Below are positions 1-38,383 of a stretch of DNA of 38,383 bases, piece by piece. The translations under genes were made by a program, and so were the position numbers. Where the stretch lies: the NCBI GenBank assembly GCA_903872185.1, contig CAIQJL010000198.1, positions 1 to 38,383 of the forward strand, given 5' to 3'. Below the pieces are notes generated by a model. The model saw only the letters and a list, made by a program, of their open reading frames with translations. It had not been told where the DNA came from and did no database searches. Source of the DNA: an uncultured Bacteroidota bacterium (GTDB lineage Bacteria > Bacteroidota > Bacteroidia > Bacteroidales > GWA2-32-17). Positions within the stretch are counted from its first letter, which is position 1. Every line of letters starts with the position of its first letter.

Positions 1-73
1 AACTCTCAGTCTTCGAGTGCCTCAGACTGACGACCTGCTATAGTCATCCTGAGGCTCTCGAAGGATGATTATA
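1..73. repeat. REP-like element, copy A
   Basis: This copy matches 215-287 with few differences. It has two parts. The first (about 6-30) is a hairpin with a 7-bp stem TCAGTCT/AGACTGA. The second (about 40-73) is an imperfect inverted repeat around TCATCCT...AGGATGA. A third, degenerate copy of the first half lies at 79-104. The element is non-coding here. The core resembles a short intergenic repeat that I recall from many Bacteroidota genomes, but I could not compare it with any database. Confidence 0.75.
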
Positions 74-116
74 TGTGCCCGGTCTTCGGGTGCTTTAGCC
101 TGACTTTTGAAAAAGT

Positions 117-150
117 ACTTAGAGTGCCTTAATTACTTAAATTGCCTTAA
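117..150. repeat. Short direct repeat in the ilvC downstream spacer
   Basis: ACTTAGAGTGCCTTAA (117-132) is followed by ACTTAAATTGCCTTAA (135-150), an 18-bp period with 13 of 16 positions identical. No function is visible. The rest of 105-214 holds no gene that I can support. Confidence 0.4.
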
Positions 151-214
151 GTTAAAATCAACAAAAAATTAATTAAAGAACTGTCACCTTTAGGCAATAG
201 AAGGGAGAGTTATA

Positions 215-287
215 AACTCTCAGTCTTCGAGTGTCTCAGCCTGACGATATGGTATAGTCATCCTGAGCGTAGTCGAAGGACGACTAT
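215..287. repeat. REP-like element, copy B, overlapping the ilvC stop
   Basis: This is the second copy of the 1-73 element. Its inner half, about 250-287, is an inverted repeat with 13-nt arms: GTATAGTCATCCT and AGGACGACTATAC. The arms pair with one mismatch, which becomes a G-U wobble in the minus-strand transcript. The ilvC stop codon TAG (284-286) and part of its last sense codon lie inside the outer arm, so the hairpin forms at the very 3' end of the ilv mRNA. It could act as a terminator or 3'-end protector, although it lacks a long U run. Confidence 0.75.
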
Positions 288-1327
288 ACTTTTGCACGTA
301 GTTTTCTAACCATTTTACCAGCCTGCCACATTTCAGAGTTATTTATTTCTTCGAGTTCTTTGCTTAAATTTTCTCTATAATCATGCTTTGCATTACTTTC
401 TATTACAATTTGTGCTTCATTACCATTTGCTACACTTTCGTATAGTTCATTAAACAAAGGAGTAACTGAATCTCTAAATTTGTTTTTCCAATCTAATGCA
501 CCACGCTGTGCAGTAGTTGAAGTGTTGGCATACATCCAGTCCATTCCATTTTCTGCTACTAACGGCATAAGGCTTTGTGTTAATTCTTCAACAGTTTCGT
601 TAAATGCTTCAGAAGGAGAGTGCCCGTTTTTTCTAAGAACATTATATTGAGCTTCCATTATTCCGGCTAATGCTCCCATAAGAACACCTCTTTCACCTGT
701 TAAATCGCTATAAACTTCTTTCTTAAAATCTGTTTCAAAAAGATAACCTGAACCAACTCCAATTCCAAGGGCAATTGCTTTGTCTTTGGCTTTTCCTGTA
801 TAGTCAAAGTAAATTGCATAGCTTGAATTTATTCCTTTTCCTTCAAGAAATAATCTTCGCACGCTTGTGCCCGAACCTTTAGGTGCTACAAGTATAACAT
901 CAATATTGTGTGGTGGAATAATATTAGTTCTGGATGAAAAAGTTACACCAAAACCATGCGAAAAATATAATGTTTTTCCTTCTGTTAAATTTGATTCAAT
1001 AGTTTTCCAGTTTGAAATTTGTCCTGCATCAGAAAGTAAATACATTATTACTGTTGCTTTCTTAGCAGCTTCTTCAATTGAAAATAATGTTTCATTTTCT
1101 TTCCATCCATCTACTTTTGCTTTTTCCCAGCTTTTAGAATTATTTCTTTGTCCCACAATAACATTAAATCCATTATCTCTTAAATTTAATGCCTGTGCAG
1201 GCCCCTGAACGCCATAGCCAATAATAGCAATAGTTTCATTTTTCATTACTTCTAATGCTTTTGATATCGGAAATTCTTCACGTGTAACAACGTTCTCTTC
1301 AACGCCGCCAAAGTTCATTTTTGCCAT
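284..1327 (-). CDS. ilvC: Ketol-acid reductoisomerase (IlvC)
   Basis: This cytosolic enzyme uses NADPH and Mg2+ to rearrange and reduce acetolactate or acetohydroxybutyrate to the dihydroxy acid, the second common step of valine and isoleucine synthesis. The protein is 347 aa. The Rossmann motif GYGVQG is at 37-42, and the cofactor loop GQRNNSKSW at 59-67. The metal ligands D208 and E212 (DLTGE) and E244 and E248 (ETVEE) have the 4/32/4 spacing of class I enzymes, and the substrate-side serine is probably S270. The start is ATG. It is the last gene of the ilvDBNC operon, 12 nt after ilvN. Its final codon and TAG stop are inside a REP-like inverted repeat. Confidence 0.97.
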   Translation of the reverse strand: MAKMNFGGVEENVVTREEFPISKALEVMKNETIAIIGYGVQGPAQALNLRDNGFNVIVGQRNNSKSWEKAKVDGWKENETLFSIEEAAKKATVIMYLLSDAGQISNWKTIESNLTEGKTLYFSHGFGVTFSSRTNIIPPHNIDVILVAPKGSGTSVRRLFLEGKGINSSYAIYFDYTGKAKDKAIALGIGVGSGYLFETDFKKEVYSDLTGERGVLMGALAGIMEAQYNVLRKNGHSPSEAFNETVEELTQSLMPLVAENGMDWMYANTSTTAQRGALDWKNKFRDSVTPLFNELYESVANGNEAQIVIESNAKHDYRENLSKELEEINNSEMWQAGKMVRKLRAKV

Positions 1328-1339
1328 ATTTTATTATAT

Positions 1340-1882
1340 TTATTGTTTATTAAATCGATAATTATTTTCAAGATCTTTCAGATATTCTGAAAGCTTTTTT
1401 ATTGGTTTTGTAATTGCAACTCTACCTGAGCGAACAAATTCTAATAAGCCATATGGCTCAAGCTTGTCATACAAATCCTGAGTTTCGTTCATATGTCCGG
1501 TTTTTTCTATTACAATATATTCTTTTTCGAAAGTAAGAATTCTTGCATGATGTTCGCGTACTATCTTTTCAACTTCTTTACCTTTCATTAAAGCATCAGT
1601 AGATACTTTATATAATGCAATTTCCTGATGTATAATCTCATCTTCTTCATGTAAGAATGCTTTTAAAATATCAACCTGTTTCTCAAGTTGGTTTACCACT
1701 TTAATAGCTAATTCATAAGAAGATTTTAAAACTACAGTATATCTGTGAATACCTCTTATTTCGGACTCAGATGCAGTAATGCTTTCAATATTAAGATTAC
1801 GCTTTGTAAATATTGTTGTAACTCTGTGCAGTAATCCCGGAACATTTTCGGTAAATATTGATATTGTATATAATCTGTTCAT
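1340..1882 (-). CDS. ilvN: Acetolactate synthase small (regulatory) subunit
   Basis: This is the regulatory subunit that activates IlvB and confers valine feedback inhibition. I chose the ATG at 1882 (MNRLYTISIF, 180 aa). A longer open frame reaches 1948, but it would overlap ilvB and add 22 residues foreign to the family. With the chosen start the gap to the ilvB stop is 10 nt, matching the other operon gaps. The N-terminal ACT domain spans about residues 4-75. It carries the ENVPGLLHR and NLNIES segments, whose asparagines correspond to the valine-binding region of E. coli IlvH. A C-terminal ALS small-subunit domain follows (about 85-165, with EFVRSGRVAI). Confidence 0.95.
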   Translation of the reverse strand: MNRLYTISIFTENVPGLLHRVTTIFTKRNLNIESITASESEIRGIHRYTVVLKSSYELAIKVVNQLEKQVDILKAFLHEEDEIIHQEIALYKVSTDALMKGKEVEKIVREHHARILTFEKEYIVIEKTGHMNETQDLYDKLEPYGLLEFVRSGRVAITKPIKKLSEYLKDLENNYRFNKQ

Positions 1883-1892
1883 TGTGTTAATT

Positions 1893-3620
1893 TTATTCAA
1901 ATAAAACATTAGAAACCGAAGTGCCCGAAGGCACCATTGGAAAAACATTAGCTTCCTGCTCTACAATAACTTCTAAAAGATAAGTAGTTTTTGAATTAAG
2001 CATTTCTTCAATTGCTGTTTCTAGGTTTTCACGATTAGTAACTTTTTTTGCAGGTATATTATAGGCTTTTGCTATTGTTGTAAAATCAGGATTTTCCATT
2101 TCGGTAAAAGAATACCTTCCTTTAAAGAACAATTCCTGCCACTGCCGTACCATTCCTAAAAAACTATTATTCAGAATAACAATTTTAACGGGTAATTTTG
2201 TTTGATAACAAATCCCCAATTCCTGCATAGTCATTTGAAAACCGCCATCACCAAGAAAAGCAATAACCTCTCGTTCCGGAGTTCCCAGCTTTGCTCCAAA
2301 TGCAGCAGGTAAACCAAAACCCATTGTTCCGAGTCCTCCAGAAGTTACGAGGCTATTGTTTTTATTAAACTTATAATATCTGGCAGACAACATCTGGTGC
2401 TGACCAACATCTGTAACAACAACAGCTTCACCTTTTGTTTTTTCAGATATCATATGTATTACTTCACCCATATTTATTTTTTCTGTTGTTGGTGAAAATT
2501 GTTTTTTTATAACTTTATCAAATTCAATTTCATAGTCTCTGTAGAATTCTAATAACCAATAGTTGTATTTTTTGGTTTTAATTTCATTATTGAGAATTTG
2601 AAGAATTTCTTTAGCATCAGCGATTAATGCTACATCTACTAATACATTTTTATTTACCTCAGAAGCATCTATTTCAATATGAATAATTTTTGCCTGTTTT
2701 GCATATTGATTTAAATCACCTGTAACACGATCATCGAAACGCATTCCAATTGCTATTAGTAAATCGGCTTCATTAGTTTTTAAATTTGGTGCATAGTTTC
2801 CATGCATTCCAAGCATGCCAACATATAATTTATGATCCTGTGGAAATGAGGAAAGCCCAAGTAATGTAGAAGCAACAGGAATTCCCGATTTCTCAGCAAA
2901 TTGCAATAATTCATTACAAGCTTCAGAAAGAATTACTCCATGTCCTGCCAATATCATTGGCTTCTTGGCATTATTTATTAGTTCGACAGCAGTTTTGATT
3001 GCATTTAAATCTGGCTTTGGATAAGGAAAATAGCTTCGCAATTTTGTGCATTTTTCATAAACAAATTCAGCACACCCAAGTTGTGCATCCTTTGTTATAT
3101 TTACCAAAACTGGTCCGGGCCTTCCTGTATTTGCAGTGTAAAACGCTTTAGCAAGTACCTCAGAAATTTCTTCAGTTTTTGTAACCTGGTAATTCCATTT
3201 TGTTACAGGCATTGAAATACTAGTTATATCCTGCTCCTGAAAAGCGTCACTTCCTAATAATTTTGAATCAACCTGCCCAGTAATACAAACAATTGGTGTT
3301 GAATCTAACTGTGCATCAGCTAACCCTGTGATTAAATTTGTGGCACCTGGTCCTGAAGTAACAATACATACACCAGTTTTTCCTGAAGTTCTTGCATAAC
3401 CCTGAGCAGCATGTACAGCACCTTGTTCATGACGTGCCATTATATGATTTATTTTTTCTTTATAATCAAATAATGCATCATAAACAGGCATAATTGCACC
3501 GCCAACATAACCAAAAAGTATATCAACACCCTCTTCAACTAATGATTTCATTACTGCTTCTGCACCAGTAATTACTTTCTTAGAAACTATTGTTTCATTT
3601 TCTATTAAAGTTGTTTCCAT
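1893..3620 (-). CDS. ilvB: Acetolactate synthase large (catalytic) subunit
   Basis: This ThDP- and FAD-dependent enzyme condenses two pyruvates, or pyruvate with 2-oxobutyrate, in the first common step of branched-chain amino acid synthesis. At 575 aa it has the usual length. The catalytic glutamate is E65 in [16 protein letters not shown], followed by the conserved TSGPGATN. The FAD-domain motif RFDDRVTG is at 294-301. The ThDP/Mg motif runs from GDGG (457-460) to the double asparagine N484-N485. It lies 8 nt after ilvD and 10 nt before ilvN, so the two subunits should be made from one mRNA. The start is ATG, with no Shine-Dalgarno sequence, as is usual in this phylum. Confidence 0.97.
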
Positions 3621-3628
3621 TTTGTTTT

Positions 3629-5449
3629 CTATATTATTCTTATAGCACCTTTATCAGCTGATGAAACATGTTTTGCGTAAATCTGTAATGATTTTGAAAC
3701 ATTTCTTTTTCTATTTGCTGGTAAAAATGAATTCTCTTTTTTTTCTTTTTCAAAATTCATTCTTTGCTCAATTTCATCATTGCTTAGTAAAAGATTGATA
3801 CTTCGATTTAAAATATTAATTTCTATTTCATCTCCATTTTTAACAATAGCCAAAATGCCACCAGATGCAGCTTCTGGAGAAACATGTCCAATTGAAAGTC
3901 CTGATGTACCGCCTGAAAATCTTCCATCGGTTATTAATGCACATTTTTCACCTAGTCCTTTTGATTTTAAATAGGAGGTAGGATAAAGCATTTCCTGCAT
4001 ACCAGGTCCGCCACGAGGTCCTTCGTATCTTATTATAACTATATCTCCGGCTATCACTTTATCATTTAATATTCCATCACATGCTTCATCCTGAGAATCA
4101 AAAACTACAGCATTGCCTTTAAACTCCCATATAGATTTATTTACGCCCGCTGTTTTAACAATACATCCATCAGGAGCTAGATTACCAAAAAGAATTGCTA
4201 AACCACCTTCTTTGTGATATGCATTTTCGATATTTCTAACACATCCATTTTCTCTGTCATTATCTACTAAAACATTATAATTTTCCTGACTTCCTAATTT
4301 AGAATTACGATATCTACCAGGAGCGCTTAGCCAAAATTTATTTATTTCAGATTTTAATGAACTAAAACTATTTTCTTCAATTGCCTGAGATAAATTTAAT
4401 CCATCTACTCTTTTAACTTCTGGGAAGATTAAACCAGCTTTTTTTAGTTCACTTAAAATTGCTAAAACACCACCTGCTTTATGAACATCTTCTATGTAGT
4501 ATTTTGAGTTTGGTGAAACTTTGCATAAACAGGGAGTCTTTCTTGAAAGCTCATCAACATCTTTAATTGAAAATTCAACATCTGCTTCATTTGCAACTGC
4601 TAATAAATGCAAAATTGTATTTGACGATCCTCCCATTGCAATATCTAAAGTCATTGCATTTAAAAATGCTTGTCTATTAGCAATACTTCTTGGAAGAACA
4701 GTTTCGTCGCCATCTTGATAATATGCAAATGCAAGCTCAACTATTCTTTCTGCAGCATTTTCAAAAAGAGTTAATCTGTTTTTATGTGTTGCTAATAAAG
4801 TTCCATTTCCAGGAAGTGACAATCCCAAGGCTTCAGTCAAGCAATTCATTGAATTCGCAGTAAACATTCCTGAGCATGAACCACAGGTTGGACAAGCATT
4901 TTTTTCTACAGATAATAAATGTTCTTTAGAAACCGTTGGATTAGCGCCTAAAACCATTGCATCAACTAGATCATATTTATTCCCATCAATAAAACCTGCT
5001 TCCATTGGACCACCAGAAACAAATATTGTTGGAATATTAAGCCTCATTGCAGCCATCATCATTCCTGGAGTAATTTTATCACAATTACTAATGCAAATTA
5101 GCGCATCTGCCTTATGTGCATTACACATATATTCAACACTGTCAGCGATTATTTCTCTTGAGGGTAAAGAATATAACATTCCATCATGACCCATAGCTAT
5201 TCCATCATCTATTGCTATGGTATTAAATTCAGCAGCAAAGCAACCTTTGCTTTCTATTATTTCTTTTACCATTTGTCCAACATTATGAAGATGTACATGT
5301 CCCGGAACAAATTGAGTAAATGAATTTGCTATTGCAATTAAAGGTTTTCCCATTTGATCATCCTTCATCCCATTGGCTCGCCATAAGCTTCTAGCTCCGG
5401 CCATTTTGTTTCCTTCAATTGTTATTGAGCTTCTTAATTTATTTTTCAT
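3629..5449 (-). CDS. ilvD: Dihydroxy-acid dehydratase (IlvD)
   Basis: This Fe-S enzyme dehydrates 2,3-dihydroxy-isovalerate or -methylvalerate to the 2-oxo acid. The protein is 606 aa, the normal length. Expected active-site residues are present: D81 in [10 protein letters not shown]123-D124-K125 in SNCDKITPG (cluster ligand, Mg ligand and the lysine that is carbamylated in the family), and C192 in [12 protein letters not shown]486 and the [12 protein letters not shown] segment (511-522, catalytic serine) are also there. It is the first gene of the ilv operon. Its ATG at 5449 lies only about 12 nt after the U run of an attenuator hairpin, and it is followed by ilvB after 8 nt. Confidence 0.97.
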
Positions 5450-5460
5450 TGATTTAATAA

Positions 5461-5497
5461 AATTAAAAAGCCTTTCTTCGGTGTGAAGAAAGGCTTT
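5461..5497 (-). terminator. ilv attenuator terminator
   Basis: On the minus strand a perfect 13-bp stem, AAAGCCTTTCTTC / GAAGAAAGGCTTT, with a 5-nt loop (5480-5484) is followed by a U-rich tail (TTTTTAATTTT). It sits between the ilv promoter and the ilvD start codon, so it must be conditional. The 5' stem arm plus loop can alternatively pair with the upstream segment 5513-5523. Confidence 0.9.
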
Positions 5498-5512
5498 AAA
5501 TTATTATAATAG

Positions 5513-5523
5513 CTTTCCTCACC
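5513..5523 (-). promoter_or_regulatory. ilv antiterminator 5' arm
   Basis: On the minus strand this reads GGTGAGGAAAG. It can pair with CTTTCTTCACACC, the 5' arm and loop of the terminator, through 11 base pairs with one G-U wobble and a 2-nt bulge. That pairing would exclude the terminator hairpin. It overlaps the leader-peptide stop codon (5519-5521). A ribosome that finishes the peptide would therefore mask this arm, while one stalled on the isoleucine codons would leave it free. Confidence 0.75.
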
Positions 5524-5572
5524 CGTGGGGGATTTTAATAATGATAATATTAATGTTGATATTCATTTTCAT
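5519..5572 (-). CDS. ilv operon leader peptide (isoleucine-rich)
   Basis: This is a 17-codon open frame, ATG to TGA, encoding MKMNININIIIIKIPHG. Seven of 17 codons are isoleucine (ATT or ATC), four of them consecutive (5537-5548); none is leucine or valine. It lies in the 5' leader of ilvDBNC between a consensus promoter and a terminator hairpin. The arrangement is that of classical amino-acid attenuation leaders such as those of the enterobacterial his, ilv and thr operons: low charged Ile-tRNA stalls the ribosome, the antiterminator forms, and the operon is read. The peptide itself probably has no function. Translation is inferred from the architecture, not shown. Confidence 0.88.
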   Translation of the reverse strand: MKMNININIIIIKIPHG

Positions 5573-5580
5573 AAAATTTG

Positions 5581-5598
5581 CTGTCATTTTTTTGACAG
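5581..5598 (-). promoter_or_regulatory. Palindrome at the ilv transcription start
   Basis: CTGTCA and TGACAG are separated by six A/T bases just downstream of the -7 box, overlapping the expected start site (about 5595). It could be a 5'-end RNA hairpin or an operator half-site pair. The sequence does not decide between these. Confidence 0.45.
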
Positions 5599-5600
5599 TG

Positions 5601-5631
5601 CAAATTTAAGTCAGATAAAATGGTATTCAAA
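5601..5631 (-). promoter_or_regulatory. ilv operon promoter, Bacteroidetes consensus
   Basis: On the minus strand TTTG (5628-5631) is followed by exactly 19 nt and then TAAATTTG (5601-5608). This fits the -33/-7 consensus TTTG-N19-TAnnTTTG of Bacteroidetes housekeeping sigma factors. The transcript would start near 5595 and have a leader of about 145 nt before ilvD. Confidence 0.85.
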
Positions 5632-5775
5632 ATCAAAGAAAATTATATGAATAATCAAATAAAATTATATAATTGATATCCTGTGTTTTAAGTTATGGTC
5701 TTTGACTTTTTGAAAAACGGTATGTTTAGAATTGAAAGGTGAAAATATAAGTAAAAACACTTATTTGCTTTGTCG

Positions 5776-5803
5776 TTTTACCCAAATTGTTTACAGCTTG
5801 CCA
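5776..5803 (+). promoter_or_regulatory. Possible 20-bp-period direct repeat upstream of the first giant adhesin
   Basis: TTTACCC (5777-5783) and CTTGCCA (5797-5803) are offset by exactly 20 bp. They resemble the better repeats at 14825-14854 and 22059-22087 (read there on the minus strand as TTxACCCC). The site ends 107 bp before the start codon at 5910. It is the weakest of the three and could be chance. Confidence 0.3.
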
Positions 5804-5863
5804 CAACAGAAGCCAATTTATCCCTTTTAACTTTATTAGTATATTTAAAATTAATTTCGATAG

Positions 5864-5871
5864 TAAATTTG
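5864..5871 (+). promoter_or_regulatory. -7 box for the 1730-aa adhesin gene
   Basis: TAAATTTG matches TAnnTTTG and would give a start near 5878 and a 5' untranslated region of about 32 nt. No TTTG is found at the expected -33 position, so the promoter may need an activator. The rest of 5632-5863 shows no gene that I can support. Confidence 0.55.
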
Positions 5872-5909
5872 TTAAAACCAAGTCAAAATTCCTTTAACAT
5901 ATTATTTTT

Positions 5910-8900
5910 ATGAAAGCAAAAAGACTTAAATTACAAAGTTCTTTTAAACAGGTAAATGCAAAAGCATTTTTATTGAGTTTTTTATTATTTATTTCTATAA
6001 TTCAAGCGAATGCGCAAATTACCATTGATAATACAAAAACAAATGCACAATTAGTTACTCAATTATTAGGGTCTGGAGTAAGTGCTTCAAATGTAGTATT
6101 TAGAGGAGTCAGAAATGTAAGTTCAAGGTATCAGAATGGTGCATTTACCACAGCAACTACAACATTAGCTCAAATGGGTTTTACTGGTGGTGTAGTATTA
6201 TCAACAGGTAATACTTCAGACATTCCACTTACTTTAGGAACAAATCCAGGATCAGTTGGTCAAATGTCATATAATTATATTTCAGGAACTACTGGAGAAA
6301 TAAGACAAAGCAATCCTGTAGCTGGCCAAGATGCTGATGCCGATAATTTAGTAAATGTAAATTATTATAATGCAGCAATTTTAGAATTTGATTTTATTCC
6401 GGTTGGAGATGCTGTTTCATTTCGTTATATTTTTGGTTCAGAAGAATATTCAGATCAAAGTGGAATAATAAACTATCAATGTTCATCTTATAACGATAAA
6501 TTTGCTTTTTTAATAAGCGGTCCTGGAATAGTTGGAGGACAAGGATATACGAATGATGCAAGAAATATTGCAAGATTAAACAATGGAGCAGAAGTTGGAA
6601 TTAATTCTGTTAATGGCGGAGTAGTTGGATCTAGCGGTGGGTCTCCATCAGCAGCGAATTGTGAAGCAGCATCACTTACTGCATGGGTACAAAATACACC
6701 AAGTCCAGAGTATCTCGGACATATAGACGGAACAGAGTTAAATGGAAATACAAGAATATTAACTGCTTCTCAATCAGGATTAACTCCAGGGCAAACTTAT
6801 CATATTCGTTTACTTGTTACTGATGCAAATGACGGTGCTTATGATGCAGTTGTTTATATAGAAGCCGGAAGTTTTACAAGTCCAACAGCAACATTAACTA
6901 CAACAGCAACTCCATCAACAATTTGTTCAGGAAACAGCACTTATGCAAAAACAGTTGTTGCAAGCGGAACAGCACCATATAATTACACTTGGAGTAACGG
7001 AGTAACTCATTTAAATAGCGTAAACCCAAGTGATTCAATTTTAGTTTCACCTGGATCAACAACAACTTATACAGTAACAGTAGTTGACAGTCACTTACCA
7101 GTTGCAACTACATCAGTTGGTAGTGTCACAGTATCAGTAACACCTTTACCAACAGCATCTATTTCTTATACTGGTTCACCTTTTTGTACATCAGTTTCAC
7201 CAGTAAGTGTTAATTTAACTGGCACAAATGCATATACTAGCGGAACATATACTGCAAGCCCTGGGTTAACAATAAATGCTTCAAGTGGTTTAATAACTCC
7301 AGGCTCAAGTACTGCAGGTGGACCATATATTGTAACATATACTATTGCTGCATCAGGAGGATGTTCTGTTATTACTACAACTTCAAATGTTTCAATTTCC
7401 TCACCGGTAAGTCAAACTATTACTGGAGTTACTCAACTTTGTAATGGACTAACAAACACTTTTACAGTAAATCCTACTTCAGGTGGTACATGGACAAGTT
7501 CTTCTCCTGCAGTAGCGTCTGTTAATGCAACAACTGGATTGGTTACAGGATTAACCGCTGGTTCAACTACTATTTCATACAATGTTACAACTGGTGGTTG
7601 TGTAAATACTGCTACTCAAAATGTAACAATAACTTCACCCGTTACTCAATCTATTACTGGCACATCACAACTTTGTATAGGTGCTACAAATACTTATACA
7701 AATAGTCCAACTGCTGGTGGAACATGGTCAAGTTCAATACCTGTATTTGCAACAGTAAATTCTTCTGGTTTGGTAACAGGAATTGGATCAGGTACATCAG
7801 TAATTACATATAGTGTTACAACTACAGGAGGTTGTGTTAATACAGCGACACAAAACGTAACTATTTCAGCTCCTGTTTCCCAAACAATTACTGGAGCATC
7901 ATTACTTTGTAATGGATTAAATAATAATTTTACTGTAAGTCCTACATCAGGAGGAATATGGTCAAGTTCAGCTACAGGAGTAGCAACAGTTAATTCATCA
8001 ACTGGATTAGTTACTGGAGTTTCTGCTGGATCAACAAATATTATTTATACTGTTACAACTACAGGAGGATGTATTAATACAGCAACACAAAGTGTAACCA
8101 TAACAAGTCCAGTTTCGCAAACAATTACAGGAGCAACTCAATTATGCGATGACGCTATTACAAATTATTCAATAAGTCCAACAACAGGTGGATTATGGTC
8201 AAGCGGAACAACTGGAGTAGCAACAATTAATTCAACCTCGGGACTAATTTTAGGAGTTTCATCAGGAACTTCTACTATTACATATTCCGTAACAACTTCT
8301 GGAGGCTGTGTAAATACTGCAACACAAACCTTAACTGTAAATCCATTACCAAATGTTACAGCAACGAGTAGTGTTACATTAAACTCTGTTTGTAATGGTG
8401 GCAATGTAACATTAACTGGAGGAGGAGCAAATTCATATAGCTGGTCAGGCGGAGTTACAAATGGAGTTTCATTTACTCCGTCAGGAACAAATACATATAC
8501 TGTAATTGGTACTGATATTAATACCTGCCAGAATAATGCTCAAATTACTGTAACTGTAAATTCTTTACCAAATATTTCAATTTCAGGATTAATATTAGCA
8601 AATCCAACAGCATGTTTAGGAACGAATGGTCAAATTACTGGAATAACGGTAACAGGTGCACCAACAATTCAATATTCATGGAATGCTGGAGCTTCACAAT
8701 TATCTTCTGATTTAATTGGAGTACCTGCTGGCGCATATACTTTAGTAGCAACAGATGGAAATGGATGTGTTTCTTCTGTAGGACCATATTCACTTTCAGA
8801 TCCCGGAGCACCATCTGCACCAGTAATAAATATTTTAAGTGGACCTGTTTGCGAAGGAAGTCCATTTACATTATCAATAAACAATCCTAATGCATTAGCA

Positions 8901-11102
8901 ACTTATTCATGGACTGGCCCATCTGGTTCATTAGGTACTGGAACATCGATTACGGTTTCAAATGCAGCTCTTGCAGACGCAGGCTCATATTCTACACAAA
9001 CAACACTTGCAGGATGCACAGGTTCATCCAGTTCTACTGTTGTTTCAATTACTACTTTACCTGTTGCATCAATTTCATATTTTACACCATTTTGTTCTTC
9101 TAACACTAGCTCTCAACCAGTAAGTCAAGTTGGAACTGGCGGAGGAATTTTTTCTTCAAACAATGCTGGTTTAACATTAAATACATCAAACGGAGAGATA
9201 ATTCCTTCAACTAGTACTGCAGGGACATATATTGTTACCTATACAATTGCTGCAGCTGGTGGATGTGCCACAGTTACTTCTAAAGACACTATCGAAGTTA
9301 CAGCTTTGCCTACAGCAAATATTATTTATAACGGTTCACCATTTTGTTCAAATTTAACAGCAATTCAAAATGTTAATCTTACAGGAACAAGTGGCGGTTC
9401 ATACTCATCATCAGCTGGTTTAACATTAAGTACAACAAATGGGGAAATTACTCTTAATTCAAGTACTGCCGGAAATTACAACGTTACATACACAATACTT
9501 GCAGCAGGTGGATGTCCTTTAGTATCTTCAACAACTGGTGTATCTATAACAACCCTGCCGTCAGCAAATATAAGTTATAACGGGCCATATTGTTCTTCTG
9601 AATTAACTGCACAATCAGTTAATTTAACTGGAAATAGTGGTGGTATATATACATCAACATCAGGTTTAGATATTAATGCAACAACAGGTTCAGTAAATCC
9701 AGGGTTAAGTACATCTGGAAATTATAATGTTATATATACAATTAGTTCATCTGGGGGTTGTCCTGCTGTAATAGCTAACTCAAATGTTATTATAACTGAA
9801 TTACCAGTTGCAACAATATCTTATACTGGACCATATTGCTCTTCATTAGTAACTGCACAATCTGTGAACTTGGCTGGAAATAGTGGAGGAATATATTCTG
9901 CACTTGCCGGTCTAGATATTAATTCAACTTCAGGATCAATAAATCCTGGATTAAGTATAGCTGGTAATTACAATGTAACATATACAATAGCAGCCTCAGG
10001 AGGATGTCCAATAGTAAATGCTTTAACAAATGTTACAATAACTGAATTGCCGGTTGCCAGCATTTCATATACTGGATCACCATTTTGTACAAATAATAGT
10101 AATTTACAATTGGTGGTTTTTACTGGAACAACTGGAGGTATATATTCAACAACAACATCGGGTTTAAGTATTGATGTTAATTCAGGAGCAATAAACCCAA
10201 TATCAAGTTCCGAAGGAAATTATACAATAATATATACAATTCCTGCTGCTGGAGGTTGCTCTGATGTTAATGCAAATACAAGTATTGAGATTGTAAAATC
10301 TGTTACTCCTACAACAGTATTTAATTATAATACACCGGTATGTTCTAATGGAACAAATCCAATTCCTTTGACAATTGCAAATTTTACAACAGGAGGAACT
10401 TATTCTTCTACTTCAGGATTAAGTATTGATGCAAATTCTGGAGTAATAAATTTAACAAATACTACTCCCGGAAATTATACTGTAACATATTCAATTGCGC
10501 CTTCAGGTTGTCTTTTAGCTGGTAGTAATATTTCAAATATAACAATTGACCAAACTATAATACCTGTAACTGGTTTTTCATATGAAATACCTGAATGTGT
10601 TGATGGTACTACACCAAATCCAGTAACTATAAGTGGGTTTACTATAGGTGGAACATATTCTTCATTACCTTTAGGGTTAACCATTGATGCAATTACTGGT
10701 GCAGTAAATTTATTGTCAAGTATAGAAGGAAACTATACTGTTACATATTCAATAGCTTCTAATGGGTGCTCGTTAGCCGGAAATAGTAACGATGATGTTA
10801 TCATTAACAGAGAAGGATGTTTAAATATACCAACTGCTTTTTCGCCAAATAATGATGGAGTAAATGACACCTGGGAAATTGAACATATAAATTTATATGC
10901 AGAAGTCTCAATTGAGATATATAATCGTTGGGGGCAATTAATGTTTGAGTTTTCGGGTACCGGGGATAGTTATGCTACTCTTGATAATCAGTGGGATGGT
11001 AAATATGAAGGAAAAGATTTACCTATAAATTCATTTATTTTTATTGTTAACCTTCATAACGATAAGGAACCAATTCAAGGAATAGTAACAATAGTTAAAT
11101 AA
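5910..11102 (+). CDS. Giant secreted adhesin-like protein with choice-of-anchor L, Ig-like repeats and CHU_C (T9SS type B) end
   Basis: The protein is 1730 aa. A signal peptide ends at about residue 36 (QANAQ). Residues about 37-320 form a choice-of-anchor L domain with FRYIFGSEEYSD and the HIRLLVTDANDG-type segment. Next come four ~78-aa Big_2-like repeats (about 498-812), a PKD-like and a SprB-like module, and an Ig module (about 970-1048). There are eight repeats of the type LPxASISYxGxPFC (about 65-75 aa): one before the Big_2 block and seven near 1050-1630. The last ~95 residues are a gliding-motility C-terminal domain (IPTAFSPNNDGVNDTW, YNRWGQLMFE, WDGKYEGK). It is probably exported by T9SS and anchored at the cell surface, acting in adhesion or motility. 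The PorP/SprF gene follows after 8 nt. The exact ligand is unknown. Confidence 0.9.
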   Translation: MKAKRLKLQSSFKQVNAKAFLLSFLLFISIIQANAQITIDNTKTNAQLVTQLLGSGVSASNVVFRGVRNVSSRYQNGAFTTATTTLAQMGFTGGVVLSTGNTSDIPLTLGTNPGSVGQMSYNYISGTTGEIRQSNPVAGQDADADNLVNVNYYNAAILEFDFIPVGDAVSFRYIFGSEEYSDQSGIINYQCSSYNDKFAFLISGPGIVGGQGYTNDARNIARLNNGAEVGINSVNGGVVGSSGGSPSAANCEAASLTAWVQNTPSPEYLGHIDGTELNGNTRILTASQSGLTPGQTYHIRLLVTDANDGAYDAVVYIEAGSFTSPTATLTTTATPSTICSGNSTYAKTVVASGTAPYNYTWSNGVTHLNSVNPSDSILVSPGSTTTYTVTVVDSHLPVATTSVGSVTVSVTPLPTASISYTGSPFCTSVSPVSVNLTGTNAYTSGTYTASPGLTINASSGLITPGSSTAGGPYIVTYTIAASGGCSVITTTSNVSISSPVSQTITGVTQLCNGLTNTFTVNPTSGGTWTSSSPAVASVNATTGLVTGLTAGSTTISYNVTTGGCVNTATQNVTITSPVTQSITGTSQLCIGATNTYTNSPTAGGTWSSSIPVFATVNSSGLVTGIGSGTSVITYSVTTTGGCVNTATQNVTISAPVSQTITGASLLCNGLNNNFTVSPTSGGIWSSSATGVATVNSSTGLVTGVSAGSTNIIYTVTTTGGCINTATQSVTITSPVSQTITGATQLCDDAITNYSISPTTGGLWSSGTTGVATINSTSGLILGVSSGTSTITYSVTTSGGCVNTATQTLTVNPLPNVTATSSVTLNSVCNGGNVTLTGGGANSYSWSGGVTNGVSFTPSGTNTYTVIGTDINTCQNNAQITVTVNSLPNISISGLILANPTACLGTNGQITGITVTGAPTIQYSWNAGASQLSSDLIGVPAGAYTLVATDGNGCVSSVGPYSLSDPGAPSAPVINILSGPVCEGSPFTLSINNPNALATYSWTGPSGSLGTGTSITVSNAALADAGSYSTQTTLAGCTGSSSSTVVSITTLPVASISYFTPFCSSNTSSQPVSQVGTGGGIFSSNNAGLTLNTSNGEIIPSTSTAGTYIVTYTIAAAGGCATVTSKDTIEVTALPTANIIYNGSPFCSNLTAIQNVNLTGTSGGSYSSSAGLTLSTTNGEITLNSSTAGNYNVTYTILAAGGCPLVSSTTGVSITTLPSANISYNGPYCSSELTAQSVNLTGNSGGIYTSTSGLDINATTGSVNPGLSTSGNYNVIYTISSSGGCPAVIANSNVIITELPVATISYTGPYCSSLVTAQSVNLAGNSGGIYSALAGLDINSTSGSINPGLSIAGNYNVTYTIAASGGCPIVNALTNVTITELPVASISYTGSPFCTNNSNLQLVVFTGTTGGIYSTTTSGLSIDVNSGAINPISSSEGNYTIIYTIPAAGGCSDVNANTSIEIVKSVTPTTVFNYNTPVCSNGTNPIPLTIANFTTGGTYSSTSGLSIDANSGVINLTNTTPGNYTVTYSIAPSGCLLAGSNISNITIDQTIIPVTGFSYEIPECVDGTTPNPVTISGFTIGGTYSSLPLGLTIDAITGAVNLLSSIEGNYTVTYSIASNGCSLAGNSNDDVIINREGCLNIPTAFSPNNDGVNDTWEIEHINLYAEVSIEIYNRWGQLMFEFSGTGDSYATLDNQWDGKYEGKDLPINSFIFIVNLHNDKEPIQGIVTIVK
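7401..8343 (+). repeat. Four tandem Big_2-type repeats (~235 bp each)
   Basis: Units begin near 7401, 7634, 7869 and 8106. Each encodes S/APVxQxITG...LC...SGGxWSS...VATVNSxTGLVTG...TTxGGCxNTATQ. They are coding repeats within the 1730-aa adhesin and a likely place for recombination or copy-number change. Confidence 0.85.
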
Positions 11103-11110
11103 ATAGTAAT

Positions 11111-12019
11111 ATGAAAACAATAATAATATCAATATTACTTATTTCAATAACGATAATAGGTAATTCTCAACAACAATCACTTTTTAGCCAATATTTATTT
11201 AACGGATTTTTAATAAACCCTGCAATTGCTGGAAGTGATTCTAAATCTCCAATTCAATTAACTGCCAGAGAACAATGGGCAGGGATTGACGGTGCTCCAT
11301 CTACTCAAGCAATAAGTGGACATACTTCTTTAGGTTTAAAAGAATCAGTTGGAGTAGGAGGGTATTTATATAATGATTTGTTTGGACCAGTTAGTAGAGC
11401 AGGTATACATGGAGCTTTTGCATATCATATTAACATTTCTCCAAACACAAAACTTGCATTTGGTTTATCATTATCAGTATTTCAATATAAGATAAATGAA
11501 AATGGTTTAAATATTATTAATGCCAATGATGTTGCTATTACAGGTAAAACCGAAGCTGCATTAGCTCCTGATGCTAATTTTGGATTATATTTATATAACA
11601 ATAAATATTTTGTTGGTTTATCATCAACTCAAATTTTGTCTTCAAAATTAAATTTAAATGATGCATATAATTTAAGTAATGTTACAAGACACTATTATTT
11701 TCTATCAGGATATAAATTTGAAATTAGTAAAAGTATTGATATAGAACCTTCGGTTCTTTTAAAACTAACTGAATACAATCCATTCCAAATAGATATTAAT
11801 GCCAAAATATATTATCAAAAAAATTATTGGCTTGGATTTTCGTATAGGACAGATGATGCAATGGTTGTAATGTTAGGATTAAAACTTGATAGGTATAAAA
11901 TAGGATATGCTTTTGATTATACTACTAGTAATCTGTCAAATTACACCTATGGTTCACATGAAATAATGCTAGGAATAGAATTAAGTAAACCTAAGAATTC
12001 TAGAAAAGTGTTGGATTAA
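11111..12019 (+). CDS. PorP/SprF family T9SS-associated membrane protein
   Basis: The protein is 302 aa with an N-terminal signal peptide (about 1-19, ending GNSQ). The hallmark opening of the family follows: QQSLFSQYLFNGFLINPAIAGS, then LTAREQWAGIDGAPSTQAISGHTSL, with repeated amphipathic strands of an outer-membrane barrel. Family members such as SprF act with a neighbouring CHU_C-domain adhesin such as SprB in its export or surface attachment. It starts 8 nt after the giant gene, so the two are almost certainly co-transcribed and this is the likely dedicated partner. Its end lies only 6 nt from the convergent gene at 12026, with no hairpin terminator visible between them. Confidence 0.92.
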   Translation: MKTIIISILLISITIIGNSQQQSLFSQYLFNGFLINPAIAGSDSKSPIQLTAREQWAGIDGAPSTQAISGHTSLGLKESVGVGGYLYNDLFGPVSRAGIHGAFAYHINISPNTKLAFGLSLSVFQYKINENGLNIINANDVAITGKTEAALAPDANFGLYLYNNKYFVGLSSTQILSSKLNLNDAYNLSNVTRHYYFLSGYKFEISKSIDIEPSVLLKLTEYNPFQIDINAKIYYQKNYWLGFSYRTDDAMVVMLGLKLDRYKIGYAFDYTTSNLSNYTYGSHEIMLGIELSKPKNSRKVLD

Positions 12020-12025
12020 TAAAAA

Positions 12026-12721
12026 TTAAAACTTATAACCAATAAATATTCTTAAATAACCAATTTGTGGTTTTGTAAATATATTATTGGCATGTTCATC
12101 GACAAGGCTTGCGTTTCCTATGTTAAAATCTGTGCCAATTGTTATCCCTTCGTATCTTACGTCAAAACCTAATGCGTATGGGAATCCTGCATAACCATTA
12201 TTTCCGGTAGTGTCTTTTGTGTTATATAAATATGTAGGGCTTATTTGAGCAAAAATATCAAAACCTATTTCATCGCTTAATGCAGTCGTAAAATAAGGCC
12301 CAAATTTTAAAAGGCTTGCTTGTAATACCTGACATTGAGATTTAGTATCTACTTTTAAAGAAGAATAATTTATAGTTAACCAAGAAACTCTAATCCCCAG
12401 AACTGCATTATCTGACCAAAATGCCCTAAATAAATTTCCGACTTCTAAATTTGGTCCAACTCCAAATCTGTATTCTGTTTTATTTTCAAATCCCTTTTGA
12501 ACAAAATAGTTTTTCGAATATAAGGAAGCTCCTGCATTAATAAAAAAACCATCATCTGTTACGTTTTTTATTCCTTTTTTATAACCCTTTTTTGGTTTTG
12601 AATGTTTTAGATTAAACAGACTACCTGCATTTATCTCAGGAATTGTTCTGTTAAAATCACTAATAGAATAGCCCGCATTTAATATAAATGCAGATAATAC
12701 TAAAGTTAATATTTTCTTCAT
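12026..12721 (-). CDS. Outer-membrane beta-barrel-like protein of unknown function
   Basis: The protein is 231 aa. A signal peptide spans about 1-19 (MKKILTLVLSAFILNAGYS). A lysine-rich stretch (KHSKPKKGYKKGIKN, 39-53) precedes a run of alternating hydrophobic strands. It ends in an aromatic-rich strand, GYLRIFIGYKF, with a terminal phenylalanine as in many outer-membrane proteins. I do not recognise a named family. It lies 48 nt downstream of the 645-aa secreted protein on the same strand and may be co-transcribed with it. No catalytic motif is visible. Confidence 0.7.
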   Translation of the reverse strand: MKKILTLVLSAFILNAGYSISDFNRTIPEINAGSLFNLKHSKPKKGYKKGIKNVTDDGFFINAGASLYSKNYFVQKGFENKTEYRFGVGPNLEVGNLFRAFWSDNAVLGIRVSWLTINYSSLKVDTKSQCQVLQASLLKFGPYFTTALSDEIGFDIFAQISPTYLYNTKDTTGNNGYAGFPYALGFDVRYEGITIGTDFNIGNASLVDEHANNIFTKPQIGYLRIFIGYKF

Positions 12722-12769
12722 GCTATTATTTTATTAATTAAAAATTAAAAGAATAAATCAGTCTAATCT

Positions 12770-14707
12770 TTAATTTATGTTTATATAAATCTTCTTGTGT
12801 ACTTTAAATGCTTCGTTGTATAAAGAAATAATATAAACAGCATTTGAAAATGAATTTATTTGAATATTGTTATTGTTTATTCCTTCCTGAGTTTCAATTA
12901 CATTATTATATATATCACGACCCAAGATGTCTGTAACAGAAACATGAATCTTACCAGATAAATTTGTAAGAAAAGATAGAGTTATCTCATTATTAGAAGA
13001 ATTATAGTAAGCATTACTAAATTCAAAACCAATATCATTACAAGAATTTAAAACAACTATTATTTCACTTTGAGAATATTTGCTATCAAAATCAACTTGT
13101 GTTAATCTATAAAAATTGTTTTTATTTGAAACATCAGAATCACTATAAATATAATTCTTTAAAGTATTAGAGTTACCATTTCCTTCAACTGTTCCAATTT
13201 GTGTAAAATTAATTCCATCTATTGACTTTTCAATTATAAAATAATCATTGTTTGTTTCAGATGCTGTTTGCCAAAATAATTCAATCTTATTTTTTAAACA
13301 CATCCCTTTAAATGTTGTAAGTTCAATTGGAAGCACAATTGTAGAGCTACAATCACCAGACAAAATAATTTGAGGATTTGGTGTTGGTATAGATGATGGT
13401 AAGGTAGTATTTACCTTAATGACAGCAGGTGAATTAGAACAACCTGTTTGAATTGTGGGATTACCACAGTTAGTTAACTGAATTAAATCGGCATCTTTAT
13501 TAAATATGGATTTAGCAGAAGATGAAAATGTTGTATTTGTAGCAAAAACATTTACGGTTTTAGACGAATTTTTATCAGCATATAAATCATCACCTTCAGC
13601 TCCAATATTACCAGAAAAGAAACAATTATTTAATGTTAAATTTATGTTGTCATCTAATGAATATAGTCCGATTGCAGCTCCCCTTAATGTACCTCCTGCT
13701 GAACCAAGGGTATTATTTGTGAACTTTGTTCGCGTATATGTAGCGGTTCCTCCTGTCATCCTAATTCCACCTCCATAAATTGGTGTAGCAGTTTGACCAG
13801 CCATATTAGCATCAATTATACAATCTGTAACATTTAACACTCCATTCCTTTGTGAAATAGCTCCACCATCAGATGCTTCATTATTATAAAATCTTGTGTT
13901 TGTTACATTTACGGTTGTTGTTGCATTACCATTATTTATTAATAATCCGCCTCCATCGTATGAATTAGTTTTATAATTATATGCTAAAATATAATCTTGT
14001 ATATTTAAAGTAATACCATTTCCGTATGCTTGAATTCCGCCAGTATAGCTGCTACGCCATACATTACATAACCCACCACCTCCTTTTATTGTAACAGAAG
14101 TATTTGCCAAAACAACTATAGATGGATTTCCACCTGAACCTCCATTTGCTGATGTGATTACATTTTCAATTAATACACCTGTTGAACCACCACCAACTGT
14201 TATCACTTGCCCATTTATTGCTCCTGGTCCAGCAGTTCCTAAATCATAATATTTTTTTAAAGTCATATTTTTTAATACAACATTACTTGCTCCAATATAC
14301 ATGAAGTAATTATATCCACCACCTGCACCATTATTATCAAAAATAGTTAAGTTGCTACCAGCACCTTGAAAAGTAATGCCCGAAATGTAGAAATCAATTG
14401 TAGCATCAGTCATATAAGTTCCTGCATCTATCTTTATAATATCTCCTGATGTAAGAACATTAGTGCCAGATGGGCCATATGTATTTATTAAATTTTTAAG
14501 AGTTAATTTAGGAGTACTTGAAGATGTTCCATTATTTGTATTATTACCTACAGCCAAACAAAAAATATCACCAGAAATTGAGTTATCATTTACAAAATAA
14601 TTAGTAGCGTCAACAATAAATACTGAAAATGATAATACAAAAAAAGTAAGTGTAAAGATTCCGTATCGAAAAAAAGTAAGTCTGTAATTTTGGGTGTCTT
14701 TCTTCAT
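12770..14707 (-). CDS. Secreted parallel beta-helix protein with T9SS type A sorting domain
   Basis: The protein is 645 aa. A hydrophobic signal segment at about 14-35 follows a basic N-terminus. Residues about 70-420 look like a right-handed parallel beta-helix of the pectate-lyase/Pmp kind, with short repeats such as NTRFYNNEASDGGAI, DCIIDAN, TKFTNNTLG and NCFFSGN. The segment LPIELTTFKGMCLKNKIELF, followed by WQTASETNNDYFIIEKS (about 456-495), is the module that often precedes type A sorting signals. The final ~80 residues fit a T9SS type A domain (VSVTDILGRDIYNN; AVYIISLYN). No polysaccharide-lyase active site could be assigned, so it may be structural or adhesive. A candidate direct repeat lies 118 bp upstream. 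Confidence 0.82.
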   Translation of the reverse strand: MKKDTQNYRLTFFRYGIFTLTFFVLSFSVFIVDATNYFVNDNSISGDIFCLAVGNNTNNGTSSSTPKLTLKNLINTYGPSGTNVLTSGDIIKIDAGTYMTDATIDFYISGITFQGAGSNLTIFDNNGAGGGYNYFMYIGASNVVLKNMTLKKYYDLGTAGPGAINGQVITVGGGSTGVLIENVITSANGGSGGNPSIVVLANTSVTIKGGGGLCNVWRSSYTGGIQAYGNGITLNIQDYILAYNYKTNSYDGGGLLINNGNATTTVNVTNTRFYNNEASDGGAISQRNGVLNVTDCIIDANMAGQTATPIYGGGIRMTGGTATYTRTKFTNNTLGSAGGTLRGAAIGLYSLDDNINLTLNNCFFSGNIGAEGDDLYADKNSSKTVNVFATNTTFSSSAKSIFNKDADLIQLTNCGNPTIQTGCSNSPAVIKVNTTLPSSIPTPNPQIILSGDCSSTIVLPIELTTFKGMCLKNKIELFWQTASETNNDYFIIEKSIDGINFTQIGTVEGNGNSNTLKNYIYSDSDVSNKNNFYRLTQVDFDSKYSQSEIIVVLNSCNDIGFEFSNAYYNSSNNEITLSFLTNLSGKIHVSVTDILGRDIYNNVIETQEGINNNNIQINSFSNAVYIISLYNEAFKVHKKIYININ

Positions 14708-14824
14708 AAAATAGCTTTTTACGAAAATTTATTCTTTAAATTCACAAGCTAATGTACTAAGTAAAATACTTACGAATAAACTAAATGGGACAACAGGAAA
14801 AGTATAGGGATATACGTCAATTTA

Positions 14825-14854
14825 AGGGGTAAAAACACCTATTTAGGGGTAAAA
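14825..14854 (-). promoter_or_regulatory. Direct repeat AGGGGTAAAA x2, 20-bp period
   Basis: AGGGGTAAAA occurs perfectly at 14825-14834 and 14845-14854 (minus strand TTTTACCCCT twice). Two near-identical sites exactly two helical turns apart are typical of binding by a dimer of direct-repeat type. The nearer edge is 118 bp before the start of the 645-aa gene. A related pair lies 122 bp before the 2344-aa adhesin. I found no full TAnnTTTG box between 14708 and 14824. Confidence 0.55.
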
Positions 14855-14876
14855 TGCAATATTGTTTTATTGCATC
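14850..14876 (-). terminator. Weak hairpin after the 2344-aa adhesin gene
   Basis: On the minus strand a 7-bp stem ATGCAAT / ATTGCAT with an 8-nt loop is followed by TTTT. It lies 27 nt after the stop codon. It is short but correctly placed for termination, and it partly overlaps the AGGGGTAAAA repeat. Confidence 0.45.
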
Positions 14877-14902
14877 TTACAACTGATAATAATTTAATCA
14901 CA

Positions 14903-17900
14903 CTATCTAATTACAGTAACCGGTCCTGATTTTTCTCGTTTTATTCCTCTTGAATCTCTGTATATTACAAGCCAAGTGTAGGTTCCAACTGGTACTGGAT
15001 TCATTGTGTTCTTTGCACAACCATTCCAGCTTCTTTCAATATCAGTTGAAGTAAATATTATTTCGCCCCAACGATCATAAATATTTAACAGAAAATTATC
15101 TTTATCTATACCAGTTCCGGTAACAAAGAAATTATCATTCACATTATCATTATCTGGCGAAAATGCAGTTGGAGCATATAACGTGTTTTCTTCTTCAATT
15201 TCTATAGGATAAATTACAGTATCTCGGCAACCCATATTTGAAATTGCAATTAACTGAACTGGCCATGAACCAGCACCAGAAAAACGATGTTCCGGATTTA
15301 CCTGATTTGTTGAATCTCCATCTCCAAATGTCCACATATATGAATTTGCACCTGAAGTATGATTATTAAATTCAATAATTGGTTTTATTACAGTTGCAAA
15401 TTCTGGAGTCCATGTAAACTGTGCATTTGGTTTTGGATAAACAGTTATCATATTTGTATTTTGCAATGTGGTTTTACATCCCCATATTGATGTAACGGTT
15501 AATGAAACTGTAAAAACTCCCGAGCTTGTATATGTGTGAACTGGGTTATGTGACAGAGAAAGATTTTCGTTGTCACCAAAATTCCAAACAAATGTTCTTC
15601 CGTCAATAGGATATATTTCATTAAAATGAACTGTTAATGGTTCGCAACCAGATATTATATCTGATAGAAAACCAGCTTGAGGTAAAGGCAGTACTTTTAT
15701 AAACACGTTACCTTGATCTTGTGTTCCGCATGCATCTTGAACTGAAACAGAATAGCTACCTGATGCTTGAGGGTATACATAGATAGGTGGGGTTACTATA
15801 TTTCCATCTTGATTAATAATTGTATATGGAGGTCCTACACCACCAGTTATAATAGGAGTAAGCAATACAGCTTCACCTGGACAAACACTATCAACGTTAG
15901 AAACTAAAGTAACATTTATAGGTAATGAAACATATACATTTACATTCGCAGTTGATGAACAACCATTTTGATCTGTTGCTGTAACAATATATAATGTTGA
16001 TGTAAGTGGTGTAACTAATATGTTATTTCCGTTTGATCCATTTGACCAAATAAAGCTATAGTTAGGTCCAGTTCCGCCAGTTGCACTTACATTAAGGTTT
16101 ACAGGTTGATTATAGCAAGTTGATAAACTAGGATTCGTGCTTATATGGAATGCGGCTGGTTCAACTATTGTTGTTCCGTTTGTAGTTGTGCAGCCATAAA
16201 TATCAGTAACTATTACTGAATATACACCAGCACCAACTCCTGTAAGGTCTTCCGAAGAAGCAGAATTTGACCAAAGATATTGAAAAGGTGGATTTCCTCC
16301 TATCACTGTTAAATTCGCTGAGCCATTTAATTCTCCATGACATTGAATGTTATTTGGTATAATACTGGAAGTTGGAAATGATGTGTTATTTGAAACAGTC
16401 ATTTGATCGGTAGAAAAACATCCATTAATATTGTTTGTAACAGTAACATTATATATTCCTACTTGATTAATTGTTGGGGAAGATGTTGTATTTCCAGAAA
16501 CAAAATTACCCGAAGTTGTTGACCATAAATATGAGTAATTTGTACCTGTTGATGATCCTGATCCATCAATTGTAGCCGAAGTTGTTGTGCAGGTTAGAAT
16601 TAAATCTGCACCTGCTGAAGCAAGAGGTAAAATGGTATTACTTGTAATCAACATTTGATCGGTTGCTATACAGCCATTTGTTAAATTAGTAACAGTAATA
16701 TTATATGTGCCAGCTTGATTAACTAATGGTGATGAGGTTGTGTTGCCAGATACAATGTTTCCTCCTATAGTTGCCCATAAATAAGTATAAATAGCACCTG
16801 TTGATGATTGTGAGCCATTTATTGTTAAAGTAGTTGTTGTACAAGTTAATGTTTGATCAGCACCAGCAGCAGCTATTGGTAAAGTTGAATTACTTGTAAC
16901 AGTCATTTGATCTGTTGATGTACATCCTGTTGTAGTATTTGTAACAATAACAGAGTAATTACCAGCTTGATTTACGACAGGAGATGCTGTAGAGTTTCCC
17001 GAAACAATATTTCCACTTATTGTTGACCATGCATAAATAATATCAGTGCCTGTAGATGAACCTGAACCATTTATTGAAACAGAAGGAGAGGTACATGTTA
17101 TTATTAAATCTGATCCAGCAGCAGCAACAGGAATTATTGTATTACTTGTTACAATCATTTGGTCATTAGTGTTACATCCATTTTGGTTATTTGTTACAGT
17201 CACAATGTATGTTCCTGCCTGATTTACTAATGGTGAGGATGTTGTATGTCCTGAAACTATATTTCCACCAATAGTTGACCAATTGTATGTGATATTTGCT
17301 CCGGATGATGAGCCTGAACCATTTATTGTAGTTGAAGTAATTGCACAAGTTATTACTTCGTCAGCACCAGCGGATGCAATTGGTAATATTGTATTATTTG
17401 TTACATTCATTTGATCTGTTGAGGTACATCCATTTATTGAATTTGTAACATTAAGATTGTATGTCCCTATTTGATTTACAGTAGGTGATGATGTAGTATT
17501 TCCAGAAACAATGTTACCTCCTGTAGTTGACCAAGTATAAGTATAGTTTGCACCAGCACTTGATCCAGAACCATCAATAACAACAGAAGTTGTAGCACAA
17601 GTTAAAATTTTGTCGGCACCTGCAGAAGCTATGGGTGGGGATGTATTTGATGTTACTATAACAACGTCTGTAGTTGAACAGCCGTTTGAAGTATTTGTTA
17701 CAGATAAAGTATAAGTGCCGGCTTGATTAATTGTTGGATTTGTTGTGCTTCCTCCAGAAACAATATTACCTCCAGTTGTTGACCAACTATATGTTATTCC
17801 AGCTCCAGAAGAGGATAATGAACCATTTAAAATTAAACTATTTATTGTACATGTTAATGTTTGGTCAGCTCCACCAGCTGCTGTTGGAGATGCGCTGTTA

Positions 17901-20900
17901 TTTGTTACAGCAACTGCATCTGTAGCAGTACACCCATTTGTAGTATTTGTAACAATAATAGAATAGGTTCCTGCTTGATCTATGGTTGGGCTTGTTGTAT
18001 TCCCTCCCGAAATGATATTGCCTCCTATAGTTGACCATAAATAAGTATAATTAGCTCCAGAACTAGATCCTGAGCCATTTAAATTAATATTTGAAATTGT
18101 ACATGAAAGCATTAAGTCAGTACCCGCAGATGCAGTTGGTAATGTTGTGTTACTTGTAACTATCATTTGGTCTGTTGCATTACAACCAGTGGTTGTATTC
18201 GTGACTGTAATGTTATATGTTCCTGCTTGATTAATCGTTGGTGATGATGTGGTATTTCCAGAAACAACATTACCACCAGTTGTAGCCCATGTATAAGCAT
18301 AATTTATACCTGAACTTGAAGCAGAACCATTTATTGACGAAGAAGTTGTTGCACATGTTAAAATTTGATCTAAACCTGCAGAAGCTATAGGTAATGAGTT
18401 TACAGTAACAGTTAATGATTGAGTTGTAGCACATAAACCTGAAGTTGGAGTAAAAATGTAAGTTCCTGTTGAAGTGTTGTTAATTATTGCAGGGCTCCAT
18501 GTACCTGTAATTCCATTTGGTGATGTAGTTCCAAGAATTGGTGCAATTGATCCAGAACAAAATGCAGGAATAATTGCAAAGTTCGGAATCGTTTGAGGGT
18601 TTACTGTAATTGTTAAAGTTGTTGTTGAAGCACATTGGCCAGTATTTGGAGTAAAAGTATACGTTGTTGTATTTGTGTTGTTTAAAGCAGGTGACCATGT
18701 CCCAGTAATACTATTGTTTGAGGTTGTTGGTAATAAAGATAGAGTAGTGCCTGAGCAAATAGGTGTAACTGCTGTAAAAGTTGGAATTATACTTGAATTA
18801 ATAGCAATGGTTAAGGTGGTAGTTGTTGCACATTGACCTGCTGTTGGAGTAAATGTGTAAGTTGTTGTATTTGTATTATTTATTGCAGGACTCCAGATTC
18901 CTGTAATTGAATTTGTTGAAGTTGTTGGTAAAGCGGGTATTACTGAACCATTGCAATATGGACCCACTGCTGCAAAAGTTGGGGTTATATTTGGGTTAAC
19001 TGTAATTGTTAATGTTGTGGTTGTTGCACATTGTCCTGTAGTTGGAGTAAATGTATAAATTGTTGTTGATGTATTATTTAATGCTGGAGACCACGTGCCA
19101 GTAATTCCATTAGTAGAAGTTGTTGGCAATGCAGTTAAAGTTGCTCCTGAACAAATTGGTGAGACAGCTGTAAATGTAGGGGTAATATTAGGAGTTACTG
19201 TTACATTTAATGTTGTTGATAAAGCACATTGACCAGCTGTTGGAGTGAAAGTATATGTGCCAGTTGTTGTATTACTTACTGCTGGGCTCCATGTTCCAGT
19301 AATTGCTGGACTATTTGTTGAACTAGTTGGTAAAACAGGTGCAGTAGCACCATTGCAAATAGGAGAAATTGATGCAAAAGTTGGTGTTATGCTTATCGCT
19401 GGAGGGTTAATTGTAACACATTCTTGAACTGTAGAAGAACATGTTGTGGTTAAATCTGCAGTTATAACAATATGATCAATTGCAATTGGAGGATCAATAC
19501 TTGAAGATGCATTATTTACCCATTTTATTCTAAATCTTAAATTTGCCTGACCACTCCAGCTTGGATCTGTTCTTAAATCTGAAAACCAAGTTGTTTTGTT
19601 AAATAATTTTGCTCCAGCCTGGGTCCAGGTGGTTCCTCCGTTAGTGCTATATTCAATAGCTCCATAGTCATTTCCAGAAGCATCACCTTTTCCTAACCAA
19701 TAAAAGTTGAAAACTACATTTGTCAATCCAGTAGTTACTATTGGTGTATTTAAGGTAGTGGTTTGGCTAGAGGCAACTCCATCAAAATTTGCATTTAACG
19801 GAATAAAATTTACAGAACCTGCACCACATGTAGCTCCAGTGGTAGTGGTCGCTTTAATATGTAAATATTTACTTGTTGGATTTCCTGGAACTGCAGCTGG
19901 TTCATTTGGAACAATAGGTACAGTAAAAGTGCCTAATCCAGTTACACAACTACCTCCAATATAATCATTATTAATTATAAAAATATTTGGGCCTCCGGCA
20001 TTATTAATTGTCCAATTTAGTCCACCTGTTTCCCATTCTTCTGTAAATAAAGTTTGAGTTGTTGTACCTGATGATGGTCCAGAAATGTTAACACAATATG
20101 TACCTGCAGGTAAATTAATTAAAGCTCTTTCGTCAATAGCTCCACCTGGTTTATTCACTGCAGGTATTGGCGATACAATAGGACCACTTACCCAAGTGTA
20201 AGTCTGACCAGCTGACATTGGGGATATTGTTATAGATCCAGTGTTTACTCCTGCACAAGTCACGTTAGTTGAAGCAGTCGTATATGTAGGAGCAGTTCCT
20301 GTATTTACAGTTATGGCTACAGCAGATGAAGTAGTGGAACAAGCATTTGTTGCTTCGCTAATAATACATTGGTATTGATAAGTTGACATAGCAGCTGTTG
20401 CACCTGTAATATTTAATGTTGAAGTTGTCGCTCCAGAATATACTCCTCCATTTGAAATATTTGTCCAACCCGATCCTGAATTTACCTGCCATTGATAACC
20501 AGAAGCAGTTCCGCTTGCAGTAACAGTAAAGCTAGTATTTGAACCACTGCATACAGATTGCGCAATTGGTTGAGTATTTATAGTAGGAGGAATGCAACCA
20601 CAATTATTAACTGTCACTACTAAATCTTGAAAACAACTTGTTACACCTGAAGTAATTGTAGCGCGATAAGTTGTAGTTGCTGTGGGAGTAACGGCAATAG
20701 AATAAGGTGAAATTGAAGATGTTCCAACCAATGTTCCTCCTGTTGTTTGATTTGTTATAGTAATAGTCATTGGGTTATTTGCTGATATTTTTACGTTATC
20801 AATACCCCAGCTATCTTCACTGCCAGAAGTTGATTGTGGTTGTATCCACCTAAATTTTGTACTTGCTGTTTTAGCTGCATTTGGAATAGGAAAACTAGTT

Positions 20901-21937
20901 GTATTCCAATTGTAAACATAATTTCCGCAACCTAAAACTCCACCTCCAAGTTCTCCTGGAAACATTAATTTACAGGTTGTCCAAGTAGTTCCATTATTTG
21001 TTGAATATTGTACATAAATACCTTCTTTATTATCAAGAGCTTCACAACCATTACCTCCATTATCATCTGATGCTTCTCTAAAATCAAAACTAATAGAGCC
21101 ACCACTAGTTAAATCAAAAGCAGCTGTTTCTAAAATTCTAGGTGCTGCAATATTTTGCATCCATACATAAATTGAATTATCAGTATTAATTGTACTATAT
21201 CCATTATTTGGTTGACAGGCCAAAACATTTAAAAATGAAATAGTTCCTAATGAACCATTCCAACCTGTACCAACAGTACTTGTATTAAAATCATTACTTA
21301 ATGAAGGTGTAACAACGTTACCAACTGCAGTTAATGTTGTAGGACTTCCGCTACAAACTGGATTTGGTGTTGCTGATAAATTAATATTACAACCAGGAAT
21401 TGCTTTTTGATATGTGATTATATTACCTACCCAACCAGGATTTTGACTTGAATTATTGTTTACAAATCTGAATGTTAAAGCTCCACTAGCATTATTTGCA
21501 CAAAAGATACCTGGTTTTAACTCTGTAGCAATTGAACCAACAGCACCTTGCCCAGTATAATAAGGAGTTCCGCTTGCATTGTAAGCAACAGTATAATCGC
21601 CTTGTAATGATCCAATGTTTGTAGCTGAAATATTTAATCCGTCATAAATTTCCAATCTGTCTGCTCCTGCTAAGCCAACCATACCTGACAATTCAGTTTT
21701 AAAATAAGTAAAATCGACACAAACACTTTCTCCAGAAATAGCTGGAATTAAAGTTATTGTATAGCTAGTATTTTGATCATTTCCAGCAGCGCCTCCAGCA
21801 TCGTAAAATATTTGGCCATTTGTTACTGGTACTGTTCCGCCAGTACTAATTAAAATTTGTCCAAAAGAATCTATTACACAAAATATCAATGATATTGAAA
21901 GTGTAAGTTTCGTTAAAGCCAAAATAATTTTTTTCAC
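14903..21937 (-). CDS. Giant secreted multi-repeat adhesin with CHU_C (T9SS type B) end
   Basis: The protein is about 2344 aa. The frame has no ATG near its 5' end. I chose GTG at 21937, which gives a normal signal peptide (MKKIILALTKLTLSISLIFC..FGQ); TTG at 21946 is the alternative. After the signal come a CUB-like domain (about 27-175, CVDFTYFKTE, RLEIYDG), a reelin/jelly-roll-like region (about 205-385), an Ig-like module (about 440-540), and a second such region near 620-800. Then follow five ~66-aa repeats (about 847-1180) and eight ~83-aa PKD-like ASAGAD repeats (about 1180-1855). A SprB-like repeat, two PKD domains (WNFGDNE, WTFGDGDS) and CHU_C (APTAFSPDNDNVNDNFF, YDRWGEIIF) close the protein. 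It is a likely T9SS-exported surface filament or adhesin. The TPR-LytTR regulator gene lies directly upstream. Confidence 0.88.
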   Translation of the reverse strand: MKKIILALTKLTLSISLIFCVIDSFGQILISTGGTVPVTNGQIFYDAGGAAGNDQNTSYTITLIPAISGESVCVDFTYFKTELSGMVGLAGADRLEIYDGLNISATNIGSLQGDYTVAYNASGTPYYTGQGAVGSIATELKPGIFCANNASGALTFRFVNNNSSQNPGWVGNIITYQKAIPGCNINLSATPNPVCSGSPTTLTAVGNVVTPSLSNDFNTSTVGTGWNGSLGTISFLNVLACQPNNGYSTINTDNSIYVWMQNIAAPRILETAAFDLTSGGSISFDFREASDDNGGNGCEALDNKEGIYVQYSTNNGTTWTTCKLMFPGELGGGVLGCGNYVYNWNTTSFPIPNAAKTASTKFRWIQPQSTSGSEDSWGIDNVKISANNPMTITITNQTTGGTLVGTSSISPYSIAVTPTATTTYRATITSGVTSCFQDLVVTVNNCGCIPPTINTQPIAQSVCSGSNTSFTVTASGTASGYQWQVNSGSGWTNISNGGVYSGATTSTLNITGATAAMSTYQYQCIISEATNACSTTSSAVAITVNTGTAPTYTTASTNVTCAGVNTGSITISPMSAGQTYTWVSGPIVSPIPAVNKPGGAIDERALINLPAGTYCVNISGPSSGTTTQTLFTEEWETGGLNWTINNAGGPNIFIINNDYIGGSCVTGLGTFTVPIVPNEPAAVPGNPTSKYLHIKATTTTGATCGAGSVNFIPLNANFDGVASSQTTTLNTPIVTTGLTNVVFNFYWLGKGDASGNDYGAIEYSTNGGTTWTQAGAKLFNKTTWFSDLRTDPSWSGQANLRFRIKWVNNASSSIDPPIAIDHIVITADLTTTCSSTVQECVTINPPAISITPTFASISPICNGATAPVLPTSSTNSPAITGTWSPAVSNTTTGTYTFTPTAGQCALSTTLNVTVTPNITPTFTAVSPICSGATLTALPTTSTNGITGTWSPALNNTSTTIYTFTPTTGQCATTTTLTITVNPNITPTFAAVGPYCNGSVIPALPTTSTNSITGIWSPAINNTNTTTYTFTPTAGQCATTTTLTIAINSSIIPTFTAVTPICSGTTLSLLPTTSNNSITGTWSPALNNTNTTTYTFTPNTGQCASTTTLTITVNPQTIPNFAIIPAFCSGSIAPILGTTSPNGITGTWSPAIINNTSTGTYIFTPTSGLCATTQSLTVTVNSLPIASAGLDQILTCATTSSSINGSASSSGINYAYTWATTGGNVVSGNTTSSPTINQAGTYNITVTNTTTGCNATDQMIVTSNTTLPTASAGTDLMLSCTISNINLNGSGSSSGANYTYLWSTIGGNIISGGNTTSPTIDQAGTYSIIVTNTTNGCTATDAVAVTNNSASPTAAGGADQTLTCTINSLILNGSLSSSGAGITYSWSTTGGNIVSGGSTTNPTINQAGTYTLSVTNTSNGCSTTDVVIVTSNTSPPIASAGADKILTCATTSVVIDGSGSSAGANYTYTWSTTGGNIVSGNTTSSPTVNQIGTYNLNVTNSINGCTSTDQMNVTNNTILPIASAGADEVITCAITSTTINGSGSSSGANITYNWSTIGGNIVSGHTTSSPLVNQAGTYIVTVTNNQNGCNTNDQMIVTSNTIIPVAAAGSDLIITCTSPSVSINGSGSSTGTDIIYAWSTISGNIVSGNSTASPVVNQAGNYSVIVTNTTTGCTSTDQMTVTSNSTLPIAAAGADQTLTCTTTTLTINGSQSSTGAIYTYLWATIGGNIVSGNTTSSPLVNQAGTYNITVTNLTNGCIATDQMLITSNTILPLASAGADLILTCTTTSATIDGSGSSTGTNYSYLWSTTSGNFVSGNTTSSPTINQVGIYNVTVTNNINGCFSTDQMTVSNNTSFPTSSIIPNNIQCHGELNGSANLTVIGGNPPFQYLWSNSASSEDLTGVGAGVYSVIVTDIYGCTTTNGTTIVEPAAFHISTNPSLSTCYNQPVNLNVSATGGTGPNYSFIWSNGSNGNNILVTPLTSTLYIVTATDQNGCSSTANVNVYVSLPINVTLVSNVDSVCPGEAVLLTPIITGGVGPPYTIINQDGNIVTPPIYVYPQASGSYSVSVQDACGTQDQGNVFIKVLPLPQAGFLSDIISGCEPLTVHFNEIYPIDGRTFVWNFGDNENLSLSHNPVHTYTSSGVFTVSLTVTSIWGCKTTLQNTNMITVYPKPNAQFTWTPEFATVIKPIIEFNNHTSGANSYMWTFGDGDSTNQVNPEHRFSGAGSWPVQLIAISNMGCRDTVIYPIEIEEENTLYAPTAFSPDNDNVNDNFFVTGTGIDKDNFLLNIYDRWGEIIFTSTDIERSWNGCAKNTMNPVPVGTYTWLVIYRDSRGIKREKSGPVTVIR
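16370..18395 (-). repeat. Eight tandem ~250-bp repeats (PKD-like ASAGAD units)
   Basis: Eight consecutive units encode LPxASAGADxxLTC...GSGSSxGxxYxYxWSTxGGNIVSGNTTSSPxxNQAGTYxxxVTNxxNGCxxTDQM. They are coding repeats of the 2344-aa adhesin. High similarity between units makes assembly collapse or copy-number variation plausible. Confidence 0.88.
18396..19400 (-). repeat. Five tandem ~200-bp repeats (ITPTF...GTWSPA units)
   Basis: Five units of about 66 aa encode ITPTFxAVxPxCxGxxLxxLPTTSxNxITGTWSPALNNTxTxTYTFTPTxGQCATTTTLTITV. They lie N-terminal to the PKD-like array in the same adhesin. Confidence 0.85.
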
Positions 21938-21980
21938 AATAAACAAGGTTTAAAATTTCAATATAGACGTTGGTTTTGCC

Positions 21981-21988
21981 CAAAGTTA
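21981..21988 (-). promoter_or_regulatory. -7 box for the 2344-aa adhesin gene
   Basis: On the minus strand TAACTTTG matches TAnnTTTG and predicts a start near 21974, about 37 nt before the GTG start codon. No TTTG is found at the expected -33 spacing, which is consistent with an activated promoter. Confidence 0.55.
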
Positions 21989-22058
21989 GTACTGAAAATA
22001 GCCTTGTATGTCTTATATGTGGCCTTTTGTAGCTATTAGGGATAACAACTTTAATCTT

Positions 22059-22087
22059 GAGGCGAAATGACAAGAATAGGGGTGAAG
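22059..22087 (-). promoter_or_regulatory. Direct repeat pair, 20-bp period, between regulator and adhesin
   Basis: GAGGCGAAA (22059-22067) and GGGGTGAAG (22079-22087) are offset by 20 bp; on the minus strand they read CTTCACCCC and TTTCGCCTC. They match the spacing and core of the pair at 14825-14854. They lie about 85-113 bp upstream of the predicted adhesin transcription start, a typical activator position, and just after the stop codon region of the LytTR regulator gene. Confidence 0.45.
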
Positions 22088-22107
22088 TGTGAAAGTAAAA
22101 AATGAAA

Positions 22108-23874
22108 TTATAATCTAGATTTTATTTTATCAATAATTTCACGAGGTATTTTTCTTGATACTGGAATATCAAAAGTTAAGTCTTGAAAATGTAATTTAAA
22201 TCCCTGAGCATTCCCTGAAATTCGTTTAATGTGAGTAATGTTAATAATGTATGATTTATGACATCTTAAAATATCTTCATATTGTGCTAGTTGTTCTTCA
22301 AGCTTTTTTAATGTAACTCTGTAAAGCTCTTTTTTATGCTTTCCATCTTTATAATAAAATATTGCTGAATAATTATCATTTGCTTCTATACAAATTAAGT
22401 CTTTTAATGCAAAAGATAAATCTGTTTCATTTTCAAAATGAAGATTCAATTTGGTTTCGTTCAATAATAAAGGAACTGAAGTGTTTATTTGTTCTGAAAC
22501 TTCTTTTGCAGTTTTTAAATGAGAACTTAATAATACTCTTTCAAGAATTAGAACTGTTATAAAAATAGGTAGTATAGCTATAGTTAATACATCAACAAAT
22601 ACAGAAAAGAAATTATAAAATGAAATTTCGTATACAAATAAACCACTAACTAAGATTATAAATGAAACAATTAGAAGAGATAAAATAATTATTGAAACAT
22701 ATAAAACTATTTGTCTGGTTTGTTCTACAATTCTTCTTAGGTTGCTTATAGCTAAAACTAAAGAAAGAATAAATGTTATCAATAGAAAATATCTGTTACG
22801 TTTTTCTGTTTCAGCTTTCTGAGTTTCGAGTGCATTGGTTGCTTTTAAAAACTGAATTTGTTTTTCTTTTTTATCAATTTCAAATCTTGTTTCAATTTCA
22901 GCAATTTTATTACTTATTTCAATACTGTTAGTTGAGTCGTTAAGTGCAATATATTTTTTTAGATAGCCATACGCTTTGTCTTTATTTCCAAGCTTAAACC
23001 AGGTTTCTGATAAATCTTTAAAGCCTTGAATTATACTGTTTTTAAAATCAATTTTAGTGGCATAATATAAACTTGAATCAAAATATTGTATTGATTTTGC
23101 AAAATTGTTTTTTGCTTGAAACAATTTGCCCAATTCACTAAAACATACTGAAACTCCAGCAATATCATTTATTTGTTTAGCAATTCCAATGGCTTCCGTA
23201 ATGCTTTCCATTGCTTTGTCATATCTTCCTCTTTTAGTGTCAACTCCTGCAATGCCATACAAGGCAAAGTAAATTCCTTCTTTGTTGTTTATTTGTTGCT
23301 CAATAAGTAATGAGTTATAGTAATATGAATAAGCAAGATCTAGGCTATCAAGATTATCGTAAATTAAACCAATATTATATAAACGAATAGATAATTGTTT
23401 TTTGTTACCAATTTTCTCTTCCAATATTTGAGATTCCTTAAAGTATGATAATGCTTTTTTATAATCGCCTTGAACCTGATATACGCTCCCTATATTATTT
23501 AAACATGAAGACTTTGTTTCTAAATCGTTATTCTTTTCTGAAATTTTAAGAGCCTTAAAATAATGTTCAATTGCTTCATCAAATTTACCTAGGTTTTTAT
23601 TTATAATTCCCATTAAATTATGAGCATTTACTTCTCCTTTTAAAAATTTTATTGAAATACTTAAAGAAAGTGCATCATTTGCATAACTAAGAGATTTTTT
23701 TGGAAATTTATTTCTGTATTGAAAACCTAAAGTATTTAGAATTTCTACTTTAACACTATCTATTGAAGTTGTTTTTAATTTATTTTCTAAACTATCAATT
23801 ACCTTTTCCTGAGAAAAAACAGTAATTGAAAATAACAGAAGTGTAAGGCTTAATATGAAAAGTTTAATATTCAT
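22108..23874 (-). CDS. TPR-repeat membrane protein with LytTR DNA-binding domain
   Basis: This 588-aa transcription regulator couples a periplasmic sensor to DNA binding. A signal peptide spans 1-21 (TVFSQ). Tetratricopeptide repeats cover about 42-310 (for example GKFDEAIEHYFKALKIS, GDYKKALSYFKESQ, NNFAKSIQYFDSSL). A coiled coil lies at about 318-358. Three hydrophobic segments, about 362-378, 389-414 and 424-446, would anchor it in the inner membrane. The LytTR domain is at about 485-585 (CIEANDNYSAIFYYKDGK; LRCHKSYIINITHI; PVSRK). There is no receiver or kinase domain, so it is a one-component regulator. It lies directly upstream of the largest adhesin gene on the same strand, and that adhesin is its most likely target. 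Confidence 0.9.
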   Translation of the reverse strand: MNIKLFILSLTLLLFSITVFSQEKVIDSLENKLKTTSIDSVKVEILNTLGFQYRNKFPKKSLSYANDALSLSISIKFLKGEVNAHNLMGIINKNLGKFDEAIEHYFKALKISEKNNDLETKSSCLNNIGSVYQVQGDYKKALSYFKESQILEEKIGNKKQLSIRLYNIGLIYDNLDSLDLAYSYYYNSLLIEQQINNKEGIYFALYGIAGVDTKRGRYDKAMESITEAIGIAKQINDIAGVSVCFSELGKLFQAKNNFAKSIQYFDSSLYYATKIDFKNSIIQGFKDLSETWFKLGNKDKAYGYLKKYIALNDSTNSIEISNKIAEIETRFEIDKKEKQIQFLKATNALETQKAETEKRNRYFLLITFILSLVLAISNLRRIVEQTRQIVLYVSIIILSLLIVSFIILVSGLFVYEISFYNFFSVFVDVLTIAILPIFITVLILERVLLSSHLKTAKEVSEQINTSVPLLLNETKLNLHFENETDLSFALKDLICIEANDNYSAIFYYKDGKHKKELYRVTLKKLEEQLAQYEDILRCHKSYIINITHIKRISGNAQGFKLHFQDLTFDIPVSRKIPREIIDKIKSRL

Positions 23875-24211
23875 TAATAATTACCAGCAGTTTTTATAAT
23901 ATGAAATGAGAATCTGTTGTTAAATATTATCAATACAAAAATACACTTATTATTTTAAACTTTAAAAGGAAAAGAAATTGCTTTAAAATTGATTTTTTTA
24001 AAATAATAAAATCAAATAGTTCATTATTATATTGACATAAGTTGTAATTATAAATATATGATTTATTCGGTAATACTTTTCATTATTTTAGTATTTGCAT
24101 ATCCGCATATGTATATGTTGTAATATGGTAATGATATGTATTGTAGTTTAATAGCGCATAAAAGGCAACCCGTAAAATTATTCTTCGTCTTAATCGCAAA
24201 ACCGATTAACT
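23875..24211. other. Divergent intergenic region, 337 bp, no gene seen
   Basis: This region lies between the LytTR regulator (minus) and the 773-aa secreted protein (plus). It is very AT-rich. On the minus side TATTTTTG (23936-23943) fits TAnnTTTG and could start the regulator mRNA about 55 nt before its ATG; no -33 TTTG is present. On the plus side only an off-spaced TAGTATTTG near 24090 was seen. A stem-loop lies at 24190-24209. No small open frame or RNA gene could be supported. Confidence 0.5.
24190..24209 (+). promoter_or_regulatory. Stem-loop two bases before the 773-aa gene start
   Basis: TTAATCG / CGATTAA forms a perfect 7-bp stem with loop CAAAAC, ending 2 nt before the ATG at 24212. 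If transcribed, it sits in the ribosome landing site and could damp translation. It could equally be a palindromic DNA site. Confidence 0.45.
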
Positions 24212-26533
24212 ATGAAAAAATTATTTCTTTCTCTTATTGTTATGGTTATAACTATAAGCGGATTTGCACAACTAAATGCAACGATTTCAAATCAGACAAA
24301 TCTTTTTTGTAATGGAATGTGCACTGGTACTGCAACAGCTGCTGCAACTGGAGGAACCGCACCATACACATTTTCATGGAATACTGTTCCTGTTCAAACA
24401 ACTGCTCATGTAACCAATCTTTGCGCAGGTACTTATACTGTAACAGTTACAGATAATGCTTCTTTAACTGCTACTGCAACTGTTTCAATTACTCAGCCTT
24501 CGCCAATTATAATTAATCTTTCATCGGTAAATGTTACTTGTTCTGGTGCCTGTAATGGGGTAATTTCTACATCAATAACTGGAGGAACACCTGCGTATAA
24601 CTATCAATGGACTAATGCAATGATAAGTCCAAATATTTTTACTGCATGTGCAGGATTTTATAGTTTAACAGTAACTGATATAACTGGTTGCACTGCAACA
24701 GCAGCGACTGTTATAACAGAACCACAATTTTTTCAAGCTTCTGCTTTGTCAATTCCTGATACATGTAATCAAGGCCATGGTTCCGCATCAGTTAATATTA
24801 CTGGTGGTACAATGCCATTTATGGTAAATTGGAGTACTGGTAGTAATTCCCTTTCAATTTCAAGTCTTACAGCTGGTTTGTATTCTGTTACTGCAACTGA
24901 GTCTAATGGTTGTACGGCAGTAGCTATGACAGTAGTAAATAATATAGCACCATCTGCAAATCTTGGAGTGGATTATTCCATTTGTACTGGGATTTGTGAT
25001 ACAATTACTATTCATCCAATTGGTGGGTCAACTCCGGTTTCTTATATTTGGAGTAATATGTCAACAAATGATTCACTTATTGTTTGTCCAGCTGGTAATT
25101 CAAATTATTCAGTTACTGTTACCGATGCATATGGATGTTCATCAACCGATAATATTAATGTAAATATCGTTCAGCATTGTAATACTATTTCGGGTATTTT
25201 TTATCAGGATTTGGATAATGACGGTGTGCAAGATTTAGGCGAGAATCCTTTGCCTAATATGGTGGTAATGGTTACTCCTGGTTCTTATTATGCAACTACA
25301 AATAGTATTGGGTATTATGAATTTCTTGTTGATACTGGTAACTTTATAATAACACCTATAAATAACTCAACATATACAGTTATCAGTCCTGTAACTCAAC
25401 AGGCAGTTATGTACAATGCATATGAAACTGATGCTTTAAATAATTTTGGTGTATATGTTGAATCACACGGAGATCTTCGTGTATACTTAAGTAGTACTGC
25501 AATGCGTCCCGGATTTGCTTCAGGTTATTATTTAACATACTATAATTTTGGAACTGACACAACTAATGCTACAGTAATTTTAAAATTGGATGCTGTACCG
25601 AATTTCGTATCGGCTTCTCAAGCATATACTTCGATATTAGGTGATTCTATAACTTGGGATATTAATGGAATGGCACCAAATAGTTATTCTTATATTTATG
25701 TAAGTACAATGATCCCGGTAGCAACAACTTTAGGGACTGTTGTTACTTCACAAGCTACAATACTTCCTGTTGTTAGCGATACATTACCTGCAAATAACTA
25801 TTCTACCGATGTTAGAATTGTCTCTGGTTCATGGGATCCAAATGATAAATCAGTTTCGCCAACTGGGGTTTTTCCTCCATCATTGGTAAGTGCTGGCAAT
25901 TATTTAAATTATACAATTCGTTTTCAAAATACAGGAACTGATACTGCTTTTAATATTCATATTATAGATACATTAAGTCAGAATTTGAATATTTCAAGTT
26001 TTGAATTAGTTTCTTCAAGTCATCCTTGTAATTTTAATATTCATGATATTGGAATAGTTGATTTTATTTTTAATAATATTTTACTTCCTGATAGCGGAGT
26101 AAATGAGCCTGGTAGTAATGGTTATGTTCAATATAAAATAAAACCAAAGAGTACACTTACTTTAGGAGACGAAATTGAAAATACTGCTTTTATTTATTTT
26201 GATTTTAACCAACCTGTTATGACTAATACAGTTTCAACTATGATAGAACAATATCAGACTGTAACATATTCTGAAATATCTAAAAACTTTTTAAATGTAT
26301 GGCCTAATCCTTCAAATGGAGATTTTTTAATTGCTTGTAATTTAAATAATACTGGAATAGTTTCAATTGAAGTAACTGATATTTTGGGAAAGCAGATTTT
26401 GAATAAACAAGTTGAACAAATTTTAACTTTTGAATTTAAACAATCAATACATATTGAAGGTGAAGGAATGTACATTGTTAAAATTTCAACTGATAAAGAT
26501 GTTTATAACGCAAGGATAATTATTTCAAAATAA
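24212..26533 (+). CDS. Secreted protein with SprB-like repeats, SdrD-B-like domain and T9SS type A sorting domain
   Basis: The protein is 773 aa with a signal peptide at 1-20 (ISGFAQ). About four SprB-like repeats follow at 21-325 (FCNGMCTGTATAAATGGTAP; CAGTYTVTVTD). An SdrD B-like/Cna-B-like domain is at about 327-400 (ISGIFYQDLDNDGVQDLGENP; YYEFLVDTG). A beta-sandwich region at about 540-690 contains SWDPNDKSVSP and LNYTIRFQNTGTDTAFNI, a conserved region common in Bacteroidota surface proteins. The last ~75 residues are a T9SS type A sorting domain (VWPNPSNGDF; VTDILGKQI; GMYIVKIS). It is likely exported and attached to the cell surface through lipid anchoring. The function beyond a structural or adhesive role is unknown. 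A terminator hairpin follows. Confidence 0.87.
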   Translation: MKKLFLSLIVMVITISGFAQLNATISNQTNLFCNGMCTGTATAAATGGTAPYTFSWNTVPVQTTAHVTNLCAGTYTVTVTDNASLTATATVSITQPSPIIINLSSVNVTCSGACNGVISTSITGGTPAYNYQWTNAMISPNIFTACAGFYSLTVTDITGCTATAATVITEPQFFQASALSIPDTCNQGHGSASVNITGGTMPFMVNWSTGSNSLSISSLTAGLYSVTATESNGCTAVAMTVVNNIAPSANLGVDYSICTGICDTITIHPIGGSTPVSYIWSNMSTNDSLIVCPAGNSNYSVTVTDAYGCSSTDNINVNIVQHCNTISGIFYQDLDNDGVQDLGENPLPNMVVMVTPGSYYATTNSIGYYEFLVDTGNFIITPINNSTYTVISPVTQQAVMYNAYETDALNNFGVYVESHGDLRVYLSSTAMRPGFASGYYLTYYNFGTDTTNATVILKLDAVPNFVSASQAYTSILGDSITWDINGMAPNSYSYIYVSTMIPVATTLGTVVTSQATILPVVSDTLPANNYSTDVRIVSGSWDPNDKSVSPTGVFPPSLVSAGNYLNYTIRFQNTGTDTAFNIHIIDTLSQNLNISSFELVSSSHPCNFNIHDIGIVDFIFNNILLPDSGVNEPGSNGYVQYKIKPKSTLTLGDEIENTAFIYFDFNQPVMTNTVSTMIEQYQTVTYSEISKNFLNVWPNPSNGDFLIACNLNNTGIVSIEVTDILGKQILNKQVEQILTFEFKQSIHIEGEGMYIVKISTDKDVYNARIIISK

Positions 26534-26551
26534 ACATTTAATGTTTTTTAT

Positions 26552-26580
26552 AAAGCTATACAGTAATGTATGGCTTTTAT
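26552..26580 (+). terminator. Rho-independent terminator after the 773-aa gene
   Basis: AAAGCTATACA / TGTATGGCTTT is an 11-bp stem with one U-G wobble and loop GTAA, followed by a T-rich tail, 19 nt after the stop codon. The remainder of 26581-26793 shows only AT-rich sequence and the promoter-like TAGTTTTG noted separately. Confidence 0.8.
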
Positions 26581-26780
26581 TTATTAATAATTACTTTTAA
26601 TATGTTAACAAAAATTCATCTTTTATTAATGAATTATTAAACTCTATTCGAAAAAAATGAATTACATTTATTGACTTTTTAGTTCTTTTAATTTTTATTT
26701 TTTGAAGTTGAGTACCTTGATGTATATTGCTTGATATAGCAGTATAGCTGAAGCCAATTTCGTGTAGATTATTTGAAAAA

Positions 26781-26788
26781 TAGTTTTG
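26781..26788 (+). promoter_or_regulatory. Promoter-like -7 box directly before the 1609-aa adhesin start
   Basis: TAGTTTTG matches TAnnTTTG and ends 5 nt before the ATG at 26794, so transcription from it would give a leaderless or nearly leaderless mRNA. No -33 box is present at the right distance. A one-off match in AT-rich DNA is quite possible. Confidence 0.3.
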
Positions 26789-26793
26789 CGATA

Positions 26794-29700
26794 ATGAGGT
26801 ATTTAATTTCTTTTTTAAAAAATATTTTAGTTTCCACATTCTTAAATGCGTGGAAGCCATTTTTTGCATTAATTATTTTTGTTTTTTGTGTATTTATTTC
26901 AAATACTCATGCTCAGTTAGCAGTTACAAATACTATGACGCCAACTCAACTTGTGCAAAATGTATTGGTTGGTGGTGGAGTAACAATTTCAAATGTAACA
27001 TATACAGGTGGTGCTAATTCTAGAGGTTCTTTTACAAATGGTGCTGCCACAAATCTAGGTTTAGGAAGTGGAATAGTATTAACTACTGGCACAGTTACTC
27101 AAACAGCTAATGCTGCTAGTTATTTTATGAATGTAAATCTTGGTTTGGCAGGTAATGCTCAACTAAATGCTATTAATAATGGCACTTCTACATTTGATGC
27201 AAGCATACTAGAATTTGATTTTGTGCCACTTTCAGATACTGTAAAATTCAGATATGTTTTTGGTTCTGAGGAATATCCTAATTGGGTTTGTTCTCAATAT
27301 CAGGATATTTTTGCGTTTTTTGTAAATGGTCCTAATCCTGCAGGTGGAAATTATACAAACTATAATATTGCATTGATTCCAGGAACTGTATTACCTGTTT
27401 CAGTTAATAGTGTGAATAATGGAAGTGTTGGAACAAGCGTTACAACTGGAGCAGGAGGATGTATTTCGCTTGCTTATTCAAGTTTATATGTAGCAAATTC
27501 TGGTTCTACTATTGCATTTAATGGATTCACAACTCCTTTAACTGCATGGTGTAAAGTAACTCCTTGTCAGACTTATCATATTAAAATAGCAATTGCTGAT
27601 GGTTTTAATGGTTTGTATGATTCGGGAGTATTTCTTGAAGCTAATAGTTTTACATCAACTTCTTATTCTTTAGCTGAAACTTATTCTAATCCCACTTTAG
27701 GAAATAATGCGGTTGAGGGTTGTTCAAATGGTTTGTTTACTTTTTCATTGTCTTCTGTTGCTACTTCGCCTGTTACTATTAATTATACAATTTCTGGATC
27801 TGCAGTAAATGGAATAGATTATTCGCTTATTTCAAATAGTATTACAATTCCTGTTGGACAAAGTTCAGGAGTAATTAATATAACTCCTTCAAATGATGCT
27901 GTATCTGAAGGTACAGAAACTGTTATTTTGAATTATATGAATGGTTGTACACCACAGTCAGATACTATTTATATTATTGACAAAGTTCCTATTGTATTGT
28001 CAATGGGAAATAATATAACAACATGTATAGGTGGCTCCGCAAATATCTCAGTAACACCTAACAGTGGAACTTCTCCATATACATATTCATGGAATAATAG
28101 TGCTGGAAATAATAGTGCAGCAACTGTCATTCCTGCTGTTACCACAACCTATATTGTAACTGTAACCGATTTATGTGGGTCAACTGCAACAGGAAGCCAA
28201 ATTGTAACAATATCCAGTTTAACTACAAACGCAGGGAATAATCAAACTATTTGTAGTGGAAGTGGTGCTTCTCTTTCTGCAACAAATGGAGGTACTTATT
28301 TATGGAGCAATAACGGAAATACTGCAACAATTATAGTTACTCCAGTTATAACAACAACTTACATTGTAACTGTTACATCAGGAGCGTGTGTTGCTGTTGA
28401 TTCTGTTGTTGTTAATGTTATTCAAATGCCATTAACAAATGCAGGAATTGATAATTCTGTTTGTTCTTTAGTAAATCAGTTACATGCAATAGCTTCTGTT
28501 GGAATAGGAACATGGACGGTGACCGGACCTGGTACAATAACATTTAGCAATGTGAATTCAGTCAATAGTTCAGTTACCGCTTCGGTTTATGGAAATTATG
28601 TTTTTACATGGACAGAAAATAATGGAAATGGATGTGTTAGTTCTGATAATGTGAATTATGTTTTTGCCCAGACACCTATAGCTAATGCAGGAATAGATGG
28701 AAGTTCATGTCAATTAAATTATCCTTTACAAGCTGCTCCTAGTGTTGGAATTGGAACATGGTCGCAATTATCGGGACCAGGTACTAGTACTTTTGTTAAT
28801 TCACATTTAGCTACAACAATTGTTACAGTTAGCACAGCGGGGAATTATAATTTTCAGTGGGTTGAAGTTAATAATGCAATTTGTTCTGACACTGATAATG
28901 TTGCAATAGTTTTTAATGCGCAGCCTGTTGCTAATGCTGGAGTTGATGGACAAACTTGTTCTTTATCTTTTAATTTGATAGCAAGTCCTTCTGTTGGATC
29001 AGGAATCTGGGCACAGGTTTCAGGTCCAGGTACATCAACTTTTGTGTCTTCAGTTTCTGCTGCTACATCTGTTTCTGTTAGTATTCAAGGAAGTTATGTG
29101 TATAGTTGGACCGAAAATAATAATGGGTGTACCAGTACTGATAATGTTTCTATCAGTTTCGCTTCTCAGCCTACAACAAATGCTGGTATAGATAGTACTG
29201 CTTGTTCTTTGACTTATTTATTAAATGCAATACCTTCTTTAGGTATTGGTACATGGACTTATACAGGACCAGGTATTGCTACATTTGCAAATATTCATAA
29301 TGCAAATTCATCTGTTGTTGTAAATGCAAGTGGTACCTACATTTTCATTTGGACAGAAAATAATGGACTAGGGTGTGTAGCTTCAGATAGCGTTACTATT
29401 TCTTTTTCACAACCAATAGCTAATGCTGGACAAAATTTTTCAATATGTCAATTAAATACAAATTTGACTGCAATACCAAGTGTTGGAATAGGCACATGGA
29501 GTCAAACATCAGGACCAGGAAATATTACATTTACAAATGTTAATGATCCAAACACGTTGGTCTCTGCATCACTGCAAGGAACATATGTTTTGCAATGGCA
29601 AGAAACTAATGGCAATAGTTGTTCAAGCTCTGATAATATTACAGCAATTTTTACTTCTATGCCAAATGCAAATGCCGGAATAGATACAGCTTTATGTAGT

Positions 29701-31623
29701 CAATCTTATACAATGTCTGCTATTTCAAGTATTGGAACAGGAACGTGGAGTCAATTGTCAGGACCTGGAATTTCAACTTTTTCAAATTTGAATTTAGCAA
29801 GTTCTATGTTAAATGTTAATAATTTTGGAACTTATACTTATTTATGGAATGAAAATAATACCAATGGCTGTTTTGATAATGATACTTTGGTTATTACATT
29901 TAATTATATTCCCACTTCAGATTTTCAATATTCAGGAATAAATTGTTTTAATTCAAATACTACTGTAACATATATTGGAAATGGAACATCAACTTCAAAT
30001 TTTAATTGGAATTTTGGTTCTGCAAATATCATTTCTGGAAGTGGAATAGGGCCTTATGTTATTAATTATTTTACATCAGGTACTTTTCAAATTTCATTAC
30101 AGGTTTCTCAAAATAGTTGCGTTTCAGTATTAAATTCACAAAATGTAACAAATCCTACAGAAATTATTGTAAATCATTTAAGTTCCAATGTTACTTGTTT
30201 TGGATACAGTAATGGAACCATTACAACTAATGTAATTGGGGGAACATTGCCTGTTACATATTTATGGTCAAATGGTTCAATTTTTTCTTCACTTTCAAAT
30301 GTTTATGAAGGAATTTATGTTGTTACTGTTACCGACAATAATGCTTGTACTGCAATTGATAATGTAACCATTTCTCAACCTGCAAAATTAGTTATTGATA
30401 TTAATGAGTATTATGCAATTTGTTCTGATTCGTCAGTGTTAATTGGATCTTCTGCAACTGGTGGAGTATTTCCATATAGTTATCAATGGAATAATGGACT
30501 TTATTCTGATTATATTTCTGTATCTCCTGATACAACTACAAACTATTATGTTATTGCTACTGATGCCAATGGTTGTAGTAGTTTAAGTAATGCCACCGTT
30601 GTTGTATATCCGCAATTAAACTTAACAGCTTTTACATCTGTTGATAGTATTTGTCCTGGCGAGATGATATCTATTTCTGCAAGTGCATCAGGTGGTAATG
30701 GGATTTATTCATTTTTCTTAAATGGAAATATTAGTTCTTTGCCAATTGTTATTTATCCAAACGTAACACAGTCATATCAACTAATGGTAAAAGATGGCTG
30801 TTATTCTGCAATAAAGGATATTCCTGTTGTTGTTTATCCAAGCCCTCCAAATAATCCTTTGTCAGATAGGGTAGAAGGTTGTATTCCTTTATCTATTCAA
30901 TTTAACGAACAAAGTCCTTCAAGTAATTTGACATATTATTGGAATTTTGGCGATGGAGAAGCTTCTTATACACAAAATCCTTTGCATATTTATAATGTAT
31001 CAGGAACATTTGATGTTGCATTAACTACAACTAATATTTATGGTTGTAAAACAAATAATGTAATTACAAATTGGATTACTGCATATCCTCTTCCAGAAGC
31101 TCAGTTTGAATCTTCACCTGAATATGCCAGTATAATAAAACCTATAATGTCATTTGATAATTATTCTACATCAGCTCATAGTGTTATCTGGTATTTTGGA
31201 GATGGTGACTCATCTAGCATCTTTAGTCCGACTCATATTTATCCAACTTCGCCTGTAGGAATATATGATGTAACATTAATTGTTTTTACAGCTAATGGTT
31301 GCACAGATACTGTTTATGGTAATATTGAAATTAAAGATGAGTTTTCGTTTTATGCCCCATCTGCTTTTAGCCCGGATAATGATGGTAAAAATGAATTGTT
31401 CTTTGTTACAGGAAATGGAATAGATCTACAAACCTTTAACATTGCTGTTTTTGATCGTTGGGGGGAAGTGATTTTTGAATCAAATGATATTCTTAAAGGT
31501 TGGGATGGAAAAGTTAAAAACAGAGAATTAGCTCCAGTAGGAACTTATACATGGTTTGCAAAATTCAGAGATTTTAAAGGTGTGGTACACGAAAAGGCTG
31601 GACCTGTAACATTGATTCGTTAA
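26794..31623 (+). CDS. Giant secreted adhesin-like protein with choice-of-anchor L, PKD-like repeats and CHU_C end
   Basis: I chose the ATG at 26794 (1609 aa); a TTG 21 nt upstream also opens the frame. A signal segment (FFALIIFVFCVFISNTHAQ) ends at about residue 41. The order is: choice-of-anchor L (about 42-255, FRYVFGSEEYPN), a Calx-beta-like domain (about 256-375), two Ig-like modules (to about 540), and six ~82-aa repeats of type PxANAGIDxxxC (about 545-1038). Then come a PKD domain, a SprB-like repeat (about 1122-1198), two PKD domains (WNFGDGEA, WYFGDGDS) and CHU_C (about 1516-1609; APSAFSPDNDGKNELFF; FDRWGEVIFE). It is T9SS type B cargo. Its N-terminus resembles that of the 5910-11102 protein, and its C-terminal ~350 residues resemble those of the 14903-21937 protein. 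Confidence 0.88.
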   Translation: MRYLISFLKNILVSTFLNAWKPFFALIIFVFCVFISNTHAQLAVTNTMTPTQLVQNVLVGGGVTISNVTYTGGANSRGSFTNGAATNLGLGSGIVLTTGTVTQTANAASYFMNVNLGLAGNAQLNAINNGTSTFDASILEFDFVPLSDTVKFRYVFGSEEYPNWVCSQYQDIFAFFVNGPNPAGGNYTNYNIALIPGTVLPVSVNSVNNGSVGTSVTTGAGGCISLAYSSLYVANSGSTIAFNGFTTPLTAWCKVTPCQTYHIKIAIADGFNGLYDSGVFLEANSFTSTSYSLAETYSNPTLGNNAVEGCSNGLFTFSLSSVATSPVTINYTISGSAVNGIDYSLISNSITIPVGQSSGVINITPSNDAVSEGTETVILNYMNGCTPQSDTIYIIDKVPIVLSMGNNITTCIGGSANISVTPNSGTSPYTYSWNNSAGNNSAATVIPAVTTTYIVTVTDLCGSTATGSQIVTISSLTTNAGNNQTICSGSGASLSATNGGTYLWSNNGNTATIIVTPVITTTYIVTVTSGACVAVDSVVVNVIQMPLTNAGIDNSVCSLVNQLHAIASVGIGTWTVTGPGTITFSNVNSVNSSVTASVYGNYVFTWTENNGNGCVSSDNVNYVFAQTPIANAGIDGSSCQLNYPLQAAPSVGIGTWSQLSGPGTSTFVNSHLATTIVTVSTAGNYNFQWVEVNNAICSDTDNVAIVFNAQPVANAGVDGQTCSLSFNLIASPSVGSGIWAQVSGPGTSTFVSSVSAATSVSVSIQGSYVYSWTENNNGCTSTDNVSISFASQPTTNAGIDSTACSLTYLLNAIPSLGIGTWTYTGPGIATFANIHNANSSVVVNASGTYIFIWTENNGLGCVASDSVTISFSQPIANAGQNFSICQLNTNLTAIPSVGIGTWSQTSGPGNITFTNVNDPNTLVSASLQGTYVLQWQETNGNSCSSSDNITAIFTSMPNANAGIDTALCSQSYTMSAISSIGTGTWSQLSGPGISTFSNLNLASSMLNVNNFGTYTYLWNENNTNGCFDNDTLVITFNYIPTSDFQYSGINCFNSNTTVTYIGNGTSTSNFNWNFGSANIISGSGIGPYVINYFTSGTFQISLQVSQNSCVSVLNSQNVTNPTEIIVNHLSSNVTCFGYSNGTITTNVIGGTLPVTYLWSNGSIFSSLSNVYEGIYVVTVTDNNACTAIDNVTISQPAKLVIDINEYYAICSDSSVLIGSSATGGVFPYSYQWNNGLYSDYISVSPDTTTNYYVIATDANGCSSLSNATVVVYPQLNLTAFTSVDSICPGEMISISASASGGNGIYSFFLNGNISSLPIVIYPNVTQSYQLMVKDGCYSAIKDIPVVVYPSPPNNPLSDRVEGCIPLSIQFNEQSPSSNLTYYWNFGDGEASYTQNPLHIYNVSGTFDVALTTTNIYGCKTNNVITNWITAYPLPEAQFESSPEYASIIKPIMSFDNYSTSAHSVIWYFGDGDSSSIFSPTHIYPTSPVGIYDVTLIVFTANGCTDTVYGNIEIKDEFSFYAPSAFSPDNDGKNELFFVTGNGIDLQTFNIAVFDRWGEVIFESNDILKGWDGKVKNRELAPVGTYTWFAKFRDFKGVVHEKAGPVTLIR
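28430..29908 (+). repeat. Six tandem ~246-bp repeats (ANAGID units)
   Basis: Six coding units encode PxANAGIDxxxCSLxxxLxAxPSVGIGTWxxxSGPGxxTFxN...GxYxFxWTENNGxxCxSSDNVxIxF. They form the central array of the 1609-aa adhesin. Confidence 0.85.
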
Positions 31624-31713
31624 TTAACACGAGCTTAATGTAGTTATAATAAATACATTATCAGCAAATGTGAACAATCCGGAATGTTATACTTAGCATC
31701 AGCCGCGGCGGAC

Positions 31714-31762
31714 GAAGTATCTATTCTAGAGAATTAGATCCTTCACTGCGTTCAGGATGACA
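31714..31762. repeat. REP-like element with hairpin, third copy in the window
   Basis: Read on the minus strand, 31737-31762 gives TGTCATCCTGAACGCAGTGAAGGA (as two adjoining halves), which matches the core GTCATCCTGAGCGTAGTCGAAGGA of the element at 215-287. Its left side forms an inverted repeat GAAGTATCTA (31714-31723) / TAGATCCTTC (31735-31744). It lies between the convergent adhesin gene and the adenosyltransferase gene; 31624-31793 has no gene. Confidence 0.65.
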
Positions 31763-31793
31763 TTGTGGTTTAGTATTAATTGTATAAATCTTT

Positions 31794-32342
31794 TTAATAT
31801 TTAGGATTCCACGGAACTTCAGAAACATTATGCAATTTTGAAATGTATCTTGCAGTAACAAATAAATAATCGGAGAGACGATTTAAAAATTTTATAACAA
31901 GTTCATCTACTTTATAATTCTGACTAAGCGCAAGAGCATGCCTTTCTGCTCTTCTGCAAATTGTTCTACATATATGAGCTTGTGATGAAATAGGATGGCC
32001 TCCAGGGAGAATAAAAGAATGAAGTGGTTCAAGTTGTTTTTCCATTTCATCTATTTCAGTTTCTAATTTTTCTATATCAGAATCTGTTAAAACAGGAAGT
32101 TTTAAATTGCAGCCTTCGCAATCAGTTGCCAGTATAGTGGCACATGTCATTAGTCTATCCTGAATAAAAAGTAGTTTTTCTTTTAGATTATTTTCTGTAA
32201 TTTGATCTCTTAACAAACCAACGTGAGAAATTAATTCGTCAACTGTTCCATAGGCTTCTATGCGCTCGTGAAATTTTTGCACACGTTTACCTCCAATAAG
32301 TGAAGTTGTTCCGGTATCGCCAGTCTTAGTGTATATTTTCAT
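31794..32342 (-). CDS. Cob(I)alamin adenosyltransferase, PduO type
   Basis: This enzyme transfers the 5'-deoxyadenosyl group of ATP to cob(I)alamin or its precursor, making coenzyme B12. The protein is 182 aa, normal for the family. The N-terminal ATP-binding signature [19 protein letters not shown] is at 5-23. [12 protein letters not shown] (31-42), the arginine-rich [10 protein letters not shown] (125-134) and [15 protein letters not shown] (152-166) complete the PduO/CobO-trimer pattern. It overlaps the upstream ABC ATPase gene by 17 nt in another frame, so the two are translationally linked, although no functional link is obvious. No other cobalamin gene is in the window. Confidence 0.94.
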
Positions 32343-33054
32343 TTAAAATACTCATGTTTATTCGTTCGGTATTTTTTAGGTCAGATTCAATTCTTCCGTC
32401 TTTTAATCTTATTATTCTATGTGCATAACGGGCAATATCTTCTTCGTGTGTTACTAATATAATGGTATTTCCATTTTTATGAATATCATCAATCAGTCGC
32501 ATTATTTCTACAGATGTTTTTGAATCTAAATTTCCAGTAGGCTCATCTGCTAATATTATTGACGGATTATTTACCATCGCTCTTGCAATAGCTACACGTT
32601 GCCGTTGACCTCCGCTTAGTTCGTTGGGTTTATGTTTCATTCTGTCAGCTAAACCAACATTATTTAATACGTCAATCCCTCTGGCATTTCTGTCTGCTTT
32701 GTTTTTTCCAGAATAAACTAATGGAAGAATAACATTCTCTAATGCATTGTATCTTGGCATCAAGTTAAATGTTTGGAAAACAAAACCGATCTCAATATTT
32801 CTAACTTCAGCAAGCTCATTGTCGCTCATTCTGCTTACATCTTTATTGTTAAGCAAATATTGTCCAGATGTAGGTGTGTCAAGACAACCAAGAAGATTCA
32901 TTAAAGTAGATTTACCTGAACCTGATGGTCCCATAATAGCAACATACTCATTTCTAAGAATAGAAAGCTCAATATTGCGAAGTGCTTTTACTATCTCTGT
33001 TCCAATTTGGTAGTATTTATATATTTTTTGAAGTCTAATTATTTCTTCGCTCAT
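32326..33054 (-). CDS. ABC transporter ATP-binding protein, MacB/LolD family
   Basis: This 242-aa cytoplasmic ATPase belongs to the family that powers MacB/FtsX-type or LolCDE permeases. The Walker A motif GPSGSGKST is at 42-50, the Q-loop glutamine at 94 ([10 protein letters not shown]), and the signature [14 protein letters not shown] at 146-159. Walker B is [11 protein letters not shown] (167-177) and the switch histidine is H203 (VTHEED). No permease gene adjoins it, so its partner must be encoded elsewhere. It could serve lipoprotein release or a peptide/macrolide exporter; the sequence does not decide. It lies 56 nt after the methyltransferase gene and overlaps the adenosyltransferase gene by 17 nt. 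Confidence 0.94.
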
Positions 33055-33110
33055 CTTTCTTATTTAAAAGTGTAATGCAAGTTAATAATATTTTAGAAAT
33101 GAAAAGTTTA

Positions 33111-33896
33111 TTAAAATCTTATAACAAAGTCTTGTTTTGTTAGCTCTTTATGAAAATATACTAATCCAAGTTGAAATAAATCTACAGTTAAGGTAACGTT
33201 TTTATTTCTTTTGATTTCTTCCCAAGCTTCTTCCATCTCTTCTGACCAGTGAATATCATCGAAAATAAAAAGAGTATCATTAATTGTATAAGGAAGGCAT
33301 TGCTCAAAATAATTTAATGTGGCTTTTTTAGTATGGTTACCATCAAAATAAACTATTCCTAATGTTTGTAAATCAAAAAAGGTTAGAGGTAAAATTTCAT
33401 CAAATTGACCGTTTACTAGTGTAATGTTTTTAGTATTGGCTAAAGTGAATGTATCCTGAGCAATTTTTGAGGTTTCGCTACATCCTTCTACAGTAACAAC
33501 TTTTGCTTCTGGGTTTCCTAATGCTAAATATGCAGTGCTTATTCCAAAAGAAGTTCCAATTTCAAGTATTGTTTTAGGTTTATAATATACAGCTAATCTA
33601 TATAACAATTTGCCGTATTTTTTCTTTATTGTACAGTATTTTGTTATTTCTGATACTTTTCTTTGGTTAGATTGAAAAATTTTTGATCCTGCGCCAAAGT
33701 CGGTTACAGTAATTACTTTATCAGATTCGAGTAATTCTTTCCTTATTAAATCAATTTTTCGATAAGCTACTTTATCACTTTTATCATTAAATATCAAAGT
33801 AATTAAATCGAAAAGGAAAGGTGAATGAATTCCAAAACCTTTTTCATGTTTAGAGCAAAGAATATACTTTAATTTATTTAATATTAGATTAGGCAT
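33111..33896 (-). CDS. SAM-dependent class I methyltransferase, O-methyltransferase-like
   Basis: The protein is 261 aa. A Rossmann-type SAM-binding motif ILEIGTSFGIS is at 110-120. The acidic end of strand 2 is VVTVEG (133-138), and YFDGNHTKKATLNYF (183-197) and IFDDIHWSEEM (211-221) follow. The pattern resembles caffeoyl-CoA/catechol-type O-methyltransferases. The N-terminus (about 1-100, with KHEKGFGIHSPFLFDLI) is a Bacteroidota-style extension. The substrate is unknown. It probably heads the 33896-31794 gene string. The sequence TACCTTTG (33901-33908, minus strand) fits TAnnTTTG only 4 nt before the ATG, which would make the mRNA nearly leaderless. Confidence 0.85.
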   Translation of the reverse strand: MPNLILNKLKYILCSKHEKGFGIHSPFLFDLITLIFNDKSDKVAYRKIDLIRKELLESDKVITVTDFGAGSKIFQSNQRKVSEITKYCTIKKKYGKLLYRLAVYYKPKTILEIGTSFGISTAYLALGNPEAKVVTVEGCSETSKIAQDTFTLANTKNITLVNGQFDEILPLTFFDLQTLGIVYFDGNHTKKATLNYFEQCLPYTINDTLFIFDDIHWSEEMEEAWEEIKRNKNVTLTVDLFQLGLVYFHKELTKQDFVIRF

Positions 33897-34094
33897 ATTA
33901 CAAAGGTAAAGAATTTATTTTCTAAATATAACTTTCAAATAATAACGAATTTTAACATTGCTACTTGTTTTTATGTCATAAAACATTTAATTAACGTTTA
34001 TTAATAAGTAACATGCATATTTATAGGTTATTGTGAAATTGTTTAATTAACATTTGTTAAGCTTAAATTAGAACAATTCGGCTTTTTGTAACCA

Positions 34095-34102
34095 TAACTT
34101 TG
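34095..34102 (+). promoter_or_regulatory. -7 box for the small basic secreted protein gene
   Basis: TAACTTTG matches TAnnTTTG and predicts a start near 34108, about 39 nt before the ATG at 34147. No clear -33 TTTG is present. The rest of 33909-34094 is AT-rich, with no gene that I can support. Confidence 0.5.
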
Positions 34103-34146
34103 ACTAGGTTTTTTTATTAAAAATGAATTTAAAAAATATCTGGATT

Positions 34147-34404
34147 ATGAAAAAATTATTTGTTCTTCTAGCAGTAGTTGCTTTTTCAGCAACACAGGTT
34201 TTAAATGTAAGCGCAACAGAGTACAGAGGAAAACCAAAGTCACATCAAACAGCGAGTAAAACTGCATCGCCAGCACCAATTAAGACTCCGACTTCTAAGT
34301 CTGATAAATCTGCAAATACAAATACAACAAAGAAAGATGCAAAAAGTCATTCATGTTGTTCATCACATAATGCAAAAGCAAGTTCAACAAAGAAAGTTAA
34401 ATAG
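34147..34404 (+). CDS. Small secreted lysine/serine-rich protein of unknown function
   Basis: From the ATG at 34147 the product is 85 aa; a second ATG at 34123 would add eight residues. The later start gives a standard signal peptide (MKKLFVLLAVVAFSATQVLN, cleaved near VSA). The mature part is about 58 residues of low complexity, very rich in Lys, Ser, Thr and Ala. It has a single motif HSCCSSH, whose two cysteines and two histidines could bind a metal or form disulfides. I do not recognise a family. The gene stands alone with its own -7 box and terminator. Real expression is likely because of those signals and the clean signal peptide. Confidence 0.7.
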   Translation: MKKLFVLLAVVAFSATQVLNVSATEYRGKPKSHQTASKTASPAPIKTPTSKSDKSANTNTTKKDAKSHSCCSSHNAKASSTKKVK

Positions 34405-34440
34405 GTTAGTTTTTTCATTTCTTTAGGTTTAGGTTAAGTA

Positions 34441-34470
34441 AAAGAGCTGCTGAAAAGTGCAGCTTTTTTG
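34441..34470 (+). terminator. Terminator after the small secreted protein gene
   Basis: AGCTGC (34445-34450) and GCAGCT (34459-34464) form a stem with an 8-nt loop, flanked by A-rich sequence on the left and six T on the right. It lies about 40 nt past the stop codon and just before rnpB. Confidence 0.85.
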
Positions 34471-34498
34471 TTGTAATAGCCCAATTTAAAATAATTTG

Positions 34499-34506
34499 TA
34501 TCTTTG
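34499..34506 (+). promoter_or_regulatory. -7 box of rnpB
   Basis: TATCTTTG matches TAnnTTTG. Its end is 6 nt from 34512, where the P1 helix of RNase P RNA begins, so the box and the RNA 5' end agree. Confidence 0.75.
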
Positions 34507-34511
34507 CAAAT

Positions 34512-34855
34512 AGCAGACTGTTCTATCGCTCCGTATTTATGCGGGGAGGAAAGTCCGGGCAGCGCAGAGCATCACGCTTCTTAATTGGAAGATACCTGCG
34601 AGGGTATAGCCATGCAACAGAAAATAACCGCCACAATTTATTGTGGTAAGGGTGAAAAGGCGGGGTAAGGGCCCACCAGTGTTGTGGTAACACAATAGCT
34701 GTGTAACTTGTGAGCTGCAAGACCATGTAAACCGACGCTATAGGGTTGCTCGCCCAATGTCGGAGGGTAGGTTGCTAGATTTCGTGAGCGATTGCGAAAC
34801 AAGACAAATGATAGAAGTCCTTTAGGGGAAACAGAACCCGGCTTATAGGTTTGCT
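34512..34855 (+). ncRNA. rnpB: RNase P RNA (bacterial class A)
   Basis: This is the catalytic RNA of RNase P, which matures tRNA 5' ends. Conserved blocks are all visible: GAGGAAAGTCCGGGC (about 34546-34560), the AGGGTGAAAAGGCGGGGTAA segment followed by GGGCCCACCAG (about 34649-34680), GAGGGTAGGTTGC-type sequence near 34762, and ACAGAACCCGGCTTATAG (34831-34848). The ends pair as helix P1: AGCAGAC (34512-34518) with GTTTGCT (34849-34855), one G-U pair. The length is about 344 nt, normal for class A. A bidirectional terminator follows. An open frame on the opposite strand is a by-product of the RNA. Confidence 0.95.
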
Positions 34856-34865
34856 TTTTAAAATT

Positions 34866-34897
34866 AAAACATTCAGATTGAAAGACCTGAATGTTTT
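34866..34897. terminator. Bidirectional terminator between rnpB and kdsA
   Basis: AAAACATTCAG / CTGAATGTTTT is an 11-bp stem with a 10-nt loop. T-rich tails occur on both strands, so it can end rnpB on the plus strand and kdsA on the minus strand. Confidence 0.85.
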
Positions 34898-34898
34898 T

Positions 34899-35705
34899 TT
34901 AGTTTATGGCTTTTCTTATTCTAACAAGTTTCTCAAGTAAACTTTCTAGCAAACTTAATTTTAGCATATTTGCACCATCTGATAAAGCTTCTGATGGGTT
35001 AGGATGTGTCTCAATAAATAAACCATTAACTCCAACTGCAACGCCCGCTTTTGAAATGGTTTCAATAAGTTCTGGTAAGCCACCTGTAACACCGTTTAAT
35101 TGATTAGGTTGTTGTAATGAATGTGTGCAATCTAGAATAACCGGATATCCGATTTTTTGCATAATAGGAATACTTCTGTAATCCACAACTAAATCGCTAT
35201 AGCCGAAGGTAGTTCCTCTTTCTGTTAAAAGAATGTTTTGATTTCCAGTTGATTTTACTTTGTCTGCAGCAAATTTCATTGAATCTGGTGAAACAAATTG
35301 CCCTTTTTTAATATTTATTGGTAATCCAGTTTTTCCTGCAGCAATTAATAATTCCGTTTGACGGCATAAGAAAGCAGGAATTTGTAACATGTCAACATAT
35401 TTGGACGCAAGTAAAGCGTCATCAGCGCTGTGAATATCGGTAATTACTGGTACACTTAAAGTTCTTTTAATTTCCTGAATAATTTCAAGTGCTTGAATAT
35501 CTCCAATTCCTGAAAAGGAATCAATACTTGAGCGGTTTGCTTTTTTATATGATGCTTTAAAAATAAATGGGATTTCAAATTTTAAACATATTTCTTTAAC
35601 TTTTTCGGCAACATTGAAAGTTATTTCACGATTTTCAACAACACATGGACCAGCAATTAGAAAAAAGTTTTTGCTTTCTGTAATGCTTTTATATATAGAG
35701 TTCAT
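34899..35705 (-). CDS. kdsA: 3-deoxy-8-phosphooctulonate synthase (KDO-8-phosphate synthase), metal-dependent type
   Basis: This cytosolic enzyme condenses phosphoenolpyruvate with arabinose 5-phosphate to KDO 8-phosphate, the precursor of the lipopolysaccharide inner core. At 268 aa it is slightly shorter than E. coli KdsA. Signatures are FIFKASYKKANRSSIDSF (47-64), QIPAFLCRQTELL (108-120) and GTTFGYSDLVVD (164-175). C21 (AGPCVVE), H195, E232 and D243 have the same spacing as the four metal ligands of the Aquifex enzyme, whereas the E. coli enzyme has asparagine at the cysteine position. It should therefore need a divalent metal. It implies a Gram-negative envelope with LPS. It converges on rnpB across a shared terminator. 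Confidence 0.95.
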   Translation of the reverse strand: MNSIYKSITESKNFFLIAGPCVVENREITFNVAEKVKEICLKFEIPFIFKASYKKANRSSIDSFSGIGDIQALEIIQEIKRTLSVPVITDIHSADDALLASKYVDMLQIPAFLCRQTELLIAAGKTGLPINIKKGQFVSPDSMKFAADKVKSTGNQNILLTERGTTFGYSDLVVDYRSIPIMQKIGYPVILDCTHSLQQPNQLNGVTGGLPELIETISKAGVAVGVNGLFIETHPNPSEALSDGANMLKLSLLESLLEKLVRIRKAIN

Positions 35706-35786
35706 AGAATATTTTTTTACGAAAATACTTTAATTTTTAATGCTTGTCAAATTATTTTTATTTAACAAAATGTAAATATTAAAATC

Positions 35787-37058
35787 TTAGAATTTATAAG
35801 ATAAACTTACCATTAGGCTCCTAGCAAATGCTTCTTTAGGCATTATAAATCCTGTTAAATCGCCAGATGATATTGTAGCTGATAATTTTTTATTTGCTTG
35901 AATTTTTAAAGCTAATCCAGCATTAAAACCCGAAAAACCACCATAATTTTCAATTAATCCAACATTTAACCATTTTGTGACTTTAGCTGTCTGTACTGCA
36001 TAAAATTGAGGAATTGGTTGACCTGTATCAAAAATATAACACATCCCAATTATTGTTGAATTTATAAAACCATTCCATTCTTTTTTTATTTCTAAAGTTA
36101 ATTTTTCAGGAATGGTATACTGAAAAGGTATGGTATCGTTATTACTATACAGAATATTCATTAAACTGTCTTTCGACATTCCTTGAAGGTTCTCTTGTGC
36201 AACATTTAATATGTTATTTATTTCAATTCCGTCAAAATGTATAGTAGAATCAACAAATGTATGATAACTTTTATTTTTCCATGAAATATATCCTAAATCT
36301 TCGCTGGCAAAAGTGAAAGTAAGTTTTGAGCTAACGTCTTCAATAGAAAAATATGCATCACATGAGAGTCCGATTCCATTAAAGTCAGTTATTTGCTTGT
36401 GTGATTGATTTGAAGTGTAATAAGATAGTTTTGTGTTAAAATCAAGATAACTTCCGTCATCTGCAGTATAAAATGATCCTTTGTATATATTTAAAGCTTG
36501 TAATTGCTGACCTTTTAGAATATTAAAACCAAAATATATACTTACTTTAGTTTCGTTATCATTATAATTCTTAATAATTCCTAGTTCTAATTTTTGGTAA
36601 TCTATTGATCTGAATTTAGTGTTATCGAAATTTGCAAAATCTCCTGCAAATTGTTTATTTCCATAAAAAATAAGGTTGTATAAATCGTCACTAAAATTTA
36701 CCGATCTGAATTGCTTGCGTGCTAACCCAATTCTATATCCAAAATTTGATAATCCCCACATTGAATCTGGCATGTTGGTTACATATATTTCTGAAGACAG
36801 ATCAGTACCTAAAATGTTTTTTCCTTTTAGATGGTTAGAATTTTTTAAATTATCTGTAATAAATCCACTTTTAAAAAGAGTAGATGCAAATTTGTTATTA
36901 ATTGAATTCGAGCCTAAATATGAATAAAAACTTGAGCCTATTTCTGTAAATACTGAATCATCTTCTGTATTGTAAATTGGTGATGACAATGGAACTACCT
37001 GTGCATTTATATTATTGCAGGCTATAAGAAAAATAATTATGTAAATTATTTTTTTCAT
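35787..37058 (-). CDS. Probable outer-membrane beta-barrel protein, DUF5723-like
   Basis: The protein is 423 aa with a signal peptide at about 1-19 (CNNINAQ). The sequence alternates short hydrophobic strands and polar turns (for example WGLSNFGYRIGLARKQF, KVSIYFGFNILKGQQL). It ends with SLMVSLSYKF, an outer-membrane-type last strand with terminal phenylalanine. The layout resembles the DUF5723 family of Bacteroidota, but that assignment is tentative. The ATG overlaps the stop of the upstream gene by 4 nt (37055-37058), so the pair is co-translated and probably works together at the envelope. Confidence 0.65.
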   Translation of the reverse strand: MKKIIYIIIFLIACNNINAQVVPLSSPIYNTEDDSVFTEIGSSFYSYLGSNSINNKFASTLFKSGFITDNLKNSNHLKGKNILGTDLSSEIYVTNMPDSMWGLSNFGYRIGLARKQFRSVNFSDDLYNLIFYGNKQFAGDFANFDNTKFRSIDYQKLELGIIKNYNDNETKVSIYFGFNILKGQQLQALNIYKGSFYTADDGSYLDFNTKLSYYTSNQSHKQITDFNGIGLSCDAYFSIEDVSSKLTFTFASEDLGYISWKNKSYHTFVDSTIHFDGIEINNILNVAQENLQGMSKDSLMNILYSNNDTIPFQYTIPEKLTLEIKKEWNGFINSTIIGMCYIFDTGQPIPQFYAVQTAKVTKWLNVGLIENYGGFSGFNAGLALKIQANKKLSATISSGDLTGFIMPKEAFARSLMVSLSYKF

Positions 37059-38383
37059 TTTTCAACTCTGTAACTAAAGTCGCCTATTAATTTAAAGTCA
37101 ATATAATAGTCGTTGTATATTTTTACATGTGTATTTGCAGGTTGTGTATTAAACCTTGCTTCAATAATTAATTTTTTTGATAAAAATAAACTGTTAAGTT
37201 TGGCTTTTGTTAAAGGTATTATATTTTTAGCGATTTTTGGTTGTGTGACTTTATGAGAAATAGGATTTATAGAAGCAGCATCAATGTATATTGGTATAAC
37301 TGAAATTGAATCGTATATAATGTTAAGCTCATTTACGAAATATATTTTTGTTGAAGCATCAATAGGGTACATGTTAGCAGAGTTTACAATTATACTTCCA
37401 CCATTTACATTACTTACGTCGGTATTAGCAAAATCAGGAGCTACAGTATCTATTAAAACTAATTTACCTGCAATAAATGAAAGTGGAACTTCAATATTCA
37501 ATTTTGAACTTACTTTATCGCCATAATATATAAAATCTGTTCCCGATCCTGGAGGGGGCGGAGTAATGCCTTGATTTATATCTAATGCAACTTTATATCT
37601 GAATTTATTTGGTAAATTATTTATAAGTTGATTAATGTTAGAGTTGCTATTGTTTAATGTTAAATTATTTACTGTTGGAATTACATCTATTAATGTTGAA
37701 TGTGGATCATTAGGTTTTAAAATATTAAAAGGCGAGGAGAGTGCACTCCCAGAAAGTGAAACGCTTGTATTATGGTTTGTATTTATACTGGTTAGCTCTG
37801 TAATATTTGCAACAGCATTTGCTCCAATTTGATTTTCTACTGATAAACTAACTCTTACGTCGTTAAAATCTAAATTGTCAATTTGTAAATCATTTAAAAA
37901 TGAAAAACTAATAGTCGAATCCTGTTCTATATGACGATTTCCGAAAAATCCTCTTGCATAATCGGGCAAAATGTTAGAAAAAGAGCAATTAATATAAATG
38001 CTATCGTTCATTGTTAAGTGAACAAAATTTCCTGAAGAGTCAATACTTCCAGATAGAATATAATTTAAGCTATTTATTGTATCCTGATTTTTGCCGCTAA
38101 AATCAATTTTGTATCCCGATAAGTCTTTTGAAATTGTTGTATGTGATGCTGTGCCACCTATTGCCGCAGGAATTGTTCCAGTTAATGTAAGTGGTATGTT
38201 ATTTAGTTTAGCACCAGGTAATGTGAATTGATATTGCATTGATTCATTAATCGTATTATATAAATCAACACTTATCTGACCACTTTTTGCCCATGCTTCT
38301 GATATTTGTAAATTGTCAGTAGTTTTTATTACAGCATCGCTATTTTGGTTTATAATTTCCTGTGAAGGAAAACGAGCAATTGC
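37055..38383 (-). CDS. Envelope-associated protein of unknown function, 5' end beyond the window
   Basis: The frame stays open from 38239, where the first in-window methionine near the edge lies, through the window edge at 38383 without a stop. The real start is therefore outside and at least 442 codons are present. The visible part is rich in Asn, Ser, Thr and Ile with strand-like alternation (SLSVENQIGANAVANITEL; GSIDSSGNFVHLTMNDSIYI), suggesting a secreted or periplasmic beta-sandwich protein. A proline-rich loop TPPPPGSG occurs near the middle. I do not recognise a family. It overlaps the following barrel-protein gene by 4 nt. Confidence 0.7.
   Translation of the reverse strand, partial: AIARFPSQEIINQNSDAVIKTTDNLQISEAWAKSGQISVDLYNTINESMQYQFTLPGAKLNNIPLTLTGTIPAAIGGTASHTTISKDLSGYKIDFSGKNQDTINSLNYILSGSIDSSGNFVHLTMNDSIYINCSFSNILPDYARGFFGNRHIEQDSTISFSFLNDLQIDNLDFNDVRVSLSVENQIGANAVANITELTSINTNHNTSVSLSGSALSSPFNILKPNDPHSTLIDVIPTVNNLTLNNSNSNINQLINNLPNKFRYKVALDINQGITPPPPGSGTDFIYYGDKVSSKLNIEVPLSFIAGKLVLIDTVAPDFANTDVSNVNGGSIIVNSANMYPIDASTKIYFVNELNIIYDSISVIPIYIDAASINPISHKVTQPKIAKNIIPLTKAKLNSLFLSKKLIIEARFNTQPANTHVKIYNDYYIDFKLIGDFSYRVEK

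Follow-up and report, generated by a model that had tools for sequence, protein, structure and literature searches.

A candidate isoleucine-responsive leader-peptide attenuator upstream of ilvDBNC in Bacteroidales and its relatives across the order

The enterobacterial ilv operons (ilvGMEDA and ilvBN), like the thr, his, leu and trp operons, are controlled by leader-peptide attenuators. Candidate attenuators in Bacteroidetes/Chlorobi are reportedly mentioned in the abstract of Vitreschak et al. 2004 (FEMS Microbiol Lett), and Weinberg et al. 2017 (NAR) is said to list a Bacteroidetes trp leader candidate.

In Flavobacterium psychrophilum the regions ahead of amino-acid operons have given strong indications of leader-peptide attenuation, and 5′ elements lacking Rfam hits are named there at pheA and hisG (PMC9723704). 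Short ORFs reminiscent of leader peptides were noted in Bacteroides thetaiotaomicron (PMC7366714). In Staphylococcus aureus a leucine-rich ilv attenuator peptide restricts expression of the branched-chain operon (PMC5794164), and the Salmonella mgtCBR leader carries tandem attenuators with two short ORFs (PMC3641672). The main text of the Flavobacterium study contains no ilv leader, with 0 occurrences of both "ilv" and "isoleucine". A sequence-only reading of the locus analysed below was aware of no described example of this exact leader in Bacteroidota. For the ilv leader this agrees with our search of a literature library, which returned no description of a Bacteroidales ilv leader element, but leader-peptide attenuation as such had already been suggested in Flavobacterium (PMC9723704).

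The ilvDBNC operon and its leader

The window is the whole stretch of DNA that was analysed, 38,383 nucleotides from an uncultured member of the Bacteroidales. Its minus strand carries four genes, originally proposed as an ilvDBNC operon, whose names were confirmed by NCBIfam models, each scoring above its cut-off. These are ilvD, the first operon gene, for dihydroxy-acid dehydratase (3629–5449, ATG at 5449; NF009103, 1009 bits, cut-off 710); ilvB, for the acetolactate synthase large subunit (1893–3620; TIGR00118, 717 bits, cut-off 538); ilvN, for the small subunit (1340–1948; TIGR00119, 97 bits, cut-off 57); and ilvC, for ketol-acid reductoisomerase (284–1327; TIGR00465, 328 bits, cut-off 226). 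The true ilvN start is probably downstream of 1948, because the family match begins at residue 28. The next large upstream ORF (5910 onward, plus strand) is divergent from ilvD, so there is no co-oriented neighbour for a terminator in between to serve. It encodes a 1730-aa repetitive protein (5910–11102, plus strand) and is followed by a gene for a 302-aa protein (11111–12019, plus strand), which from its appearance we presume to resemble PorP/SprF-type membrane proteins. An Rfam scan of the whole window returned only a bacterial RNase P class A RNA (34510–34861, plus strand, 241 bits) at gathering score.

Upstream of ilvD, a promoter-like site was read as TTTG (5631–5628), N19 and TAAATTTG (5608–5601), spanning 5601–5631 on the minus strand. 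Sites of this type we take to be the Bacteroidota promoter consensus, and the promoter ahead of the leader ORF was assigned by consensus match only. Sequence and folding place a small 5′ hairpin, CTGTCA-AAAAAA-TGACAG (5581–5598, minus strand), near the predicted transcript start. This inverted repeat was considered as an operator and rejected, its arms being poorly kept in the sister genome. The predicted leader peptide gene (5519–5572, minus strand; ATG 5572–5570, TGA 5521–5519), read from sequence and from the sister genome, is a short ORF with a run of end-product codons. It encodes MKMNININIIIIKIPHG, 17 codons with seven isoleucines (ATT/ATC only), no leucine and no valine. A second in-frame ATG (5587–5585) would give a 22-codon peptide beginning MTANF-MKMN..., and the sister genome leader has an in-frame upstream ATG too. 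The start codon may be either ATG 5572 or ATG 5587; of the 17-codon peptide first proposed, the composition stands and the start may have to be moved.

The stop codon is overlapped by a candidate antiterminator arm, GTGAGGAAAGCT (5511–5522, minus strand), recognized by pairing score, folding and covariation, which can pair with the 5′ arm of an intrinsic terminator located between the leader ORF and ilvD. The terminator (5467–5497, minus strand), identified by folding and covariation, joins arms 5497–5485 and 5479–5467 in 13 perfect pairs around the loop ACACC (5484–5480), and a U-rich tail, TTAATTTTATT (5466–5456, minus strand), follows. The antiterminator arm begins 11 nt past the first base of the last isoleucine codon. 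Both alternative folds are stable: the terminator with its flanks folded at −19.0 kcal/mol (z −8.05), and the antiterminator arm with the terminator 5′ arm alone at −15.5 kcal/mol (z −4.0). The best antiterminator duplex scored 23.5, as high as none of 60 shuffles. In 2000 dinucleotide shuffles of 5450–5620, the terminator score alone was reached by 0, the antiterminator score alone by 0, seven of one control residue within 12 codons by two, and terminator, antiterminator and codon run together by 0; this test counted I, L, V, H, W, F or T as control residues and excluded the promoter. The perfect 13-bp terminator with its U tail before ilvD and the antiterminator arm over the peptide stop, both proposed by the sequence-only reading, were borne out.

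A leader that binds tRNA, as a T-box does, or a metabolite was weighed against these features. Some Firmicutes place ilv-type operons under T-box control, which is the point in favour of such a leader. Against it, no T-box, riboswitch or Rfam leader family reached gathering score at the window leader, where Thr_leader scored 18.8 bits against a gathering score of 55; the 16 weak matches in the region included no T-box, and the conserved element consists of a mini-ORF and two simple helices. We regard a tRNA- or metabolite-binding leader as extremely improbable.

Leaders and alternative helices across Bacteroidales

An ilvD of the window's type was present in 119 of 295 genomes of the order and in only two of ten within the window's own family; a class-wide search matched 5 of 149 genomes (E ≤ 1e-150), all of them the window's genome or of the same order. 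We used 118 upstream regions, 88 of them about 700 nt or less in length. G092 and G204 were left out (upstream off contig or partial gene), as was a second G226 copy, and G144 contributed two loci. Strong terminators were found in 92 of the 118 regions; 26 had none above cut-off, some of them being without both leader and terminator. A significant antiterminator arm, sought as a segment at most 75 nt upstream able to pair with the terminator 5′ arm, was present in 73 of the 92 terminator-bearing regions (p ≤ 0.05, judged on 60 shuffles). An I/L/V-rich mini-ORF ending near that arm, with at least seven of 12 residues I, L or V, was found in 84 of the 92 regions versus 154 of 1840 shuffles, the remaining eight regions failing this leader test. 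Because shuffles pass the test 8% of the time, a few of the 84 leaders may be chance cases. Where ilvD lies behind leuA (G237), the leader MTNNSIHILVISLILLDNSGR and its terminator precede leuA instead; where ilvA lies directly before ilvD (G148), ilvA showed neither a leader nor a terminator in front of it.

The leader of the sister genome, MKMNINIIIIKIPLG, has six isoleucines and one leucine in the scored stretch. It differs from the window leader by one 6-nt in-frame indel, silent Lys/Pro codon changes and one His/Leu difference. Conservation of the leader peptide in relatives, which had been suggested as a check, was thus seen both in this Ile-rich sister peptide and in the I/L/V-rich peptides of the survey. 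Across the 84 leaders, the median distance from the first base of the last control codon to the start of the antiterminator arm is 15 nt, and the arm starts a median 1 nt ahead of the stop codon; in 68 leaders the arm either overlaps the stop or begins no more than 6 nt away. With a ribosome footprint of the size known from E. coli, this spacing would leave the arm free under a stalled ribosome and covered under a terminating one. The geometry first read from the window is therefore kept across the family. The motif TANNTTTG was found 45–150 nt upstream of the arm in 69 of the 84 leaders, against about 10 expected from shuffles, and 66 of the 69 sites fall 80–114 nt from the arm; the promoter claimed for the window (TTTG-N19-..., 5631–5601) has its counterpart in these sites.

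Covariation was assessed by swapping arms between leaders. The terminator arm paired with the upstream region of its own leader at a mean score of 19.1, versus 15.65 when swapped (sd 0.27), and none of 5000 permutations was as high as the real pairing. Swap controls gave no gain on the reverse strand (11.3 versus 11.1) or in the region further upstream (10.8 versus 11.2). When 78 of the 84 leaders were aligned by sequence alone, duplicates and odd lengths having been removed, two-sided changes occurred at 7 of the 9 pairs of the antiterminator and at 10 of the 11 of the terminator, and the true register exceeded every slid register in cells paired and in covariation score. For the antiterminator, 17 of 500 shuffles and one of the slid registers also reached seven two-sided pairs, and the count is favoured by the aligned segments beginning at the best-pairing arm, a bias of which the arm-swap test is free. 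Covarying antiterminator examples are GAATGG/CCATTC, GAAAGG/CCTTTC and AATCGG/CCGATT. Both helices thus covary in relatives, the second check that had been proposed, and the covariation shows conservation of an antiterminator helix that is mutually exclusive with the terminator.

The same approach was applied to a protector arm, a segment within the leader that pairs with the antiterminator arm (1:2 pairing). Over the 84 leaders its score was 15.9 within the same leader versus 14.3 when swapped (sd 0.25, 0 of 3000 permutations), and an earlier form of the test with a 3-nt overlap gave the same direction. The window and its sister lack a clear arm of this kind, scoring 8.5 and 9.0 against the family mean of 15.9. 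A protector arm is not known to be obligatory in every described attenuator, and we did not weigh its lack against classing the leader as one.

A family covariance model was built from 78 leaders and tested on 68 of 80 named loci, 12 having been left out by eye as likely duplicates. By record title the 68 comprised 50 Bacteroidota, 17 from other phyla and one Chlorobiota; none contains a training sequence exactly, and near relatives are possible among them. The model matched 37 of the 50 Bacteroidota loci (E ≤ 0.05), in genera including Draconibacterium, Maribellus, Mangrovibacterium and Carboxylicivirga. Thirteen were missed, three of them with weaker matches (E 0.07–0.8) and one, L192, with a match only downstream of ilvD. 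It matched none of the 17 ilvD homologues labelled Spirochaetes, Desulfobulbus and kin, Fibrobacter or Chitinispirillaceae, nor the single Chlorobiota locus. Of the 118 survey loci, 94 gave a match at E ≤ 0.05 (53 of 60 and 41 of 58), most of these 94 being training sequences. The window locus is the best match in its own genome. At weak scores the model is unspecific, with 24 matches at E ≤ 1 in G000; matches elsewhere in G000 (C363) and in G008 (C59) looked by eye like gene-end terminators and were rejected.

These results bear on a simpler reading, in which the hairpin is a constitutive terminator or an RNA-processing element and the mini-ORF is incidental. The rate at which shuffles pass the leader test speaks for it. 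It is opposed by the arm-swap covariation, by the way control codons, stop codon and arm are spaced, by the in-frame indel between the window and sister leaders, and by the failure of the model to match the 17 homologues of other phyla. We consider it very improbable and favour ribosome-mediated attenuation.

Several loci carry tandem model matches before ilvD: L123 (956–1480), L125 (1266–1475), L127 (1148–1470), L128 (442–704), L133 (1264–1475) and L139 (1232–1469), and also L016, L077, L110, L118, L063 and L048. In most cases each of the two units encodes an I/L/V-rich peptide of its own, and the terminators of the pair differ in sequence. The leading unit is weak in L110 and in L048; L063 has two matches and two I/L/V-rich mini-ORFs. 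The ilv leader model also matches before a gltB-like gene (glutamate synthase by eye) in L224 (G072) and L226 (G268), where the mini-ORFs are MKTKHTSFANKHAYKHNKIVQ and MKHTILVLKHKWNHLKKMT. At other amino-acid operons, hisG is preceded by His-containing mini-ORFs with terminators in G009, G176 and G268, and leuA by I/L-rich mini-ORFs with terminators in G176 and G268; the window's own genome gave no hisG match. Before hisG of G268 (L203, about 1200–1490) there are two tandem His-rich mini-ORFs, one ending NNRHHHHG and the other MKKQHHHLHHHLLQK, each followed by a terminator-like hairpin.

Isoleucine codons and gene content

Control codons for isoleucine only are found in the window alone among the 84 leaders. 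Residue totals over the family are 260 I, 254 L and 287 V, most leaders mixing all three, and the Ile share among control codons is higher where GC is lower (r −0.42). Both observations would suit an attenuator that is not Ile-specific in practice, its isoleucine codons being the AT-rich drift of a general I/L/V sensor while other regulators decide. On the other side, the seven leaders whose operon contains or adjoins ilvA have a greater Ile share than the other 77 (Mann-Whitney p 0.001), also after regressing on GC. The comparison is post hoc, counts the window by inference and leaves phylogeny uncontrolled, and one ilvA-linked leader, that of G230, is an exception with only 25% Ile; we treat the association as a lead. 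In addition, the IIII run and the absence of valine are kept in two genomes, though GTT is one step from ATT. We judge AT-rich drift to be an unlikely explanation, and isoleucine sensing remains the preferred one.

Gene content was compared with these codons. No leuA was found in the window genome or its sister, whose best matches scored 48 and 45 bits where the cut-off is 598.7, that of the window genome resembling HMG-CoA lyase, and no leuC was above cut-off in either. Seven of the 119 ilvD genomes lack a leuA match at 1e-60, namely the window and sister genomes, three others at least 92% complete and two below 80%; four more have a paralogue-level match only. In the sister genome, ilvA (threonine ammonia-lyase) follows ilvC. 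In the window genome ilvA is found at the beginning of contig C352, whose first 131 bases match window positions 229–100 at 98%. The segment after ilvC (60–270) belongs to a dispersed repeat family with ten matches in the genome, including the window's own, and this repeat probably broke the contig. Because the overlap of C352 with the window belongs to the repeat, adjacency of ilvA is taken from the sister genome only; the operon may continue into ilvA beyond the window.

The idea that leucine codons track leuA was rejected, since an operon that includes leuA goes with only a slight increase in Leu share (p 0.07). Leaders of such operons are instead richer in Ile (p 0.005) and poorer in Val (p 0.001). 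This comparison used 82 of the 84 leaders (14 linked, 62 unlinked, six without leuA), two with leuA 10–12 kb away having been dropped; its species are non-independent, its groups post hoc and its linkage assigned by eye, and short contigs may count as unlinked. As an exploratory lead, Ile-only sensing would fit the missing leuA and leuC and the position of ilvA beside ilvC in the sister.

Proposed mechanism and comparison with known systems

The leader is very probably a ribosome-mediated transcription attenuator that senses isoleucyl-tRNA upstream of ilvDBNC. The sequence-only reading had reached the same mechanism, and it is supported by the components and how they are spaced, by their conservation and by covariation in the two helices. 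Transcription would start just downstream of the promoter-like site, near 5601, with a ribosome translating the Ile-rich peptide behind RNA polymerase. When Ile-tRNA is scarce, the ribosome would stall on the isoleucine codons and leave the arm 5522–5511 free to pair with the terminator 5′ arm (5497–5485); the terminator would then not form and ilvDBNC, perhaps with ilvA, would be transcribed. When Ile-tRNA is plentiful, a ribosome at the stop codon would cover the arm, the 13-bp terminator would form and transcription would end before ilvD. Peptide translation, stalling, readthrough and the isoleucine response are all inferred here from the DNA. Because the protector arm is missing, a window leader that went untranslated would be expected to read through rather than terminate, so that termination in the window without leader translation is not assured.

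The comparative evidence is strong that branched-chain amino-acid synthesis is under classical attenuation in many members of the Bacteroidales, a major order of gut and environmental bacteria. This would imply transcription–translation coupling in Bacteroidota, and could offer an amino-acid-responsive switch for Bacteroidota genetics. With its many members and with control codons that differ according to gene content, the family could also serve to study how the specificity of an attenuator changes. Bacteroidota ribosomes are reported to sequester their anti-Shine-Dalgarno, so initiation at the leader should not be the same as in enterobacteria. A broader proposal, which we advance tentatively and would not yet bet on, is that Bacteroidales branched-chain operons are under a widespread, uncatalogued RNA element, leader-peptide attenuators retuned by codon replacement and working in bacteria with ribosomes independent of Shine-Dalgarno pairing; the window lineage, in which leucine synthesis appears to have been lost and, judging from the sister genome, ilvA is beside ilvC, would be Ile-only, without a protector arm and ON by default if untranslated, and several relatives would be tandem. 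If true, close coupling of RNA polymerase and ribosome would be implied in such bacteria.

The window differs from the enterobacterial attenuators in its phylum, in having Ile-only control codons, in having no Rfam leader family at gathering score, and in lacking a clear additional arm by which transcription would terminate when the leader is untranslated. Common to the window and the enterobacterial ilv attenuators are an ORF of control codons, mutually exclusive antiterminator and terminator helices, and a terminator before the first ilv gene. Salmonella mgtCBR is like some relatives of the window in having two short ORFs per leader, and unlike the present case in its genes and signals, the window having a single unit (PMC3641672). 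The S. aureus peptide likewise limits a branched-chain operon from its leader, whereas it is leucine-rich, comes from a Firmicute and is combined with CodY (PMC5794164). F. psychrophilum belongs to the same phylum as the window and to another family, Flavobacteriaceae (PMC9723704). Leader-peptide attenuation is an already known mechanism, and the Bacteroidales ilv element is very probably another case of it.
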